Of a stretch of 64,000 nucleotides of DNA, positions 1 to 64,000 are shown piece after piece. The DNA is from Roseivivax jejudonensis (GTDB lineage: Bacteria; Pseudomonadota; Alphaproteobacteria; Rhodobacterales; Rhodobacteraceae): assembly GCF_900172265.1 (NCBI RefSeq), contig NZ_FWFK01000005.1, forward strand, positions 310,001-374,000, written 5' to 3'. A program made the translations under genes and the position numbers. Under the pieces are notes generated by a model. The model had not been told where the DNA came from and did not search any database. It was given only the letters and a program-made list of their open reading frames with translations. Positions within the stretch are counted from its first letter, which is position 1; each line of letters starts with the position of its first letter.

Positions 1-1627
1 CGCGATCCTGATCGCCACCTACAACGAAGAGATGGAGGTGCTGGAACGCACCATCATCGGTGCGAAATCGCTGCGCCACGCCAACAAGGAGGTCATCGTC
101 CTCGACGACGGACGCCGCGACTGGCTGCGCGACTACTGCGCGGCGCAGGACGTGCGCTACATGCGGCGTCCCGACAACAAGGGATCGAAGGCCGGCAACA
201 TCAATCACGCGCTCGAGCGGCTTGCCGAGGATGCCGTGCCGCCCGATTTCGTCGCCGTGCTCGATGCCGATTTCGTGCCGCACCGGGGCTTCATCTCGCG
301 CTCGCTCGCGCTGTTCCACGACCCGAGCATCGGTCTCGTCCAGACTCCGCAGCACTTCTTCAACGCCGATCCGCTGCAGAACAACCTCGGGCTGACTCGG
401 TCCTATCCCGACGAGCAACGGTTCTTCTTCGATCATATGCAGGCGTCGCGCGACGGGTGGGGCATCGCCATCTGCTGCGGCACGTCGTCGGTCGCGCGGT
501 ATTCCGCGCTGATCGAGATCGGCGGAATGTCGACCGACAGCGTGACCGAGGATTTCCTGCTTTCGCTGACGATGCAGTCGCACGGCTACCAGACAGCTTA
601 TCTCAACGAGCCGCTGACCGAGGGCCTCGCCCCCGAGGGGCTCAAGGAATACGTCACCCAGCGCGCGCGCTGGTGCCTCGGCCTCATGCAGATCGCGCGC
701 TCGCCGCTCGGCCCGTTCCGCCGCAACGCCCTGCGCCTGCGCGACCGCTGGAGCGTGATCGATTCGGTGTTCTACTGGCTGCCGAGCTTCATCTTCCGCC
801 TCGCGGTCGTCGTGTTCCCGCTGCTCTACTGGTACTTCAACGTGATCGTCGTGGATGCGCCGCTCGACGAGGTGCTGATCTATTTCGCGACCTACTACCT
901 GTGGGCGCAGATCGTCATGAACCTGATGGCGCCGCTGATGATCCTGCCGATCCTGCACGATGTCAGCCAGCTTATCGGGGCGATCCCGATCAGTCGCGCC
1001 GCGATCGTGGGCCTTCTGAAACCCAAGGGGCACCCGTTCTCCGTGACCGCGAAGGGCGGGGACCGGTCCCGCATCGTCGTGCAGTGGCGCATGATGGCAC
1101 CGTTCGCGGTGCTCCTCTCGCTGACGATCGGCGGACTGATCCTCGGCATCTTCTCGGACCGGTTCGCCTACAGCGATGCCGGCGACGGCAAGTGGGTCGT
1201 GCTGTTCTGGACGATCTACAATCTGATCGTGCTGAGCGTCACGGTGATCGCCTGCATCGAGTTGCCACGGCGCGAACGTCACGTCGCCGACGCGCCGGAG
1301 CGCGCGCGCTTCGACGAAGGCGCTGCCGTGCACGAGGTCTGGCTGACGTCGATGACCGCCGATACCGCCCGGATCCGCGGCCGACGCTACCCGGCCGAGA
1401 CGCGCGGCACGCTCGAGATCGCCGATGTCGGTCCGGTCGAGGCCTACGTCATCTCGGAAACGCGCGACGGCGCGCGGGTGCAACTTCTACCCGATGCGGT
1501 GCAGCGCGAGGCGCTGTTCGTCCGCTTCTACGCCGACGGCGCCGCGCCGGGGGTCGGCAACGTCCGGCTCTCGGCGATGGTGTCGGACCTGGCGCGTCGG
1601 CTGTCGTTCAGCTCCGGCGGTCGCTGA
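1..1627 (+). CDS. BcsA-like cellulose/exopolysaccharide synthase catalytic subunit (5' end missing)
   Basis: Membrane GT2 glycosyltransferase that would polymerise a beta-glucan from a UDP-sugar at the inner membrane. The frame is open from base 2, so the N-terminus and first membrane helices lie outside the window; the ATG at 32 is internal, because the preceding codons already read IATYNEE, a typical GT2 start motif. Visible catalytic motifs are DAD near 263, TED near 544 and QRARW at 659-673. Several hydrophobic helices follow (roughly 760-1010 and 1090-1260). The C-terminal ~120 residues resemble the PilZ domain of BcsA, but the c-di-GMP signature is degenerate. No bcsB follows; the next gene is convergent and overlaps by 20 bp. 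The polymer product cannot be told from this fragment. Confidence 0.82.
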   Translation, partial: AILIATYNEEMEVLERTIIGAKSLRHANKEVIVLDDGRRDWLRDYCAAQDVRYMRRPDNKGSKAGNINHALERLAEDAVPPDFVAVLDADFVPHRGFISRSLALFHDPSIGLVQTPQHFFNADPLQNNLGLTRSYPDEQRFFFDHMQASRDGWGIAICCGTSSVARYSALIEIGGMSTDSVTEDFLLSLTMQSHGYQTAYLNEPLTEGLAPEGLKEYVTQRARWCLGLMQIARSPLGPFRRNALRLRDRWSVIDSVFYWLPSFIFRLAVVVFPLLYWYFNVIVVDAPLDEVLIYFATYYLWAQIVMNLMAPLMILPILHDVSQLIGAIPISRAAIVGLLKPKGHPFSVTAKGGDRSRIVVQWRMMAPFAVLLSLTIGGLILGIFSDRFAYSDAGDGKWVVLFWTIYNLIVLSVTVIACIELPRRERHVADAPERARFDEGAAVHEVWLTSMTADTARIRGRRYPAETRGTLEIADVGPVEAYVISETRDGARVQLLPDAVQREALFVRFYADGAAPGVGNVRLSAMVSDLARRLSFSSGGR

Positions 1628-2744
1628 CGCGGCGGTCCTGCAGGCGCGCCAGCGCCCCCGAGATCCGCGCCGCCTCGCGCGTGCCGCCGTATTCGGGAGG
1701 ATAGACGATGTCGCCATCGGCGATCCGGTCGGAGATCTCGCCCAGCGCGCCGATCGGCCGAACGAAGACCAGGACGAAGATTGCGGTCGCCATGCCCAGA
1801 ATGGCGACGAGCCCGATGCCCGCTACGACAGCGGTTCCGCGCAGGTCGGCCATCCCGGGCCGGAACGCGTCCGCCGGGATGCGGCCCACCAGCCGCCAGC
1901 CGAAGCTTGGCAGGTCGCCGTAGCCGACGCTCGGCACCAGCGTCGCGAAGTAGTCCTGCCCGTCGGGCCACGCCTCGCGGCCCGCCGTCATCGCGCCGGA
2001 TCGCGCGGTGCGCAGGATCTCAAGCGCGTCGGCCGACGGGCGGCCGCCGTCCGAGGCGACGATCACGTCGCCGTTCGCGTTCAGGAGGAAGGCGTCGATC
2101 CCGAGCGTGCGCGCGGTCTCCGCGAGCGCCCGCTCGGCCCAGCCGAAATCGATATGCATGCCGACCACGCCGGTCACGTCGCCCTCGGCGTCGCGCACCG
2201 GGCGCGACAGGTCGAGAAGCCGCAGCGGGCCGTCCACCTGCCGCTCGGGCAGCCGTCGCGCGAGCAGGAGCGCTTCGTGCACGTCGCCGGCGAACCCGCC
2301 GCGCAGACCGTTGCGGAACCAGTCGCGCCCGCTCACGTCCTCGCCCTCGAGAAGCCCGTCGGAGGCGGCGAGCACGGTGCCGTCGGTGCCGGCATAGCCG
2401 ACCCAGGACAACCGCTGGCCGTCACCCTGGATGCCGTCCATCAGCCCCCGGATGCCGTCGCGCGAGGTCGTGGGAATGTCCTGCGCCAGCTGCTCGAGGT
2501 CGAGCCAGTCGCCGTGGAGGAGCCGCGCATAGGTTTCCGCCGCCGCTTCGGAGCGCAGCCGGACCGCGCTGTCCAGCGCCGAATCGAGCAGCCGGTCGGA
2601 GCGCGCGACGAACAGCAGCGCAGCGCCGGCCAGCACCGCGACGGCGCTCGCCACAACGAAGATGTAGACCGCCGCGGCCAGAGACAGCCGCGGCAGGATC
2701 GACCTGGGATCGGCGCGGCGCCGGTCGTGCTCCCGAACCGCCAT
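1608..2744 (-). CDS. Membrane sensor with extracytoplasmic Cache domain and HAMP, no output domain
   Basis: A 378-residue protein with an N-terminal membrane helix (about residues 20-42), a ~240-residue extracytoplasmic region containing the DWF pattern typical of double Cache ligand-binding domains, a second helix (about 300-325) and a HAMP-like segment beginning near VRPIGAL. It stops ~50 residues after the HAMP, with no kinase, GGDEF, EAL or chemoreceptor module. The ATG at 2744 shares one base with the stop of the upstream exported protein (TGATG), so the two are probably co-transcribed. Its neighbour is the BcsA-like synthase, so a role in sensing for polysaccharide synthesis is possible but not shown. 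Family assignment is by pattern only. Confidence 0.7.
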   Translation of the reverse strand: MAVREHDRRRADPRSILPRLSLAAAVYIFVVASAVAVLAGAALLFVARSDRLLDSALDSAVRLRSEAAAETYARLLHGDWLDLEQLAQDIPTTSRDGIRGLMDGIQGDGQRLSWVGYAGTDGTVLAASDGLLEGEDVSGRDWFRNGLRGGFAGDVHEALLLARRLPERQVDGPLRLLDLSRPVRDAEGDVTGVVGMHIDFGWAERALAETARTLGIDAFLLNANGDVIVASDGGRPSADALEILRTARSGAMTAGREAWPDGQDYFATLVPSVGYGDLPSFGWRLVGRIPADAFRPGMADLRGTAVVAGIGLVAILGMATAIFVLVFVRPIGALGEISDRIADGDIVYPPEYGGTREAARISGALARLQDRRVSDRRS

Positions 2745-3343
2745 CAGAACGTGTTCACCGAGACGCCGACGAAGGCTTCTTCGGCGATGAAACGCCAGCC
2801 GGCGCGCAGGTTCATCGGGCCGGCGCCGAGACGCTGGTTCACCGCCAGCGTCGCCTCGTCGTAGGTGTCGCTGCCGCCACGCGACAGCTCGACCGAGAAT
2901 CCGCCGCTGCCGAGGCCGGTCTGGACCAGCGCGAACCACCCGCTGTCGATCGTGTTGACCTCGCCCAGCAGGTAGAGCGATCCGAACGCGGTCGCCGTGT
3001 AGCGGTCGAGGCTGGCCTTCACCCCGGCCCGGGGCGATTCGAAGCCATCATCGTCGTCACGCACCACGCTGAGCGCGGGTCCGAGCTTCAGGGTCGCCGC
3101 GTCGCCCAGCGGAAAGGCATGCGTCAGGCTGAGGCCGGTCACCGCACCGCCGTCGTAATCGTTGTGGTTCGCGCCGAAGCTTAGCCGGCCCCGGGTCACG
3201 GTGCCGACCGCATCGGCGGCCGATGACGAAAGGTCGACCTGAAGAAAGCTGCCGTCGGCAAGCGCGCCGGGCGCCACCGGCGCCAGCCCGAGAAGAAGGC
3301 CGAGCGCCGCGGGGCCGATGCCCACGGTCATGGATCGGAGCAT
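2744..3343 (-). CDS. Exported protein of unknown function, probable outer-membrane beta-barrel
   Basis: About 199 residues from the ATG at 3343 (an in-frame ATG at 3331 is also possible). The start begins a signal peptide with a hydrophobic stretch GLLLGLAPVAPGALA. The mature part alternates short polar and hydrophobic segments, is rich in Gly, Ser, Thr and aromatics, and ends in Phe, as outer-membrane barrel strands usually do. I do not recognise the family. It is translationally coupled to the Cache-HAMP gene downstream and lies close to the BcsA-like synthase, so it may be an envelope accessory of the same polysaccharide system; that is inference from position only. Confidence 0.55.
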   Translation of the reverse strand: MLRSMTVGIGPAALGLLLGLAPVAPGALADGSFLQVDLSSSAADAVGTVTRGRLSFGANHNDYDGGAVTGLSLTHAFPLGDAATLKLGPALSVVRDDDDGFESPRAGVKASLDRYTATAFGSLYLLGEVNTIDSGWFALVQTGLGSGGFSVELSRGGSDTYDEATLAVNQRLGAGPMNLRAGWRFIAEEAFVGVSVNTF

Positions 3344-3505
3344 ACGCAAGGTCTGGGTCCTGTCCTGTTTTCCCGACGATGGCCCGCGCTCTCGGGGCGC
3401 GAAAGCGCCGCGGACCGGGTGTCGGTAAAAAGATGCATGACCGGCGCGCTTTTGCAACTGGGGGTCGAGGGGTGCCGGCCGGGGCGCGGGGTGGCCCGCG
3501 TCGGA

Positions 3506-3554
3506 GCGAGGGGCCGGCCCCTCGCGCTCCCCGGAGTATTTGGACCAAGAAGAA
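3506..3554 (+). repeat. Dispersed intergenic hairpin repeat, copy 1
   Basis: A perfect inverted repeat GCGAGGGG/CCCCTCGC followed by GCTCCCCGGAGTATTT and, after a few bases, AAGAAGAAG. The same block recurs at 12139-12189 and 29601-29651, with looser relatives at 46862-46897 and 59369-59415. This copy sits between two genes that are both on the reverse strand, so it is not the terminator of a forward gene. The rest of the 3344-3602 gap is GC-rich and shows no gene. Confidence 0.85.
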
Positions 3555-3602
3555 GGGGCAGGTGGGCCGGCGGCCGGAGCACAGGCGCCCGTGAGGTGCC
3601 GG

Positions 3603-4670
3603 TCAGCGCGGGCGCGCGAGGTCGAAGGCCTTGCGCATCAGCGTCGGCAGGTCCGCGGGGCGAAACGCCTCGGGCGGGACGAACCGGCCGCGATCCGGGG
3701 CGCGGTCCATCGGCACCAGCGCGGTGCGCAGGGTCAGGCGCAGGTGGAAATGCGTGAAGGTGTGGCGCGCCTCCTCGGGCAGCGTGTGCCATTCGGCGCG
3801 GATCGGCGGTGTGTCTCCGGGCGCGGCGTCGAGCGCGACCCAATCGGTGCCGGGCCAGCCGAGCATGCCGCCGAGCAGGCCGCGCTCCGGCCGGGTCTCG
3901 AGCAGCCATGCGCCATCGACGCGCCGCGCGAGGTAGGCGACGCCGTGGCGGACCGGCTTGGCGGTCTTCGGCGTCTTCTTGGGCAGCTCGCGCTGCGTGC
4001 CGGCGTGCCACGCCGCGCAGGCGGGCCGCCACGGGCAGAGCCCGCAGGCCGGCGACCTCGGCGTGCAGATGGTGGCGCCGAGATCCATCACCGCCTGCGC
4101 ATGGCAGCCCGGACGGGCCGCCGGGGTGAGCGCGGCGGCGTGCGCCGTGAGCACCGGCTTGGCCGCGGGCAGGGGGGTGTGCTCGTCGAAGAGCCGGGCC
4201 ATCACCCGCTCCACGTTGCCGTCGACCACGGGGGCGGGGATGTCGAAGGCGATCGCCGCGATCGCGGCGGCGGTGTATGGCCCGATTCCCGGCAGTGCGA
4301 GCAGGGCGGCGTGATCGGCCGGGAAGCGGCCGTCGTGCTCGGCGGCCACGACGCGCGCGCATTTGAGGAGGTTGCGCGCCCGGGCGTAGTAGCCGAGCCC
4401 GGCCCAGGCGGCCATGACGTCGGCATCCCTGGCCGCGGCCAATGCGCCGACGTCCGGCCAGCGCCGGGTGAACGCGTCGAAATAGGGTTTTACCGCGGCC
4501 ACCGTCGTCTGCTGCAGCATGATTTCGGACAGCCAGACGGCATAGGGATCGGGCCGCTCGCCGGCGGCGCGGGCGGCCGGCCCGACGCGCCAGGGCAGGT
4601 CCCGGGCCTCGGCGTCGTACCAGTCGAGCAGCGCGGATTGCAGCGCGGCGGGGGCGGCGGAGTCACGCAA
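3603..4670 (-). CDS. mutY: A/G-specific adenine DNA glycosylase MutY
   Basis: Removes adenine mispaired with 8-oxoguanine in base-excision repair. It shows the helix-hairpin-helix LPGIGPYTA followed by the catalytic Asp in VVDGNVERV, the catalytic Glu in LSEIMLQQT, the C-X6-C-X2-C-X5-C iron-sulfur ligands (CTPRSPACGLCPWRPAC) and a C-terminal NUDIX-like recognition domain. I chose a TTG start at 4670 because AAGGGA lies nine bases upstream and the resulting ~355 residues match the family length. The frame stays open further upstream, but that would run over the divergent dciA-like gene. Divergent from the gene at 4758. Confidence 0.93.
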   Translation of the reverse strand: MRDSAAPAALQSALLDWYDAEARDLPWRVGPAARAAGERPDPYAVWLSEIMLQQTTVAAVKPYFDAFTRRWPDVGALAAARDADVMAAWAGLGYYARARNLLKCARVVAAEHDGRFPADHAALLALPGIGPYTAAAIAAIAFDIPAPVVDGNVERVMARLFDEHTPLPAAKPVLTAHAAALTPAARPGCHAQAVMDLGATICTPRSPACGLCPWRPACAAWHAGTQRELPKKTPKTAKPVRHGVAYLARRVDGAWLLETRPERGLLGGMLGWPGTDWVALDAAPGDTPPIRAEWHTLPEEARHTFTHFHLRLTLRTALVPMDRAPDRGRFVPPEAFRPADLPTLMRKAFDLARPR

Positions 4671-4757
4671 AGCTGACGATCCCTTGATCGGTGAACGCTC
4701 CGGGCTGGTGCCCGACGCGTGAGCCACTAGAATGAAAGGTGACGGAGGGATGCAAGC

Positions 4758-5270
4758 ATGGGTCGCAGATCCACCACCCGCGGTTTCGCCCGGACGGGAT
4801 CGCTTCTCGAGGGGCGGATCCGCAAGGCGTCGGAAAGCCGCGGCTTCGCGCAGGCGCGTCTCTTGACGCACTGGGCCGAGATCGCCGGGCCGCGGCTCGC
4901 GGCGCTGTCGCGCCCGGTCGAGATCAGTTACGGTCGCGGCGGCCTCGGAGCCTGCCTGACCCTTCTGACGACGGGCGCGAACGCGCCGCTTCTGGAGATG
5001 GAAAAGGAGCGGCTGCGCGAGCGGGTGAACGCGGTCTACGGCTACAACGCCATCGCGCGCATCCGCATCACCCAGACGGCAGCCACGGGGTTCGCCGACG
5101 GGCAGGCGGATTTCGCGCATCGCCCGCGTGCCCCTGCCGCGCCGCCCGACGACCCCGCGGCGCGGGCCGCCGCGGCGGAAACCGCGGAGGGGATTTCCGA
5201 CGGATCGCTGCGCGCCGCGCTCGAACGGCTGGCGCGCAACCACTACGCCACGCGGCCGCGGCGGAGCTGA
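4758..5270 (+). CDS. DciA-like (DUF721) protein
   Basis: A 170-residue protein with the DUF721 pattern: an N-terminal region with HWAEIAGPRLA, then a KH-like fold segment (LTLLTTGANAPLLEM), then a charged, Ala/Pro-rich tail. DUF721 proteins include DciA, the ancestral loader of the replicative helicase DnaB; whether this divergent alphaproteobacterial form does that job is not known from sequence. The ATG at 4758 has a good GGAGGGA site seven bases upstream. It lies head-to-head with mutY and 69 bp before the DsbA-like gene, an order often seen in Rhodobacterales. Confidence 0.78.
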   Translation: MGRRSTTRGFARTGSLLEGRIRKASESRGFAQARLLTHWAEIAGPRLAALSRPVEISYGRGGLGACLTLLTTGANAPLLEMEKERLRERVNAVYGYNAIARIRITQTAATGFADGQADFAHRPRAPAAPPDDPAARAAAAETAEGISDGSLRAALERLARNHYATRPRRS

Positions 5271-5339
5271 CCCGCCCCGGCCGTTTCACTGATCACGGGG
5301 GACCGCCCCCCGGACGTTCATCAAGGAGACGAGACCCAC

Positions 5340-6029
5340 ATGACACGCATCATCCTTCCCGCGGCGCTGGCCGCGGTTCTTGTCGGCGGCGGGTTCTGGG
5401 CGCTGAGCGGCGCCGGCACGAGCTGGACCGCAGAGCGCGGCGCCTCGGCGCCGGTGCTGCCCGGAGCCGCGGCGGCGCAGGAGGGCGAGAGCGTCGAGAT
5501 CGAGGAGATGACGCTCGGGTCGGCCGACGCGCCGGTCGAGGTGATCGAATACGCGTCGTTCACCTGCCCGCACTGCGCGAGTTTCCACGAGCAGGTCTTC
5601 GACGAGCTCAAGGAGAACTACATCGACACCGGGCGGATCAAGTTCACGATGCGCGAGGTCTACTTCGACAAGTACGGCATCTGGGCCTCGGCGATCGCGC
5701 GGTGCAACACCGACACCGAGCGTTTCTTCGGGATCACCGACATGCTCTACGAGTCGCAGTCGGACTGGGCGCGCGCCGGATCCGAATCCGCGATCGCCGA
5801 CGAGCTGCGCAAGATCGGCCGGCTTGCCGGGATCGAGGGCGAGGAGCTCGAGGCCTGCATGAACGACGGCGACAAGCTGCGCTCGCTGGTCGGCTGGTAC
5901 CAGGAGAACGCGACCGAGGACGACATCACCTCGACCCCGTCGTTCATCATCGACGGCGAGAAGTACTCCAACATGACCTATGCCGACTTCTCGGAGATCC
6001 TCGACGAGAAGCTCGCGTCGGCGGAGTGA
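5340..6029 (+). CDS. Periplasmic DsbA-family thiol:disulfide oxidoreductase
   Basis: A 229-residue thioredoxin-fold protein (DsbA/Com1 class) that would form or isomerise disulfides in exported proteins. An N-terminal hydrophobic segment (about residues 4-24) acts as signal or anchor. The active site is CPHC in YASFTCPHCASF, and the cis-Pro loop is seen in TSTPSFIID. One further Cys pair position (ARCNTD, EACMND) lies in the helical insert. The start has AAGGAG 11 bases upstream. It follows the dciA-like gene and ends at a strong terminator at 6070-6096. The symbol is left blank because several DsbA paralogues exist in this group. Confidence 0.88.
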   Translation: MTRIILPAALAAVLVGGGFWALSGAGTSWTAERGASAPVLPGAAAAQEGESVEIEEMTLGSADAPVEVIEYASFTCPHCASFHEQVFDELKENYIDTGRIKFTMREVYFDKYGIWASAIARCNTDTERFFGITDMLYESQSDWARAGSESAIADELRKIGRLAGIEGEELEACMNDGDKLRSLVGWYQENATEDDITSTPSFIIDGEKYSNMTYADFSEILDEKLASAE

Positions 6030-6069
6030 TACGCGCTCGGGGCGGCGCCGGCCCGGCGCCGCCTTCGCG

Positions 6070-6096
6070 TCTGGCGTGTCACACGCCAGATTTTTT
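6070..6096 (+). terminator. Intrinsic terminator after the DsbA-like gene
   Basis: A perfect 9-bp stem, TCTGGCGTG / CACGCCAGA, with a three-base loop and six Ts directly after. It lies 40 bp past the stop of the DsbA-like gene. A second GC-rich inverted repeat (GGCGGCGCC...GGCGCCGCC) lies just upstream. The remainder of the gap to 6232 shows no gene. Confidence 0.93.
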
Positions 6097-6232
6097 CGCC
6101 TGAGCGCTGCGGCTTATCGGTCACATCGTGGCATCGAGGCACCGTCGCGCTGGACTGCGCGGCCCCCGATCTTCTATCTTCGGCGATAACGACGGGGCGA
6201 CAACGACCCCGCGACCCGAGGCAGTCCGAGCA

Positions 6233-7411
6233 ATGTTTCCCGAGCGGTTTTCAACCCTGCCGGCTTACGCGTTCCCGCGCCTGCGCGGGCTTCTCGACGC
6301 GCATGCCCCCGGTGGGCCGGTGGTTCACATGACCATCGGCGAGCCGAAGCATGCGTTCCCGGACTGGATCACCGACGTCATCACCGACAACGCCGAGGGA
6401 TTCGGACGCTACCCGCCGAACGAGGGCGCGACGGAGCTTCTGGGCGCGATCGCCGACTGGGTGAGCCGTCGCTACGGCGTGAGGCTCGATCCCGACCGGC
6501 AGGTCATGGCGCTGAACGGGACGCGCGAAGGTCTCTACAACGCGGCGATGGCGCTCTGCCCGGAAAGCAAGCGCGGCGCACGGCCGGTGGTGCTGTCGCC
6601 CAACCCGTTCTACCAGGTCTATGCCGTGGCGGCGTTGTCGGTGGGGGCGGAGCCGGTCTTCGTGAACGCGACGGAGGACACCGGCCACCTGCCGGATTAC
6701 GCGGGCCTGCCGGCCGACATCCTCGACCGTACGGCGCTGGCCTACGTCTGCTCGCCGGCCAATCCGCAGGGCGCGGTCGCGGATCGCGACTACTGGCGCA
6801 CGCTGATCGCGCTGGCCGAGCGGCATGAGTTCCGCATCCTGGCGGACGAATGCTATTCCGAGATCTGGCGCGACGCGGCCCCGACCGGCGTGCTCGAGGT
6901 CGCGGCCGAAATGGGCGCGGATCCCGAAAGGGTCGTCGTCTTCCATTCGCTGTCCAAGCGGTCGAACGTGCCGGGTCTGCGCTCGGGCTTCGTGGCGGGC
7001 GGGCCGGACTGCATCGGCCGGATCCGGCAACTGCGGAACTATGCCGGCGCGCCGTTGCCGCTGCCGCTGCAGCACGCGGCGGCCGCGCTCTGGGCAGACG
7101 AGTCCCATGTGACGGAGAATCGTCGCCTCTATGCCGAGAAATACGACGACGCCGACCGCATCCTGGGCGACGTGCCCGGCTATCGCGCGCCGCAGGCGGG
7201 GTTCTTTCTCTGGCTGCCGGTCGAGGACGGCGAGGCGGCGGCTCTGCGGCTCTGGCAGGAGACGGGCGTGCGGGTTCTGCCCGGCGCCTACCTGTCGCGC
7301 GACACCGAGACCGGGAATCCCGGCAGCAAGTACATCCGCGTGGCGCTGGTGGCGCCGCGCGAGGAGACGGCCGACGGATTGGCGCGCCTGCGCGCGACGC
7401 TCTTTCCCTGA
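6233..7411 (+). CDS. dapC: Succinyldiaminopimelate aminotransferase DapC (class I/II, PLP)
   Basis: Class I/II aminotransferase of 392 residues, most likely acting in the succinylase branch of lysine/diaminopimelate synthesis. The N-terminal IGEPKHAFP pattern and the PLP-lysine motif HSLSKRSNVPGLRSGF are typical of the DapC subgroup; CSPANPQGA holds the Asn-Pro pair of the fold. The ATG at 6233 was chosen over an in-frame upstream codon because the family begins close to FPERF. Its stop is followed directly by the ftsK leader, so the two may be co-transcribed. dapA lies elsewhere in the window (26609-27484). Exact substrate is inferred from family resemblance. Confidence 0.85.
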   Translation: MFPERFSTLPAYAFPRLRGLLDAHAPGGPVVHMTIGEPKHAFPDWITDVITDNAEGFGRYPPNEGATELLGAIADWVSRRYGVRLDPDRQVMALNGTREGLYNAAMALCPESKRGARPVVLSPNPFYQVYAVAALSVGAEPVFVNATEDTGHLPDYAGLPADILDRTALAYVCSPANPQGAVADRDYWRTLIALAERHEFRILADECYSEIWRDAAPTGVLEVAAEMGADPERVVVFHSLSKRSNVPGLRSGFVAGGPDCIGRIRQLRNYAGAPLPLPLQHAAAALWADESHVTENRRLYAEKYDDADRILGDVPGYRAPQAGFFLWLPVEDGEAAALRLWQETGVRVLPGAYLSRDTETGNPGSKYIRVALVAPREETADGLARLRATLFP

Positions 7412-7453
7412 ATGGCCGCGGACCACGACAGAAGACCGAACAAGAGGCGAGGC

Positions 7454-10400
7454 ATGGCATATCAGGCACGGGGACGGGACCCCCTCTTCGACACCGACAT
7501 GGCGAATGCGCTGGAGCGGCGCGGCAAGGAATTGCTGGGGCTTGCGCTTATCGTCGTGGGCCTGATGGCGGCTGCGACCTTCGGCAGCTACGTGCCGGAC
7601 GATCCGTCGTGGATGTCCGCGACCGACGCGCCGGTACAGAACTGGATGGGACCGGCGGGCGCCGCCGTGGCCGCGCCGCTCTTCATGATCTTCGGCGCAG
7701 GCAACTGGGTGCTTCCGCTGGCGCTCATGGCCTGGGGTCTGCGGTTCGTGTTGCATCGCGGCGAGGAGCGTGCGCTCGGCCGGCTAATCTTCGTGCCGAT
7801 CTGGTGGGCGCTGGCCGCGGTCTATGCCGCCGGTCTGAACGCCGGGCCGGAGTGGACGCATTCCTTCGGCCTTGGCGGGCTCCTGGGCGACGTCGCGATG
7901 GGCTCGCTGATGGGCTTTCTGCCGTTCGGCCCGGGGCTGAGCCTCAAGGCCGCAACGCTGCTCTGCGGGTTGGGCAGCGTGGCGCTCGGCGCTTTCGTCA
8001 TGGGCCTTACCCGGGCCGAGATGACGTCCGCGATTCGGACGAGCCTCGTTGCAATCATCATGGGCTACGCCACTCTGGCGCGCGTGACCGGGCTCGGAGC
8101 TGCCGGCGCGGCGCGCAGTGCGCGCGCGCTCCGCGCCGCACACGCCGATCGCCGTGAGCAGCGCCGCCGCGAGGCCGAGGAAAACGCGGTCTGGGCGGAG
8201 ACCCAGGCCCATGCGAGTGCCGGCGTCTCGCGCGTGCGGCGGTCGCCGCCGCTCGTCGCGGACGAGCCGCTGTGGGAAGACGACGACGCGGAGTACGAGG
8301 ACGATCCGGCTCCGGCGCGCGGCGGCCTGCTGAGCCGCATGCCGCTGCTCGGCCGGCGGGACGAGCCCGCGTTCACGGCAGAGCCCGAGGACCGCGGCGG
8401 ATTGCTCTCGCGCATGCCCGGCCTGCTGCGGCGGACCGATCCGCTGCCCGAGGCGGAACTCTACGACAGCGCCGGTCCCGACATCGATGATGCGGATCTC
8501 GCGCCCGAAGAAGATCGCGTGCGCGCCAAGATCTCGGACGCGATCCGCGCCCGTCTGCGCCAGACTCCCGAGGCACGCATCGCCGCCGAGGCGCCGCTCA
8601 CCAAAGGGCGCGGCCGCCGGCCGGACCCGCTGATCGCCAACCTCGCGCCGCGCAACGCCATGCGGACGGAGCCGCCGCTGACCGCGGAGCATGGTCGGAA
8701 CGAGCGGCGCGAGCCGCCGCTGACGGCCCCCGCGCAGGATGCGCCGCGCCGTGTCGCGACCGTCGCGCACTCGCCGGCGCAGGACGCTTACGCGCCGAAG
8801 CCCGGCGGGATCCACGTCGACATGCCGGAGGATGCCGAGGAGACATGGTCGGTTCCCGCACCGGACGAGGCGCCGGCGGCCACGAGCGGCCCGGCGCGCA
8901 AGACCGGCGCCCCGCGCCCGGCGGAGCCCGCGGTGCCGGCCTTCGAGGCGGACGACGACAGCGAGGCCGATCTGGCGGCGTTCGACGCGCCGTCGCGCCC
9001 GGCTCCTGCGGCGCCGCGCAAGGTCGTGCAGCAGGCCGCGCCGAAACCGGTCCAGCCCTCGCGTCGCGCGCAGGAAGAGGCGCAGCCGCGCCTTGCCTTC
9101 GACGAGACGCCGGCACCCGAATTCGACCTGCCGCCCCTGTCGCTGCTGATGAGCCCGGACCGTATCCAGCGTCATCACCTGTCCGACGAGGCGCTGGAAG
9201 AGAACGCGCGCATGCTGGAAAGCGTGCTCGACGATTACGGCGTGAAGGGCGAAATCGTGTCGGTGCGGCCGGGCCCGGTCGTGACGATGTACGAACTGGA
9301 GCCGGCGCCGGGTCTGAAGGCCAGCCGGGTGATCGGCCTTGCCGACGACATCGCGCGGTCGATGTCGGCGCTCTCGGCGCGGGTGTCGACGGTGCCGGGC
9401 CGGTCGGTCATCGGCATCGAACTGCCCAACGACAACCGCGAGATGGTGTCGTTTCGAGAGATCCTGTCGAGCCGCGAATACGGCGACGGCAACGCCAAGC
9501 TGCCGCTGGCGCTGGGCAAGGATATCGGCGGCGACCCGATGGTCGCCAACCTCGCCAAGATGCCGCACCTGCTGATTGCGGGCACCACGGGCTCGGGAAA
9601 GTCGGTGGCGATCAACACGATGATCCTGTCGCTGCTCTACAAGCTCACGCCCGAAGAACTGCGCCTGGTGATGATCGATCCCAAGATGCTCGAACTGAGC
9701 GTCTACGACGGAATCCCGCATCTGCTCAGCCCCGTGGTGACGGACCCGAAGAAGGCGGTGGTCGCGCTCAAGTGGGTCGTGGGCGAGATGGAGGACCGCT
9801 ACCGCAAGATGTCCAAGATGGGCGTGCGCAATATCGACGGCTACAACGGCCGCGTGGCCGAGGCGCAGAAGAAGGGCGAGATGTTCTCGCGCACGGTCCA
9901 GACCGGGTTCGACGACGAGACCGGCGATCCGGTCTTCGAGACCGAGGAAATCGAGCCCAAGAAGATGCCTTACATCGTCGTCATCGTCGACGAGATGGCC
10001 GACCTGATGATGGTCGCGGGCAAGGAGATCGAGGCCTGCATCCAGCGGCTTGCGCAGATGGCGCGCGCCTCGGGCATTCACCTCATCATGGCCACGCAGC
10101 GCCCGTCGGTCGACGTCATCACCGGCACGATCAAGGCGAACTTCCCGACCCGGATCTCCTTCCAGGTGACCTCGAAGATCGACAGCCGCACCATCCTGGG
10201 CGAGATGGGCGCCGAACAGCTCCTCGGCATGGGTGACATGCTCTACATGGCCGGCGGGGCGAAGATCACCCGCTGTCACGGGCCGTTCTGCTCGGACGAG
10301 GAGGTCGAGGAGGTGGTCAACCATCTCAAGGCCTACGGTCCGCCCGACTATGTCGGCGGCGTCGTCGAGGGGCCGGACGAGGAGAAGGCCGACAACATCG

Positions 10401-10636
10401 ACCAGGTGCTCGGGCTCAACACCGGCGGCAATACCGGCGGAGAGGATGCGCTCTACGACCAGGCCGTGGCGATCGTCATCAAGGACCGCAAGTGTTCGAC
10501 CTCCTACATCCAGCGAAAGCTCGGCATCGGCTACAACAAGGCCGCGCGCCTCGTTGAGCAGATGGAGGACGAGGGCGTCGTGTCGTCGGCCAACCATGTC
10601 GGCAAGCGCGAGATCCTGGTGCCGGAACAGCACTGA
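7454..10636 (+). CDS. ftsK: DNA translocase FtsK
   Basis: Septal DNA pump that clears chromosome dimers and activates XerCD recombination at division. The ~190 N-terminal residues hold four hydrophobic segments. A ~350-residue linker rich in Ala, Pro, Arg and acidic residues follows. The motor carries Walker A GTTGSGKS near base 9580 and Walker [10 protein letters not shown] near 9980. The C-terminal gamma winged helix ([16 protein letters not shown]) binds KOPS sites. An in-frame ATG at 7412, directly after the dapC stop, is an alternative start; 7454 has a better purine-rich leader. Length (~1060 residues) is normal for alphaproteobacteria. Confidence 0.96.
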
Positions 10637-10785
10637 TCCCGGCGGCTCGGGGCGCCGGAGCGCCGGGCGCGCGCCCCGCCTGCCGTGCCAGGACCGTGGT
10701 CGCCGCGATGGGCCGTCCCGCGCGGCGGCCCAAGGGCCCCCTCCCCTGCCGGGGAACCGCATTCCCGACCTCGCGTTGCCGTGAC

Positions 10786-11418
10786 ATGGAAGCACGGAAC
10801 CGAGATCGGGCGGATGCCGCCGCACCGCCGCAGCGGCGCGCCGTCCAGGCCGTGCTCGACCGTCTGTCGGACCGCATCGACGAGGGCACGCGCCGGCACG
10901 TCCCGCTTGGCGATGTGCTCGACGCCATAGGCGAACGCGGCTTCGGCCCCGTCTTCCTCGCACTCGCGCTCCTCGTCATCAGCCCGTTCGGCGGCATCCC
11001 GACCGTGCCGACGCTCATGGCAGCGGTGATGGCGATGGTGGCGGCGCAGATGCTGAGCGGCCGGCGGCGGTTGTGGCTGCCGCGCGCGCTGTCGACGCGT
11101 CAGGTGCGCGGCGATCACCTCGCCCGTGGGGTCGGGTGGATGCGTCCGGCCGCGCGATGGATGGACCGGCGATTCGGGCGCCGCCTCGTGCCGCTGACGT
11201 CCGACGCCGCGCGCCGGGCCGCGGCGCTCGCGATCATCGCGCTCTGCCTCGTGGTGCCGCCGCTCGAGGTCGTGCCGTTCGCGGCGGTCCTGCCGATGAG
11301 CGCGATCGCGCTCTTCGGCCTCGCGATCACGATGCGCGACGGTGTCGTGATGGTCCTGGCGTTCATCGCCTCGGCCGCCGGGTTGATCGGCGGTCCGTGG
11401 CTGCTTTTATCCAGCTGA
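10786..11418 (+). CDS. ExoD-family membrane protein
   Basis: A 210-residue integral membrane protein with the ExoD pattern: a soluble N-terminus predicted to lead into SPFGGIPTVPTLMA, then hydrophobic segments and a C-terminal pair around VVPPLEVVPFAA. ExoD was first linked to exopolysaccharide production and alkaline tolerance in Rhizobium; the biochemical role is not established. The ATG at 10786 is favoured because upstream in-frame codons encode low-complexity sequence. It lies between ftsK and lolA on the same strand. Nothing recognisable is in the 149-bp gap before it. Confidence 0.8.
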   Translation: MEARNRDRADAAAPPQRRAVQAVLDRLSDRIDEGTRRHVPLGDVLDAIGERGFGPVFLALALLVISPFGGIPTVPTLMAAVMAMVAAQMLSGRRRLWLPRALSTRQVRGDHLARGVGWMRPAARWMDRRFGRRLVPLTSDAARRAAALAIIALCLVVPPLEVVPFAAVLPMSAIALFGLAITMRDGVVMVLAFIASAAGLIGGPWLLLSS

Positions 11419-11480
11419 TATCGCTTAGCCGCGCGCGTCATGTCAGATCTGTGCGCGGACCCAGAACACGGAGACACCAC

Positions 11481-12080
11481 ATGCGGGCCATTCCCGTCCT
11501 CCTCGCGACGCTCGTCCTTGCCGTCGCCACCGCCCTGCCGGCCTCGGCGCAACAGCTGTCGCTGTCGCAGGTTTCGAACTACCTGAACTCGATCACCTCG
11601 GCGACGAGCCCGTTCACGCAGGTCAACGCCGATGGAACCATCTCCACCGGCACGATCTACCTGCAGCGCCCCGGCAAGGTGCGCTTCGAATACGCGCCGC
11701 CCGAGGAGGCGCTCGTCATCGCCAACAACGGCACAGTGGTCATCTTCGACCGCAAGGTGAACGCCGCGCCGGAAACCTATCCGCTCAGCCAGACCCCGCT
11801 GTCGATCATCCTCGCGCGGAACGTCAATCTCGGGCAGGCCGGCATGGTCACGCAGCACGGCTACGACGGGACCGCGACGACCGTCACCGCGCAGGACCCG
11901 CGCAACCCGCAATACGGCTCCATCCAGATGAAGTTCACCGGCAATCCGGTCGAGCTGCGCCAGTGGGTCATCACCGATGGCGACGGCACGCAGACCACGG
12001 TCGTTCTCGGCGGGCTGAGCCAGACGCAGATCGCGTCGGGCAAGTTCAACATCCGCGGCGAGATCGCGCGCCGCGACTGA
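11481..12080 (+). CDS. lolA: Outer-membrane lipoprotein carrier protein LolA
   Basis: Periplasmic chaperone that takes mature lipoproteins from LolCDE to the outer membrane. It is 199 residues long with a clear signal peptide (cleavage near PASAQQ). The mature protein has the LolA half-barrel pattern, including GTIYLQRPGKVRFEY and the loop PLSQTPLSIILA. The ftsK-(exoD)-lolA order is common in this order of bacteria. A purine-rich stretch ACGGAGAC precedes the ATG. The gene is followed by the copy-2 hairpin repeat, which lies between it and a convergent lipoprotein gene. Confidence 0.93.
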   Translation: MRAIPVLLATLVLAVATALPASAQQLSLSQVSNYLNSITSATSPFTQVNADGTISTGTIYLQRPGKVRFEYAPPEEALVIANNGTVVIFDRKVNAAPETYPLSQTPLSIILARNVNLGQAGMVTQHGYDGTATTVTAQDPRNPQYGSIQMKFTGNPVELRQWVITDGDGTQTTVVLGGLSQTQIASGKFNIRGEIARRD

Positions 12081-12138
12081 GCCTGCGAGCGTCGGCGGAC
12101 GCCGGACCCGGCGCGGGCGCCCGGCGGCGGCCGGCGGA

Positions 12139-12189
12139 GCGAGGGGCGCGGCCCCTCGCGCTCCCCGGAGTATTTTCGCCAAGAAGAAG
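12139..12189 (+). repeat. Dispersed intergenic hairpin repeat, copy 2
   Basis: GCGAGGGG/CCCCTCGC arms, then GCTCCCCGGAGTATTTT and AAGAAGAAG. It lies between convergent lolA and the transglycosylase-like lipoprotein, where the hairpin plus T-rich step could end lolA transcription. Matches copies 1 and 3 almost base for base. Confidence 0.88.
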
Positions 12190-12277
12190 ATCATGGCCGG
12201 GGCCGTGCGGGCCCCGGAACGGGGTGGTTGAGACCTTCGGGTGCGGCGCGCCGGGAGGCCGGCGCAGCGACCGGATG

Positions 12278-12871
12278 TCAGCGGCAGCGCACCAGCTGGG
12301 CCTGGTACATGCGCGAGCGCTGGTCGACCTTGTCGGCGACCCGCACGAGCCATGCCTTCTGATTGTATGAGCCGCGCGCGTAGCCGGTGCGCCCCTCGTG
12401 ATAGGCGAGGTACTGGTTGCGCGCGTCGGTGAGGGGGATACCGAGACTGTCGCGGGTCTGGCGCATGTACCAGCCCATGAAATCGGTGGCATCGTCGATC
12501 CGGTCGCGCCGGGTTCGGCGGCCGCCGTGGCCGTCCTGGTATTCCTCCCAGGTGCCGTCGAGCGCCTGCGAGTAGCCGAAGGCCGAGCTCTGCCGGCCGA
12601 TCGGGATCACGCCCAGCGAGTAGCGGAACGGCGTGCGCGCATCGCCGTCGAACTTCGATTCCTGGTGAATGGTCGCCATCTGGACGTGCACGGGCACACC
12701 CCACTTGCGCTCGGTCCGCTTGAAGGCACGGAAATATTCCGGCCGTTCGCGGACGAGCGCGCAGGCGTCGTCGAGGTTGCGCGGGGGGGAGTTGTAACCG
12801 CCGCCGCCGCAGGACGCCGCAAGCAGGACGACGACCATGGCGCGCAGGGGACCCCGAAGGAAGTGCCTCAT
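12278..12871 (-). CDS. Lipoprotein with lytic-transglycosylase (SLT) domain
   Basis: A 197-residue exported lipoprotein with lipobox LAASC, so it is probably anchored in the envelope. The C-terminal domain carries the SLT-like pattern: the catalytic Glu in IHQESKFDG, then SAFGYSQALDGTW and a Tyr-rich NQYLAYHEG stretch, as in soluble lytic transglycosylases that cut peptidoglycan glycan strands. It is convergent with lolA. No partner gene is adjacent. Assignment to a specific Mlt family is not possible by eye. Confidence 0.8.
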   Translation of the reverse strand: MRHFLRGPLRAMVVVLLAASCGGGGYNSPPRNLDDACALVRERPEYFRAFKRTERKWGVPVHVQMATIHQESKFDGDARTPFRYSLGVIPIGRQSSAFGYSQALDGTWEEYQDGHGGRRTRRDRIDDATDFMGWYMRQTRDSLGIPLTDARNQYLAYHEGRTGYARGSYNQKAWLVRVADKVDQRSRMYQAQLVRCR

Positions 12872-13145
12872 CTGCCTCTCGCTCTGACTGCTCGGTTCTG
12901 TCGATCCGGATCTGCGCCCGGTGGTGCCGGCAGTTTAGCGAAACTCGCGCAGCGGTGAAATCACAATTCGCCGCGCCACGGCCCGCGGGCTTGCAATTCC
13001 GGGCCACGGGCACGACATCGCCGGCTCACACGCTATATCGCTGACTGTCGGAGGCGGGTCGACGGAGTGTTTCCGGCATTTTTGGGGCGAGAAGTTGGAC
13101 AAATCGTTGAGAAACCGGCTAGTCTCGGCGTCAGAAAGGCCAGCC

Positions 13146-13472
13146 ATGCAGACACAACGCGCCAAATACAATTTGGGCCAGGTGGTCCGTCACCGCAAGC
13201 ACCCCTTCCGGGGCGTTGTCTTCGACGTAGATCCCGAGTTTGCCAATACCGAGGAATGGTATGAATCCATTCCGGAGGACAGTCGGCCGGCCAAGGAGCA
13301 GCCGTTCTATCACCTGCTGGCGGAGAACGATCAGAGCTTTTACGTCGCCTACGTGTCCGAGCAGAACCTCGTCGCGGACTACTCGGGTGAGCCCGTGGAT
13401 CATCCCGACATCGCCGACCTGTTCGGCGCGTTCCAGGACGGATCCTACGAGTTGCACTTCCAGATGAACTGA
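13146..13472 (+). CDS. hspQ: Heat-shock protein HspQ
   Basis: A small (108-residue) protein of the HspQ family, known in E. coli as a hemimethylated-DNA-binding and Lon-modulating heat-shock factor. Family patterns are YNLGQVVRHRKHPFRGV, the acidic DPEFANTEEWY, and PFYHLLAEN. I chose the ATG at 13146; an in-frame start at 13095 adds 17 residues with no family resemblance. The 274-bp gap upstream contains no gene; I looked for a clear sigma-32-type promoter there and did not find a convincing one. Confidence 0.92.
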   Translation: MQTQRAKYNLGQVVRHRKHPFRGVVFDVDPEFANTEEWYESIPEDSRPAKEQPFYHLLAENDQSFYVAYVSEQNLVADYSGEPVDHPDIADLFGAFQDGSYELHFQMN

Positions 13473-13514
13473 GCCGATCCGTGGCGCTGTCGCGCCACGT
13501 CATGTGTGACCGCG

Positions 13515-14549
13515 TCAGGCCGCGCGCGCGACCTCGACGAAGCGGGCGACATCCTCGGGCGGCGTCGACCACCCGCAAACGAGGCGCGCGGTGACCGGGT
13601 CGGTGCCGTGCTCGTCCCCCTCCCAGACATAGTAGTGCGCGCCGGCGTCGCGCAGCGCGGTGTGCACCGGCCGGGGCAGCTCGGCGAAGATCATATTGCC
13701 GCGCGGGGCGTTGCGGAGCGTCGCCACGCCGTCGAGCCCGGCGACCATCTCGGCGGCGCGCGCATTGGCATCGGTGGCGAGCCGGCGCCACAGGTCGCCC
13801 TCGAGATAGGCGTCCATCTGCGCGGCGAGGTAGCGGAACTTGGAGAACAGGTGCCCGCCGCGCTTGCGCCGGAGTTCGAATTCCCAATGGGCTTCGGGAT
13901 CGAAGAAGATCACCGCCTCGACCCCCATGAGGCCGTTCTTGGTCCCGCCGAAGACGGCGACGTCGACACCGGCCTTCCACGTCATCTCTGCCGGGCTGGC
14001 GTTGAGCGCGACCGCCGCGTTGGCGAAGCGGGCGCCGTCGAGATGGACCGGCAGGTCGAAATCGCGGGCGACGCCGCAGAGCTGGCGGATCCGCTCGAGC
14101 GGGTAGAGGTTGCCGCGCTCGGTGATCTGGGTGATCGAGACCGGGCCGCGCTGCGCGCCGTGGACGCCGCGGGTCCCCTCCGCCTCGATCGCCGCGCGCA
14201 GGGCGTCGGGGGTCATGACGTCGTCGCCCGGCACGAGCGTCAGCTTGCCGCCGCCCATGTAGAATTCGGGCGCGTTGCACTCGTCTTCGTGGATGTGCGC
14301 GACCGGCGAACAGAAGACCGTCTGGAACGGCTGGCAGAGCGTCGCCAGCGCGAGGCTGTTGGCGGCGGTGCCGGTAGCGACCAGTTCGACCGCCGCCTCC
14401 GGCGCCTCGAAAAGATCGCGGATCCGGTCGCGCACGCGACCGCTGAGAGCGTCGGCGCCATAGCCGGCGACATGGCCGTCATTCGCGCGCCCCATCGCTT
14501 CGAGGACGGACGGATGCGCCGGGCCGGCATTGTCGGAGGTGAAGTTCAT
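13515..14549 (-). CDS. ltaE: Low-specificity L-threonine aldolase
   Basis: PLP enzyme of 344 residues that splits L-threonine or allo-threonine to glycine and acetaldehyde. Motifs: MNFTSDN at the N-terminus, HLDGARFANA (Asp contacting the PLP ring), the PLP lysine in FGGTKNGL, and the His-rich loop AHIHEDECNAPEF. The ATG at 14549 matches the family N-terminus; the frame is open further upstream but runs into the YcgN-type gene. It is downstream of ribF and the YcgN-type gene on the same strand, with a 26-bp gap. Confidence 0.9.
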   Translation of the reverse strand: MNFTSDNAGPAHPSVLEAMGRANDGHVAGYGADALSGRVRDRIRDLFEAPEAAVELVATGTAANSLALATLCQPFQTVFCSPVAHIHEDECNAPEFYMGGGKLTLVPGDDVMTPDALRAAIEAEGTRGVHGAQRGPVSITQITERGNLYPLERIRQLCGVARDFDLPVHLDGARFANAAVALNASPAEMTWKAGVDVAVFGGTKNGLMGVEAVIFFDPEAHWEFELRRKRGGHLFSKFRYLAAQMDAYLEGDLWRRLATDANARAAEMVAGLDGVATLRNAPRGNMIFAELPRPVHTALRDAGAHYYVWEGDEHGTDPVTARLVCGWSTPPEDVARFVEVARAA

Positions 14550-14575
14550 GACCTGGTTCCTGGAGAGTTGGCGGC

Positions 14576-15049
14576 TCAGACCGGCTCGTCGATGATGTGG
14601 TCTTCCCATTCGTCCTCGTCGAGCGTGACCTCGGACACGGTTTGACCGCGCACCGACACGCCCGCGCGGTGAACGCTGTCGGGCGTGCCGGTGAGAAGCG
14701 GGTGCCAGTCCGGCAGCGGGCGCCCTTCCCACAGCAGGCGGTAGGCGCAGGTCGAGGGCAGCCAGTAGGCATGATCCGGGATCGTCTTCGGGCTGAGCAC
14801 GATGCATTCGGGCACGAAGGCGTGGCGGGTGTCGTAGGAGGCGCACCGGCAGGTGGCGTCGTCGAAGAGACGGCAGGCTACCCGGGTCAGCGCGACTTCG
14901 CCGGTGTCCTCGTCCTCGAGCTTGTTCAGGCAGCACTTGCCGCAGCCGTCGCAGAGCGCCTCCCACTCCGCGCCGGACATCTCGTCGAGGCGCTTGTCCT
15001 CCCAGAATCGGGGGGAGAGGCCGGACCGGTCGATCGGGTCGTCGCTCAT
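14576..15049 (-). CDS. YcgN/UPF0260 cysteine-rich protein
   Basis: A 157-residue soluble protein of the UPF0260 (YcgN) family, function unknown. It has the conserved cysteine cluster CDGCGKCC followed by CRLFDDATCRCASY and a later CAYRLL, which suggests a bound metal or Fe-S cluster. The start ATG (15049) overlaps the end of ribF by four bases (ATGA), so it is translated with ribF. Nothing here tells its role. Confidence 0.85.
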   Translation of the reverse strand: MSDDPIDRSGLSPRFWEDKRLDEMSGAEWEALCDGCGKCCLNKLEDEDTGEVALTRVACRLFDDATCRCASYDTRHAFVPECIVLSPKTIPDHAYWLPSTCAYRLLWEGRPLPDWHPLLTGTPDSVHRAGVSVRGQTVSEVTLDEDEWEDHIIDEPV

Positions 15050-15981
15050 GCCAAATCCTTCAGGATTTCGCGGGCGCGCATGCAATCCTCGTGCATCTGC
15101 GCCACCAGCCGCTCGACGCCGTCGAAGCGTTCCTCGGGTCGCAGGAAGTCGACCAGCGCCACCGACAGGTGCGTGTCGTAGAGGTCGCCGGCGAAATCGA
15201 AGAGGAAGGTCTCGATATTGGCGAAGTTCTCTCCGAACATCGGGCGCACGCCGACCGAGGCCGCCCCGGTCCAGGTGCCGGCATGGGCCCCCGACAGCAC
15301 GTCGACCAGGACCGCGTAGACCCCGAACCGCGGCTTGTGCAGCCCGTCCAGCGACATGTTCGCGGTGGGAAACCCGAGGTCGCGGCCGCGCTTCTCGCCA
15401 TGCAGGACCGGCCCGTCGATCCGGTGCCAGTGGCCCAGGAGTTCGGCGGCGTCGCGCGGGCGTCCCTCGGTCAGCGCCGTGCGGATGGCGGTAGACGAGA
15501 CGCGCAGGCCGCCCAATTCGCGCAGTGGCGCGGCGGTGGTGCCGAATCCCATCTCGGCGCCGAAACGGGCGAGATCGGCGACACCGCCCGCGCGGCCCTT
15601 GCCGAACTGGAAATCCGGGCCAGTCGTCGCGTGGGCGAGGCCGAGCCCGTCGGTCAGGACCTCACGCGCGAAGGCTTCGGGCGACAGGCCGCGGAGCCAA
15701 TCGTCGAAGGGCAGTTGGAACAGCCAGTCGACGCCGAGCTTGGCCAGCCTGTTCGCGCGCGTCTCGGGCCCGGTGAGCCGGAACGGCGGATCCTCTGGAC
15801 GGAACACCTCGCGCGGGTGCGGCTCGAAGGTGAGAACCGCGAGCGGTGCGCCAGGGGCGGCCGCGCGGGCCGTCTCGATCACCGCACGATGTCCGAGGTG
15901 CACGCCGTCGAAATTGCCGATCGCAGCGGTGGCGCCGCGGGCATCGTCGGGCAGTTCGGACAGGGCGCGCAGGATCCGCAT
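15046..15981 (-). CDS. ribF: Bifunctional riboflavin kinase / FAD synthetase RibF
   Basis: Makes FMN from riboflavin and FAD from FMN in the cytoplasm. The N-terminal nucleotidyltransferase half shows GNFDGVHLGH, and the C-terminal kinase half shows the GRDLGFPTANM loop. At 311 residues it has the usual length. ATG at 15981. It heads a reverse-strand operon with the YcgN-type gene and ltaE. Its upstream region (15982-16164) is shared with the divergent cytochrome c gene and holds two regulatory-looking sites. Confidence 0.94.
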   Translation of the reverse strand: MRILRALSELPDDARGATAAIGNFDGVHLGHRAVIETARAAAPGAPLAVLTFEPHPREVFRPEDPPFRLTGPETRANRLAKLGVDWLFQLPFDDWLRGLSPEAFAREVLTDGLGLAHATTGPDFQFGKGRAGGVADLARFGAEMGFGTTAAPLRELGGLRVSSTAIRTALTEGRPRDAAELLGHWHRIDGPVLHGEKRGRDLGFPTANMSLDGLHKPRFGVYAVLVDVLSGAHAGTWTGAASVGVRPMFGENFANIETFLFDFAGDLYDTHLSVALVDFLRPEERFDGVERLVAQMHEDCMRAREILKDLA

Positions 15982-16056
15982 GGCCACCGGGTTAGCCCCG
16001 GTCCCGGAGGGGCGCAAGGCCCCGGGGATCGGCCTGCCGCCATGGGCCTCTCGCAA

Positions 16057-16073
16057 GGTCGTAAGACCAAAGC
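16057..16073 (+). promoter_or_regulatory. 17-bp motif upstream of cytochrome c gene (copy A)
   Basis: The block GGTCGTAAGACCAAAGC contains the inverted repeat GGTC-N4-GACC. An identical 17-mer is found at 16668-16684 before the PQQ dehydrogenase. Two exact copies 611 bp apart, each before one gene of the same pathway, look like binding sites for a shared regulator. Confidence 0.65.
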
Positions 16074-16095
16074 ACGAGCCCAAGGTGCGCGCGGC

Positions 16096-16109
16096 TTGAT
16101 GTGAATCAA
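16096..16109. promoter_or_regulatory. FNR/FnrL-type box
   Basis: TTGAT-GTGA-ATCAA matches the FNR consensus TTGAT-N4-ATCAA exactly, with the outer bases (C/G) extending the palindrome. It lies 56 bp before the cytochrome c start and 115 bp before ribF. In Rhodobacterales such boxes are read by FnrL or related CRP-family regulators and mark oxygen control. Which gene it serves is not settled by sequence. Confidence 0.7.
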
Positions 16110-16164
16110 GGTCGCATCGCTCGTGGTCGGCAAGCCTGCGCCCGGGACAGACAGGAGATCCATC

Positions 16165-16572
16165 ATGCACATGCGCTCCGTTCTCATGGCCGCGATGCTG
16201 GTCGGTGCCGCTGCACCGCTCGGCGCGTCCGAAGCCACGTTCGAGGCCATCAAGGTCGAGGCCGGCGCGGCTCTCTTCTCGGCCGAGTGCCGGCGGTGCC
16301 ATGCGCCGGAGGCCACGGATGCCTCGTACGGGCCGCCGCTTGCCGGGGTCGTCGGGCGCCGGGCCGGAGGCATGCCGGACTTTGCCTACTCGGAGGTGCT
16401 TGCCGGATCGGGCATCGTTTGGACGCCGGCGGCGCTCCGCGTATGGATGGCCGACAACGACGGCTTCATGCCCGGCACACGCATGCGGCATGTCGGCATC
16501 GAGGATCCGACGGTGCAGGATTTCATCCTCGCCTACCTGATGTCGCTCGGCGGCGGGGATTCCGCCGAGTGA
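16165..16572 (+). CDS. Periplasmic c-type cytochrome, likely electron acceptor of the PQQ dehydrogenase
   Basis: A 135-residue class I cytochrome c. A signal peptide is followed by the heme motif CRRCH near residues 42-46, and the Met ligand is likely in GTRMRHVG. The ATG at 16165 has AGGAG seven bases upstream. It sits 211 bp before the PQQ dehydrogenase gene with a matching 17-bp upstream motif, so its likely job is to carry electrons from that enzyme to the respiratory chain, as cytochrome c550/XoxG/cL types do. The partner role is inference from context. Confidence 0.85.
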   Translation: MHMRSVLMAAMLVGAAAPLGASEATFEAIKVEAGAALFSAECRRCHAPEATDASYGPPLAGVVGRRAGGMPDFAYSEVLAGSGIVWTPAALRVWMADNDGFMPGTRMRHVGIEDPTVQDFILAYLMSLGGGDSAE

Positions 16573-16667
16573 TCGAGCCCCGGTCCCGTTCGGCGGCCCG
16601 CCCGGGCAAAACCTCCCAGGGCCAGGGCGCGCCGTCGGGTGGAGGCCGGGGCTGTCAATCGCACGTG

Positions 16668-16716
16668 GGTCGTAAGACCAAAGCGCCGTATGAGGCCGCG
16701 GGGCAGCGCATATACT
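16668..16716 (+). promoter_or_regulatory. 17-bp motif (copy B) and candidate -10 box before PQQ dehydrogenase
   Basis: GGTCGTAAGACCAAAGC at 16668-16684 repeats the motif at 16057-16073. A TATACT hexamer at 16711-16716 could be the -10 element, placing the motif about 50 bp before a transcript start, a usual position for an activator. Confidence 0.6.
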
Positions 16717-16783
16717 GCCGACGGAGGAGAGATTGACCGGTGCGCAGGGCGTGCCGGTGCCGTGTTCCACAGGGAGGACAGAC

Positions 16784-18553
16784 ATGACACGATTCACCGC
16801 CATCGTCGTGGCCGGGATCGTCGCTTCGGCCGGCGCCGCGACCGCGCAGGTCAGCGACGAAATGATCGCCGACGACCAGTCGATGACCGAACAGGTCGTG
16901 ACCAACGGCATGGGCCGCGACCTGCAGCGCTACAGCCCGCTCGAGATGCTCAACCGCGACAACGTGCAGAACCTCGTGCCGGCCTGGGCCTTCAGCCTCG
17001 GCGGCGAGAAGCAGCGCGGTCAGGAGACACAGCCGCTGATCTACGACGGCATGATGTACATCACCGGCTCGTATTCGCGGCTCTACGCGATCGATCTCGA
17101 GACCGGCGCCGAGGTGTGGCAGTACGATGCCCGTCTGCCGGAGGGGATTCTGCCCTGCTGCGACGTGGTGAACCGCGGCGCCGCGCTCTACAACGACAAG
17201 CTCTATTTCGGCACGCTGGACGCGCGGATCGTGGCGCTCGACGCCAAGACCGGCGACGTGGTGTGGCGTGACCAGATCGCCGACTACAAGGCCGGCTACA
17301 GCTATACCGCCGCGCCGCTCATCGTCGACGGCCTCGTCGTGACGGGCAATTCCGGCGGCGAGTTCGGTATCGTCGGCGAAGTTCAGGCGCGCGACGCCGA
17401 AACGGGCGAAATGGTCTGGACCCGCCCGGTGATCGAAGGACACATGGGCACCCTCAACGGCGAAGAGAGCACCATGACCGGTGAGCTCAACGCCACCTGG
17501 CCGGGCGACATGTGGAAGACCGGCGGCGGTGCGACGTGGCTCGGCGGATCCTACGACGCGCGCACCGACACGCTCATCTTCGGCACGGGCAACCCGGCGC
17601 CGTGGAACAGCCACCTGCGCAATGCGGGCCAGCCGACCGAGGACAACTCGGGCGACAACCTGTATGCGGCGTCGCGCCTCGGCATCGATCCGGAGACGGG
17701 TGACATCAAGTGGCACTTCCAGACCACGCCGCGCGAGGGCTGGGACTACGACGGCGTGAACGAGGTCGTGCCCTACGAGGACCGCGAGGGCAACATGCGC
17801 CTCGCCACGGCGGACCGGAACGGCTTCTTCTACGTGCTGAACGCCGAGGACGGCGCGTTCGTGTCGGCCGAGCCCTTTGTGAAGGACATCACCTGGGCAG
17901 ACGGCATCGACGAGAATGGCCGACCGATCTTCAATGAGGAAAACCGGCCCGGCGATCCGTCGGCCAGCGCCGACGGTGCGAAGGGCGAGGTCGTGTTCTC
18001 GTCGCCGTCGTTCCTTGGCGGCAAGAACTGGATGCCGATGGCGTTCTCGAAGCGTACGGGCAACTTCTACGTGCCCTCGAACGAGTGGGGCATGGATATC
18101 TGGAACGAGCCGATCACCTACAAGAAGGGCGCCGCCTATCTCGGCTCGGGCTTTACCATCAAGCCGAACTACGAGGATCATATCGGCTCGCTCAAGGCGA
18201 TCGACCCCGATACCGGCGAATGGGTCTGGGAATACAAGAACGACGCGCCGCTCTGGAGCGGTGTGATGACGACCGCCGGCGGCCTCGTGTTCTTCGGCAC
18301 GCCCGAGGGCAAGTTCATCGCGCTGGATGACGAGACCGGCGAAGAGCTGTGGTCGTTCCAGACCGGCTCCGGAATCGTCGGACAGCCCGTGACCTGGGAG
18401 CAGGACGGCGAACAGTACGTGTCGGTGATCTCTGGTTGGGGCGGAGCTGTGCCGCTCTGGGGCGGCGAAGTCGCCAAGAAGGTCAACTACCTCAACCAGG
18501 GCGGTATGCTCTGGACGTTCAAGCTGCCGCGCGAGCTTGCCGCGTTGGAATGA
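16784..18553 (+). CDS. PQQ-dependent methanol/ethanol-family dehydrogenase, lanthanide-type
   Basis: Periplasmic quinoprotein of 589 residues that oxidises primary alcohols and passes electrons to cytochrome c. Signal peptide about 1-22. Beta-propeller W motifs recur ([44 protein letters not shown]). The adjacent disulfide Cys pair is at ~125-126 (LPCCDV). Candidate metal ligands are Glu ~193 and Asn ~270 (FGTGN). The catalytic Asp ~321 is followed two residues later by Asp ~323 in GWDYDGVNE, the hallmark of lanthanide-dependent XoxF/PedH enzymes; calcium enzymes have Ala, Ser or Thr there. The start at 16784 follows AGGGAGGA. No PQQ synthesis genes are in the window. The GTGNPAPWN region is ethanol-dehydrogenase-like, so substrate is open. 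Confidence 0.9.
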
Positions 18554-18577
18554 CGGTCACCCCCCGACCGTGACGGT

Positions 18578-18611
18578 GCGCCCGGCCTTCGTGCCGGGCG
18601 CTTCGCGTTTT
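18578..18611 (+). terminator. Terminator after the PQQ dehydrogenase
   Basis: GCGCCCGGC / GCCGGGCGC, a perfect 9-bp stem with a six-base loop, followed by TTCGCGTTTT. It lies 25 bp past the dehydrogenase stop. The remaining sequence to 18742 holds no recognisable gene. Confidence 0.8.
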
Positions 18612-18742
18612 CGGGGTGTACAGCAAGCCTTCGGGACCGGCCGCATGATCGTTTCACGCGAGGCGGTGACTTCGCCCCGATGCGCCGGTAATCTCGGGTC
18701 CGACAACACGCCGGGCGCGGCGGGCGAGAGGCGAAGCAGGGC

Positions 18743-20506
18743 ATGTCCAGACTGGAGCGGTGGCGCGAGACCGCCGCACGCACCCACAACCGGTATCACG
18801 CGTGGCGCGCGGCGCGGGCGCGCCCGGCGACGGCGTTCCGCTCGGCGCCCGAGCCGCGCACGGTGGGGTCCTTCGCGCGGGGCCGCCAACTCGCGGCCGG
18901 CAACCTCATGTTTGCCGGGCACCTGGTCGAGGCACCGGGCTGGTCGATCTGGGACGTGACCGCGCCCGACCCGGCCTTCGAAGAAGAGATTCACGGCTGC
19001 GCGTGGCTCGACGACCTTGCAGCCGCTGCCGATCCGCGCACCCGCGCGGTCGCACAGGCCTGGGTCTGGGGCTGGATCGACCGCTTCGGCGACGGCTCGG
19101 GCCCCGGCTGGCAGCCCGACCTGGCCGGACGGCGCATCATCCGCTGGACGCATCATGCCTTCTTCCTGCTGCGTGGGCGCACGACCGAGGAATCCGCGGC
19201 GTTTCACCGCGCACTCGGGGCGCAAACGCTCTACCTCGCGCGGCGCTGGTCCGCCACGTTGCCGGGTCTCGCGCGGTTCGAGGCGCTGACCGGATTGCTC
19301 TATGCCGGCCTGTCGCTCGAGGGAATGGATGACCAGGTCGAACCCGCCCGGGCCGCGCTCGCGCGCGAATGCGCGCGCATCGTCGATGCGGAGGGCGGGC
19401 TGGCGACCCGAAATCCAGAGGACCTGCTCGAGGTGCTCACGTTGCTGACATGGGCGGCGTCGGCGCTCGACGAGGGTGGCAGCGCCCCCGAGCCCGATCA
19501 TGCCGAGGCGATCGCCCGGATCGCGCCGACGCTGCGCGCGCTGCGTCACGCCGATGGCGGGTTGGCCCGTTTTCACGGTGGCGGCCGCGGTCTCGAGGGC
19601 CGGCTGGACCAGGCCTTGGCTGCGGCACGGGTGCGCCGGCGGCCCCAGCGCGGCCTCGCCATGGGATTTGCGCGGCTTGCGGGCGGGCGCACGAGCCTGA
19701 TCGTTGACGCGACGCCGCCGCCGTCGGGCCCTGCGTCGTTCAACGCCCATGCCTCGACACTGGCCTTCGAACTGACCTCGGGACGCCGGCCGCTGATCGT
19801 CAATTGCGGCTCCGGTGCGATTTTCGGGTCGGAGTGGCGCCGCGCGGGCCGGGCGACCCCCTCGCATTCGGCGCTGTGCCTCGACGGGTATTCCAGCGCA
19901 AGGCTCGGCAAGAGCGGATATGTCGGCGCGGCCCCGCGAGAGATGCTGGAGGACGCGCCGGAGCGCGTGCCCGTCGAGCTCAAGACGCTCGATGATGCGT
20001 ATCGCTTCGAAGGGGCGCACGATGGTTACGCCTCGACCCACGGGCTCACGCACGCGCGGATGCTGGATCTGGCGCATGACGGACGTCATCTGGCGGGCGA
20101 GGATCTTCTGGTGGCGATGGGCGCCCGCGACAAGCGGCTGTTCGATGCGCGGCTGACCGGGGCGAAATTGGCCGGGCTGCCCTTCCAGATCCGCTTTCAC
20201 CTGCACCCCGAGGCCGACGCGACCCTCGACATGGGCGGATCGGCTGTGTCGGTGGCGCTCCGCTCGGGCGAGGTCTGGGTTTTCCGGCACGACGGCGTGG
20301 CCGATTTGGCGCTTGAACCGTCGGTCTATCTCGAGAAGGGGCGACTCCGTCCGCGGGCGACGAAACAGATCGTTTTATCCGGCCGCGCGATGGAGTATGC
20401 GACGCGCGTCCGCTGGACCCTCGCCAAGGCGCACGAGACCGAGGTCGCCATCCGCGACCTCGCGCCGTCCGTGGCCGAGGACGACGACATAGAAGACGCC
20501 ACCTGA
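18743..20506 (+). CDS. Heparinase II/III-family protein
   Basis: A 587-residue protein with an alpha-helical N-terminal half ([10 protein letters not shown] region) and a C-terminal heparinase II/III-like beta domain ([38 protein letters not shown]). Members are lyases acting on uronic-acid polysaccharides or uncharacterised homologues; this one lacks an obvious signal peptide. In Rhodobacterales such a gene is often found directly before purH, as here (14-bp gap). The linkage to purine synthesis is positional, and a role in envelope polysaccharide turnover is only a guess. Confidence 0.83.
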
Positions 20507-20520
20507 CCGAAGGCCTGCCC

Positions 20521-22107
20521 ATGACCGACCTCGTGCCCCTCCGCCGCGCGCTGATATCCGTCTCCGACAAGACCGGTTTGGAAGATCTCGGCCGCGCGCT
20601 CGCAGACCGGGGGGTGGAGCTTCTGTCGACCGGCGGCACCGCCCGCGCGCTGCGCGACGCCGGGCTCGAGGTACAAGACGTCTCGGACGTCACCGGCTTT
20701 CCCGAGATGATGGACGGCCGGGTCAAGACGCTGCATCCCAAGGTGCATGGCGGGCTTCTGGCGCTGCGCGACGACGACAGCCACGTGGCCGCGATGACCG
20801 AACACGGTATCGGTGCGATCGACCTTCTGGTGGTCAACCTCTACCCGTTCGAGTCCGCCGTGGCCGGCGGTGCGGACTACGATACCGCGATCGAGAACAT
20901 CGACATCGGCGGCCCCGCCATGATCCGGGCGGCGGCCAAGAACCACCGGTTCGTCAGTGTCGTGACCGATGTCGAGGACTACGACGCGCTGCTGTCCGAG
21001 CTCGACGCGCAGGACGGGGCGACCTCCTACGCGTTCCGCCAGCGGCTCGCGCTGACCGCATATGCCCGCACCGGCGCCTACGATGCGGCGGTGTCGGGCT
21101 GGATGGCCGATGCGCTCGGCGACGCCGCGCCGCGCCGCCGGGTGGTCGCGGGCCGCCTGTCGCAGACGCTGCGCTACGGCGAGAATCCGCACCAGTCCGC
21201 GGCGTTCTACACCGACGGCGCGACCCGGCCGGGCATCGCGACGGCGCGCCAGCTTCAGGGCAAGGAACTGAGCTACAACAACATCAACGACACCGACGCG
21301 GCGTTCGAACTCGTGTCCGAGTTCAGCGCCGACGCACCGGCCTGCGCGATCATCAAGCACGCCAATCCCTGCGGTGTCGCGACGGGCGCGACGCTGGCCG
21401 AGGCCTATTCGCGCGCCTTCGACTGCGACCGGACCTCGGCGTTCGGCGGCATCGTTGCGCTAAACCGGCCGCTCGACCGCGCGACGGCAGAGGCGATCAC
21501 CGAGATCTTCACCGAGGTGGTGATCGCGCCCGAGGCCGACGAGGACGCGCGCGCGATCTTCGCGGCGAAGAAGAACCTGCGCCTTCTCGTGACCGGCGGG
21601 CTTGCCGATCCGGCGGCCGCGGGCCTCGCGATCCGGCAGGTGTCGGGCGGCTTTCTGGTGCAGGACCGCGATACCGGCCGCGTCGGGCCGGACGCGCTTC
21701 GGGTGGTGACGCGCCGCGCCCCGTCGGAGGCGGAGATGCCTGATCTGCGCATGGCGTGGACCGTGGCCAAGCACGTGAAATCCAACGCCATCGTCTACGT
21801 TAAGGATGGCGCGACCGTCGGCATCGGTGCGGGCCAGATGAGCCGCGTCGACTCGACCCGCATCGCCGCGCGCAAGTCCGCCGACATGGCCGAGGCGCTC
21901 GGCCTCGACACGGCGCTGACGCAGGGCGCCGTCGTCGCTTCGGACGCCTTCTTCCCGTTTCCCGACGGCCTGCTTGCCGCCGCCGAGGCCGGGGCGAAGG
22001 CCGTGATTCAGCCTGGTGGCGCGATGCGCGATGACGAGGTGATCGCCGCCGCGGACGAGGCGGGGCTGGCGATGGTCTTCACCGGCATGCGGCACTTCCG
22101 ACATTGA
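20521..22107 (+). CDS. purH: Bifunctional AICAR transformylase / IMP cyclohydrolase PurH
   Basis: Catalyses the last two steps to IMP: formyl transfer from 10-formyl-THF to AICAR, then ring closure. The N-terminal cyclohydrolase domain shows [13 protein letters not shown] and [13 protein letters not shown]. The C-terminal transformylase domain shows [11 protein letters not shown], the Lys-His pair in [11 protein letters not shown], and DAFFPFPDG, ending in FTGMRHFRH. At 528 residues it is full length. It lies between the heparinase-like gene and lspA on one strand; the formyl donor is supplied by folD/fhs-type enzymes such as those at the end of the window. Confidence 0.97.
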
Positions 22108-22121
22108 CCGGGCGGCGCGGC

Positions 22122-22616
22122 ATGCGGCTCGTGGGGATCACGGCTCTGGCGATCTTCGTCCTGGACCAGGCGACGAAGTGGTGGATCCTGCACATCCTGT
22201 CGCTCGACACGCGCGGCGTGATCGAGGTGGCGCCGCCGTGGCTGACCTTTCGCATGGCGTGGAACACAGGCATCAACTTCGGCCTGTTCTCGGGACAGGC
22301 CGACCTCACGCGGTGGGTGCTGATCGCGGTGGCGATGGGCATCGTCCTCTTCGTGCTGGTGTGGCTCAGGCGCGATCCGCCGGGTGTGCCCGGCCTGATC
22401 GCGGGCGGCGTTCTGATCGGCGGCGCGCTCGGCAACGTCATCGACCGGCTGGTCTACGGTGCGGTCGCGGATTTTCTGAACATGTCGTGCTGCGGCATCG
22501 ACAACCCGTATTCGTTCAACGTTGCCGACATCGCCATCTTCGTCGGCGCGGCGGGGCTCGTGCTCTTTCCGGGCGACGACAACTCACCGCCAGCACGACG
22601 GAAAAAGCGCGCGTGA
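22122..22616 (+). CDS. lspA: Lipoprotein signal peptidase LspA
   Basis: Inner-membrane aspartyl protease that removes signal peptides from diacylated prolipoproteins. It has four hydrophobic segments with FVLDQATKWW, the NTGINFG loop, and the two catalytic Asp motifs in GNVIDRLVYGAVADF and NVADIAI. The ATG at 22122 matches the family N-terminus; a TTG at 22104 overlapping the purH stop could add six residues. It is followed by a DUF3035 lipoprotein, a natural substrate. Confidence 0.94.
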   Translation: MRLVGITALAIFVLDQATKWWILHILSLDTRGVIEVAPPWLTFRMAWNTGINFGLFSGQADLTRWVLIAVAMGIVLFVLVWLRRDPPGVPGLIAGGVLIGGALGNVIDRLVYGAVADFLNMSCCGIDNPYSFNVADIAIFVGAAGLVLFPGDDNSPPARRKKRA

Positions 22617-22669
22617 CGACGGCAAAGAGTTGCGTTAAGGCTCGGGCGATGACGGAACGGAGAGGCGGA

Positions 22670-23206
22670 ATGCGGGTTCGGATGGTCGTGGGGCTCCTGA
22701 CAGGGCTGGCCCTTTGTGCCTGTTCCTCGGCGCGCGACGGCGAGACCAACCTCCGCCGTGTCGAGAACTTCCGCGGCGCGCCCGAGGAATTCGGCATCGT
22801 CCCGAACAAGCCGCTGCAGGCGCCGCCGGCCGGACGCGCCGCGTTGCCGGCGCCCACGCCGGGCGGCGCGAACCGGGCGGACCTGACCCCGCTGTCGGAT
22901 ACCGTCGCGGCGCTTGGCGGCGATCCGTCGCGGCTGTCGTCGGGCGCCGGGATCCCTGCCTCGGACGGCGCGCTCGTCGCTGCGGCGGGGCGGCGCGGCG
23001 TGAATCCGACCGTCCGGCAGGATCTGGCACGCGAGGATGCGGCCTTCCGCCGGCGGGCATCGATCCTCAACTGGCGCATCGTTCGCGAGGACGAGTACAA
23101 CCGGGCGTATCGGCGCCAGTCGCTCGACGCACAGGCATGGCTGGACCGCGTCCGCGTGCCGGGCACGAACATCCGAACGCCGTCCGCTCCGCCGCCCGCA
23201 CGCTGA
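22670..23206 (+). CDS. DUF3035 lipoprotein
   Basis: A 178-residue predicted lipoprotein with a short signal peptide and a Cys just after LALCAC. The mature region contains GAPEEFGIVPNKPLQ, the hallmark of the DUF3035 family, which is found mainly in Rhodobacterales next to lspA and of unknown function. The C-terminus is rich in Arg with NRAYRRQ. The ATG at 22670 follows a GGAGAGGCGGA leader and is preferred to the in-frame ATG at 22649. Confidence 0.83.
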   Translation: MRVRMVVGLLTGLALCACSSARDGETNLRRVENFRGAPEEFGIVPNKPLQAPPAGRAALPAPTPGGANRADLTPLSDTVAALGGDPSRLSSGAGIPASDGALVAAAGRRGVNPTVRQDLAREDAAFRRRASILNWRIVREDEYNRAYRRQSLDAQAWLDRVRVPGTNIRTPSAPPPAR

Positions 23207-23347
23207 CGTCTCTGCGCCGGCAAGCGGGATCAGGCCGACGCACAGTCGGACACGGGGCCCGAGCTTACAAATCTGTCAAGTTGCTTGAACTCGCCGAGGG
23301 CTGTCGTAGCTAGTCGGTGAACCGGGTTCGAGGAGGTTGACCCCCGC

Positions 23348-24811
23348 ATGCTGACACGGCTGAGCACCATCGCTGCCGCCGCGCTTCTGGCGCTGCCGGC
23401 GACCACACCGATCCTGACCGGCCCCGCCACCGCGCAGGAGGCCATCGAGGAGCAGGTAACCACCTTTACGCTCGACAACGGCATGGAGGTCGTGGTGATC
23501 GAGAACCACCGCGCGCCGGTGGTCACCCACATGGTCTGGTACCGGGCCGGGGCGGCGGACGAGACACCGGGCACCTCCGGTGTCGCACACTACCTCGAGC
23601 ATCTTCTCTTCAAGGGCACCGAGACCCTCGAGCCCGGCGAGTTCAGCCGCGTCGTCGCGCGGAACGGCGGCAGCGACAACGCCTTTACCAGCTACGACTA
23701 CACCGCGTATTTCCAGCGCGTCGCCGCCGATCGGCTGGACCGCATGATGGAGATGGAGGCCGACCGCATGGTCAATCTCCAGCTCACGGAAGAGGACGCC
23801 GACACCGAACGGTCCGTGATCCTCGAGGAGCGCAACCAGCGGGTCGAGAACTCGCCGGGTGCGCTGTTCAACGAGCAGACGAGCGCGGCGCTCTACCTCA
23901 ACCATCCCTACAACACGCCGGTCATCGGCTGGCGGCACGAGATGGAAGAACTGGACGAGGTGAAGGCGCGCGATTTCTACGAAACCTACTACGCGCCCAA
24001 CAACGCGATCCTCGTCGTGGCCGGCGACGTGACGCCCGACGAGGTGCGCACGATGGCGGAGCGGCACTACGGCGCGATCCCGGCCAACGAGTCATTGCCG
24101 GAGCGGACGCGGCCGCAGGAGCCGCCGCAGCGCGCAGAGCGGCGCCTGAGCATGGCCGATCCGCGCGTATCGCAACCCTACATGGTGCGCACGTACCTCG
24201 CGCCGGAGCGCGATCCGGGTGACCAGGAACGTGCCGCGGCGCTGGTCATCCTCGCCGAGATCCTCGGCGGTGGTCAGACGTCGGTGCTCACGCGGACACT
24301 GCAGTTCGAGCGCCCGGCAGCGGTCTATACCAGCGCGTTCTACGACGGCACGTCGGTCGACGACACGTCGTTCGGCATCGCGGCCGTCCCCGCGGAGGGC
24401 GTGAGTCTCGCCGCGCTGGAGGCTGACCTGAACCGCGTGCTCGAGAACTTCATGTCCGAAGGGATCGACCCGGAACAGCTGGAGCGGATCAAGTTTCGTT
24501 TGCGCGCACAGCAGATCTACGCGCTCGACAATTCCGACGGGCTCGCCCGCCGCTACGGCGCCGCGTTGGCGACCGGCCTGACGGTCGAGGACGTCCAGGA
24601 CTGGCCCGATGTCCTGCAGGCCGTGACCGAAGAGGACATCATGCAGGCGGCACGCGAGCTTTTCGTCAGTGATCGCTCTGTTACCGGCTACCTCACCGGC
24701 GACCAGAGTGCCGCGGCCGACGAGGGCGAATCCGAGGTGTCGCCGGCTGCCACGCCGACGCGGGAGCCCGCGGCGGACACGATCGAAGGTCAGGGGGAGA
24801 TCACGCAATGA
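23348..24811 (+). CDS. M16 zinc peptidase, catalytic subunit
   Basis: A 487-residue exported pitrilysin-type (M16) metallopeptidase. A signal peptide is followed by an N-terminal domain with the inverted zinc motif HYLEH (HXXEH) and a distal Glu in EERNQR, then a second non-catalytic domain with RMMEMEAD-type helices and a Gly-rich tail. It overlaps the next gene by four bases (ATGA), and the two form the usual active/inactive M16B pair, acting as a periplasmic heterodimer. Substrate is unknown; homologues degrade peptides. The 140-bp gap upstream shows no gene. Confidence 0.92.
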   Translation: MLTRLSTIAAAALLALPATTPILTGPATAQEAIEEQVTTFTLDNGMEVVVIENHRAPVVTHMVWYRAGAADETPGTSGVAHYLEHLLFKGTETLEPGEFSRVVARNGGSDNAFTSYDYTAYFQRVAADRLDRMMEMEADRMVNLQLTEEDADTERSVILEERNQRVENSPGALFNEQTSAALYLNHPYNTPVIGWRHEMEELDEVKARDFYETYYAPNNAILVVAGDVTPDEVRTMAERHYGAIPANESLPERTRPQEPPQRAERRLSMADPRVSQPYMVRTYLAPERDPGDQERAAALVILAEILGGGQTSVLTRTLQFERPAAVYTSAFYDGTSVDDTSFGIAAVPAEGVSLAALEADLNRVLENFMSEGIDPEQLERIKFRLRAQQIYALDNSDGLARRYGAALATGLTVEDVQDWPDVLQAVTEEDIMQAARELFVSDRSVTGYLTGDQSAAADEGESEVSPAATPTREPAADTIEGQGEITQ

Positions 24812-26136
24812 TCCGCCGCATCCAAGCCGCCGCGGCCGTCGCCGCGCTGTTCGCCCTTGCCGTCCCGGCAGCGGCGCAGGTCGATATCGAGGAGGTCACC
24901 ACCGACGCCGGGTTCGAGGCCTGGCTGGTCGAGGACGACAGCGTACCGTTCGTTTCGCTCGAGATCCGCTTCGTGGGCGGCGCCGTCCTCGATCCCGAGG
25001 GGCAGGCGGGCGTCACGAACCTCATGATGGGCCTTCTGGAGGAGGGCGCGGGCGAGCGTGACGCGCGCGCCTTCGCCGCGGCCGAGGAAGAGCTCGCCGC
25101 CTCCTTCGGCTACGACGCGAACCACGACAGCGTATCGGTGTCCGCGCGGTTCCTGACCGAGAACCGTGACGAGGCCGTGGCGCTCCTGCGAGACAGTCTC
25201 GTGGCTCCGCGCTTCGACGCCGACGCGATCGAGCGGGTGCGCGGGCAGGTGATCTCCGGCCTCAGGTCCGCACAGACCGACCCCGACGAGATCGCGGAGC
25301 GGCGCGCGGCCGACTACGCGTTCGGCGATCACCCCTACGCGCGCCCCGTTTCGGGTACGCTGGAGACCGTGCCGCACCTGTCGCGCGAGAGCATCGTCGC
25401 GGCGCATGCGGCCGCGCTCGTGCAGGACCGCGCGGTGATCGCCGCAGCCGGCGATATCAGTGCCGACGAGTTGTCCGCTCTTGTCGATTCGCTGCTCGCC
25501 GATCTGCCGGAGAGCGGACCGGGTCTGCCGACCGAGGTCGAGATCCCCGACAGTGGCGGTGTGACCGTCGTGCCGTTCGACACGCCGCAATCCGTCGCGA
25601 TATTCGGGCATTCCGGCATCGATCGTCACGATCCCGATTTCTTCCCCGCCTACGTGCTCAATCACATTCTCGGCGGCGGCGGGTTTGAATCGCGCCTGAT
25701 GGAAGAGGTGCGCGAGAAGCGCGGTCTGACCTACGGTGTCTATTCCTACCTCGCGACGCGCGACTACGCGGACCTCATGATGGGGCGGGTCGCATCCGCC
25801 AACGAACGCATGGCCGAGACGGTGCAGGTCATCCGCGACACCTGGGCTCGCACCGCCGAAGACGGCGTGAGCGACACCGAGCTCGAGGACGCGAAGACCT
25901 ATCTGACCGGGGCCTATCCGCTGCGATTTGACGGCAACGGCGCCATTGCCGACATTCTCGTCGGGATGCAATTGCAGGACCTGTCGCCGGATTACGTGAA
26001 CACGCGGAACGACATGATCGAGGCCGTCACCGCCGAGGATATCCAGCGCGTGGCCGGTGAGCTCATGAAGCCGGACGCTTTGCACTTCACGATCGTGGGT
26101 CAGCCCGAGGGGCTGGACGGCGAGGCGACGCAGTGA
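24808..26136 (+). CDS. M16 peptidase-like partner, inactive subunit
   Basis: A 442-residue exported M16-family protein paired with the preceding gene. It has a signal peptide ending near AAAQVD and the M16 fold, but where the zinc motif should be it reads VTNLMMGLLEEG, so HXXEH is absent. This is the typical non-catalytic partner, which keeps the substrate-binding R/Y pair: the C-terminal domain contains EKRGLTYGVYS. Translation is coupled to the catalytic subunit by ATGA overlap. Confidence 0.91.
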   Translation: MIRRIQAAAAVAALFALAVPAAAQVDIEEVTTDAGFEAWLVEDDSVPFVSLEIRFVGGAVLDPEGQAGVTNLMMGLLEEGAGERDARAFAAAEEELAASFGYDANHDSVSVSARFLTENRDEAVALLRDSLVAPRFDADAIERVRGQVISGLRSAQTDPDEIAERRAADYAFGDHPYARPVSGTLETVPHLSRESIVAAHAAALVQDRAVIAAAGDISADELSALVDSLLADLPESGPGLPTEVEIPDSGGVTVVPFDTPQSVAIFGHSGIDRHDPDFFPAYVLNHILGGGGFESRLMEEVREKRGLTYGVYSYLATRDYADLMMGRVASANERMAETVQVIRDTWARTAEDGVSDTELEDAKTYLTGAYPLRFDGNGAIADILVGMQLQDLSPDYVNTRNDMIEAVTAEDIQRVAGELMKPDALHFTIVGQPEGLDGEATQ

Positions 26137-26164
26137 GCGTGGCGCATCGAACACGGGTGCCGGC

Positions 26165-26587
26165 ATGCGCCGGTTGATCGCGAGCCTGTCGGTCGCCGGC
26201 GCCGCCTTGGCCGCGCCAGCGGACGCGGACCGCGGCATCATGCGCACGCTGTCGCCCGACACCGACGATCTCAGCGCCTACCGCTGGGAAAACCGGCCGG
26301 TCCTGCTGTTCGCACCGTCGCCCGATGATCCCGAATTCCGGCGTCAGGTCGCCACGCTGGAGGCGGCGCAGCCGGACGTGGAAGATCGCGATATCGTCGT
26401 GTTGTCGGACACCGATCCGCAGGCCGGCGGCGCGTTGCGGGCGCGGTTCGCGCCCGACGGCTTTCTATTCGTGCTCGTGGGCAAGGACGGCGGCGTCAAA
26501 CGCACCGAAACCGCGCCTGTGGCGGCCGCTGACCTTTTCGGGACGATCGACGCGATGCCGATGCGGCGCCGCGAGATGTCGCAGTAG
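26165..26587 (+). CDS. DUF4174 protein, exported
   Basis: A small 140-residue protein with a weak signal peptide and the DUF4174 pattern: YRWENRPVLLFAPS, DRDIVVLSD and FLFVLVGKDGGVKRTE. The fold is thioredoxin-like in outline but has no cysteine, so redox activity is unlikely. It follows the M16 pair at 28 bp and is convergent with dapA. Function unknown. Confidence 0.75.
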   Translation: MRRLIASLSVAGAALAAPADADRGIMRTLSPDTDDLSAYRWENRPVLLFAPSPDDPEFRRQVATLEAAQPDVEDRDIVVLSDTDPQAGGALRARFAPDGFLFVLVGKDGGVKRTETAPVAAADLFGTIDAMPMRRREMSQ

Positions 26588-26608
26588 GCGGCATCCGCGG
26601 CGCGGCGC

Positions 26609-27484
26609 TCAGTTCAGCAGACCGGCGTGGCGCAGTCCGAAATCGACCTTTTCGCGCGTCTCGGGCGTGAGCGGCACGAGCGGTGGCCGCACGTCCTCTT
26701 CGCAAAGATCGAGCCGCGACATGGCGTACTTGGCGCCGCACAGGCCCGGCTCGGTGAAGATCGCGTGGTGCAGTGGCATCAGCCGATCCTGCAGGTCGAG
26801 CGCACGGGCGTAGTCCCCGGACAGGCACGCCTCCTGCACTTCGGCGCATAGCCGCGGCGCGACGTTGGCCGTGACCGAGATCACGCCGATGCCGCCCTGC
26901 GCGTTGAAGCCGTGGGCCGTCGCGTCCTCGCCCGAGATCTGCGCGAAGTCGCGGCCGCAGGCGATCCGCTGTGCCGAGACCCGGGCCAGGTCGCCCGTCG
27001 CGTCCTTCACGCCGACGATGCGCGGCAGCTTTGACAATTCGCCCATCGTGACAGGCGTCATGTCCACGGCCGACCGGCCCGGAATGTTGTAGATGATGAT
27101 CGGCAGCGTGCAGCAATCGTGCAGCATTTTGAAATGTGCGTAGAGCCCGGCCTGCGTCGGCTTGTTGTAGTAGGGCGTCACCACCAGCGCGGCGTCGGCA
27201 CCCACACGCTCGGCATGCATGATGAAGCGCATCGCCTCGGTCGTGTTGTTCGAGCCGGCACCGGCGATCACCGGCAGGCGGCCCGCCGCGGCGGTCACCA
27301 CTGTCTCGACCACCGCCTCGTGCTCCTCGGCGCTCAGCGTCGGGCTTTCGCCCGTCGTGCCTACGGGAACGATTCCGTGAGTGCCCTGCTCGACATGCCA
27401 GTCGACGAGGCGTTTGAGCGTCTCGAAATCCACCGCGCCGTCCTTGAACGGCGTGACGAGGGCGACCATCGACCCCTTGAACAT
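26609..27484 (-). CDS. dapA: 4-hydroxy-tetrahydrodipicolinate synthase DapA
   Basis: Condenses pyruvate with aspartate semialdehyde, the first committed step to lysine and diaminopimelate. At 291 residues it shows the (beta/alpha)8 pattern with GTTGESPTL, the catalytic Tyr in [14 protein letters not shown] and the Schiff-base Lys in GVKDATGD. The ATG at 27484 fits the family N-terminus ([12 protein letters not shown]). Divergent from slt; the gap of about 130 bp holds both promoters. Confidence 0.96.
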
Positions 27485-27618
27485 GACACGCTCCTTTTCC
27501 AGCCCGATTGCGGGTTGCGTGGCGCCGCCGCCTGTCGCAGACGTGAGTTGTCGGGCGCCCGCTCGTGGATATGCTCCGGGCCGTGTCTATCCTCTCTCGA
27601 ATGGTGAATTGCAAGCTC

Positions 27619-29568
27619 ATGTCGCGTCTTTGGGCCGCTCTCCTCCTGTCGATCTTCGCTGCCGCTGCGCACGCGCAGGACGCGCGCGGCCTCGGCCGCG
27701 CCATGGATCTCGTGCGCAGCGGCGACTGGGCCGGTGCGACCATTGCCGCCCGGGCGGACGGCGCGGTCGCCCGCGACGTTGTCATGTGGCACAAGCTGCG
27801 CGACGGCCGGGGCTCCGCCGCGGAGGTCCAGGACTTCATCGCGCGCAATCCCGACTGGCCGGGCCTCGCCTACCTGCGGGAAAAGAGCGAGGAGGCGATC
27901 ACCGCCGCCTCGCATGCCGACGTGCGCGCGTTCTTCTCCGATTCGCTGCCGCAGACCGGGTCCGGCGCGCTGTCCTACGCCAGGGCGCTGGCGAACGCGG
28001 GCGAGCACGGGATGGCCGAGGCCAGCGTCGTGCTGGCCTGGCGCACGCTGGCGCTGTCGTCCGAGGAGATCGCCGCCTTCCTCGCCGATCATGGCGACCT
28101 CTTGCTGCCGCATCACGCGGCACGGCTCGACATGGCGCTGTGGGCCGGCTGGACGGTCAACGCGCGCCGCATGCTCGGGCTTGTCGACGACGACCGGCGC
28201 AAGCTGGCGGAGGCGCGCCTGGCACTGCAGGAGATGGAAGCCGGGGTCGATACGCGTATCGCCGCGGTCCCCGACTCGCTCGCCGACGATCCGGGTCTCG
28301 CGCACGACCGTTTCGAGTGGCGCATGCGCAAGGGGCGCACCGACGATGCCGCGGCCTTCCTGCTCGCGCGATCGACGGACGCCAAGGCGCTGGGCGAGCC
28401 GTCGGCCTGGGCGTCGCGCCGGCGAACGCTGGCCCGCGATCTGATGCGCGACGGGGAGTACGACACCGCCTACCGGGTCGCCGCGACCCACTACATGGTG
28501 CCCAACGGGGAATACGACTACGCCGACCTCGAATGGCTGTCGGGCTATCTCGCGCTTCGGTTTCTCGACGACCCGGCACTGGCGGCCGAGCATTTCCGGC
28601 GGATGCGCGATTCGGTCGCGACGCCGATATCGCTCGGGCGCGCGGGCTACTGGATCGGCCGGGCCGAGGAAGCCGCCGGCAATCCCGACGCGGCGCAGGC
28701 GGCCTATGCCTTCGGCGGCCGCTACCAGACCTCGTTCTACGGGCTCCTGGCCGCCGAGGCGGGCGGGATCGCGCCCGACCCGGCGCTCGCGGGCGTGAGC
28801 CCCGGCGCGTGGGAAGACGCGGCGTTCACCCGATCGAGCGTGTTCGAGGCGGCAACGCTTCTGCTCGCCGCCGGCGAGGACACCCTCGCCGAGCGATTCT
28901 TCACGCACCTGGCCGAGAGCCTCGAGGCCGACGAGATCGCCAAGCTGGGCGCGATGCTCGAGGAGATGGACCGTCCGCATATCCAGGTGATGCTGGGCAA
29001 GCGGGCGGCGCAGGCGGGACTGGAGGTGCATGCGCCCTATTACCCGCTGCCGGGCTTCGCCGCGCGCGATTTCCCGGTGCCGACCGAGCTGGTGCTCGCG
29101 ATCGCGCGGCGCGAATCTGAATTCAATCCCGTTGTCGTCAGCCATGCCGGCGCGCGCGGTCTGATGCAGCTGATGCCGGGCACTGCGCGCGACGTCTCGG
29201 GCTGGCTCGGCGAAACCTACTCGGAGTCGCGCCTGACCTCCGATCCGGCCTACAACGCGCGGCTGGGCTCGGCCTACCTCGCCTATCTCGCGCGGAGCTT
29301 CGACGGAAACGTCGTCATGATGGCCGCCGGCTACAACGCCGGCCCCGGTCGACCGCGGCAATGGGCCGAGCGCTTCGGCGACTTTCGCCGGGGCGAGATC
29401 GACGTCATCGACTTCATCGAGTTCATCCCGTTCCGCGAGACCCAGAACTACGTGATGCGCGTCGCCGAGAGCCTGCCGATCTACCGTGCTCGGCTGGGTC
29501 TCGATCCGCATCCGGTGCCGTTCTCGCAGGAACTGACCGGCAGCACGCTGATGGCGCTGGGCGAATAG
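27619..29568 (+). CDS. slt: Soluble lytic murein transglycosylase (Slt70-like)
   Basis: Periplasmic enzyme cutting peptidoglycan glycan strands to 1,6-anhydro products. A signal peptide (to about AHAQD) is followed by a long alpha-superhelical U/L region, and the C-terminal SLT domain with the catalytic Glu in RRESEFNP, then GLMQLMPGTA, AAGYNAGPGR and FIPFRETQNYV. I used the ATG at 27619, which begins the signal peptide; the ATG at 27601 is an alternative. About 650 residues, normal for the family. Followed by the copy-3 hairpin repeat. Confidence 0.92.
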   Translation: MSRLWAALLLSIFAAAAHAQDARGLGRAMDLVRSGDWAGATIAARADGAVARDVVMWHKLRDGRGSAAEVQDFIARNPDWPGLAYLREKSEEAITAASHADVRAFFSDSLPQTGSGALSYARALANAGEHGMAEASVVLAWRTLALSSEEIAAFLADHGDLLLPHHAARLDMALWAGWTVNARRMLGLVDDDRRKLAEARLALQEMEAGVDTRIAAVPDSLADDPGLAHDRFEWRMRKGRTDDAAAFLLARSTDAKALGEPSAWASRRRTLARDLMRDGEYDTAYRVAATHYMVPNGEYDYADLEWLSGYLALRFLDDPALAAEHFRRMRDSVATPISLGRAGYWIGRAEEAAGNPDAAQAAYAFGGRYQTSFYGLLAAEAGGIAPDPALAGVSPGAWEDAAFTRSSVFEAATLLLAAGEDTLAERFFTHLAESLEADEIAKLGAMLEEMDRPHIQVMLGKRAAQAGLEVHAPYYPLPGFAARDFPVPTELVLAIARRESEFNPVVVSHAGARGLMQLMPGTARDVSGWLGETYSESRLTSDPAYNARLGSAYLAYLARSFDGNVVMMAAGYNAGPGRPRQWAERFGDFRRGEIDVIDFIEFIPFRETQNYVMRVAESLPIYRARLGLDPHPVPFSQELTGSTLMALGE

Positions 29569-29600
29569 GCGCGCCGGCGCGCCCGGGCCTGCCGGCGGGA

Positions 29601-29651
29601 GCGAGGGGCGCGGCCCCTCGCGCTCCCCGGAGTATTTGACCCAAGAAGAAG
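29601..29651 (+). repeat. Dispersed intergenic hairpin repeat, copy 3
   Basis: The same GCGAGGGG/CCCCTCGC hairpin, CTCCCCGGAGTATTT step and AAGAAGAAG tail as copies 1 and 2. It lies between convergent slt and the EamA transporter, where it could act as a terminator for slt. Confidence 0.88.
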
Positions 29652-29659
29652 TGGCGGGA

Positions 29660-30529
29660 TCAGGCGGCCGCGCGGCGGGCGCGCCGCAGCGAGAAGAGGC
29701 CGGCCCCGACGATGATCAGTGCGCCGAGCGCCACGTTGAGGCGCAGCGTTTCGTCGAAGACGACGATTCCGAGCGCCGAGGCGAAGACCAGCTGGAGATA
29801 GGCGAAGGGCTGCACCGCGCCGACCTCGGCCACCTCGTAGGTCTTGATCAGCGTGAAATGGCCCAGCGCGCCGGTGATGCAGAGCAGCCCCATCAGGACT
29901 GAATCGCCGGGCGTCATCGGCTCCCAGAACCAGATGCCGATGGCGGTCGAGACGACGGCGCCCACCGTGCCGGTCCAGAAGAACGAGGTGGCGGCGTCGT
30001 CGCGCCGCGCCGCGTAGCGGTTGAGGAGGCCATAGAGCGCGAACATCAGCGCCGCGAGAAGCGGGATCGCGGCGTAGGGCGAGAAGACGCCGCCCGAGGG
30101 CCGCAGCACGATCAGCACTCCGACGAAGCCGATGGCGGTCGCGGTCCAGCGCCGCCAGCCCATCGTCTCGCCCAGAACGGGGCCTGCGAGCGCGCCGATC
30201 AGGAGCGGGTAGCAGGCGAAGACGGCGTGGCTCTCGACAAGGCCGAGAAAGACGAAGCCAAGCACCATCACCATGATCTCGAGCGCCAGAAGCGCCCCGC
30301 GGAAGGCCTGCAGGAGGGGCTGGGTCGTCGCCGCGGCGGCGCGGATGCTGCCGGCCTGGCGGCGCGCGATGGCGATCACGAAGGCGGCGAAGAACCAGTA
30401 GCGGATCATCACCACCATCCAGACGCTGTACGCGTCGGCAAGGTGGCGCGAGAGCCCGTCCTGTGCGGCGAAGATGAAGGTCGTCACGATCATCAGGGTG
30501 ATGCCGAGGCGGGTGTCGTTGCGGGTCAT
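29660..30529 (-). CDS. EamA/DMT-superfamily transporter
   Basis: A 289-residue inner-membrane protein with about ten hydrophobic segments in two EamA halves. The first half includes TFIFAAQDGLSRH and ESHAVFACYPLLIGAL, the second FALYGLLNRYAARR and VQPFAYLQLVFASALG. It belongs to the drug/metabolite exporter superfamily, and substrate cannot be read from sequence. The ATG at 30529 overlaps the end of the mnmD gene by four bases, so they are co-translated. Confidence 0.88.
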   Translation of the reverse strand: MTRNDTRLGITLMIVTTFIFAAQDGLSRHLADAYSVWMVVMIRYWFFAAFVIAIARRQAGSIRAAAATTQPLLQAFRGALLALEIMVMVLGFVFLGLVESHAVFACYPLLIGALAGPVLGETMGWRRWTATAIGFVGVLIVLRPSGGVFSPYAAIPLLAALMFALYGLLNRYAARRDDAATSFFWTGTVGAVVSTAIGIWFWEPMTPGDSVLMGLLCITGALGHFTLIKTYEVAEVGAVQPFAYLQLVFASALGIVVFDETLRLNVALGALIIVGAGLFSLRRARRAAA

Positions 30530-31200
30530 GCTGGAGCCTTCGTGGCGACGGTCATGTGGCGCTTGCGCCCGTGACCGGGGACGCGGGTGACGGCGAAGCC
30601 GGCCGCGGCCAGCGCTCGCCGCACGTGGCCGGCGGCGCTGTAGGTGGCGGCGGTGCCACCGGTGGCGGTGTGCCACGCGACCTCGCGGAGCAGCGCGGGC
30701 TCCCACAATTCGGGGTTCCGGGCCGGCGCGAAGCCGTCGAGGAACCACGCGTCGGCCTGGCCGTCCCAGTTCGGCAGCGTGGCGCGCGCGTCGCCCGTCA
30801 CGAGGCGGAACGCGAGATCGGGCAGATCGATCCGGGTCGTGCCGGCGGCCCAGAAAGGCGCGAGCTCGTCCGCGAGGCAAGCGAGTTCGGGGAAGGCGGC
30901 CTGCGCCCGGGTCATGTCGCCGGGCGACAGCGGGAAGGCTTCGAAGCTGGTCACGTGAAGGCGGCCGGGGAGGCCGGCGCGGCGCCACGCGTCGAGCGCC
31001 GCCAAGAGGTTGAGGCCGGTGCCGAAGCCCAGCTCGGCGATCCGGAAGCCGTCGCGGAACCGCGCCGGCAGGTCGTTGCCGGCGAGGAAGACGTGCCGGG
31101 CCTCCGCGAGGCCGTCGTCCAGCGAATAGTACGGGTCGTCGAACCGGCGCGAGACCGGGACGTCGCCGTCGCGCCACAGGGTCTCGGGCTGGTCGCTCAT
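30526..31200 (-). CDS. mnmD: tRNA (5-methylaminomethyl-2-thiouridine) methyltransferase MnmD (MnmC N-terminal half)
   Basis: A 224-residue SAM-dependent methyltransferase matching the N-terminal half of E. coli MnmC, which makes mnm5s2U at the tRNA wobble base. Motifs: PYYSLDDGLAE, the SAM loop ELGFGTGLNLL, WFLDGFAPARNPE and GGTAATYSAAGHVR. The ATG is at 31200. The FAD-oxidase half is a separate, divergent gene starting 49 bp away, so the fused E. coli enzyme is split here. Stand-alone MnmD is known in bacteria that lack the oxidase step. Confidence 0.9.
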   Translation of the reverse strand: MSDQPETLWRDGDVPVSRRFDDPYYSLDDGLAEARHVFLAGNDLPARFRDGFRIAELGFGTGLNLLAALDAWRRAGLPGRLHVTSFEAFPLSPGDMTRAQAAFPELACLADELAPFWAAGTTRIDLPDLAFRLVTGDARATLPNWDGQADAWFLDGFAPARNPELWEPALLREVAWHTATGGTAATYSAAGHVRRALAAAGFAVTRVPGHGRKRHMTVATKAPA

Positions 31201-31248
31201 GCTCCAAGCGCTTAGGTCATGGCGCGGCAAAGCAAAAGGGGGCACGCG

Positions 31249-32319
31249 ATGGCGGCAATCGACGTGACGGTGCGCGGGGCGGGAATCTTCGGGCTTTCGG
31301 TGGCGTGGGCCTGCGCGCGTCGGGGCGCGTCGGTTCGGGTGATCGATCCGCACGGCGTCGCGGCCGGCGCCTCGGGCGGGATCGTCGGCGCGCTGGCGCC
31401 GCACGTGCCCGAGACCTGGAACGAGAAGAAGGCGTTCCAGCTCGACAGCCTGCTGGCGGCTGCCGCGTTCTGGGCCGAGGTGCGCGATGTCGGCGGCGCC
31501 GATCCGGGATACGGCCGGCTGGGGCGGTTGCAGCCGGTCGAGGACGACGCAGGCCTGGAGCGGGCGCGGGAGCGCGCCGACGGGGCGGCCGGGCACTGGC
31601 GCGCGGCGGCCGAGTGGCGGGTGATCCGGGCCGAGGCCGCCGGAACCTTTGCCCCGGTCACGCCGACCGGCTGGCTGGTACACGACACGCTGAGCGCGCG
31701 AATCCACCCGCGGCGGGCCTGCGAGGCGCTGGCCGCGGCGTTGCGCGTGCGTGGCGTGGAGATCGTCGCAGATGCGTGCGAGTCGGGCGCCGTCGTCTGG
31801 GCGACGGGATGGCGCGGGCTGTCCGAGATGACCGACGCCGCCGGGCGTCCGGCGGGCGCCGGCGTGAAGGGACAGGCGGCCCTGATACGCCACGACGCCG
31901 GCGCGGTGCCGCAGGTTTTTGCCGACGGGCTGCACGTCGTGCCCCACGACGACGGAACGGTGGCGATCGGCTCGACCAGCGAGCGGACGTTCGACGCGCC
32001 GGACGCGACCGACGCGCAGGTCGACGATCTCGTGGCACGGGCGGTCAGGGTGCTGCCGGTCCTGGCGGGCGCGGAGATCGTGGCCCGCTGGGCGGGCGTC
32101 CGGCCGCGGGCGCGCAGCCGCGCGCCGCTCCTCGGGCCCTGGCCCGGCCGACGGAATCACTTCGTCGCCAATGGCGGGTTCAAGATCGGCTTCGGCATGG
32201 CGCCGCGGGTGGGCGACGTCATGGCCGACCTGGTGCTGGAGGCACGGGACGCGATCCCCGTGCCATTCCACGCCGAGGCGGCGCTCGGTCCGGGGTCGGC
32301 GCATGGCGTGCGAGGCTGA
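31249..32319 (+). CDS. FAD-dependent oxidoreductase, DadA/MnmC C-terminal-like
   Basis: A 356-residue flavoprotein with an N-terminal Rossmann dinucleotide motif (VRGAGIFGLSVAWACA), the GAS(A/G)G pattern GAAGASGGIVGAL, and the C-terminal FAD contact region ANGGFKIGFGMAP. It resembles the oxidase half of MnmC, which turns cmnm5U into nm5U in tRNA, more than generic amino-acid oxidases because it is divergent from mnmD. That role is inference. The ATG at 31249 follows a GGGGG leader and is preferred to 31219. Confidence 0.78.
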   Translation: MAAIDVTVRGAGIFGLSVAWACARRGASVRVIDPHGVAAGASGGIVGALAPHVPETWNEKKAFQLDSLLAAAAFWAEVRDVGGADPGYGRLGRLQPVEDDAGLERARERADGAAGHWRAAAEWRVIRAEAAGTFAPVTPTGWLVHDTLSARIHPRRACEALAAALRVRGVEIVADACESGAVVWATGWRGLSEMTDAAGRPAGAGVKGQAALIRHDAGAVPQVFADGLHVVPHDDGTVAIGSTSERTFDAPDATDAQVDDLVARAVRVLPVLAGAEIVARWAGVRPRARSRAPLLGPWPGRRNHFVANGGFKIGFGMAPRVGDVMADLVLEARDAIPVPFHAEAALGPGSAHGVRG

Positions 32320-32379
32320 CACACGCGCTTGAGGGCTTGCAGGCATGCACATTCTGTCGTTACCCTGCATAAAATCCGG

Positions 32380-33108
32380 ATGCGGGAGGCGACGGAGAGT
32401 TTGCAGGATATTGCAGAGGCATTGCGACTGGCCGTGTCGCTCGTCCTGTCGGGCGACGCCGATCTCGTCGAGATCGTTGTTCTGTCTCTGCGGGTGAGCC
32501 TGACGGCGACCGCGGTCGCCTGCGCGATCGGCCTGCCGCTGGGCGCGCTCGTGGCTGTGGCGCGCTTTCCCGGGCGCGGGACGGCTCTTGTCGTGATGAA
32601 CGCCCTCATGGGTCTGCCGCCGGTCGTGGTCGGGCTGATCGTTTACCTGCATCTGTCGCGCGCCGGGCCGCTCGGCTTTCTCGGTCTGCTCTACACGCCG
32701 ACCGCGATGATCGTGGCGCAGACGATCCTGATCGCACCGATCGTCGCGGCGTTGTCGCGGCAGGTGCTGGAGGATCTGCACGACGAGTATGCCGCGCAGT
32801 TCCGCTCGCTCTGCCTGACGCGGGCGCAGGTGGTGGGCGCGTTGCTGTGGGACGGGCGGTATGCGCTGATGACGGTGGCGCTGGCCGGGTTCGGTCGCGC
32901 GGTGGCCGAGGTCGGCGCGGTCATGATCGTCGGTGGCAACATCGATCACCTGACCCGCGTGATGACGACGGCCATCGCGCTCGAGACGTCGAAAGGGGCG
33001 TTGCCGATGGCGCTGGCGCTGGGAATCGTCCTGATGGCGCTCGCCCTCGGGGTGAACGCCGCCGTGCACGGGCTGCGTGCGAGCGCGGTGCGGCACGCCT
33101 ATGTCTGA
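32380..33108 (+). CDS. tupB: Tungstate ABC transporter permease TupB
   Basis: Membrane permease of a molybdate/tungstate-type importer with about five to six hydrophobic segments; the N-terminal pattern AVSLVLSGDADLVEIVVLSLRVSLTA and the EAA loop (YAAQFRSLCLTR) fit the TupB group. Start is uncertain: ATG 32380, or TTG 32401, which matches family length and has GGGAGG upstream. A TAAAAT box at 32370 lies close enough to 32380 to make the later start more likely. The ATPase gene overlaps the 3' end by eight bases. Confidence 0.86.
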   Translation: MREATESLQDIAEALRLAVSLVLSGDADLVEIVVLSLRVSLTATAVACAIGLPLGALVAVARFPGRGTALVVMNALMGLPPVVVGLIVYLHLSRAGPLGFLGLLYTPTAMIVAQTILIAPIVAALSRQVLEDLHDEYAAQFRSLCLTRAQVVGALLWDGRYALMTVALAGFGRAVAEVGAVMIVGGNIDHLTRVMTTAIALETSKGALPMALALGIVLMALALGVNAAVHGLRASAVRHAYV

Positions 33109-33865
33109 CGCTGCGCTGCCCTTTCTCGGCGGGCGCGCCGGCGCGGCCGCATCGCCGCGGGCGCCGCTCCTGCCGATGCGCGCGCGGGGGCTGACGCTCC
33201 GGCGCGGCGGCGTCGCGGTGGTCGACAGGATCGACCTAGATCTCGGGTTGCGCGGCTGCACCGCGATTCTCGGGCCGAACGGCGCCGGCAAGAGCCTTCT
33301 GCTGCGCCTCCTGCACGGACTCGAACCGCCTGAGGCCGGCGCCGTCACGTGGAACGGCGCGCCTGCGTCGCGCGAGGTAACGGCGCGCCAGGCGCTCGTC
33401 TTCCAGACGCCCGTCCTGTTGCGGCGGTCGGTCGGTGCCAATCTGGACTTCGTGCTTCGGGCGCGACGCCGCGACAGGGGACTGCGCGCCGCGCTGCTGG
33501 ACCGGGTCGGACTGGGCGACAAGGCTGATCGGCCCGCCCGCCTGCTGTCCGGCGGCGAAAAGCAGCGCCTCGCGCTGGCCCGCGCGCTCGCGACCGGGCC
33601 GGACGTGTTGTTCCTCGACGAGCCGACGGCCAGCCTCGATCCCGGATCTGTGCTGATGATCGAACGGATCGTGCGCGAGGAAGCGGAGCGGGGCACGCGC
33701 CTCGTGATCGTCACGCACGACGTGGCGCAGGCGCGGCGGCTCGCCGACGACGTCGTGTTCCTGCATCGGGGGCGCGTGATCGAGCACGCGCCGACCGACA
33801 CCTTCTTTGCCGCTCCGGCGGCTGAGGCGGCCCGCGATTTCCTCGCCGGCCGCATCGTTCTCTGA
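33101..33865 (+). CDS. tupC: Tungstate ABC transporter ATP-binding protein TupC
   Basis: A 254-residue ABC ATPase with Walker A GPNGAGKS, Q-loop VFQTPVLL, signature LLSGGEKQR, Walker B VLFLDEPTAS and switch His in VTHD. It energises uptake by TupB. The ATG at 33101 lies inside the last codons of tupB, so translation is coupled. A Gly/Ala/Pro-rich N-terminal extension of about 35 residues precedes the ATPase core. Unlike ModC there is no C-terminal molybdate-binding domain. Confidence 0.9.
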   Translation: MSDAALPFLGGRAGAAASPRAPLLPMRARGLTLRRGGVAVVDRIDLDLGLRGCTAILGPNGAGKSLLLRLLHGLEPPEAGAVTWNGAPASREVTARQALVFQTPVLLRRSVGANLDFVLRARRRDRGLRAALLDRVGLGDKADRPARLLSGGEKQRLALARALATGPDVLFLDEPTASLDPGSVLMIERIVREEAERGTRLVIVTHDVAQARRLADDVVFLHRGRVIEHAPTDTFFAAPAAEAARDFLAGRIVL

Positions 33866-33887
33866 CCAGGAAGTGGATCGTCCCATC

Positions 33888-34718
33888 ATGGCATTTTCTC
33901 GCATCGCCCTCGTCTCGACACTCGCGCTCGCCGCCGGAGCGGCGGTCGCGCAATCGGACTCGATCCTCGTGCAGTCGACGACCTCGACGGCCAATTCGGG
34001 GCTTTACGATTACCTGCTGCCAGCCTTCGAGTCGGAGAGCGGGATCACCGTCAACGTCGTCGCGGTCGGCACCGGGCAGGCCATCGAGAACGCGCGCAAC
34101 TGCGACGGCGACGTGCTGCTCGTGCATGCCAAGCCGGCCGAAGAAGCCTTCGTCGCCGATGGCTACGGCACCGCGCGCACAGACCTGATGTACAATGACT
34201 TCGTCATCGTCGGGCCGCAGGGCGATCCCGCCGGGATCGCCGGAACCGAGGACGCGCAGGCAGCGCTCAGCGCGATCGCGGAGGCCGAGGCGCCCTTCGC
34301 CTCGCGGGGCGACGACAGCGGCACTCACAAGAAGGAACTGTCGCTCTGGTCCGGAACGGAGGTGGATCCGGCGTCCGGATCGGGCGCCTGGTACCGCGAG
34401 ACCGGGTCGGGGATGGGCGCGACGCTCAACGCCGGCATCGGCATGGGCGCCTACGTCATGACGGATCGCGCCACGTGGATCAGCTTCGAGAACAAGCAGG
34501 ATTACGAGATCGCTGTCGAGGGCGACGAGGACCTGTTCAACCAGTACGGCGTGATCCCGGTCAGCCCGGAGGCGTGCCCGAGCGTCAACGCGGAGGGGGC
34601 GCAGGCCTTTGCCGACTGGTTGGTGTCGGAGGCCGGCCAGGACGCGATCGCCGCCTACGAGGTCGACGGCCAGCAGCTGTTCTTCCCGAACGCGCCGCGC
34701 GAGGGCACCGACGGCTGA
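33888..34718 (+). CDS. tupA: Tungstate-binding periplasmic protein TupA
   Basis: A 276-residue solute-binding protein with a signal peptide cleaved near VAQSDS. The oxyanion-binding TTTS signature of TupA is complete (VQSTTSTANSGL), and the second contact region reads SRGDDSGTHKKE. TupA binds tungstate with very high affinity for tungsten or molybdenum cofactor enzymes. It is the third gene of the tupBCA operon, 22 bp after tupC, an order in which the binding protein is last. Followed by a bidirectional terminator. Confidence 0.93.
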   Translation: MAFSRIALVSTLALAAGAAVAQSDSILVQSTTSTANSGLYDYLLPAFESESGITVNVVAVGTGQAIENARNCDGDVLLVHAKPAEEAFVADGYGTARTDLMYNDFVIVGPQGDPAGIAGTEDAQAALSAIAEAEAPFASRGDDSGTHKKELSLWSGTEVDPASGSGAWYRETGSGMGATLNAGIGMGAYVMTDRATWISFENKQDYEIAVEGDEDLFNQYGVIPVSPEACPSVNAEGAQAFADWLVSEAGQDAIAAYEVDGQQLFFPNAPREGTDG

Positions 34719-34766
34719 GGCGGCCTGCGGCGGCGCGTCCCGAGCGGTACCGTGCCGGGTGAAACG

Positions 34767-34793
34767 AAAAGGGGCGGGCCATCGGCCCGCCCC
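34767..34793. terminator. Bidirectional terminator between tupA and pqiC
   Basis: GGGGCGGGCC-ATC-GGCCCGCCCC, a perfect 10-bp stem with AAAA on the left and TTT on the right, so it can end transcription from both convergent sides. Confidence 0.92.
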
Positions 34794-34819
34794 TTTGCAT
34801 TTGATCGCCGCTCGAGGTG

Positions 34820-35377
34820 TCAGAGACCGCGGCGGGCGATCGTTTCGGCAAGCCGGGTGACCGCCGCGCTGCGTGCCGCGGCGATGGTCGCGGCGCCGGC
34901 GCCCTCGGGGATCGGCACCTCGATCGAAAACGCGCCGGACTGGTCGCGTCCGCCTGCATCGGGCGCGACGAAGAACTGCCCCGACAGCCGGAACGCCCCT
35001 TCCGCGGTCGCCAGCATGTCTTCGAGCCGCACATCCACCTTGGCGGCGGCGTAGTCGCGGAACGGCCAGGGTTCCGGCGCCGCCTGCGCGCCGGTGATCG
35101 CCGACAGGTCGCGGGCCAGCTGTAGCGTCATCGCGCGCCCCGGATCGTCGGCCCAGAGCGGGCCGAGCGGGGCCAGTGCGCCGCCCGGCGCCGCGACGTA
35201 GATATCCTCGGACGCGGCGTAGGTCGGCAATTGCACCTCGACCACCTCGAGCGTCGGATAGGCCGATGCGACCCGTGCGGTCGGCTGCGACGGCGGGGTC
35301 GCGTAGCGGGTATCGCCGGCGCCGCAGGCGGCAAGTGTCGCAAGCGCGCCGGCCGCAATGAGTATCTTGAAGGTCAT
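34820..35377 (-). CDS. pqiC: PqiC-like outer-membrane lipoprotein
   Basis: A 185-residue lipoprotein (lipobox LAAC) of the PqiC/ABC-transport auxiliary family, with LPTYAASEDIYVA and a conserved DVRLEDMLATAEG-type segment. In E. coli PqiC is the outer-membrane part of the Pqi envelope-spanning lipid-transport tunnel. It follows pqiB by five bases. The ATG at 35377 was chosen over a GTG at 35386. The C-terminus is an Arg-rich helix (AVTRLAETIARRGL). Confidence 0.85.
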   Translation of the reverse strand: MTFKILIAAGALATLAACGAGDTRYATPPSQPTARVASAYPTLEVVEVQLPTYAASEDIYVAAPGGALAPLGPLWADDPGRAMTLQLARDLSAITGAQAAPEPWPFRDYAAAKVDVRLEDMLATAEGAFRLSGQFFVAPDAGGRDQSGAFSIEVPIPEGAGAATIAAARSAAVTRLAETIARRGL

Positions 35378-35382
35378 GTCTT

Positions 35383-38214
35383 TCACCGTCCCAGGATGAG
35401 CGAGTTCGGATTGCGTTCGATGGTGCGCGCCAACCGTTCCACCGCTTCGGCGGCTTCGGTCACCTGCCGGATCGCGGCGCGCGTGTCACGCGTGAAGGGC
35501 GCGTCGTCCTCGTAGGTGCCGAGTGTCGCGCCCGCCTGCGTGGCCAGCGTGCGCAGTTGCGCCGACAGGGCGGGAAGCGTCTCGCTCGCGTCGCGGATGG
35601 CCTGCGCAGCCCCGCGTGCCGAGGCGAGCGTCGCGTTTGCGTTCTCGACAAGTCCACCCTCGCGCAGTTCGGCCAGCGTCGCGCGCAGATCTTCGAGCGC
35701 GGCGTTCAACTCGCCCGGCAGCGCGCGGGTGCTCTCCTGATCGACCAGCGCGTCGGCTGAGTTCACAAGGTCGTTTATGTCGGCGGTCAGCTGGTCGATC
35801 GGCACTTCGCCGGCGCGCTCGACGATGCCGCGCGCCTCGTCGACGATCGCCGGAAGGCCGTCGGCCGCCGTCTGCACGTCCTCGACTGCCTGGACGAGCT
35901 TGCCCACTGCATCCTGGGTCTCGACTTCGGCGAGGAGGCGGTTGAGCGTCTCGCTGGCGCTTTCGAGCTGCGTCACGAGGCCGCCGACCTGTCCGGGCAG
36001 TCCCTGGACCTCCTGGCTCTCTACGACGCCGCGCGCCGCGGCCAGCGTGCCGCGCAGTTCGGCCGGAACCCCCTGCACGTCTTCGCTGCCGACCAGCGTG
36101 TCGATCTGAGCGAGAAGCGACTGTGCCGCCCGCAGCAGGTCCGACACCTGGGCCGAGATCTGGTCGAACTGCACGTCGTTGGCCCCGGCGATCACCTCCT
36201 CGGTCTGGTCGAGGAGGGCGGGCAAGCGATCCGCCGCCCGTCCGACGGAGGCCACCGCCTCGGTCAGCGTCGCAGCCGTGTTCTGCTCTTCGATGGTGCC
36301 GACCACGCTATCGAGCGTGGAGGCGGTCGATTGCAGCTCGGTCAGAAGCGTGGTGACCTCGGCCGGCAGGCCCTGGACGTCCTCGCTCTCGACCACGCCG
36401 CGCGCGGAGGACAGAAGGCCGCGCAGTTCCGTCGGCACGCCGCGCACATCCTCGCTGGCGATCAGGGTCTCGGTCTCGCCGACGAGGGTCTGCGCCGCGG
36501 CGAGGAGGGTCGAGACTTCCTGCGACAGCTCCTGAAGCGGCACGCCGTTGGCGTTCTCGAGCAGCGCCTCGGCGTCCTCGAGAAGCGTTGGCAGCTCTTC
36601 GGCGGCCGTCCCGAGCGTGGAGATCGCCGCGGTCAGTTCGCCGACCGTGTCCTGCTCCTCGATGCGTTCGACCACGCCGTTGAGCGTGTCCGTGGTCCCC
36701 TGAAGCTGGGCAATCAACGCCGACACCTGTTCCGGGATGCCCTGGACTTCGTCGCTCTCGGTCAGGCCACGCACCGCCGCAAGGATGCCGCGCAGTTCGG
36801 ACGGGCTTTCCTGCAGGTCGTCGCTGCCGATCAGGGCGGTGGTCTGGTTCATCAGGTCGATCGCCGACTGCATCACCTCCTCGATCGGCAGGTCCGCGAC
36901 CCGTTGCAGCGCGCCCTGCGCCGTCGCCGTGACATCGGTGATGTTGGCCGCCGCGGTCGGCAGCTGCGGATAGGGGTCCGCATCCGAATCGAGCGTGCCC
37001 GGCGGCGGGGTGTCGACGTCGGCCAGCTCGATCTTGAGCCCGCCGGTCAGGATGGACGCGTTTGTCAGACGCGCGCGCAGCCCGTTATCGATCCGGTTCT
37101 CCAGGTAGTCGAAGAGCGTTTCCTGATCGGCGCCTTCCTCCAGCCCGAACCGGCCGGGATTGAGCCTCGCGGTCACCAGCAGGCGCACCTCGTCGTCGCC
37201 GAAGCGCTCGGGATCGACGAGACCGGTCAGGCTCGCGACCTCGCCCACGCGGAGACCGCCAAGCTCGATCGCCGCGCCGGCGGACAGGCCCGCGATATTC
37301 TCCTCGAACACCATCGTCACGTCCACGGCCTCGCCGTCGCCTTCCACGAGGAAGTCGTCGCGCGCGGTGTCCTCGTCGGGAAAGAGCTCGTACTCGGCCC
37401 CGCTCTCGATCGGCTGGCCGCCGGATCCGAGCGTCTCGAACGTCACCCCGCCCGAGATCAGCGAGGCGAAGGAGGTGAAGTTCAGCCGGGCACCCGACGC
37501 GCCGAGCGAGAAGGAGAAACCCGAGATGTCCCAGAACCGCGTCTGCGTCGTCACCAGATCGGCGTAGTCGGCGTAGATCACAGCGTCGGCGCGCACCGCC
37601 GCGCCGTTGGCGTCGATTTCGGCCGCGTCGACCATGCCGACCTCGACGCCCTTGTAGATGATCGGGGTCTTGGACGTCGGCAGGCTTTCGGGCGAGGTGA
37701 TGACAAACTCCGTGCCCTCGTCACCCGAGCCGATGAGCGGCGCGCTCGCGAGCCCGTCGAAGTCGCTCCGGAACGCGCCGGGCGTGTTGTCCCACGCGCC
37801 CTGCACGTAGACGCCCGAGAGGACGGTATCGAGACCGGAGACGCCGCGTGCGCTGACTTCGGGGCGCACCACCCAGAATCGCGCGTCCTCGTCGATATAC
37901 TCGGCCATCTCCTGTTCGACCCGGATCGACACCACGACCTGTTCGAGATTGTCGTCGAAGCCGACCTCCTCGACGAGGCCGACGCCGATGTCGCGGTACC
38001 GCAACTCGGTCTCGTCCGCGGTGATGCCGGCCGCGTTCTCGAACGCGACCTCGATGAGCGGTCCCTGCCCCGCGTAGTTGTTGTAGGCGGCGGCGAGCGC
38101 GATCACGAGCGCGGCGATCGGGATCAGCCAGATGATCGAGACCTTGCTCCAGAGGCTGCGCTTCTCGGGCTCGAGAGGGACCTCGCCCAGCTCGCGGGTG
38201 TCGTCGTCGGTCAC
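35383..38214 (-). CDS. pqiB: PqiB-like MCE protein with an unusually long repeated tail
   Basis: Inner-membrane-anchored MCE-domain protein forming a periplasmic tube for lipid transport. A membrane helix (about residues 26-43) is followed by three MCE domains (roughly 50-145, 165-265, 295-400), as in E. coli PqiB. Then instead of a ~140-residue coiled coil there are about 540 residues of alpha-helical sequence containing tandem ~123-residue repeats (see the repeat entry). Total is 943 residues against about 545 in E. coli. GTG start at 38214, two bases after the pqiA stop, so co-translated. The longer needle implies a wider span or a different assembly. Confidence 0.92.
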   Translation of the reverse strand: MTDDDTRELGEVPLEPEKRSLWSKVSIIWLIPIAALVIALAAAYNNYAGQGPLIEVAFENAAGITADETELRYRDIGVGLVEEVGFDDNLEQVVVSIRVEQEMAEYIDEDARFWVVRPEVSARGVSGLDTVLSGVYVQGAWDNTPGAFRSDFDGLASAPLIGSGDEGTEFVITSPESLPTSKTPIIYKGVEVGMVDAAEIDANGAAVRADAVIYADYADLVTTQTRFWDISGFSFSLGASGARLNFTSFASLISGGVTFETLGSGGQPIESGAEYELFPDEDTARDDFLVEGDGEAVDVTMVFEENIAGLSAGAAIELGGLRVGEVASLTGLVDPERFGDDEVRLLVTARLNPGRFGLEEGADQETLFDYLENRIDNGLRARLTNASILTGGLKIELADVDTPPPGTLDSDADPYPQLPTAAANITDVTATAQGALQRVADLPIEEVMQSAIDLMNQTTALIGSDDLQESPSELRGILAAVRGLTESDEVQGIPEQVSALIAQLQGTTDTLNGVVERIEEQDTVGELTAAISTLGTAAEELPTLLEDAEALLENANGVPLQELSQEVSTLLAAAQTLVGETETLIASEDVRGVPTELRGLLSSARGVVESEDVQGLPAEVTTLLTELQSTASTLDSVVGTIEEQNTAATLTEAVASVGRAADRLPALLDQTEEVIAGANDVQFDQISAQVSDLLRAAQSLLAQIDTLVGSEDVQGVPAELRGTLAAARGVVESQEVQGLPGQVGGLVTQLESASETLNRLLAEVETQDAVGKLVQAVEDVQTAADGLPAIVDEARGIVERAGEVPIDQLTADINDLVNSADALVDQESTRALPGELNAALEDLRATLAELREGGLVENANATLASARGAAQAIRDASETLPALSAQLRTLATQAGATLGTYEDDAPFTRDTRAAIRQVTEAAEAVERLARTIERNPNSLILGR
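35653..36759 (-). repeat. Tandem ~369-bp repeats inside pqiB encoding 123-residue units
   Basis: Residues 486-608 and 609-731 are aligned units of exactly 123 residues; a third diverged unit runs from 732. Each begins with E-S-x-(E/D)-V-Q-G-(I/L)-P and carries a second SEDV(R/Q)GVP block about 101 residues later. Part of a fourth unit precedes 486 (SDDLQESPSELRG). Units keep the heptad-like leucine spacing of a coiled coil. Confidence 0.85.
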
Positions 38215-38216
38215 TG

Positions 38217-38873
38217 TCAGTCGTCCTTTTTATGTCGTGCGGCGATCCGGCGGGCGCGGGCCTTGTCCCAGATCAAGCGCGAGTCGAAGCTCTGCGCCGA
38301 AAGCATCGTGAAGATCACCGAGAGCGCGAAGGTCAGCGCGGCCGGTCCCGGATGGATCGACGCGACCGAGCTGAGCTGTACCAATGCGGAGAGGATCGCC
38401 ACCACGAAGACGTCGATCATCGACCAGCGACCGATGAACTCGACGATCTCGTAAAGGTGCTGCCGCTTTTCGGGCGGCACACCCGAGCCGCGGCGCGCAG
38501 TGACGGCAAGGAACGCGATGGCGATGAACTTGCCGACCGGGATGAGTACGCTGGCGATGAGGATGATCGCGGCGATCCCGTAGGAGCCGTGGTTCGCGAT
38601 TTCGACCGCGCCGCCGACGATGGTGCTCGCCGACTCGTGGGTCAGGGTGTCGGTCACCAGCATCGGGTAGATGTTCGCCGGAATGTAGCAGGTCATGCCA
38701 GCGATCCACCACGCCCAGACCCGCTGGATGCTGCCCGCGTCGCGCGACATCAGCCGCGAACCGCAGCGCTCGCAGCGGTCATGGTCGGGCGTCCAGACGC
38801 GCGCGCAGTTGCGGCAGGCAACGAGGCCGGCCTCGCGCGCGGTCAGTCGCGGGGCGTTTCGAGCGATTTCCAT
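38217..38873 (-). CDS. pqiA: PqiA-domain membrane protein, second half
   Basis: A 218-residue inner-membrane protein equal to the second PqiA domain. The N-terminus carries a zinc-ribbon-like CRNCARVW / CERCGSRL pair, then four hydrophobic segments around WWIAGMTCYIPANIYPML, SYGIAAIILIASVLIPV and FIGRWSMIDVFVVAILSALVQL. The ATG at 38873 overlaps the end of the first-half gene by 31 bases. In E. coli both domains are in one PqiA polypeptide. Likely partners PqiB in membrane lipid transport. Confidence 0.88.
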   Translation of the reverse strand: MEIARNAPRLTAREAGLVACRNCARVWTPDHDRCERCGSRLMSRDAGSIQRVWAWWIAGMTCYIPANIYPMLVTDTLTHESASTIVGGAVEIANHGSYGIAAIILIASVLIPVGKFIAIAFLAVTARRGSGVPPEKRQHLYEIVEFIGRWSMIDVFVVAILSALVQLSSVASIHPGPAALTFALSVIFTMLSAQSFDSRLIWDKARARRIAARHKKDD

Positions 38874-39493
38874 ACGGACCAGGTGCAGAGGTAGTTGTCG
38901 TTGAACAGGACGATCACGACGAGGGCCGAGAACATCCAGAAGGCGGGGCCGAAGCCGATCTGCGCGAGATCGGCGACCTTGACCAGCGCCACGGCGCAGC
39001 CGATCGCAAAGATCTCGGCCATCGCCCAGGGCTTGAGGTCCTGGCTCCAGCGGAAGAAGCGCCGGGCCTGCGGCCATGGCGGGCGGTCGAACACCACCGG
39101 GGTCAGCACGTAGAGGATCAGGATCATCCGGATCAGCGGCACGATCACGATCATGAAAAGTGTTGCGAGGCCGAGAATGGCCATCGGCCCGGACGAGAAC
39201 GCTGTCGCCGTGTCGATGATCGACGCGCGGTTGCCGAGGCCGAGCCGGTGGATCTCGAGGAACGGAAAGAACACCGCCGAGATCACGAGGATCAGAACCG
39301 CGACGGTCAGGGCGATGATCCGCAGGCCTGCACGTCGTTTTGGCGCGATCAGCACCGTGTGACACCGGTCGCATACGGCGCGGCCGCCCGTCTCCGGCAT
39401 GCGCGCGACATAGAGCGCATCGCACGACGGACAGGCGATCAGGTCTTCGAGCGGGCGACCGAGCGCGGTCGCGCCGGCTGTCACTTCCGTCAT
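38843..39493 (-). CDS. pqiA: PqiA-domain membrane protein, first half
   Basis: A 216-residue inner-membrane protein equal to the first PqiA domain: zinc-ribbon-like CPSCDALY / CDRCHTVL, then hydrophobic segments including ISAVFFPFLEI and FNDNYLCTWSVWK. ATG at 39493. It heads the pqiA-pqiA-pqiB-pqiC operon. Both halves keep the CxxC pairs, so neither looks decayed; this is a true split of the two-domain gene. The gap to 39730 is about 237 bp with no recognisable gene. Confidence 0.88.
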   Translation of the reverse strand: MTEVTAGATALGRPLEDLIACPSCDALYVARMPETGGRAVCDRCHTVLIAPKRRAGLRIIALTVAVLILVISAVFFPFLEIHRLGLGNRASIIDTATAFSSGPMAILGLATLFMIVIVPLIRMILILYVLTPVVFDRPPWPQARRFFRWSQDLKPWAMAEIFAIGCAVALVKVADLAQIGFGPAFWMFSALVVIVLFNDNYLCTWSVWKSLETPRD

Positions 39494-39730
39494 CGGCAGC
39501 GTTCCTCCAGCATCACGCGAGTTTTGGTAGTCTTGGCGCGAATGTCCACCCGACAGGCCAGATCGCAAGCGCCTCGAGGCATGCGAACCTGTCGTGAAAG
39601 CACTGCTACCGACCATGCACGCATCCAGCGCCCGCGCGGTTTCGCCGCGGGCGCGCGTGCCTGTATCGCGCGCGACAAGGCGGGCGCTGTATCGCGTGGG
39701 ACATGGCGGGCGCGGCGCCCCCTGCCGCTG
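39494..39730. other. Intergenic region without a recognisable gene
   Basis: A 237-bp stretch between the Gfo/Idh gene's 3' end and pqiA's 5' end, both on the reverse strand. I see no coding region, hairpin terminator or clear promoter; it is the likely site of the pqi promoter. Confidence 0.5.
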
Positions 39731-40813
39731 TCAGAGCGTGACAACTTGCCCTGTTTCGGCCGCACGCTGTGCGGCAAGGCCCATCGCGACGGCCTTCGCG
39801 CCGTCGGCCAGCGTCACCTCGACGTCGCCCGCGCCCTGCAGCACGCGCAGGAACCGCTGATGCTGGTAGAAGGTGGAGCCGTTGTGATCGCCCGCCTCCA
39901 GCAGATCCGGGTCCACCGGCACGTCGAGCGCCTGTTCGCCCTTGGGGTTGCGCGGGCTCAGGATGACCTGCGGCACCGGTGCGGGACCGAGCGCCTCGGG
40001 CCAGAACCGCGTGGGGCCAGGCACCAACGCCTCGATCTTGCCGGCCGGGCCCATCGCGCTCAGGTGCTCCTGGTAGCGGGCGCCCTCGGCGAACATGCAC
40101 AGTTCCAGCATCGCGCGCTGGCCGCCGTCGAAATCCACGATGACGAAGGCATTGTCCCAGATGTCGGGCTGGCGCCCGTCGTACTCCTCGGCGCGGTGGT
40201 TCACGTCGGCGCCGCCAGAAGCCGACACGCGCACCGGCTCGGCGCGCAGGATCAGGCGCATCAGATCGAAGAAGTGGCAGCATTTCTCGACGAGCGTGCC
40301 GCCTGACGTGGCGTTGAACCGGTTCCAGGCGCCGACCTTGTCGAGAAACGGAAAGCGGTGTTCGCGCAAGCTCAGCATGCGGATGCCGCCGGTGGCGGCG
40401 TCCGCGCGGTCGACCATCATCGCGATCGGTGGCATGTAGCGGTATTCCATCGCCACCCAGACCGGCGCCGGGTAGTTGCGAGCCAGGCGTGCGACCCTCT
40501 CGGCCTGCTCCGATGTGGTGAACAGTGGCTTTTCCACCATCATCGGAAGCGGCCGACGCGCCGCGATCGCCTCCATCTGATCGACATGCACGTGGTTGGG
40601 GGATGCGATCAGCAGGCAATCGAGCGCCGACTGGTCCAGAACCGCTTCGACGGAGTCGACGAATATGGCCTCCGGGGCGAGGGCGCGGGCGGCCTCGGCC
40701 ATCACCGGGTCGGGTTCGTAGATCGCGGCGACGCGCGCGTCGCCAAGAAGGCGGATGTTGCGGATGTGCTCCTGGCCCATCATGCCCGCGCCGATGATGC
40801 CGTAGTTGATCAT
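39731..40813 (-). CDS. Gfo/Idh/MocA-family oxidoreductase, candidate NAD-dependent sulfoquinovosidase
   Basis: A 360-residue NAD(P)-binding protein. The N-terminal Rossmann motif is YGIIGAGMMGQEH, followed by the family signature EKP (MVEKPLF), and the C-terminal domain has GGTLVEKCCHFFDLM. It is divergent from a desulfonating monooxygenase operon. NAD-dependent sulfoquinovosidases (family GH188) belong to this superfamily and sit beside sulfosugar desulfonation genes, so that role is my preferred reading; a simple sugar dehydrogenase is the main alternative. The ATG at 40813 fits the Rossmann start. Confidence 0.8.
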   Translation of the reverse strand: MINYGIIGAGMMGQEHIRNIRLLGDARVAAIYEPDPVMAEAARALAPEAIFVDSVEAVLDQSALDCLLIASPNHVHVDQMEAIAARRPLPMMVEKPLFTTSEQAERVARLARNYPAPVWVAMEYRYMPPIAMMVDRADAATGGIRMLSLREHRFPFLDKVGAWNRFNATSGGTLVEKCCHFFDLMRLILRAEPVRVSASGGADVNHRAEEYDGRQPDIWDNAFVIVDFDGGQRAMLELCMFAEGARYQEHLSAMGPAGKIEALVPGPTRFWPEALGPAPVPQVILSPRNPKGEQALDVPVDPDLLEAGDHNGSTFYQHQRFLRVLQGAGDVEVTLADGAKAVAMGLAAQRAAETGQVVTL

Positions 40814-40878
40814 TCCTGCCTCGTTCGTCCCGACCGCCGTTCGTCGTGTCGTGCCGCGCCGGACACGACTCGTAAAAA

Positions 40879-40904
40879 TTGATACAGTATTGATGCACAT
40901 CAAT
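40879..40904. promoter_or_regulatory. Perfect palindrome, FNR-type or GntR-type operator in the divergent promoter
   Basis: ATTGATG-CA-CATCAAT at 40889-40904 is a perfect inverted repeat and contains TTGAT-N4-ATCAA, the FNR/CRP-family spacing. An additional TTGAT at 40879 lies 11 bases upstream. The site sits 59 bp before the monooxygenase start and 76 bp before the Gfo/Idh start, so one regulator could control both directions. No regulator gene is adjacent. Confidence 0.65.
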
Positions 40905-40962
40905 GCGGATGCTACGCAAGGGTCAAAGCGCAGCACCGAAGAGAGTCGCCAGAGGAGTCGCC

Positions 40963-42120
40963 ATGACCATCGTTCCCGTCACCTCCGCCGATCTCGATGC
41001 CAGTGAAGTGTCGTGGTTCGCGGCGCTGTGTTCGGACGATTACCAGTTCCTCGGCGTGCCCGAGGGGCGGCTGCGGTCGAGCTGGGCGCATTGCTCGGAC
41101 ATCCTGCGCGAGGCCGAGAAACAGGGCTTTCGGAACATCCTGTGCCCGTCGTCTTACCAGGTGGGGCAGGATGTCCTGTCCTTCGTCGCCGCCGGCTCGC
41201 AGGTCACGTCCGACATCAACATGCTGGCCGCGATCCGCTGCGGGGAAATGCAGCCGATCATGCTGGCCCGCACCATCGCGACCATCGATCACATGATGAA
41301 GGGCCGGCTCACGCTCAACGTCATTTCTTCGGACTTCCCCGGCGAAAAGGCCGACAGCGCCTTCCGCTATCAGCGCTCCCGCGAGGTGGTGGAAATCCTC
41401 AAGCAGGCCTGGACCCGCGACAGGATCGACTACGAGGGCGAGGTCTACAGCTTCAGCGATCTCTGGACCGATCCCGCGAAGCCCTACCAGCAGAACGGCG
41501 GACCTCTGCTCTACTTCGGCGGCTATTCTCCCCACGCGCTCGAACTCTGCGGCCAGCATTGCGATGTCTACCTGATGTGGCCCGAGCCGGAAGAGCAGCT
41601 GGCCCAGCGGATGCGCGACGTGAACGCCGTGGCCGAGCGCTACGGGCGCACGCTCGACTACGGGCTGCGCGTTCACATGATCGTGCGCGACACCGAGGCC
41701 GAGGCCCGGGAGTATGCCGACTACCTCGTGTCGAAGCTCGACGACGAACTCGGCCAGCTGATCCGGGAGCGGGCGCACGATCATGGATCGCTCGGGGTGA
41801 GCCACCAGGCGCGGGCGCGCGAACTCGCCGATACGTACGGCTACGTGGAGCCGGGGCTCTGGACGGGGATCGGGCGGGCCCGCTCGGGCTGCGGTGCGGC
41901 GCTCGTCGGCTCGGTCGACCAGGTCATGACCAAGATCGAGCGCTACCGCGAGATGGGTCTCCGCGCCTTCATATTCTCGGGGTATCCGCATCTCGACGAA
42001 TGCCGGCACTTCGGTCAGAAGGTTCTGCCGGAGCTGAAGACATGCTCGCTGCCGCACGCCTACGGACGCGTGCCGAACGAGACCCCCGCGACGCCGCTGG
42101 GAGAAGGAGAGCGCAAATGA
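40963..42120 (+). CDS. SsuD/SmoC-like FMNH2-dependent sulfonate monooxygenase
   Basis: A 385-residue luciferase-like (LLM) monooxygenase that would use reduced flavin and O2 to split a C-S bond, releasing sulfite. Recognisable blocks: WFAALCSDDYQFLGVP, LNVISSDFPGE, YFGGYSPHA and a C-terminal WTGIGRARSGCG. From memory, the first and last resemble SmoC of the Agrobacterium sulfoquinovose pathway more than SsuD; I could not align them. The ATG at 40963 has AGGAG seven bases upstream. It heads an operon with an AKR, a flavin reductase and a TRAP transporter, all co-oriented with ATGA-type or short gaps. Confidence 0.85.
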   Translation: MTIVPVTSADLDASEVSWFAALCSDDYQFLGVPEGRLRSSWAHCSDILREAEKQGFRNILCPSSYQVGQDVLSFVAAGSQVTSDINMLAAIRCGEMQPIMLARTIATIDHMMKGRLTLNVISSDFPGEKADSAFRYQRSREVVEILKQAWTRDRIDYEGEVYSFSDLWTDPAKPYQQNGGPLLYFGGYSPHALELCGQHCDVYLMWPEPEEQLAQRMRDVNAVAERYGRTLDYGLRVHMIVRDTEAEAREYADYLVSKLDDELGQLIRERAHDHGSLGVSHQARARELADTYGYVEPGLWTGIGRARSGCGAALVGSVDQVMTKIERYREMGLRAFIFSGYPHLDECRHFGQKVLPELKTCSLPHAYGRVPNETPATPLGEGERK

Positions 42121-43013
42121 CCGTGAGCCGCATTTCCGTCGCCGATGACCTCGAGCTCAGCCGCATCGTCTATGGCATGTGGCGGCTTTCGGACGACACC
42201 GACACGAGCCCCGAGCACGTCCGTGCGAAGATCGAGGCCTGCCTCGATCAGGGCATCACCACCATGGATCAGGCCGACATCTACGGCGGCTACGAGGCCG
42301 AGGAGGTGATGGGACGCGCGATGGCCGGCACCGACCTGCGCGACCGGATCGAGATCGTCACGAAATGCGACATCGTCGCGCCGGCCGGGCGCTATGCCGA
42401 CCGGCGGGTGAAGCACTACGACACTTCGGCCGCACATATCGAGGCCTCCGTCGACCACTCGCTGCGGCTCATGGGAACCGACCGGATCGACCTCCTGCTG
42501 ATCCACCGGCCCGACCCGCTCATGGATCACCACGAAACGGGCGCCGCGCTCGACGCCGCCGTGGCGGCGGGCAAGGTGCGCCATGTGGGCGTGTCGAACT
42601 TCAAGCCGCACGACTGGACGCTGCTCCAGTCGGCGATGAACGCGCCGCTCGTGACCAACCAGATCGAGCTGTCGTTGCTCGCGCACGAGGGCTTCACCAA
42701 CGGTGATGTGGCGTTTCTGCAGGAACGCGGCCTGCCGCCCATGGCGTGGTCGCCGCTCGGCGGTGGCTCGCTTTTTGCCGAAAGCTCGGCGCGCCTTCGG
42801 GCGCGGCTGGACGAGATCGCGTCGGCGCACGACGTCGACACGGCCGCCGTCGCGGTAGCCTGGCTTCTGGCGCATCCGGCGCGGATCCTTCCGGTGATGG
42901 GCACCAACACGATCGAGCGCATCCGGCAGCTCGGCGACGCCGAAAAGGTGACACTCGACCGTGAGACATGGTTCGAGCTTTATACCCTTGCGCTCGGCCA
43001 CGAGGTGCCGTGA
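42117..43013 (+). CDS. Aldo/keto reductase (SmoB-like candidate)
   Basis: A 298-residue NAD(P)H-dependent aldo/keto reductase. Catalytic tetrad positions are visible: Asp and Tyr in MDQADIYGGYE, Lys in VTKCDI, and His in LLLIHRPDPL; cofactor contacts lie in the C-terminal MGTNTIERIRQL. The ATG overlaps the monooxygenase stop (ATGA). In the sulfo-SMO pathway an AKR (SmoB) reduces 6-oxo-glucose to glucose after desulfonation, which matches the place of this gene. Other aldehydes are possible. Confidence 0.87.
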   Translation: MTVSRISVADDLELSRIVYGMWRLSDDTDTSPEHVRAKIEACLDQGITTMDQADIYGGYEAEEVMGRAMAGTDLRDRIEIVTKCDIVAPAGRYADRRVKHYDTSAAHIEASVDHSLRLMGTDRIDLLLIHRPDPLMDHHETGAALDAAVAAGKVRHVGVSNFKPHDWTLLQSAMNAPLVTNQIELSLLAHEGFTNGDVAFLQERGLPPMAWSPLGGGSLFAESSARLRARLDEIASAHDVDTAAVAVAWLLAHPARILPVMGTNTIERIRQLGDAEKVTLDRETWFELYTLALGHEVP

Positions 43014-43014
43014 C

Positions 43015-43533
43015 ATGGATGGGGCCATGGACACCGATCATCAGACCTTCACGCCCGGCCCCGAGACGCAAAGGGCTTTTCGCGATGCGCTCGGGCGGTT
43101 CGCGACGGGCGTGACGATCGTGACCACCCAGACCCAGGACGGGCCCATTGCGATCACCGCCAACAGCTTCGCGTCGCTGTCGCTCGATCCGCCGCTGGTG
43201 CTGTGGTCGCCGGCCAAGGCGTCGGCCCGGTTCAGGCCCTTCGCGGAGGCGAAGCATTTCGCGATCCACGTGCTTGCCGCCGATCAGGCGGCGCTCTGTT
43301 CCGAGGTCGCCAAGGACGCCCGCCGCTTCCGGCCCGGTGACCTGACCGAGAACGAACGCGGCGTGCCGCTGATCGAGTCGGCGCTCGCGCATTTCGAGTG
43401 CGCGCGCGACGCGGTGCACGACGGCGGCGACCACGTGATCGTGGTGGGCCGGGTAGAGCGTGTGCGCATGCGCGAGGGCGAGCCGCTGTTGTTCCTCCAG
43501 GGACAGTTCGGCGGCTTCCGGGCGCTGGGCTGA
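43015..43533 (+). CDS. Flavin reductase (SmoA-like candidate)
   Basis: A 172-residue flavin reductase-like domain protein that supplies FMNH2 to the monooxygenase. Family blocks: ALGRFATGVTIVTT, the flavin-binding TANSFASLSLDPPLVLW, and FAIHVLAADQ, with GDHVIVVGRVE near the C-terminus. The ATG at 43015 lies one base past the AKR stop; the ATG at 43027 is also possible. Two-component monooxygenases of the SsuD/SmoC kind need such a partner, so its place here supports that reading. Confidence 0.88.
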   Translation: MDGAMDTDHQTFTPGPETQRAFRDALGRFATGVTIVTTQTQDGPIAITANSFASLSLDPPLVLWSPAKASARFRPFAEAKHFAIHVLAADQAALCSEVAKDARRFRPGDLTENERGVPLIESALAHFECARDAVHDGGDHVIVVGRVERVRMREGEPLLFLQGQFGGFRALG

Positions 43534-43622
43534 AACGGACGACCCGCGGACAACGCGGGCGAGGACGCCGGACACGGCGGAGGAGCGGCGCCCCGGGCGC
43601 GGGCGCTGGATGGGAGGAAACG

Positions 43623-44210
43623 ATGGGACTCGTGCGCGGACTGCTCGTGCCGCTCGAGCTCTGGAACCGCTGGGCGCTGGCGCTCGGGCGCGGGCTGGCG
43701 CTCGTGGCGCTGGCGATCATGGTCATCGTGATCCTGGCGCAGGTGTTCTTCCGCTACGTGCTGAACAACGCGTTGCCGTGGCCGGACGAGGCGGCGCGCT
43801 TCCTGATGCTGTGGATGACCGGTCTCGCCGCGCCGACGGCCTTCCGCCGCGGCGGGTTCGTCGCCATCGACACCGTGCAGCGCCTGATGCCGCGCCGCGT
43901 GGCGGACGTCCTCGTTCTCGTGCTCCTGGCGCTGTCTCTCTGCGTCCTGGCGGTCGGGATCCAGCTCGGCTGGAATCACGTCAATTCCGGCTGGCTCTTC
44001 AACTCGTCCTCGCTGCGCGTGCCGCTCGACCTCGTGGGCGGCGAGACCGTGCGCGTGAAGCTCGCCTGGATGTACATGTCGGTCTGGATCGGCATGGTGC
44101 TCCTGACGGTGGTCGCCGTGGAGCTGATCCTGCGCCAGATCGTTCGGATCGGCGGCGAGGCCGACACGCTCTCGCCCCTCGCGCCGGGCGACCTTCCGGA
44201 GGCCGAATAG
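43623..44210 (+). CDS. TRAP transporter small membrane subunit (DctQ)
   Basis: A 195-residue protein with four hydrophobic segments (about 20-40, 52-70, 95-115, 140-165) and the DctQ pattern QVFFRYVLNNALPWPDEAARFLMLWM. It forms the membrane part with DctM. The ATG at 43623 follows GGGAGGAAACG. Its stop is directly followed by the dctM start, so the subunits are translated together. Confidence 0.9.
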   Translation: MGLVRGLLVPLELWNRWALALGRGLALVALAIMVIVILAQVFFRYVLNNALPWPDEAARFLMLWMTGLAAPTAFRRGGFVAIDTVQRLMPRRVADVLVLVLLALSLCVLAVGIQLGWNHVNSGWLFNSSSLRVPLDLVGGETVRVKLAWMYMSVWIGMVLLTVVAVELILRQIVRIGGEADTLSPLAPGDLPEAE

Positions 44211-45686
44211 ATGCTGGTCTGGTTCCTGCCGGTCTTTCTCGTGCTCCTGATCGTCGGTCTGCCGGTCTTCTTCGCGCTGCTTTTCGCGCCTGGCGCGCTG
44301 CTGTGGCTTAACGGGCAGGAGCGCGATCTCGCGCTTCTCTACCGCAACCTCTACAACGGCATGGACAGCTTCCCGCTGATGGCGTTGCCGTTTTTCCTAC
44401 TCGCCGGCGAGATCATGAACCGCGGCGGCATCACCGAGCGGCTCGTGTCGTTCGCGCAGGCGTTCATGGGCCACCTGCGTGGCGGGCTCGCGCAGGTCAA
44501 TATCCTGTCCTCGATCCTCTTCGCCGGCCTGTCGGGCTCGGCGGTGGCCGACACCTCGGCGCTGGGGTCGACGCTGATCCCGGCGATGGAGAAACAGGGC
44601 TACACACGGCGCTTCGCCGCGGCGATCACCGCCGCGTCCTCGGTGATCGGGCCGATCATCCCGCCGTCGGGGATCATGATCATCTACGCCTACGTCATGG
44701 GCCAATCGGTCGCGGCGCTGTTCCTCGCCGGGATCGTGCCCGGGCTGCTCGTCGGCGTCGGGCTGATGCTGACGGTCCGCGCGCTCGCCGACCGGTACGA
44801 CCTGCCCAAAGCCGAACGCATCGTCGAGCGCGACGCGACCATTGCACCCGTCGAATACTGGGTCAGCTTCGCGCTGCTGCGCCTCAACGTCGCCGGCGTC
44901 CTCTACATGCTCAGCTGGCTCCTGCCGGCAGGCTGGGGCGAGGGCGGCCTGGCGGTCTATCTGGGCCTGCTGGTGCCGGCGCATTTCGCGCTGGTATGGT
45001 ATCGCGGCCGGGTCAGCCGGGATTTCCGCATCGTCTGCAAGAAGGCCGTGGCGCCGCTCCAGACACCGATCATCATTCTCGGCGGGATCCTCATCGGCGT
45101 CTTCACCCCGACCGAGGCCGCGGCGATCGCGGTGGCCTATGCGCTGATCGTGTCGTTCGGCGTGCTGCGGGTGATGCGCGTCGCGGACCTCGCCGACGTT
45201 TTGCGGCGCTCGGCGATCGCCTCGGCGACGGTTTTGCTGCTCGTCGGCGCGGCCGTCAGCTTCAAGACCGTGGTGTCGCTGTCCCACGCGCCCGAGATCA
45301 TGGCCGACTTCATCCTGTCGTTGTCCGAGAACCCGCTGATCCTGCTGTTCCTGATCAACGTGCTGCTGTTCATCGTGGGCATGTTCCTCGACGCGGGGCC
45401 GGCGATCATCATCCTCGGGCCGATCCTCGGGCCGGTCTTCACCGGGCTCGGCGTCGATCCGGTGCATTTCGCCATCATCATGAGCGTGAACCTGACCGTC
45501 GGGCTGGCGACGCCGCCGATGGGCCTGGTGCTCTTCGTCGCCTCGTCGGTGTCGGGCGAACGGGTCGAGACGATCTCGAAGGCGATCCTGCCGTTTCTCG
45601 CGGTCGAAGTGCTGGTGATCTTTCTGATCACCTATTTCCCCGCGATTTCCATGACGATCCCGCGGCTCGCGGGCTTCGCGAACTGA
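44211..45686 (+). CDS. TRAP transporter large membrane subunit (DctM)
   Basis: A 491-residue membrane transporter with roughly twelve or more hydrophobic segments; conserved blocks include FFLLAGEIMNRGGI, GLSGSAVADTSALGS, IGPIIPPSG and VNLTVGLATPPMG. It couples Na+ to substrate uptake. It is ~65 residues longer than usual (about 425); the extra sequence is near residues 205-270 (PVEYWVSFALLRLNVAGV and on) and looks like two added helices. ATG directly after the dctQ stop. Confidence 0.92.
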   Translation: MLVWFLPVFLVLLIVGLPVFFALLFAPGALLWLNGQERDLALLYRNLYNGMDSFPLMALPFFLLAGEIMNRGGITERLVSFAQAFMGHLRGGLAQVNILSSILFAGLSGSAVADTSALGSTLIPAMEKQGYTRRFAAAITAASSVIGPIIPPSGIMIIYAYVMGQSVAALFLAGIVPGLLVGVGLMLTVRALADRYDLPKAERIVERDATIAPVEYWVSFALLRLNVAGVLYMLSWLLPAGWGEGGLAVYLGLLVPAHFALVWYRGRVSRDFRIVCKKAVAPLQTPIIILGGILIGVFTPTEAAAIAVAYALIVSFGVLRVMRVADLADVLRRSAIASATVLLLVGAAVSFKTVVSLSHAPEIMADFILSLSENPLILLFLINVLLFIVGMFLDAGPAIIILGPILGPVFTGLGVDPVHFAIIMSVNLTVGLATPPMGLVLFVASSVSGERVETISKAILPFLAVEVLVIFLITYFPAISMTIPRLAGFAN

Positions 45687-45711
45687 GCTCAGCAGACAGG
45701 GAGGCCAACAC

Positions 45712-46773
45712 ATGCTGACAACGACCCTCAAGGCCCTCGCGGCGGCCGGCATCCTCGCCGGTACCGCGACGGCCGCGGCGGCGCAGGAGTACACGATCCG
45801 CGCGACCGCGAATTCGAACGAACAGGACGAGGATTACGACGGCCTGATCGTGTTCAAGAACTTCGTCGAGCAGGCGTCGAACGGCGCGATCGAGGTGGAG
45901 CTCTTCATCGGCACGCAGCTGTGCTCGAACGGCGCCGAGTGCCTGCAGGGCGTCGCCGACGGCTCGATCGACGTGTTCGTCACCACCTCCGGCGGGGCCG
46001 CGGGCATCTTCCCCTACGTGCAGGTGTTCGACCTGCCCTATCTGATGCGTTCGGACCGCGTGGCCGAGGCGGTGCTGACCGACACCGACTTCACGCGCAC
46101 GCTGCGTGATCTCGCGCTCGAGTCCTCGGGCGACGCGATCCGGATCATGACCATCGGCAACACCGGCGGGTGGCGCAACTTCGCCAACACGCAGAAGACC
46201 GTCGCCACGCCGGCGGATCTCGAGGGCATGAAGATGCGCACGGTCGTCGCCGACCTGCCGCAGGAGCTGGTGAAGGTGCTCGGCGCCTCGCCGACGCCGA
46301 TCCCGTGGCCCGAGCTCTTCACCTCGCTGCAGACCGGGGTGGTCGACGGCACCAAGAACGGCATCACCGACATCATGAACATGAAGTTCCCCGATGCCGG
46401 CTTGCAGTACCTGACGCTGGACGGGCACGCCTACATGGCGGCCATCTGGGTGATGAACAACGAGAAGTTCATGTCGATGCCCGAGGACATGCGCCGGGTC
46501 GTGGTCAACGGCTTCGCCGAGCTGCAGCAGGCGACCTTTGCCTCGCCCAAGCGCAAGTCGATCTCGGCCTACGAGGAGTTCGCGGCCGCCGGTGGCGAGG
46601 TCTATGTGCCGACGCCGGAGGAAAAGCAGGCTTTCCAGGACGCGGTGCAGCCCGTCTACCAGTGGTTCAGCGAGAACGTCGACCAGGGTGACGAGGTACT
46701 GCAGGCGCTGCGCGACGCCGTCGCGCAGGTCGAGGAAGAGATCGACGCCGACATCGCGGCGGATCTCGAGTAG
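45712..46773 (+). CDS. TRAP transporter substrate-binding protein (DctP)
   Basis: A 353-residue periplasmic binding protein with a signal peptide cleaved near AAAAQE. It follows dctM by 25 bp and shows the DctP pattern: GGWRNFANTQK, the substrate-contact Arg region LEGMKMRTVV and VVDGTKNGITDIM. It captures the ligand for DctQM. The family mostly binds carboxylates, but sulfonated sugars and acids are also possible ligands; the operon context favours a sulfonate. A strong GC hairpin follows at 46780-46810. Confidence 0.9.
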   Translation: MLTTTLKALAAAGILAGTATAAAAQEYTIRATANSNEQDEDYDGLIVFKNFVEQASNGAIEVELFIGTQLCSNGAECLQGVADGSIDVFVTTSGGAAGIFPYVQVFDLPYLMRSDRVAEAVLTDTDFTRTLRDLALESSGDAIRIMTIGNTGGWRNFANTQKTVATPADLEGMKMRTVVADLPQELVKVLGASPTPIPWPELFTSLQTGVVDGTKNGITDIMNMKFPDAGLQYLTLDGHAYMAAIWVMNNEKFMSMPEDMRRVVVNGFAELQQATFASPKRKSISAYEEFAAAGGEVYVPTPEEKQAFQDAVQPVYQWFSENVDQGDEVLQALRDAVAQVEEEIDADIAADLE

Positions 46774-46779
46774 GACGCG

Positions 46780-46810
46780 CGGCCCCGCGCCGACACACGG
46801 CGCGGGGCCG
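46780..46810 (+). terminator. GC hairpin after the TRAP operon
   Basis: CGGCCCCGCGCCG and CGGCGCGGGGCCG form a 13-bp stem with a five-base loop. No T-run follows, so it may stabilise the mRNA end or act as a weak terminator. Confidence 0.65.
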
Positions 46811-46861
46811 TCCAGGCGGCGCCGGCCCCCCGCGGCCCGGCGTCCGCGCCGGCGGCCCGTG

Positions 46862-46897
46862 CGGGAGCCTCCGGCGGGGGTTTATCGGCAAGATGAA
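46862..46897 (+). repeat. Dispersed intergenic repeat, diverged copy 4
   Basis: CGGGAGCCTCCGGCGGGGGTTT followed by GCAAGATGAAG matches the general Rhodobacterales form of the element (hairpin, G-rich step, T-rich step, AAGATGAAG), though not the GCGAGGGG subtype of copies 1-3. It lies between dctP and the YeiH-family gene. Confidence 0.6.
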
Positions 46898-46962
46898 GCG
46901 CGGATCGAGCGCGCCGTCCCGGCGGCATGCGCGTCTCGTCCGCGCGCATGGAGTGGACGGCG

Positions 46963-47970
46963 ATGCGAGGCGCCTTTCGGCCGGCGGTGCTGAAATCGGA
47001 AGCCGACCGGGCCTTTCCTGGGCTGGCGGTGGCGGGGTGTGTCGCGGTGACCGCGCAGTTCCTCGCCGAGCATTACGGGGCTCCGGCGATGCTTATGGCG
47101 ATCCTGCTCGGGATCGCGCTGCATTTCCTGTCCGAGGAAGGGCGCGCGGCGCCCGGGATCGACATCGCGGCGCGGCACGTGCTTCGGGTCGGGGTCGCGC
47201 TCCTCGGTGTGAGGATCTCGGCGGAGCTTGTGCTCGATCTCGGCGCCGGCGTGGTGCTCCTGACCGTGGCCGGGGTTGCGGCCACGATCGGTATCGCGCA
47301 ACTTGCCGCGCCGCTCTTCGGGCGCGGGCGGCGCTTCGCCTTCCTGACCGGCGGCTCGGTGGCGATCTGCGGCGCCTCGGCGGCCATGGCCATCGCCGCG
47401 ATCCTGCCGCGCACCGACCGCTCCGAGCAGGACCTGGTCTTTACCGTCGTCGGTGTCACCGTCCTGTCGACCGTCGCGATGATCCTCTACCCGATCCTGG
47501 CGGGCGCGGTCGGGTTCGATCCGGTGGTGACCGGGGTCTTCCTCGGCGGAACGATTCACGACGTGGCGCAGGTCGTCGGCGCCGGCTATTCCGTGTCGGA
47601 CGGCGCGGGCGACGCGGCGACGCTGGTCAAGCTGATCCGGGTCAGCCTGCTGGCGCCCGTCGTCCTGATCGCCGCCCTTGTCCTGCGGGCGCAGGGGGCC
47701 GGTGGTGCCCGGCCGCCGCTGTTGCCTGGCTTCGTGCTGGGCTTCCTCGTGCTGGCGGCGGCCAATTCCGCCGGGATCGTGCCCGAGCCCGCCCGCGAGC
47801 TGGCCAACGCGGTGTCGCGCTGGGCGCTGCTGACCGCGATCGCGGCGGTCGGCATGAAGACCTCGATCCCCAACCTCCTGAAGGTCGGGCGCACCGCGAT
47901 CCTGATGCTGGTGGGCGAGACCCTGTTCCTCGCCCTGTTCGTGCTCGCCGGCGCCTTGCTGCTGCTCTGA
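46963..47970 (+). CDS. YeiH-family membrane protein (putative sulfate/sulfite exporter)
   Basis: A 335-residue inner-membrane protein with about ten hydrophobic segments and the YeiH/UPF0324 pattern: LLGVRISAELVLDLG, TGGSVAICGASAAMAI, FLGGTIHDVAQVVGAG and AAVGMKTSIPNLLKVG. The family is named a putative sulfate exporter without firm proof. Downstream of a desulfonation operon it would be well placed to expel sulfite or sulfate; that is inference. The ATG at 46963 has GGAG nine bases upstream; ATGs at 46927 and 46948 are alternatives. Confidence 0.85.
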   Translation: MRGAFRPAVLKSEADRAFPGLAVAGCVAVTAQFLAEHYGAPAMLMAILLGIALHFLSEEGRAAPGIDIAARHVLRVGVALLGVRISAELVLDLGAGVVLLTVAGVAATIGIAQLAAPLFGRGRRFAFLTGGSVAICGASAAMAIAAILPRTDRSEQDLVFTVVGVTVLSTVAMILYPILAGAVGFDPVVTGVFLGGTIHDVAQVVGAGYSVSDGAGDAATLVKLIRVSLLAPVVLIAALVLRAQGAGGARPPLLPGFVLGFLVLAAANSAGIVPEPARELANAVSRWALLTAIAAVGMKTSIPNLLKVGRTAILMLVGETLFLALFVLAGALLLL

Positions 47971-48052
47971 GCGGTCCGGTCGCGGAAAACGCGGGCGGTG
48001 CGCGGTTTCGTGGTACGCTGATCGACGACGTGGGACCGGCGCGGGGGCGGCG

Positions 48053-49210
48053 ATGGATTCGGTCACGATCCTGATCGGCACGACGAAGGGCGCCTTCCGC
48101 CTCGATGGCGGCGGCCCGGGCGGGCGCGGCGACTGGACGCTGCGTGGCCCGTTCTGCGACGGCTGGGCCATCAACCACGTGGCCGCCGACCCGACGACGG
48201 GAACGCTCTGGGCCGGCGGCGGCAGCGGCTTTTCGGGTGCCGGCGTTTGGCGCTCGGAGGATCGCGGCGAGAGCTGGACGCTCGCGAAGCTCGCAGATGG
48301 CGAGTTCGACGCTTGGGTGCGCGCGGATCCCGACCTCGCCGCGACGCTGGGGATTGCGCCGGGCGATCCCGCACCGTTCTCGGGCACGATCGAGGCGGTG
48401 TGGTCCCTGCACGCCGCCGACGGGCTCCTCTTCGCCGGTGCGAAGCCGGCGCAGCTCTTGCGGAGCGCCGATGGCGGTCGCAGCTGGACGCTGGTCGACA
48501 GCCTTGCCGGCTATCCGGGGCGCGACGCCTGGAACCCGGGCGCGGCGGGCCTGACGCTGCACACGATCGTGGGCGCGCCGGGCGCGCCGGAAAAGCTCTG
48601 GCTCGGCATCTCGGCCGCCGGCGTCTTCGCCAGCGAGGACGGCGGCGAGAGCTGGGAGCCACGCACGCGCCGGTCGAACGCGATGCCGGCCCCGGCGCAT
48701 ACCGCCGGCGGAGACGGCAGCCACGTCGGCAGCTGCGTACACAACATGGTGCGCGCGCCGGGCGCGCGCGACGTGCTCTACCAGCAGAACCACCACGGCG
48801 TCTTCCGCTCGCGCGACGGCGGACGCAACTGGGACGACATCACCGCCGGCCTGCCCTCGACCTTCGGCTTTCCGGTCGCGGTGCACCCGCGCGATCCGGA
48901 CACGCTTTGGGTCTTGCCGCTCAACGGGGACACGGAGGGCCGCTATCCGCCCGGCGCGGCCGCGGCGGTCTGGCGCTCGCGCGACGGCGGCGAGCGCTGG
49001 GAGGCGCAGCGCGACGGGCTTCCGGGGCGCGACTGCTTTTTCACCGTGCTGAGGCAGGCGATGGCGACCGATACGCTTGATCCGGCGGGGGTCTATTTCG
49101 GCACCAATACAGGGTCGGTCTTTGCCTCGGATGACGAGGGGGCGCGCTGGTCCGAGATCGCGCGCCACCTGCCGACGATCCTCTGCGTGGAGACGGCGGC
49201 CCACGCCTGA
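48053..49210 (+). CDS. BNR/Asp-box repeat beta-propeller protein
   Basis: A 385-residue protein with six Asp-box (S-x-D-x-G-x-x-W) repeats, such as SEDRGESW, SADGGRSW, SEDGGESW, SRDGGRNW, SRDGGERW and SDDEGARW, spaced along a predicted six-bladed sialidase/VPS10-type propeller. There is no signal peptide, and sialidase catalytic residues are not evident, so it is probably a cytoplasmic binding or hydrolase-like protein of unknown role. It lies between the YeiH gene and the phn locus and has no clear partner. Confidence 0.82.
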   Translation: MDSVTILIGTTKGAFRLDGGGPGGRGDWTLRGPFCDGWAINHVAADPTTGTLWAGGGSGFSGAGVWRSEDRGESWTLAKLADGEFDAWVRADPDLAATLGIAPGDPAPFSGTIEAVWSLHAADGLLFAGAKPAQLLRSADGGRSWTLVDSLAGYPGRDAWNPGAAGLTLHTIVGAPGAPEKLWLGISAAGVFASEDGGESWEPRTRRSNAMPAPAHTAGGDGSHVGSCVHNMVRAPGARDVLYQQNHHGVFRSRDGGRNWDDITAGLPSTFGFPVAVHPRDPDTLWVLPLNGDTEGRYPPGAAAAVWRSRDGGERWEAQRDGLPGRDCFFTVLRQAMATDTLDPAGVYFGTNTGSVFASDDEGARWSEIARHLPTILCVETAAHA

Positions 49211-49223
49211 CGCCCCGCCGGCG

Positions 49224-49256
49224 CCGTCACAAAACCTTTTCGGAACCGTCACGAAC
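49224..49256 (+). promoter_or_regulatory. PHO-box-like element before phnC
   Basis: Three successive 11-bp units start CCGTCACAAAA, CCTTTTCGGAA and CCGTCACGAAC; the first and third match the 11-bp PhoB half-site CTGTCATAAAA in 7 to 9 positions. The period, composition and place (about 50 bp before the phnC start) fit PhoB control under phosphate limitation. Confidence 0.62.
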
Positions 49257-49303
49257 CGGTTGCCGGACGCGCGCATATGCAGCCCCAGCATTGTGGGGGA
49301 CGC

Positions 49304-50128
49304 ATGCTCCGGATCGAGAGCCTGACCAAGCGCTTCGGCGCCAATACCGCCGTGGACGCCGCCAGCTTTACGGTCGACGCGCCGAGGATGATCGGAATCA
49401 TCGGCGCCTCGGGCGCCGGCAAGTCGACGATGCTGCGGATGATCAGCCGGCTGACCGACGCAAGCGAGGGGCGCATCCTGTTCGACGGGCGCGACGTGCT
49501 GCAGCTTCGGGGCCGCGCGAAGCGGGCATGGCAGTCCGATTGCGCGATGATCTTCCAGCAGTTCAACCTCGTTCCGCGGCTCGACGTGGTGTCGAACGTG
49601 CTCCACGGGACGCTGGGCCAGCGATCGACCCTCGCGACGATGTTCAACCTGTTTCCGCGAGAGGACATCCACCGCGCCATCGACATCCTCGAGCGTCTGG
49701 GCATCGCCGAGCATGCGGCCAAGCGCGCCGAGGCGCTGTCGGGCGGCCAGCAGCAGCGCGTGGCGATCGCCCGGGCGCTGATGCAGGAGCCGAAGATGAT
49801 CCTCGCCGACGAGCCGATCGCGTCTCTGGACCCGATGAATGCGCAGACCGTGATGGAGGCGCTTCGGCGCATCCACGAGGAGGACGGCCGCATGGTGATC
49901 GCCAACCTCCACACGCTCGATACCGCGCGCCGCTACTGCGACCGGGTCATCGGCATGCGGCTGGGACGGATCGTCTTCGACGGCACGCCGGCGCAACTGA
50001 CCACTGGCGCGGCCCGCGACATCTACGGCGCAGGCGCGGACTTCTCCGAAGATGCCACGTCGACCGAGATCCGTGACCGCGACCTCTATGCCGAGGCCGC
50101 GCTGCGCGACGCCGAGGCGACCGTCTGA
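49304..50128 (+). CDS. phnC: Phosphonate ABC transporter ATPase PhnC
   Basis: A 274-residue ABC ATPase with Walker [10 protein letters not shown]-loop [14 protein letters not shown], signature LSGGQQQR and Walker [14 protein letters not shown]; the [14 protein letters not shown] block is typical of PhnC. It energises uptake through PhnE1/E2 from PhnD. The ATG at 49304 follows a GGGGGA leader; the ATG at 49277 is an alternative. First gene of the transport half of the phn locus. Confidence 0.94.
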
Positions 50129-50189
50129 GATTTTACCGCTTCCACCAGACCGGACCCGCGACAAGGGTCGGCAACCAACGGAGAGTACC

Positions 50190-51086
50190 ATGAAGACACT
50201 GATCGCTCTGGCCCTGACCACCACCGCGCTGGCCGCGCCGGTCGCCGCGCAGGAAATCGAGGAATTCAACATCGGCCTCCTGGGCGGCGAGAACGCGCAG
50301 GACCGTCTCGCGTCGAACCAGTGCCTCGCGGACTACGCCACCGAGGCGCTCGGCGTTCCGGTCAAGCTGTTCGCGCCCGCCGACTACAACGGCGTGATGC
50401 AGGGCCTTCTGGGCGGCACCATCGACATGGCGTGGCTCGGCGCGTCGTCCTATGCCGGGGTCTACGTGCAGGATCCCGAGGCGGTCGAGCCCGTGCTCGT
50501 GAAGACCAACCTCGACGGCTCGTACTCCTATCATTCGATCGGCTTTGCCCGGACGGACTCGGGCATCGGCAGCCTGCAGGACGCCGAGGGCAAGGTCTTC
50601 GGCTTCGGCGACCCGAACTCGACCTCGGGCTACCTGATCCCGCAGGTGGAGATCCCGCAGGAGATCGGTGCCGACATGGAAGAGTTCTTCGGTGACGTGC
50701 GCTTCACCGGCGGTCACGAGCAGACCATCGTCGCGGTCGCAAATGGCGACATCGACGCCGGCGTGACCTGGGCGGACGGGCTCGGCGCCTGGGAAGACGG
50801 CTACAATTCCGGCGCGCTGCGCAAGGCGGCCGATGCCGGCATCGTCGACATGAACGCGATCCAGGAGATCTGGAAGTCGAAGCCGATCCCCGAAGGCCCG
50901 GTCGTGCTGCGCAAGGCGCTGCCGGACGACGTGAAGCAGACCATGGTGGACCTCGTGCAGAACCTGCACGAAACCGATCCCGATTGCGCCTACGGCGTCG
51001 CGGCGGGTGAAACCGCGGGCTTCACCCCGATCACGCACGACGCCTACGAGACCATCATCGAGGTCCGCAAGGCCGAGTCGAGCTGA
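50190..51086 (+). CDS. phnD: Phosphonate-binding periplasmic protein PhnD
   Basis: A 298-residue solute-binding protein; the signal peptide ends near PVAAQE. The phosphonate-binding loops are recognisable: GLLGGTIDMAWLGASSYA and the Ser/Thr-rich GDPNSTSGYLIPQ that holds the phosphonate oxygens. It follows phnC by ~60 bp and is followed by a strong hairpin at 51103-51135, which would set higher mRNA levels for phnD than for the permeases. Confidence 0.95.
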   Translation: MKTLIALALTTTALAAPVAAQEIEEFNIGLLGGENAQDRLASNQCLADYATEALGVPVKLFAPADYNGVMQGLLGGTIDMAWLGASSYAGVYVQDPEAVEPVLVKTNLDGSYSYHSIGFARTDSGIGSLQDAEGKVFGFGDPNSTSGYLIPQVEIPQEIGADMEEFFGDVRFTGGHEQTIVAVANGDIDAGVTWADGLGAWEDGYNSGALRKAADAGIVDMNAIQEIWKSKPIPEGPVVLRKALPDDVKQTMVDLVQNLHETDPDCAYGVAAGETAGFTPITHDAYETIIEVRKAESS

Positions 51087-51102
51087 TCGCGACCTGACCC
51101 AG

Positions 51103-51135
51103 GGCGGGCCCCGGTTGCGGGGCCCGCCTTCGTTT
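51103..51135 (+). terminator. Intercistronic hairpin after phnD (partial terminator)
   Basis: GGCGGGCCCC / GGGGCCCGCC, a perfect 10-bp stem with a six-base loop, then TTCGTTT. It lies inside the phnCDE operon, so it is more likely an attenuator or mRNA-stability element than a full stop. Confidence 0.75.
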
Positions 51136-51148
51136 GCCCGAGGACGTC

Positions 51149-52024
51149 ATGGCCGACCTGACCGCCCGCGACATCGACCGCGCCGGAGACAGCCGCAGCG
51201 CCTACCTCGCGCTCGTGCGGCGGCGGCAGACGTATTCGTTCCTGCTGCTCATCGTCTTCGTCGCACTGATGGTGTCGGGTTTCCGCATCGCCAACGACCG
51301 GAATGCCGGCGGGTTCGTCGACGGATTACCGCAGATCCTCGACTTCCCCGCCGACGTCGTGTCCGAGGCATGGCGCAACGCCGCCGAGCTTCCGGGCCAT
51401 TTCCTCGCGTTTCTTCCGGCACTCATCGAGACGGTGAACATTGCCGCGGTCGCGACGCTGGTGGGTGCCATCGCGGCGATCGTGCTGGCGCTCCTGTCGA
51501 CGCGCGGGCTCGCACGGTGGCCGCGGGCGATACCGCTCTTCCGCCGGATCATGGATATCATGCGCGCGATCCCGGACATCGTGATCGCGCTTATCCTGAT
51601 CTTCCTGATGGGGGTTGGCCCGATGCCCGCCGTCATCGCCATCGCGATCCACACCGCCGGTGCGCTCGGCAAGCTGTTTTCCGAGGTGGCCGAAAACGCC
51701 GACCTCAAACCGGTCGAGGGGCTGCAATCGGTCGGCGCGCGGTGGCTGCAGCAGATGTATCTGGGCGTCCTGCCGCAGATCGCGCCGAACCTGCTCAGCT
51801 ATGCGCTCCTGCGGTTCGAGATCAACATTCGGGCCTCCGCGATCCTCGGCTTCGTCGGGGCGGGCGGCATCGGCTACGAGCTCAAGAACGCGATCACCTG
51901 GGGCCAGGGGCAATTCGCCGAAAGCGCGGCGATCTTCATCCTGCTGTTCGCGACCATCGTTTTCTTCGACCAGCTCTCGAGTGCCGCCCGTCACCGGTTG
52001 GCGCACGGAAAGGGGGCGCTGTGA
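51149..52024 (+). CDS. phnE: Phosphonate ABC transporter permease PhnE1
   Basis: A 291-residue membrane permease with about six helices and the EAA loop (VGARWLQQMYLGVLPQ) that docks PhnC. Family blocks: RIMDIMRAIPDIVIALI and ILGFVGAGGIGYEL. It starts at ATG 51149, with GAGGAC upstream, and ends overlapping the start of the second permease (GTGA), so both are made together. Confidence 0.93.
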   Translation: MADLTARDIDRAGDSRSAYLALVRRRQTYSFLLLIVFVALMVSGFRIANDRNAGGFVDGLPQILDFPADVVSEAWRNAAELPGHFLAFLPALIETVNIAAVATLVGAIAAIVLALLSTRGLARWPRAIPLFRRIMDIMRAIPDIVIALILIFLMGVGPMPAVIAIAIHTAGALGKLFSEVAENADLKPVEGLQSVGARWLQQMYLGVLPQIAPNLLSYALLRFEINIRASAILGFVGAGGIGYELKNAITWGQGQFAESAAIFILLFATIVFFDQLSSAARHRLAHGKGAL

Positions 52025-53346
52025 CCGACGCGACCGCATCCCTCGCGGCCACGGATCCGCGCGCGCGCGCCGAGGCCGGCATCCGGCGGCAGCGCCGCAT
52101 CGCGCTGGCGATCCCGGCGGCGATCCTGCTCTATCTCATCTATATCTTCTTTGCCTTCGACCTGCCGGGCCTCGCCAGTCGGCTCCGGGTCGACAACATG
52201 GTCACGCTCGTTTCCGACACCTGGAGCTACAAGACCCACGTCACGCGCGACAATCGCTCGGGCGACGTCGAGGTCGCGATCGAGGGCGAACGGCAGGGCA
52301 CCTATGCCGAGGGCGCGGCCCCGGACTGGGTCACGCGCGACGGCGACGTGACCGAGATCCGCCTCGCGCCCGATCACCTGGCGGTCTTCGACGGCGGGCA
52401 GGTGCGTTACGACGTGCCCGGATACGGGCTCGTGACGGCCGAGCATGATGGCCGCGACATCGCGCTGGACACGCCCGACGGCACGGTGCCGGACTTCATC
52501 TCGGCCTCCGGTGCCCGCGTCGACATCACGACCCATGCCGGCCGGGTGTCGCTCACCCGCAACCGCAACGAAGTGTTCCGCTATTTCGCGGGGTGGGAGC
52601 TGTTCTTCTTCACGCTGAGCTCGCCGTATCATGGCCACGCGGCGGGCGAGATCCTGTTCGGGGACCGGATCGACCCCGATCGGTCCAACATCGTCGGCGC
52701 GTGGCAGGATTTCTGGGGCAACCCGATGTGGCGGCACGCCGATGTGGCCTGGGCGCTGGGCGAGACGATCCTGATGGCGTTCCTTGGCACGATGGGCGCG
52801 GCGCTCGTGGCGTTGCCGCTCGGCTTTGCGGCCGCCCGCAATTTTGCCCCTGTCCTCGCGATCCGGTTCGCGGTCCGGCGCGTGTTCGACTTCGCGCGCG
52901 GCGTCGATGCGCTGATCTGGACCATCCTGCTGTCGCGCGCCTTTGGGCCGGGGCCGCTGACGGGAACGCTGGCGATCCTGTTGACCGATACCGGCACCTT
53001 CGGCAAGCTCTTCTCCGAAACGCTCGAGAACGTCGATACCCGCCAGATCGAGGGCGTGCGTTCGACGGGAGCGAAGCCGCTTCAGCGCTACCGCTTCGGC
53101 GTCATCCCGCAGATCACGCCGGTCCTGCTCAGCCAGGTCCTGTATCTGCTGGAATCGAACACGCGGTCCGCGACGATCATCGGGGCGATCACCGGCGGCG
53201 GCATCGGCCTTTTGCTGACGCAGGCGATCATCACGCAGAAGGACTGGGAAGAGGTCAGCTACTACATCGTGCTTATCGTCGTCATGGTGATCCTGATGGA
53301 CACAGTGTCGGGCTGGCTTCGCAACAAGCTGATCCGCGGCGACTGA
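52021..53346 (+). CDS. phnE: Phosphonate ABC transporter permease PhnE2, with extra N-terminal domain
   Basis: A 441-residue permease: one N-terminal helix (about 28-46), then ~150 residues of beta-rich, probably periplasmic sequence not present in PhnE1, then the permease core with FDFARGVDALIWTILL, the EAA loop and ITGGGIGLLL. Starts at a GTG overlapping the phnE1 stop. The pairing of a short and a long PhnE is common in alphaproteobacteria. Confidence 0.92.
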   Translation: MTDATASLAATDPRARAEAGIRRQRRIALAIPAAILLYLIYIFFAFDLPGLASRLRVDNMVTLVSDTWSYKTHVTRDNRSGDVEVAIEGERQGTYAEGAAPDWVTRDGDVTEIRLAPDHLAVFDGGQVRYDVPGYGLVTAEHDGRDIALDTPDGTVPDFISASGARVDITTHAGRVSLTRNRNEVFRYFAGWELFFFTLSSPYHGHAAGEILFGDRIDPDRSNIVGAWQDFWGNPMWRHADVAWALGETILMAFLGTMGAALVALPLGFAAARNFAPVLAIRFAVRRVFDFARGVDALIWTILLSRAFGPGPLTGTLAILLTDTGTFGKLFSETLENVDTRQIEGVRSTGAKPLQRYRFGVIPQITPVLLSQVLYLLESNTRSATIIGAITGGGIGLLLTQAIITQKDWEEVSYYIVLIVVMVILMDTVSGWLRNKLIRGD

Positions 53347-53972
53347 TGCCACGGCTGAGCGCGGACACCCCGTTTCTGCACCCCGACTGCGAAATCACCG
53401 ACACACGGTTCGGCCGGTATTGCGAGGTGGGGCGCGGCAGCCGGATCGCCCACGCCGAGATCGGCGATTACAGCTATTGCGACCGCTATGCCGATATCGC
53501 CAACGCCGAGATCGGCAAGTTCGCCAACATCGCGAGCTTTGCCCGGATCGGACCGACGGATCACCCGATGGCGAACGCGTCACTGCATCATTTCCTCTAC
53601 CGGTCGCACGACTACTGGGACGACGCCGACCTCGATGAGGCGTTCTTTCGCCATCGACGATCGCGCATCGCGCGGATCGGTCATGACACGTGGATCGGCC
53701 ACAACGCTGTGATCCGGCCAGAGATCACGGTGGGCGACGGCGCCGTGGTCGCCGCGGGCGCGGTGGTCACGAAGGACGTGGCCCCCTACGAGATCGTCGG
53801 CGGCGTGCCCGCACGGCCGTTGCGCCGGCGGTATCCGGCCAAGGTGGCCGAGCGGATGCAGGCGCTCGCCTGGTGGGATTGGGACCACGACACGCTGCGC
53901 GCGCGGCTGCCGGAGTTCCGCCGACTGAGCGCCGAGGCGTTTCTCGAGGCCTACGCTGTTTCGGGTGCGTAG
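53346..53972 (+). CDS. Phosphonate-associated hexapeptide-repeat acetyltransferase
   Basis: A 208-residue left-handed beta-helix protein with hexapeptide repeats (IGDYSYCDRYADIANAEIG, TWIGHNAVIRPEITVGDGAVVAAGAVVTKDV) and the C-terminal VGGVPARPLRRRYP loop. Members of this subfamily occur in phn operons and may acetylate aminoalkylphosphonates, a job done by PhnO elsewhere. ATG overlaps the phnE2 stop; its 3' end overlaps convergent phnF by 22 bp. Confidence 0.85.
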   Translation: MPRLSADTPFLHPDCEITDTRFGRYCEVGRGSRIAHAEIGDYSYCDRYADIANAEIGKFANIASFARIGPTDHPMANASLHHFLYRSHDYWDDADLDEAFFRHRRSRIARIGHDTWIGHNAVIRPEITVGDGAVVAAGAVVTKDVAPYEIVGGVPARPLRRRYPAKVAERMQALAWWDWDHDTLRARLPEFRRLSAEAFLEAYAVSGA

Positions 53973-54667
53973 GTGAGCGCCACGCGGTCTCCGGCGAACC
54001 ATGTCGAGCCGCGTTCGACCGGCACGCCGTCGGGCGTTTCGTTGCGGCTCGTGGTTCGCAGCAGCGGGTCGCCTTCGCGCAGGCTCAGGTGATGCGCCTG
54101 GGTCGCGGTCGCGCGTTCGGCGGTGATCCGGGTATCGGCCCGGACGTAGTCGGCCACGCCCGCGCGCGACAGCGCCTCGGTGACCGAAACCGTCTGTGCC
54201 AGCGCGGCCTCCATCTCGGGCAGGCGCGCGCTCGGAAACACGCTTTCGAAATGCGCAATCGCGATTCCGTCGGACAGCGACAGACCCTCGTAGACGATGA
54301 CCTCTGCGGCGCCGTCCAAGCGAAGCGCTTCGATCTCGACCGTGCGTGCGAGGCGTCGTTCGATCCGCAGCACACGCTTTTCCGGCGCGTGACCCGCGGC
54401 GCGGAGGTTCTGGTGAAACCGGACGCGACGGCCGAGCGGGTAGTCCGTGGGCGCGATATCGACGAACACACCGGCGCCGCGTCTCGCCCGCACGAGCCCT
54501 CGTTCGGACAGATCCGCGAGCGCGCGCCGCACCGTGTGCCTGTTCACGTCGAACCGCGCGGCAAGCTCTGCTTCCGTCGGCAGCTTGGCGCCCGGCGCGT
54601 AGAGCCGCTCGGCGATCTCGGTCTCGAGCGTCCGGGCAATCGCGCTCCAGACCGGCGTGCGTGGCAT
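53951..54667 (-). CDS. phnF: GntR-family phosphonate regulator PhnF
   Basis: A 238-residue regulator: N-terminal winged helix (PTEAELAARFDVNRHTVRRALADLSERGLVRARRGAGVFV) and C-terminal UTRA ligand domain (HFESVFPSARLPEM). It is placed between the transport and lyase halves of the phn locus and is divergent from phnG, whose promoter holds a likely operator at 54750-54765. The ATG at 54667 has GGGGAG upstream. Confidence 0.9.
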   Translation of the reverse strand: MPRTPVWSAIARTLETEIAERLYAPGAKLPTEAELAARFDVNRHTVRRALADLSERGLVRARRGAGVFVDIAPTDYPLGRRVRFHQNLRAAGHAPEKRVLRIERRLARTVEIEALRLDGAAEVIVYEGLSLSDGIAIAHFESVFPSARLPEMEAALAQTVSVTEALSRAGVADYVRADTRITAERATATQAHHLSLREGDPLLRTTSRNETPDGVPVERGSTWFAGDRVALTYAPETA

Positions 54668-54749
54668 CGGTGCTCCCCCTGCTTGGTCCCGCGTCACGAA
54701 AACTTCACGCGTGGTGCGCTTGTCCGACAGGTCGCCGGGGCGTATTGAT

Positions 54750-54765
54750 TTGTATAGTTGTATAG
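54750..54765. promoter_or_regulatory. Direct repeat, candidate PhnF operator
   Basis: TTGTATAGTTGTATAG is two exact tandem copies of the 8-mer TTGTATAG in the phnF-phnG divergent gap, 18 bp before the phnG start. Its AT-rich TATAG steps stand out in a GC-rich region and overlap where a phnG -10 box would lie. No inverted repeat was found, so binding mode is unclear. Confidence 0.6.
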
Positions 54766-54783
54766 GAATCGCGTCAGGTCAAC

Positions 54784-55293
54784 ATGAGACCGCGATCGGG
54801 TGAGGGAATGCAGCAGGCGGATCGTACGGCACCGGAGACCGGCCCGGACATGGAGGGCGCGGCGCGGCGGCACTGGATGGGTCTCCTCGCCCGTGCCGCG
54901 CCAAAGACGCTGGCCGAACGTCTGGCAACGTTCGACCACGCGCTCCCCGCGTTCGCATGGCTGCGCCGTCCGGAGACCGGAAGCGTGATGGTGCGTGGTC
55001 GCGCCGGCGGTACCGGGGCGCCCTTCAACCTTGGCGAGATGACGGTAACGCGATGCGTGCTGCGCCTCGAGGACGGCACCGTCGGGCATGCCTACGTGCA
55101 GGGGCGCGATGAGCGTCATGCCGAGCGCGCGGCGCTGGTGGACGCAATGATGCAGACGTCGCAGGCGGAGTCGCTCCGCGCCGAGGTTCTGGATCCGCTG
55201 ACCGAAGCGGAGGCGCACGCGCGGGCCGAGCGCGCCGAAAAGGCCGCCGCGACGCGCGTCGAGTTCTTCACCGTGGCGCGGGGCGAGGATTGA
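54784..55293 (+). CDS. phnG: C-P lyase subunit PhnG
   Basis: A 169-residue subunit of the C-P lyase core complex (PhnGHIJ) that builds alkylphosphonate-ribose triphosphate. The HWMGLLARA block and the RCVLRLEDGTVGHAYVQGRD segment fit PhnG. Start is uncertain between ATG 54784, with AGG five bases upstream, and 54808. It begins the lyase half and is translated together with phnH, whose start overlaps its stop. Confidence 0.92.
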   Translation: MRPRSGEGMQQADRTAPETGPDMEGAARRHWMGLLARAAPKTLAERLATFDHALPAFAWLRRPETGSVMVRGRAGGTGAPFNLGEMTVTRCVLRLEDGTVGHAYVQGRDERHAERAALVDAMMQTSQAESLRAEVLDPLTEAEAHARAERAEKAAATRVEFFTVARGED

Positions 55294-55862
55294 TGCAGGC
55301 AGAGGCCCTGATCGGTGGGTTCGACGACCCGGCGCGCGATGCCGCGCGCGCCTTTCGCGCCGCGCTCGATGCGCTGGCGCGGCCGGGTACGATCCGGCGG
55401 ATTGCCGGCGGGCGGGGGCCCGCGCCGCTGTCGCCCGCGGCGGCGACTCTTCTGCTCGTGCTCTGCGACGGCGACACGCCGCTCCACCTTGCGGGCGATC
55501 ATGACCGGCCGGAGCTGCGTGACTGGGTGGCTTTCCACCTCGGAGCGCCGCTGGTCGGACCGGCCGAGGCCAGCTTCGCGATCGGCGAATGGACGGCGCT
55601 CGGGCCGCTCGGCGCCTATGCCATCGGCACGCCCGAGGATCCCGACCGCTCCGCCACCCTGATCGTCGAATGCGACCGCCTCGTCGCGGAGGGCGCGCGC
55701 CTGACCGGCCCCGGCATCGCCACCGAAAACCGGCTGTCACTGCCGGAGCCGGAGGCGCTGGCCACGAACGCCGACCGGTTCCCGCTCGGGGTAGACCTGT
55801 TCCTGACCTGCGGCGACCGGGTGGCGGGCCTGCCGCGCTCGACTCGTGTGGAGGCTGGCTGA
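55293..55862 (+). CDS. phnH: C-P lyase subunit PhnH
   Basis: A 189-residue subunit of the PhnGHIJ core; the dimeric PLP-transferase-like fold is recognisable from FDDPARDAARAFRAALDALARPG, then DGDTPLHLAGDH and LPLGVDLFLTCGDRVAGLPRSTR-like pieces. It overlaps the phnG stop at the start and phnI at its end, so the core subunits are made in fixed order. Confidence 0.93.
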   Translation: MQAEALIGGFDDPARDAARAFRAALDALARPGTIRRIAGGRGPAPLSPAAATLLLVLCDGDTPLHLAGDHDRPELRDWVAFHLGAPLVGPAEASFAIGEWTALGPLGAYAIGTPEDPDRSATLIVECDRLVAEGARLTGPGIATENRLSLPEPEALATNADRFPLGVDLFLTCGDRVAGLPRSTRVEAG

Positions 55863-56971
55863 TGTACGTCGCGGTCAAGGGAGGCGAGCGCGCCATCGAC
55901 AACGCGCATGACTGGCTGGCCGAGGAGCGGCGCGGCGATCCGGACGTGCCGGAACTGAGCGTCGCCCAGATTCGTGAGCAGATGACGCTCGCGGTCAACC
56001 GCGTGATGGCCGAGGGCTCGCTCTACGACCCCGACCTCGCGGCGCTCGCGATCAAGCAGGCGCGGGGCGACCTGATCGAGGCGATCTTCCTCGTCCGGGC
56101 GTTCCGTACGACCCTGCCGCGCTTCGGCGCGTCGACACCGGTGGACACTGGCACCATGCGCTGTGACCGGCGCATCAGCGCGACGTTCAAGGACGCGCCG
56201 GGTGGCCAGGTGCTCGGCCCGACCTTTGACTACACCCACCGCCTCGTCGATTTCATGCTGGAGGCAGGGGGCGAGAAGCCAAAGGCGGCGGCGCGGGCGG
56301 CGCGCGACACGGCCCCCAAGCCGCGCATCACCGAGTATCTCGGCCGCGACGGGCTGATCGAGGACGAGGTGCCGTCGGAGGCCGAGCCGCCCGACATGAC
56401 CCGAACGCCGATGGCCCACCCGGCCGAGCGCCCTTTGCGCCTGCAGGCGCTGGCGCGCGGGGACGAGGGCTTTCTGCTCGGCATGGCGTACTCCACGCAG
56501 CGCGGCTACGGACGGACGCACCCCTTTGTCGGCGAGTTGCGGATTGGTCCGGTCGCGGTTGAGATGGACGTGCCCGAACTGGGCTTTGCCGTCGAGATCG
56601 GCGAGGTGGTCCTGACGGAATGCGAGACGGTGAACCAATTCGCCGGGTCGCGCACGGAGCCGCCGCAATTCACCCGCGGCTACGGGCTCGTGTTCGGCCA
56701 GAGCGAGCGGAAGGCCATTTCCATGTCGCTGGTCGACCGGTCCCTGCGGTGGGAGGAGCTGGGCGAGGAACCGGCCGGCGCGCCCGCGCAGGACGCCGAG
56801 TTCGTGCTGAGCCACGCCGACAATATCCAGGCCACTGGGTTCCTCGAGCACATCAAGCTTCCGCACTACGTCGATTTCCAGTCGGAGCTCGAGCTGGTGC
56901 GGCGTTTGCGGCGCGAGGCCGGTGCGGACGCGAATCCATCCACAGGCCCGGACGCGGAGGTCGCGCCATGA
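55862..56971 (+). CDS. phnI: C-P lyase subunit PhnI
   Basis: A 369-residue subunit that links methylphosphonate to the C1 of the ribose of a purine nucleotide. Family blocks: MYVAVKGGERAIDNAHDWL, GFLLGMAYSTQRGYGRTHPF and GYGLVFGQSERKAISMSLVDR. ATG overlaps the phnH stop (TGATG). It is followed by a 342-bp gap, unusual inside the core operon, which contains a reverse-strand small gene. Confidence 0.95.
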   Translation: MYVAVKGGERAIDNAHDWLAEERRGDPDVPELSVAQIREQMTLAVNRVMAEGSLYDPDLAALAIKQARGDLIEAIFLVRAFRTTLPRFGASTPVDTGTMRCDRRISATFKDAPGGQVLGPTFDYTHRLVDFMLEAGGEKPKAAARAARDTAPKPRITEYLGRDGLIEDEVPSEAEPPDMTRTPMAHPAERPLRLQALARGDEGFLLGMAYSTQRGYGRTHPFVGELRIGPVAVEMDVPELGFAVEIGEVVLTECETVNQFAGSRTEPPQFTRGYGLVFGQSERKAISMSLVDRSLRWEELGEEPAGAPAQDAEFVLSHADNIQATGFLEHIKLPHYVDFQSELELVRRLRREAGADANPSTGPDAEVAP

Positions 56972-57015
56972 TCGCGTGCCGCTCCTCCGCCGGGCCCGGC
57001 GTCCTCGCCGTCGGT

Positions 57016-57183
57016 TCAGTCCCCGCCGTCGCCGCTATCGTCCGCGTCGCTTTCGCAGGCCCAGTCCTCGATGCGTTCGAAGATGCCGTTGAGCGCGCTG
57101 CCTTCGAACCACAGGCCGACGCAGAGCCGGCCGCCGAGGAGGGCGGCGAACCCGAGCAAGATCATCGTGAGCGTCCAGTCCAT
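57016..57183 (-). CDS. Small membrane protein encoded antisense between phnI and phnJ
   Basis: A 55-residue open frame with one hydrophobic helix (LTMILLGFAALLGGRLCVGLWF) and an acidic C-terminus ending DDSGDGGD. Its ATG (57183) has GGGAGG four bases upstream on the reverse strand. 51 of 55 sense codons end in G or C, a coding-like bias in this GC-rich genome, while the forward frame over the same bases is poorer in this respect. No family recognised. If real, it may damp or tune the phn operon by transcription opposite it, or be a small membrane partner. Confidence 0.55.
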   Translation of the reverse strand: MDWTLTMILLGFAALLGGRLCVGLWFEGSALNGIFERIEDWACESDADDSGDGGD

Positions 57184-57313
57184 GCCGCCTCCCGTTCCCT
57201 GTCGCAGGGACAGGCTGACGGGGGAATGCGGCGGGCGCGGGGCGGGCCTGTGCGCGCGCGCGGGCATCTCGCCGCGGCGCCGGCGACCCGACGCCCTGCG
57301 AAGGAGACGCGAC

Positions 57314-58198
57314 ATGGATGACCTGCGACCCGTCGCGACAGCCGGGCAGAGCTACACGTTCGGCTATCTCGACGACCAGACCAAGCGGATGATCCGCCGC
57401 GCGCTGCTGAAGGCGGTCGCGATCCCGGGCTATCAGGTGCCGTTCGCCAGCCGCGAGATGCCGATGCCCTACGGCTGGGGCACCGGAGGCGTGCAGGTCA
57501 CGGCAGCCTGTCTCACGCCCGAGGATTGCCTGAAGGTCATCGACCAGGGGGCCGACGACACCACCAACGCGGTGTCGATCCGGAAGTTCTTCGAGCGTGT
57601 CGCAGGTGTCGCGACGACCGAGAGGACCCCCGAAGCCAGCGTGATCCAAACGCGCCACCGGGTGCCCGAGACGCCGCTGCGCGAGGACCAGATCCTCGTC
57701 TACCAGGTGCCGATCCCGGAGCCGCTGCGGTTCCTCGAACCGCGCGAGACCGAAGCGCGGAAGATGCACGCGCTCGAGGAATACGGGCTCATGCACGTGA
57801 AGCTCTACGAGGACATTGCCCGGCACGGCCATATCGCAACCTCATACGCCTACCCGGTGAAGGTCGAGGGGCGCTACGTGATGGATCCCTCGCCGATCCC
57901 CAAGTTCGACAACCCGAAGCTGGAGAGCCCGGCGCTGCAACTCTTCGGCGCGGGGCGCGAACAGAGGATCTATGCATTGCCGCCGCACACGCGGGTGGTC
58001 AGCCTCGATTTCGAGGACCATCCGTTCGAGCCGTCGAAGGCGGACCATCCCTGCGCGCTGTGCGGGGCGGAGGACAGCTACCTCGACGAGGTGATCACCG
58101 ACGATTCCGGCACGCGGATGTATGTCTGCTCGGACACCGATTACTGCGCCACCCGCCGCGACCAGATCGCGACCACCGCCACCGGAGACCGTGCTTGA
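57314..58198 (+). CDS. phnJ: C-P lyase catalytic subunit PhnJ (radical SAM)
   Basis: A 294-residue radical-SAM enzyme that cleaves the C-P bond. The C-terminal Cys cluster CALCGAED...YVCSDTDYCATR holds the CX2C-X21-C-X5-C pattern of PhnJ, ligands for its Fe-S cluster and reactive thiyl Cys. The start block FGYLDDQTKRMIRRALLKAVAIPGYQVPF is characteristic. ATG at 57314 follows AAGGAG and leaves 342 bp from phnI. Its stop overlaps the TTG start of the VOC gene. Confidence 0.96.
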   Translation: MDDLRPVATAGQSYTFGYLDDQTKRMIRRALLKAVAIPGYQVPFASREMPMPYGWGTGGVQVTAACLTPEDCLKVIDQGADDTTNAVSIRKFFERVAGVATTERTPEASVIQTRHRVPETPLREDQILVYQVPIPEPLRFLEPRETEARKMHALEEYGLMHVKLYEDIARHGHIATSYAYPVKVEGRYVMDPSPIPKFDNPKLESPALQLFGAGREQRIYALPPHTRVVSLDFEDHPFEPSKADHPCALCGAEDSYLDEVITDDSGTRMYVCSDTDYCATRRDQIATTATGDRA

Positions 58199-58593
58199 GC
58201 CACCAACCTGCCATCGTTCCCTACTTCTCGTATGTCGACGCACGCGCGGCGATCGGCTTTCTGACCGCGGCATTCGGTTTTCGCCTGGTGCAAGCCTTTG
58301 ACGGGCCCGACGGGCGCGTCCTGCACGCCGAACTCGCGCACGGCACCGGCGTGATCATGCTGGGCAGTGCCGACACGGCGCCGGCCACCGGAAGCCCCGG
58401 CACCTACCTCGTGGTCGACGACGTCGATATGCACCACGCGACCGCCGCGGCGCGCGGCGCGGACATCGTCTATCCGCCCGAGGACACCGAATTCGGTACG
58501 CGGCGGTATCGGGCGCGCGATCCCGAGGGACACGAATGGTCCTTCGGCACCTACGCGCCCGCGCCCGATGCGCCGGACCGGGGCACGCCGTGA
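58195..58593 (+). CDS. VOC-family (PhnB/glyoxalase-like) protein within the phn operon
   Basis: A 132-residue vicinal-oxygen-chelate domain with VPYFSYVDARAAIGFLTAAFGF at its start and DPEGHEWSFG at its end. TTG start overlapping the phnJ stop, and its own stop overlaps the phnK start, so it is a full member of the operon. PhnB-like proteins often bear misleading names; the reaction is unknown. Metal-ligand residues (E at HAEL, E at GHEW) are retained, so enzymatic activity is likely. Confidence 0.85.
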   Translation: MSHQPAIVPYFSYVDARAAIGFLTAAFGFRLVQAFDGPDGRVLHAELAHGTGVIMLGSADTAPATGSPGTYLVVDDVDMHHATAAARGADIVYPPEDTEFGTRRYRARDPEGHEWSFGTYAPAPDAPDRGTP

Positions 58594-59360
58594 CGCCGCT
58601 TCTCGACGTGCGCGGGATCGGCAAGCGCTACGGGTCCCGGCTCGGCTGCACCGGGGTGAGCTTCGACCTCTGGCCCGGCGAGGTCATGGGGATCGTCGGT
58701 GAGAGCGGGTCGGGCAAATCGACGCTGCTCGGGTGCCTGTCGGGACACCTGGCGCCCGACGAGGGACAGGTGATTTTCGACACGCGGGACCGCGGCCCGG
58801 TCGATACGCTCGGCCTGTCCGAGCCCGAGCGCCGCATGCTCGGGCGCACGGACTGGGCGTTCGTGCACCAGAACCCGCGCGACGGGCTGCGGATGGGCAT
58901 CAGCGCCGGCGGCAACGTGGGCGAGCGGCTGATGGCTGTCGGCCAGCGGCACTACGGCGCGATCCGCGCCGAGGCGACCGACTGGCTCGGCCGGGTCGAG
59001 ATCGCAGGCGACCGCATCGACGACCGGCCGCGCGACTTTTCCGGCGGTATGCAGCAACGGCTGCAGATCGCGCGCAATCTCGTGACCGGGCCGCGGCTCG
59101 TCTTCATGGACGAGCCCACCGGCGGGCTCGACGTGAGCGTGCAGGCGCGCCTTCTCGATCTCGTGCGCGGGCTCGTGCGCGAGATGGGATTGTCGGCGGT
59201 GGTGGTGACCCACGATCTGGCCGTCGTGCGGCTTCTCGCCGATCGGCTGATGGTGATGAAGGACGGGCGCGTGGTCGAGGCGGGACTGACCGACCAGGTG
59301 CTCGACGATCCGCAGGACGCGTATACCCAGCTTCTGGTGTCGAGCGTGCTGCAGGTGTGA
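58590..59360 (+). CDS. phnK: C-P lyase ATPase PhnK
   Basis: A 256-residue ABC-type ATPase with Walker A GESGSGKS, Q-loop FVHQNPRDGLRM, signature FSGGMQQR, Walker B VFMDEPTGGLD and switch His in VTHD. PhnK binds the PhnGHIJ core and is not a transporter part. GTG start overlaps the VOC stop. A diverged copy of the intergenic hairpin repeat lies between this gene and phnL. Confidence 0.93.
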   Translation: MTPLLDVRGIGKRYGSRLGCTGVSFDLWPGEVMGIVGESGSGKSTLLGCLSGHLAPDEGQVIFDTRDRGPVDTLGLSEPERRMLGRTDWAFVHQNPRDGLRMGISAGGNVGERLMAVGQRHYGAIRAEATDWLGRVEIAGDRIDDRPRDFSGGMQQRLQIARNLVTGPRLVFMDEPTGGLDVSVQARLLDLVRGLVREMGLSAVVVTHDLAVVRLLADRLMVMKDGRVVEAGLTDQVLDDPQDAYTQLLVSSVLQV

Positions 59361-59368
59361 GACCGGCG

Positions 59369-59415
59369 TGGGGGCTCTGCCCCCACACCCCCGGGGTTTC
59401 GAGGCAAGATGAAGG
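59369..59415 (+). repeat. Dispersed intergenic repeat, diverged copy 5
   Basis: GTGGGGGC/GCCCCCAC hairpin, CCCCCGGGGTTTC step and GCAAGATGAAG tail: the common Rhodobacterales form. It lies between phnK and phnL inside the lyase operon, so it does not act as a full terminator here. Confidence 0.75.
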
Positions 59416-59448
59416 ATCGGCCGCGGGGCCGGACGGAGAGGCGGAGCG

Positions 59449-60132
59449 ATGATAGAGTTGCGGGACGTGTCGAAGAGCTTCACGCTCCACAACCAGGGGG
59501 GGGCGGTGATCCCGGTGATGCGCGGCGCGGCGCTGCGGGTCGCGCCGGGCGAATGCGTGGCGCTGACCGGGGCGTCGGGGGCGGGCAAGTCGACCCTGAT
59601 GCGCCTGATCTACGGCAATTACTGCGCGGCGTCGGGCAGCATACGGGTGGGCGCCACCGACGTGGCGCGGGCCGCGCCGCGCGAGATCATCCGGCTCCGG
59701 CGCGAGACGCTGGGCTATGTCAGCCAGTTCCTGCGGGTGGTGCCACGGGTCGCGACGCGCGACGTGGTGGCCGAGCCCTGTCGCGCCGTCGGGGTGCCGC
59801 GGGCCACGGCCGTGGCGCGCGCCGAGGCGCTGCTGCAGCGCCTGAACGTGCCGCGGCCCTTGTGGGAGCTGTCGCCGACCACCTTTTCCGGCGGGGAGCA
59901 GCAGCGGGTCAACATCGCGCGCGGCTTCGCGCAGGACCTGCCGGCGCTTCTTCTCGACGAGCCGACCGCGAGCCTCGACGTGGCGAACCGGGCCGTCGTG
60001 CTGGAGCTGATCGCCGAGGCGAAGGCGCGTGGCGCGGCGATCGTGGGGATTTTCCACGACGCCGCCGCGCGCGACGCGGTGGCCGATCGCGAGGTCGACG
60101 TGAGCGCGTTCGCGCCCGGGCGCGCGGTGTGA
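59449..60132 (+). CDS. phnL: C-P lyase ATPase PhnL
   Basis: A 227-residue ABC-type ATPase paired with PhnK on the C-P lyase core. Walker A GASGAGKS, signature FSGGEQQR, Walker B LLLDEPTASLD and switch His in FHD (IFHDAAARD). The SKSFTLHNQGG start is family-typical. Its stop overlaps the GTG of phnN. Separated from phnK by the hairpin repeat, so expression may be lower. Confidence 0.93.
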   Translation: MIELRDVSKSFTLHNQGGAVIPVMRGAALRVAPGECVALTGASGAGKSTLMRLIYGNYCAASGSIRVGATDVARAAPREIIRLRRETLGYVSQFLRVVPRVATRDVVAEPCRAVGVPRATAVARAEALLQRLNVPRPLWELSPTTFSGGEQQRVNIARGFAQDLPALLLDEPTASLDVANRAVVLELIAEAKARGAAIVGIFHDAAARDAVADREVDVSAFAPGRAV

Positions 60133-60671
60133 CGGGACGGGCCTTCGCGCTGGTCGGGCCCTCGGGCGCCGGCAAGGACACGCTCCTGGCAGCCGCGGCC
60201 GCGCGGCGGCCCCGGCTGCACGTGGTGCGGCGGGTCGTCACCCGGCCGGAAGCGGCGGGCGGCGAGGATTTCGAGGGGGTGAGCGCCGAGACATTCGCCG
60301 CGCGCCGCGCCGCCGGCGCTTTCGCGCTCGTGTGGGAGGCGCATGGGCTGTGCTACGCTCTGCCGGAGAGCGCTCGTCGGGTGCAGGCCGAGGGAGACGA
60401 CGTGATCTTCAACGGCTCCCGGGCGATGCTGAGCGCGGCGGCCGCGGTGTTTCCGCGGTTGCGCGTGCTTCTCGTGACCGCGCCGCGCGACGTGCTTGCA
60501 GCGCGGTTGGCCGAGCGCGGCCGCGAAGACGCCGCGGAGATCGCGGCGCGGGTGGCGCGCGTGCCGCCCCCGCTGCCCGCGGCGCTCCCGGTGACGGAGA
60601 TCGACAATTCCGGCGCGCTGGAGACGGCGCTCGCGCAGCTTCTTGATGCGCTTCAGCCGGACAGGGCGTAG
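60129..60671 (+). CDS. phnN: Ribose 1,5-bisphosphate phosphokinase PhnN
   Basis: A 180-residue guanylate-kinase-fold enzyme that turns ribose 1,5-bisphosphate into PRPP, returning the sugar to metabolism. Walker A GPSGAGKD, RRVVTRPEAAGGEDFEGV and a NGSRAML segment fit. GTG start overlapping the phnL stop. Its 3' end overlaps the convergent DUF1045 gene by 19 bp. Confidence 0.92.
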   Translation: MTGRAFALVGPSGAGKDTLLAAAAARRPRLHVVRRVVTRPEAAGGEDFEGVSAETFAARRAAGAFALVWEAHGLCYALPESARRVQAEGDDVIFNGSRAMLSAAAAVFPRLRVLLVTAPRDVLAARLAERGREDAAEIAARVARVPPPLPAALPVTEIDNSGALETALAQLLDALQPDRA

Positions 60672-61342
60672 CGGTGCAGGAGATGGAACATCCCGTCCTC
60701 GGCCTCTCCGAAGAGGGCGAGCGAGGTCACCGCGAAGGGTGCGGGCAGCACCGGGGCGATCCAGGCCGCGAGCGCGTCGTGCGTGGCGTCGCGCTCTTCG
60801 GGCGGCAGCGGCCCGGTCAGCGTGACGTGGAAGCGGAATTCTTCCATCACGTAGGGATAGCCCCAGCGCGCGAGCAGGGCCTCCTGCCGCTCCGACAGGC
60901 GGGCGGCGCGGCGCCGGGCGCTCTCGGCCTCCGTCGGGGCCGCGCGGTGGTGGTCGAGGTCGGCGACCGTCGCCGCGGCGAGGGCTGCGAGGGGTGCAGT
61001 GTCGCCCTCGGGCACGAGGGCGAGGAACGGGCCGATCTGCGCCAGTCGCAGGCCTGGCAGGGTGACCGGCGCGGTGCGCGCGGCGAGGGCCGCGACGTCG
61101 GCGGCGAGGGCGTCTTGCGTGCTGTCCGGGGACAGGCGGAAGGGCGGCTTCAGCGTGCCGTGCACGCCGTACTTGCGCGGGCGCGCGGTGATCTCGGAAA
61201 CCGGGCGGGGCAGGCCGGGAACGTCGGGCGGATCGCGCGGCACGCCGGCGCCGGCGTCCCAGCCGAGCCAGCGCGCGGCTGTGTCGGCAAAGACGCCCGG
61301 CTCGGGCGCGTAGTAGACGGCGTAGCGGGTGTAGTCGGTCAC
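60653..61342 (-). CDS. DUF1045 phosphonate-metabolism 2H phosphoesterase
   Basis: A 229-residue protein with two H-x-T motifs (VHGTLKPPF and FHVTLTG), the signature of 2H phosphoesterases that open cyclic phosphates. DUF1045 proteins in phn operons are thought to hydrolyse phosphoribosyl 1,2-cyclic phosphate, the step done by PhnP in E. coli; no phnP is visible here. It starts at GTG 61342 (no ATG nearby) and is on the reverse strand between phnN and phnM. Confidence 0.85.
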   Translation of the reverse strand: MTDYTRYAVYYAPEPGVFADTAARWLGWDAGAGVPRDPPDVPGLPRPVSEITARPRKYGVHGTLKPPFRLSPDSTQDALAADVAALAARTAPVTLPGLRLAQIGPFLALVPEGDTAPLAALAAATVADLDHHRAAPTEAESARRRAARLSERQEALLARWGYPYVMEEFRFHVTLTGPLPPEERDATHDALAAWIAPVLPAPFAVTSLALFGEAEDGMFHLLHRYALSG

Positions 61343-61419
61343 GTGTGTCGGCCTAGATCGGGACTGTCACGGCGCGCGGCCGCACCCATGATGAAGCAGG
61401 ACAGCGAGGCAGAGGCAAG

Positions 61420-62562
61420 ATGACCGAGATCATCCTGACGAATGCGCGGATCGTGGCGCCGGAGGAGGTGATCCACGGGACGCTCGTGTTGCGCAACGGC
61501 GTGGTCGCCGACATCTCGGGCGGGTCGAGCGCCGCGCGCGGCGCGGAGGATTGCGGCGGCGATCACCTGATACCCGGGTTGATCGAGCTGCACACGGACA
61601 ACCTCGAGCGGCATATCGAGCCGCGCCCCGGGGTCGACTGGCCGCACATGACGGCGATCCTCGCCCATGACGGGGAACTGGCGAGTGCGGGTATCACCAC
61701 GGTCTTCGACGCCATGCGCGTGGGCTCGATCGTCACCGACAACGAGACCGACTACGCGCAGTACGCCCGCGCGCTGTCGCGGGAGATGTTCGCGCTCCGG
61801 GCGAAGGGCGCCTTGCGGATCAGCCATTTTCTGCACCTCCGCGCGGAGGTGTGCTCGGAAACCCTGCTCGACGAGCTGGGCGAGTTCGGGCCGGAGGACC
61901 GCGTGGGCATCCTGTCGATCATGGATCACACGCCGGGCCAGCGCCAGTTCCGCGACGTGTCGAAGCTGCGCGCCTACGTCATGGGCAAGCACGGCGTCGA
62001 CGAAGCCGGGTTCCAGCGGCACGTCGCCGGGCTGAAGGCGCTGCAGGAGCGCTTCGGCGCGGCGCACGAGGCCGGTGCGGTCGAGGCGGCACATCGCCTC
62101 GGCGCGGTGCTGGCGAGCCACGACGACACCACCGAGGCGCAGGTCGCGACGAGCGCGGGCCATGGTGTGCGGCTGGCCGAGTTTCCCACGACGGAGGAGG
62201 CGGCGACGGCGTGCCACGCCCACGACATCGCGGTGATGATGGGGGCGCCGAACCTGATCCGCGGCGGGTCGCATTCCGGCAACGTGGCGGCCGAGACGCT
62301 GGCGCGCGTCGATCGGCTCGACATCCTGTCGTCGGACTACATCCCGTCCTCGCTGATGCTGGGGGCGTTCCGGCTGGGGACGCTTTGGGACGACCTGCCG
62401 CGCGCGATCCGCACCGTCACCGATGCCCCCGCGCGGGCCACGGGGCTTGCCGACCGCGGACGGCTCGCGCCGGGCCTGCGCGGCGACGTGGTGCGCGTGG
62501 TCGAGGTGGACGGTACGCCGGTCGTGCACGGGGTCTGGAGCCAGGGCCGCAAGGTCGGTTGA
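61420..62562 (+). CDS. phnM: Alpha-D-ribose 1-methylphosphonate 5-triphosphate diphosphatase PhnM
   Basis: A 380-residue amidohydrolase-fold enzyme removing pyrophosphate from the ribose 5-triphosphate of the PhnI product, giving the substrate of PhnJ. Metal motif is in the LIELHTDNLERHIEPRPG block (His/Asp), with later ASHDDTTEAQV and GAPNLIRGGSHSGN. Placed 77 bp after the divergent DUF1045 gene, so it must have its own promoter. ATG at 61420. Confidence 0.95.
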   Translation: MTEIILTNARIVAPEEVIHGTLVLRNGVVADISGGSSAARGAEDCGGDHLIPGLIELHTDNLERHIEPRPGVDWPHMTAILAHDGELASAGITTVFDAMRVGSIVTDNETDYAQYARALSREMFALRAKGALRISHFLHLRAEVCSETLLDELGEFGPEDRVGILSIMDHTPGQRQFRDVSKLRAYVMGKHGVDEAGFQRHVAGLKALQERFGAAHEAGAVEAAHRLGAVLASHDDTTEAQVATSAGHGVRLAEFPTTEEAATACHAHDIAVMMGAPNLIRGGSHSGNVAAETLARVDRLDILSSDYIPSSLMLGAFRLGTLWDDLPRAIRTVTDAPARATGLADRGRLAPGLRGDVVRVVEVDGTPVVHGVWSQGRKVG

Positions 62563-62604
62563 GCGGCGCGCGGAGGTGCCGCACAAGAGTTGCGTAGCGC
62601 GGGC

Positions 62605-63498
62605 TCAGGCTGTCAGGTCGGCCGGTTCCGGCAGGTTATGCGCGCGACAGCAGGCGGTGGTCGTGTTCGCCAGCAGGCAGGCGATGGTCATGGGGCCGAC
62701 GCCGCCGGGCACGGGAGTGATCGCGCCGGCGACCTCGGCGCAGCTGTCGAAGGCGCAATCGCCGACGAGGCGGGTCTTGCCGTCGCCCGCGTCGATCCGG
62801 TTGATGCCGACATCGATCACGGTCGCGCCGGGCTTGACCCAATCGCCGGTGACCATCTCGGGCCGGCCGACGGCGGCGACGAGGATGTCGGCGCGGCGGC
62901 AGACCTCCTGCGGATCGCGGGTGCGCGAATGCGCGATGGTGACCGTGCAGCTGTCGCCGAGCAGGAGTTGCGCCATCGGCTTGCCGACGATGTTGGACCG
63001 GCCGAGCACGACCGCCTCGAGCCCGGACAGGCTCCCGAGGTGGTCGCGCAGCAGCATCAGGCAGCCGAGCGGCGTGCAGGGCACCATCGCCTTTTGCCCG
63101 GTGCCGAGCAGGCCGACATTCGACACGTGGAACCCGTCCACGTCCTTGGCCGGGTCGATCGCGTCGATCACGAGGCCCGCGTCGACATGCGCGGGCAGCG
63201 GCAGTTGGACGAGGATGCCGTGCACCGCGGGATCGGCGTTCAGCTGCGCGACGAGCGCGAGCAGATCGTTCTCGGACACGCCGGTGTCGAGCCGATGCTC
63301 GAACGAGTTCATGCCCGCCTCGACCGTCTGCTTGCCCTTGGAGCGGACGTAGACCTGGCTGGCGGGATCCTCGCCCACCAGCACGACGGCAAGCCCCGGG
63401 GTGATCCCGTGATCCTCGCGCAGCCGCGCCACGTGTGTCGCCACGCGGGCGCGGATTCCGGCGGCGAAGGCCTTGCCGTCTAGGAGAGTCGCGGTCAT
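62605..63498 (-). CDS. folD: Bifunctional methylene-THF dehydrogenase / methenyl-THF cyclohydrolase FolD
   Basis: Cytoplasmic enzyme interconverting methylene-, methenyl- and 10-formyl-THF, supplying formyl units for PurH. It is 297 residues with [14 protein letters not shown] (catalytic Lys/Tyr), [28 protein letters not shown] (Rossmann) and [13 protein letters not shown] at 63498. It follows the chorismate mutase gene and probable fhs on the same strand, a known one-carbon neighbourhood. Confidence 0.95.
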
Positions 63499-63573
63499 GG
63501 GCGGGTCCTTTGATCTGTCGGCGGTACGGGAAGCGGGTCGGTCGGTTTGTTGGGCGCTGAGGCGACGGGCGGA

Positions 63574-63867
63574 TCAGGGCCCGAGCGTCGCTTCCTCCCG
63601 CCGGATCGACCAGTCGATGAGATGCCGCCAAAGCGCTTCGGCCAGATCGGGGTCCAGCCCGTGGGCCACGGCGCGACGGCGGATGTTGCCGACGACCTCC
63701 TCGACCCGCGCGTCGATGCGGGCCGGCAGATTCTCTGCCGGTTTCAGCACCGCGGCGCGGTCGATCAGCCGCGACCGGTGCGCCAGCATATCGACGAGTT
63801 CGCGATCGGTCGCGTCGATCTCTGAGCGAAGCGCCGCCATGTCGGACAGCGTTTCGGGGTCTCGCAT
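63574..63867 (-). CDS. Chorismate mutase (AroQ type)
   Basis: A 97-residue all-helical protein with the AroQ pattern LRSEIDATDRELVDMLAHRSRLIDR, an active-site Arg/Lys set (VLKPAE, ARIDARVEEVV) and WRHLIDW. It turns chorismate to prephenate for Phe/Tyr; isochorismate-pyruvate lyases of the same fold are the alternative. The ATG at 63867 was chosen for family length. It lies between folD and probable fhs, which is usual in this group. Confidence 0.85.
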   Translation of the reverse strand: MRDPETLSDMAALRSEIDATDRELVDMLAHRSRLIDRAAVLKPAENLPARIDARVEEVVGNIRRRAVAHGLDPDLAEALWRHLIDWSIRREEATLGP

Positions 63868-63936
63868 GGGGTCGGCCTTTCGGTCAGGGAGCAGTCGCGC
63901 GCGACACTGCACCGGCCGCGCGCGCTCTGCAAACCC

Positions 63937-64000
63937 TCAGAACAACCCTTCGATCTGGCCGTCGTCGTTCAGGCGGATGACCTCGGCCGACGGAACCTTC
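63937..64000 (-). CDS. fhs: Formate-tetrahydrofolate ligase, last codons only (probable)
   Basis: The reverse strand reads KVPSAEVIRLNDDGQIEGLF then stop, 20 residues of a C-terminus. The ending resembles the close of formate-THF ligase (P-S-A-x...G-x-I-x-G-L-F), and fhs is the common neighbour of chorismate mutase and folD in Rhodobacterales. The call rests on this short tail and context. Confidence 0.55.
   Translation of the reverse strand, partial: KVPSAEVIRLNDDGQIEGLF

Follow-up and report, generated by a model that had tools for sequence, protein, structure and literature searches.

A predicted sulfoquinovose operon of the sulfo-SMO type in Roseivivax jejudonensis, with a GH188-type sulfoquinovosidase and a candidate TRAP importer

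Introduction

The sulfur sugar sulfoquinovose (SQ) is common in plants and algae, and its uptake helps decide which marine organisms consume it. The SMO cluster of Agrobacterium carries an ABC importer and a GH31 sulfoquinovosidase. A locus in Roseivivax jejudonensis raises the question of whether the same enzymes can be combined with uptake and glycoside cleavage by other protein families. It lies in a stretch of 64,000 nucleotides (the window; contig NZ_FWFK01000005.1, positions 310,001 to 374,000), and an initial annotation had proposed there a desulfonation cluster with TRAP uptake, a Gfo/Idh/MocA sulfoquinovosidase and a YeiH-type exporter. We checked the open reading frames of the window and confirmed eight intact genes at 39731-47970, one on the minus and seven on the plus strand. 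All the gene families named in the initial annotation were matched by Pfam (GFO_IDH_MocA, Bac_luciferase, Aldo_ket_red, Flavin_Reduct, DctQ, DctM, DctP and Cons_hypoth698).

Results

We compared the three putative SMO enzymes with solved chains. The LLM protein (40963-42120, plus strand; Bac_luciferase), a predicted SmoC-type FMN-dependent sulfoquinovose monooxygenase, was 78% identical to 7olf and 7oh2, which we take to be SmoC chains, and scored 708 bits with them; the alkanesulfonate monooxygenase ranking next (7jv3) reached 193 bits, and an NTA-monooxygenase-type chain 35 bits. These scores (708 vs 35 bits) rule out reading the gene as an NTA/EDTA-type monooxygenase. The deposited names are 'Methanesulfonate sulfonatase' for 7olf and 'Alkanesulfonate monooxygenase' for 7oh2. 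The aldo-keto reductase (AKR; 42117-43013, plus strand; Aldo_ket_red), predicted to be SmoB-type and to convert 6-oxo-glucose to glucose, was 67.5% identical to 7bbz, presumably SmoB, the glucose-forming AKR, and scored 437 bits with it compared with 234 bits for the next AKR chain. The flavin reductase (43015-43533, plus strand) matched Flavin_Reduct (PF01613) and reached 209 bits with the FerA model, under its cut-off of 260; its putative SmoA role is assigned from PF01613 and from linkage (67 of 80 related loci) rather than from comparison with SmoA itself. The proposed one-for-one match of the three enzyme genes to SMO was thus upheld, by identity for SmoC and SmoB and by family and linkage for the reductase.

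The Gfo/Idh gene (39731-40813, minus strand; PF family GFO_IDH_MocA), with its start placed at MINYG, encodes a candidate SqgA-like, NAD-dependent sulfoquinovosidase of the GH188 type. Its top three solved matches were 8zn9, which ranked first, and the GH188 enzymes ArSqgA and FlSqgA, with phmmer E-values of 2.9e-158 for 8zn9, 2.1e-112 for 8qc3 (residues 2-358) and 6e-112 for 8qc2 (residues 2-359). Identity was 51.4% to 8qc3 (ArSqgA); with 8zn9 it reached 65% across the first 306 residues. The homology to characterised SqgA spans both domains. The entry 8zn9 carries only the name 'Oxidoreductase, putative'. These three chains scored 377-530 bits, against 65 bits for inositol 2-dehydrogenase. 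Using the catalytic and sulfonate-binding residues given in the part of PMC10755693 available to us, we found all eight mapped residues kept: K95, Y124, R153, L157, K159, E176, H180 and H310, corresponding to ArSqgA K107, Y136, R166, L170, K172, E189, H193 and H321. Glu163 of that source was unmatched at its number, position 163 of the chain being Val in our numbering; the adjoining Glu164 is kept as E151. The protein therefore does not fall outside GH188, and the bit scores together with the GH188 residues rule out a general Gfo/Idh sugar dehydrogenase. A search of the whole genome for the GH31 family (PF01055) gave 0 matches, the same search being positive in 6 of 14 control genomes. These results support the proposal that a Gfo/Idh-family enzyme stands in for GH31.

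The importer genes encode a DctP-type TRAP system, comprising the small permease DctQ (43623-44210; PF04290), the large permease DctM (44211-45686; PF06808, and TIGR00786 above cut-off) and the solute-binding protein DctP (45712-46773; PF03480), a candidate binder of SQ or SQ glycosides, all on the plus strand. All three components and the conserved arginine are present. Within the cluster, the Pfam search found no sugar ABC importer and the TRAP genes in its place, in agreement with the proposed swap. The AlphaFold model of DctP (pLDDT 81.9) had as its first fold match the isethionate-binding IseP (8t9t) at 24% identity. According to the accessible text of PMC11668362, IseP contacts the sulfonate through Arg156, Arg177 and Asn217, which correspond to R155, R176 and N216 of DctP, with spacings of 21 and 40 residues in both proteins. 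These residues were invariant in 45 aligned rows (the window and 44 of the 47 TRAP-type loci, L042, L052 and L080 being left out as near copies) and were kept in all 64 rows of the DctP tree alignment, including two unlinked to SQ genes. Because they also occur in these two non-SQ homologues, they are general DctP-family residues that mark an anion site and not SQ specificity. The TRAP genes proposed for uptake are confirmed, with SQ or its glycoside as the predicted cargo.

The last gene of the cluster (46927-47970, plus strand) encodes a YeiH-type transporter, a candidate sulfite/sulfate exporter. It scored above the cut-off of PF03601 (Cons_hypoth698) and reached 115.7 bits with the curated exporter model TIGR00698, under its cut-off of 232.6; the family named in the initial annotation stands, and export is its probable function. 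Of the 80 loci surveyed (the best of at least 576), seven have such a gene 3' of the cluster. Further downstream, neither a BNR-repeat gene (48053-49210) nor the transporter genes of phosphonate type behind it had an SQ-related match among Pfam and curated models, and they were excluded from the system; a PhnD of the phosphonate type is among the ABC genes further 3' (319 bits against a cut-off of 261).

The region 5' of smoC was studied by anchored comparison, because a palindrome search there gave no clear result. A conserved operator/promoter-like element was located at 40877-40920 (plus strand), with the core ATTGATACAGTATTGATGCA at 40878-40897. The element anchor was found in 71 of 81 regions 5' of smoC (the window and 80 loci), in 66 of the 71 at 70-86 bp before the gene. 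The core occurred once per genome in eight of nine Roseivivax genomes, always before smoC, with an expected chance count in the window of 0.00 and no occurrence of the reversed control pattern. A sigma-70 scan detected no promoter at strict consensus; a -35/-10-like pair can be read by eye at 40890-40895 and 40913-40918, with a spacer of 17. ORF clustering, which can miss or merge genes, identified a GntR gene in at least 56 loci of relatives, a lower bound because L015, where the regulator lies beside the operon in its genome, was not counted. The element before smoC is the probable target of a GntR-UTRA regulator whose gene here no longer adjoins the operon, a pairing that we infer. Candidates for this regulator are the GntR-UTRA protein at G000:C19:181269-181958 and the adjacent one of Roseivivax sp. 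THAF197b.

To place the locus among its relatives, we surveyed 80 loci, a set that leans to close relatives because it holds the best-scoring of at least 576. SmoB was present in 79 of the 80; GH188 was seen in 75 loci and a homologue of the flavin reductase in 67. TRAP M and P genes were present in 47 of these best 80 of at least 576 loci, in all 47 within 4 kb 3' of SmoC, and TRAP was the commonest importer type, with ABC-type Agrobacterium clusters under-represented because similarity to the query is at least 78% in all 80 loci. Among the 33 loci lacking TRAP, 12 had sugar-type ABC importer genes in the fetched stretch and 21 had neither, the right flank being shorter than 5 kb in four of the 33 (L023, L038, L062 and L094). 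In one ABC-type locus (L055), no solved chain matched the solute-binding protein at E 1e-20, so the ABC sets cannot be named SmoF-type.

All nine Roseivivax genomes surveyed carried SmoC, and in eight the TRAP binding protein lay at the same distance from it. R. sediminis has kept the enzymes and is missing the TRAP protein; R. marinus has kept SmoC, SmoB, the flavin reductase and TRAP, and no GH188 was seen in its locus. The presence of SmoC in nine of nine Roseivivax genomes, the at least 576 loci and the gene set conserved in 80 relatives rule out a combination unique to this genome.

In a sample of 149 family genomes not chosen by SmoC (one per genus, with DctP scored only for the best 13 candidates in many genomes), SmoC was present in 61, the DctP orthologue in 54 and both in 40; the two genes were adjacent in 37 of the 40 and on separate contigs in three. 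Their co-occurrence gave an odds ratio of 10 (P = 6e-10) in a Fisher test that ignores relatedness. The DctP orthologue was absent from 21 of the 61 SmoC genomes; together with the 33 non-TRAP loci and R. sediminis, this indicates that uptake must also take another route. Of the 14 DctP genomes without SmoC, the sample's only source of EMP-type clusters and thus limited to those with this TRAP, 11 had GH188 in the fetched stretch and nine of the 11 also an SQ-isomerase-like gene, a label based on one representative (L115: NF048012, 257.6 bits, under the cut-off of 700) and on sequence clustering of the nine loci. These nine appear to be sulfo-EMP-like clusters with GH188; in one of the 14 (L116) no SQ gene was seen. 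SMO and EMP-type clusters have GH188 and the expected substrate in common and differ in their core enzymes. On quick trees, the EMP label required at least five changes for DctP, each of them imposed by starred branches, and one for GH188. The evidence for TRAP as an SQ importer is independent of the pathway, SMO or EMP.

Discussion

Taken together, these results make it very probable that the locus is a sulfo-SMO operon for SQ utilisation in a Roseivivax species, with GH188, SmoC/SmoB, predicted TRAP uptake and probable YeiH-type export and GntR-UTRA control. The enzyme activities in this strain are predictions from sequence. The TRAP system DctQ-DctM-DctP would import SQ, glycosides of it (for example sulfoquinovosyl glycerol) or both, and the GH188 enzyme, presumably cytoplasmic, would release SQ from the glycosides via transient C3 oxidation with bound NAD+. 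The flavin reductase would supply FMNH2 to SmoC, which would cut the C-S bond of SQ to give sulfite and 6-oxo-glucose, and SmoB would convert the latter to glucose. The YeiH-type protein would then probably move sulfite or sulfate out of the cell, and the GntR-UTRA regulator would probably work on the element before smoC.

That the LLM and Gfo/Idh proteins are general superfamily members (an NTA-type monooxygenase, a sugar dehydrogenase) with no link to SQ would fit the broad Pfam names, which suit many functions, but the separation of 708 from 35 bits (SmoC vs NTA type) and of 377-530 from 65 bits (8zn9/GH188 vs inositol 2-dehydrogenase) leaves this reading with a negligible probability. It is also improbable, though less extremely so, that the cluster serves another sulfo-sugar or sulfonate, such as sulfofucose or a short alkanesulfonate. 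The depositors named 7olf and 7oh2 as methanesulfonate and alkanesulfonate enzymes, and the substrate range of SmoC is predicted; against this, the adjoining GH188 gene keeps every mapped SQ-contacting residue, and the AKR shares 67.5% identity with 7bbz, presumably the SmoB that makes glucose.

The enzymes might instead act on SQ next to a TRAP system placed there for other reasons, with another compound as its cargo (sulfolactate or some other carboxylate, or a sugar acid), which we regard as unlikely but the most serious of the three alternatives. DctP-type proteins bind mostly carboxylates, according to the excerpt of PMC4646407 consulted, and DctP homologues at 45-51% identity lie apart from the SQ genes searched for, as does L116. 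However, SmoC and DctP are adjacent in nearly all genomes with both, and the same DctP switches repeatedly between SMO and EMP-type clusters, whose common features are GH188 and the expected substrate. SQ has no carboxylate, yet IseP, of the DctP family, grips a sulfonate on the same arginines (PMC11668362, as far as its text was available).

The preferred reading, a TRAP system that imports SQ, leads to a broader proposal, which we consider likely though well short of certain: a TRAP dedicated to a sulfo-sugar (SQ or sulfoquinovosyl glycerol) is widely distributed among Rhodobacterales and also occurs in some Hyphomicrobiales. As a module, it would have been swapped between clusters of the sulfo-SMO and sulfo-EMP types while GH188 stays with its pathway; within one subgroup of Roseivivax, the operator would have been kept after the GntR-UTRA regulator left the operon. 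If true, the TRAP protein would be a pathway-independent marker gene for marine SQ use, a testable case of a TRAP binding protein holding a sulfo-sugar, and an instance of an uptake module that passes from one catabolic route to another.

The literature passages retrieved tie SQ uptake to ABC transporters, and a search for papers that link SQ to TRAP transport found none among the matches listed. Two papers on taurine use (PMC10507020 and PMC6386719) each mention sulfoquinovose once, along with DctP; the 'trap' of PMC12421959 is a trap column. The TRAP importer of SQ is possibly what remains new. The idea of a distinct pathway variant does not hold in its original form, since GH188 in Roseobacter sulfo-SMO clusters is already in print (PMC10755693, in the part seen) and TRAP occurs in 47 of the 80 relatives.

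By content, the operon is one of the GH188 sulfo-SMO clusters of marine Roseobacters, which likewise combine GH188 with sulfo-SMO genes and in which GH188 is described as 'near-universal' in the available part of PMC10755693; its main text, to the extent seen, names no transporter, and its cluster figures or supplement may draw a TRAP. IseP belongs to the same DctP family and holds the sulfonate by two arginines and an asparagine, but its ligand isethionate is a C2 sulfonate, its identity to the DctP described here is 24%, and sulfoquinovose does not appear in the accessible main text of PMC11668362. Compared with the system of Agrobacterium tumefaciens, which has SmoA/B/C, an ABC importer and a GH31 sulfoquinovosidase and is described in part in PMC9594981, the R. 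jejudonensis operon has highly identical homologues of SmoC and SmoB and an adjoining flavin reductase, with chemistry expected to be alike, but carries GH188 instead of GH31, TRAP instead of the ABC importer, and a YeiH-type exporter.

Gene content of the predicted sulfoquinovose cluster

ORF and Pfam reading identified eight intact genes, a predicted sulfoquinovose (SQ) cluster, at 39731-47970 of the window (G000:C17:310001-374000, in a genome of 4.31 Mb). The Gfo/Idh gene (39731-40813, minus strand) is divergent, and the plus strand carries, in order, an LLM monooxygenase, an AKR, a flavin reductase, TRAP Q, M and P, and a YeiH-type gene, all overlapping or spaced by at most about 150 bases. 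Gene content, order and families were as the initial annotation had named them. A BNR-repeat gene (48053-49210) lies between the operon and a phosphonate-type ABC transporter set (49277-53346), in which PhnD was called by NCBIfam and the ATPase and permease genes were read by eye.

Over its full length, the LLM protein shared 78% identity with two solved chains, 7olf and 7oh2 (deposited as 'Methanesulfonate sulfonatase' and 'Alkanesulfonate monooxygenase', respectively), which we take to be SmoC enzymes of the sulfo-SMO work. Its grouping had been set beforehand as a test, and the two SmoC chains scored 708 and 705 bits; 7jv3, the alkanesulfonate monooxygenase ranked after them, reached 193 and an NTA-type monooxygenase chain 35. 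The AKR showed 67.5% identity (437 bits) to 7bbz, deposited as 'Aryl-alcohol dehydrogenase' and presumably SmoB; the next AKR chain reached 234 bits. The flavin reductase belongs to PF01613, matched the FerA model below its curated cut-off, and was assigned the SmoA role by family. The proposed one-for-one match to the SMO enzymes held by identity for SmoC and SmoB, and by family for the flavin reductase.

The Gfo/Idh protein was 65% identical to 8zn9 over the first 306 residues and 51.4% identical to the GH188 enzyme 8qc3, and it also matched 8qc2; all three scored far above inositol 2-dehydrogenase. PMC10755693 gives 8QC2, 8QC3, 8QC5, 8QC6 and 8QC8 as SqgA structures and names the ArSqgA residues Lys107, Tyr136, Arg166, Leu170, Lys172, Glu189, His193 and His321. 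All eight were conserved in the window (K95, Y124, R153, L157, K159, E176, H180 and H310), which, with the best-match group, bore out the suggested GH188 assignment. Glu163, also named there, corresponds to a Val by the present numbering, and the adjoining Glu164 is conserved as E151. No match to PF01055 (GH31) was found anywhere in the window's genome. Two Rhizobium loci (L070 and L090) lacked GH188 and carried a 669-residue gene adjoining the regulator; that of L090 encodes a GH31 protein, in agreement with the complementary GH188/GH31 distribution reported in PMC10755693. According to that paper, nearly every Roseobacter sulfo-SMO cluster has GH188. As judged from sequence, the cluster is a predicted sulfo-SMO operon with GH188, its enzymes being ordinary for Roseobacters.

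Distribution among relatives

A scan of GTDB species genomes gave 80 loci, the top-ranking ones among at least 576 relatives. Among these 80, SmoB was present in 79, GH188 in 75 and the flavin reductase in 67. TRAP M and P occurred together in 47, in every case within 4 kb downstream of SmoC, whereas the fetched stretches of the 33 loci without TRAP held sugar-type ABC importer genes in 12 and neither importer in 21. The window's arrangement was the commonest among these loci, so its description as a distinct variant was not sustained. TRAP presence required 13 changes on the SmoC tree. The entire set, including a 'putative sulfate exporter', was found on a plasmid of Rhizobium sp. SL42, and the set minus the exporter on a plasmid of Roseivivax sp. 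THAF197b; in both, GH188 and SmoC flank a GntR gene. Twelve plasmid or megaplasmid records carried homologues of the TRAP binding protein, with identity of at least 65% in 10 (Roseivivax, Ruegeria, Qingshengfaniella, Salipiger, Paracoccus, Roseicitreum and Rhizobium); the two of these 10 records that were examined both carried the SMO set. Plasmids are a possible route of spread. Rhizobia and Roseobacters are reported in PMC13372026 as groups in which sulfo-SMO is prevalent.

The YeiH-type protein was accepted by Pfam; against the YeiH model, its score was under the curated cut-off. The gene lay downstream in 7 of the 80 loci (three Roseivivax, Roseibium, Pannonibacter and two Rhizobium) and near the cluster in six of nine Roseivivax genomes. 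Given its position after a sulfite-making enzyme, the protein is a candidate exporter of sulfite or sulfate. A di-haem peroxidase/MauG-family gene (e.g., L091:15574-17355 and L110:7357-9201 in fetched loci of relatives) was present in 20 of the 47 TRAP-type SMO loci (21 of 80 overall), in 9 of 14 TRAP loci from SmoC-less genomes, and in none of the seven loci with a downstream YeiH gene.

Regulator and putative operator

A gene of one sequence cluster, whose GntR-UTRA representative sits between GH188 and SmoC, was present in at least 56 of the 80 relatives, and this regulator was absent from the corresponding gap of the window (40814-40962). Within Roseivivax, the regulator adjoins the operon in four genomes, while four others, including the window's, each hold instead one homologue (50-52% identity) elsewhere: on another contig in three and, in the fourth (G008), on the operon's contig at a distance of 80 kb. 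That of the window's genome (50% identity) lies on another contig at G000:C19:181269-181958 (L118:8264-8968); it was 54% identical to the Rhizobium smo regulator, compared with 57% for an operon-adjacent Roseivivax regulator. Upstream of smoC, within 40877-40920 in the window, lies the element AATTGATAYANNATTGATNYA, mostly followed by TGCTACGCAAG. Its anchor was detected in 71 of 81 upstream regions, 66 of them placing it 70-86 bp before the smoC start. The core pattern (at most one mismatch) occurred exactly once in eight of nine Roseivivax genomes, on each occasion ahead of smoC; a reversed control pattern gave no match in any of the nine. The ninth genome (G002, Roseivivax marinus; locus L018) yielded neither the core pattern nor a regulator match; its locus is without GH188, and SmoC, SmoB, the flavin reductase and TRAP genes were present. 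This distribution fits a relocated regulator with a retained putative operator.

Proposed link of the TRAP importer to SQ use

A sample of 149 family genomes, one per genus, was searched for the DctP orthologue and SmoC. DctP was found in 54 (66-79% identity, the window's own excepted), SmoC in 61 and both in 40; the two were adjacent in 37 of these 40 and on separate contigs in three. The loci of the 14 DctP-positive, SmoC-less genomes were fetched (L104-L117), and a GH188 gene lay within the stretch in 11. In nine (e.g., L106, L110 and L111), the TRAP genes belonged to a sulfo-EMP-like cluster with GH188, comprising an SQ-isomerase-like gene (9/9), LacD-type aldolase (8), DeoR-type regulator (8), hydroxyacid dehydrogenase (7), PfkB kinase (6) and aldehyde dehydrogenase (4), as labelled by scanning one representative per sequence cluster. 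In another (L109), TRAP genes were grouped with GH188 and a GntR regulator in a genome lacking SmoC and SmoB. L113 and L114 kept SmoB, the flavin reductase and TRAP, with GH188 in one of the two, and no SmoC was found in their genomes at E 1e-30, as if the monooxygenase had been lost or replaced. L105 retained the flavin reductase alone of the SQ genes, and L116 none. In a quick DctP tree (64 proteins), the EMP label required five changes, all forced by starred branches; in a quick GH188 tree (87 proteins), a single starred branch separated the EMP-linked proteins from the others.

One importer is thus found alongside two routes whose expected substrate is common to both and whose core enzymes differ; no other result speaks as strongly for SQ or its glycoside as its cargo. 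Against this link, 21 of the 61 SmoC genomes lacked the DctP orthologue, Roseivivax sediminis (L017) has lost the TRAP genes and retained GH188, SmoC, SmoB, the flavin reductase and YeiH, and two homologues of 45-51% identity were located away from SQ genes. Linkage in two pathway types makes a role for TRAP as importer in SQ use well supported. The NAD+ requirement suggests that GH188 works in the cytoplasm, in which case the importer would have to take up the glycoside, either alongside free SQ or in its place.

Comparison of DctP with known binding proteins

SQ has no carboxylate. According to PMC4646407, carboxylates are the preferred ligands of DctP-type TRAP proteins, a sulfonate or phosphate being bound only rarely. 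The main text of PMC10755693, as far as available, does not mention a transporter; a TRAP importer for SQ is not described in the literature text examined and is possibly a new part of the pathway. The predicted DctP structure (pLDDT 81.9, low at 1-22 and 207-223) had the isethionate-binding protein IseP as its first fold match, with many DctP proteins scoring nearly as high. R155, R176 and N216 were invariant across 45 aligned DctP proteins (the window's and those of 44 of the 47 TRAP loci). The triad also occurs in two homologues not near SQ genes, and so indicates an anion site, no more. IseP holds sulfonate by Arg156, Arg177 and Asn217, as given in PMC11668362, and R155, R176 and N216 of the window's DctP show the identical sequence spacing of 21 and 40 residues.
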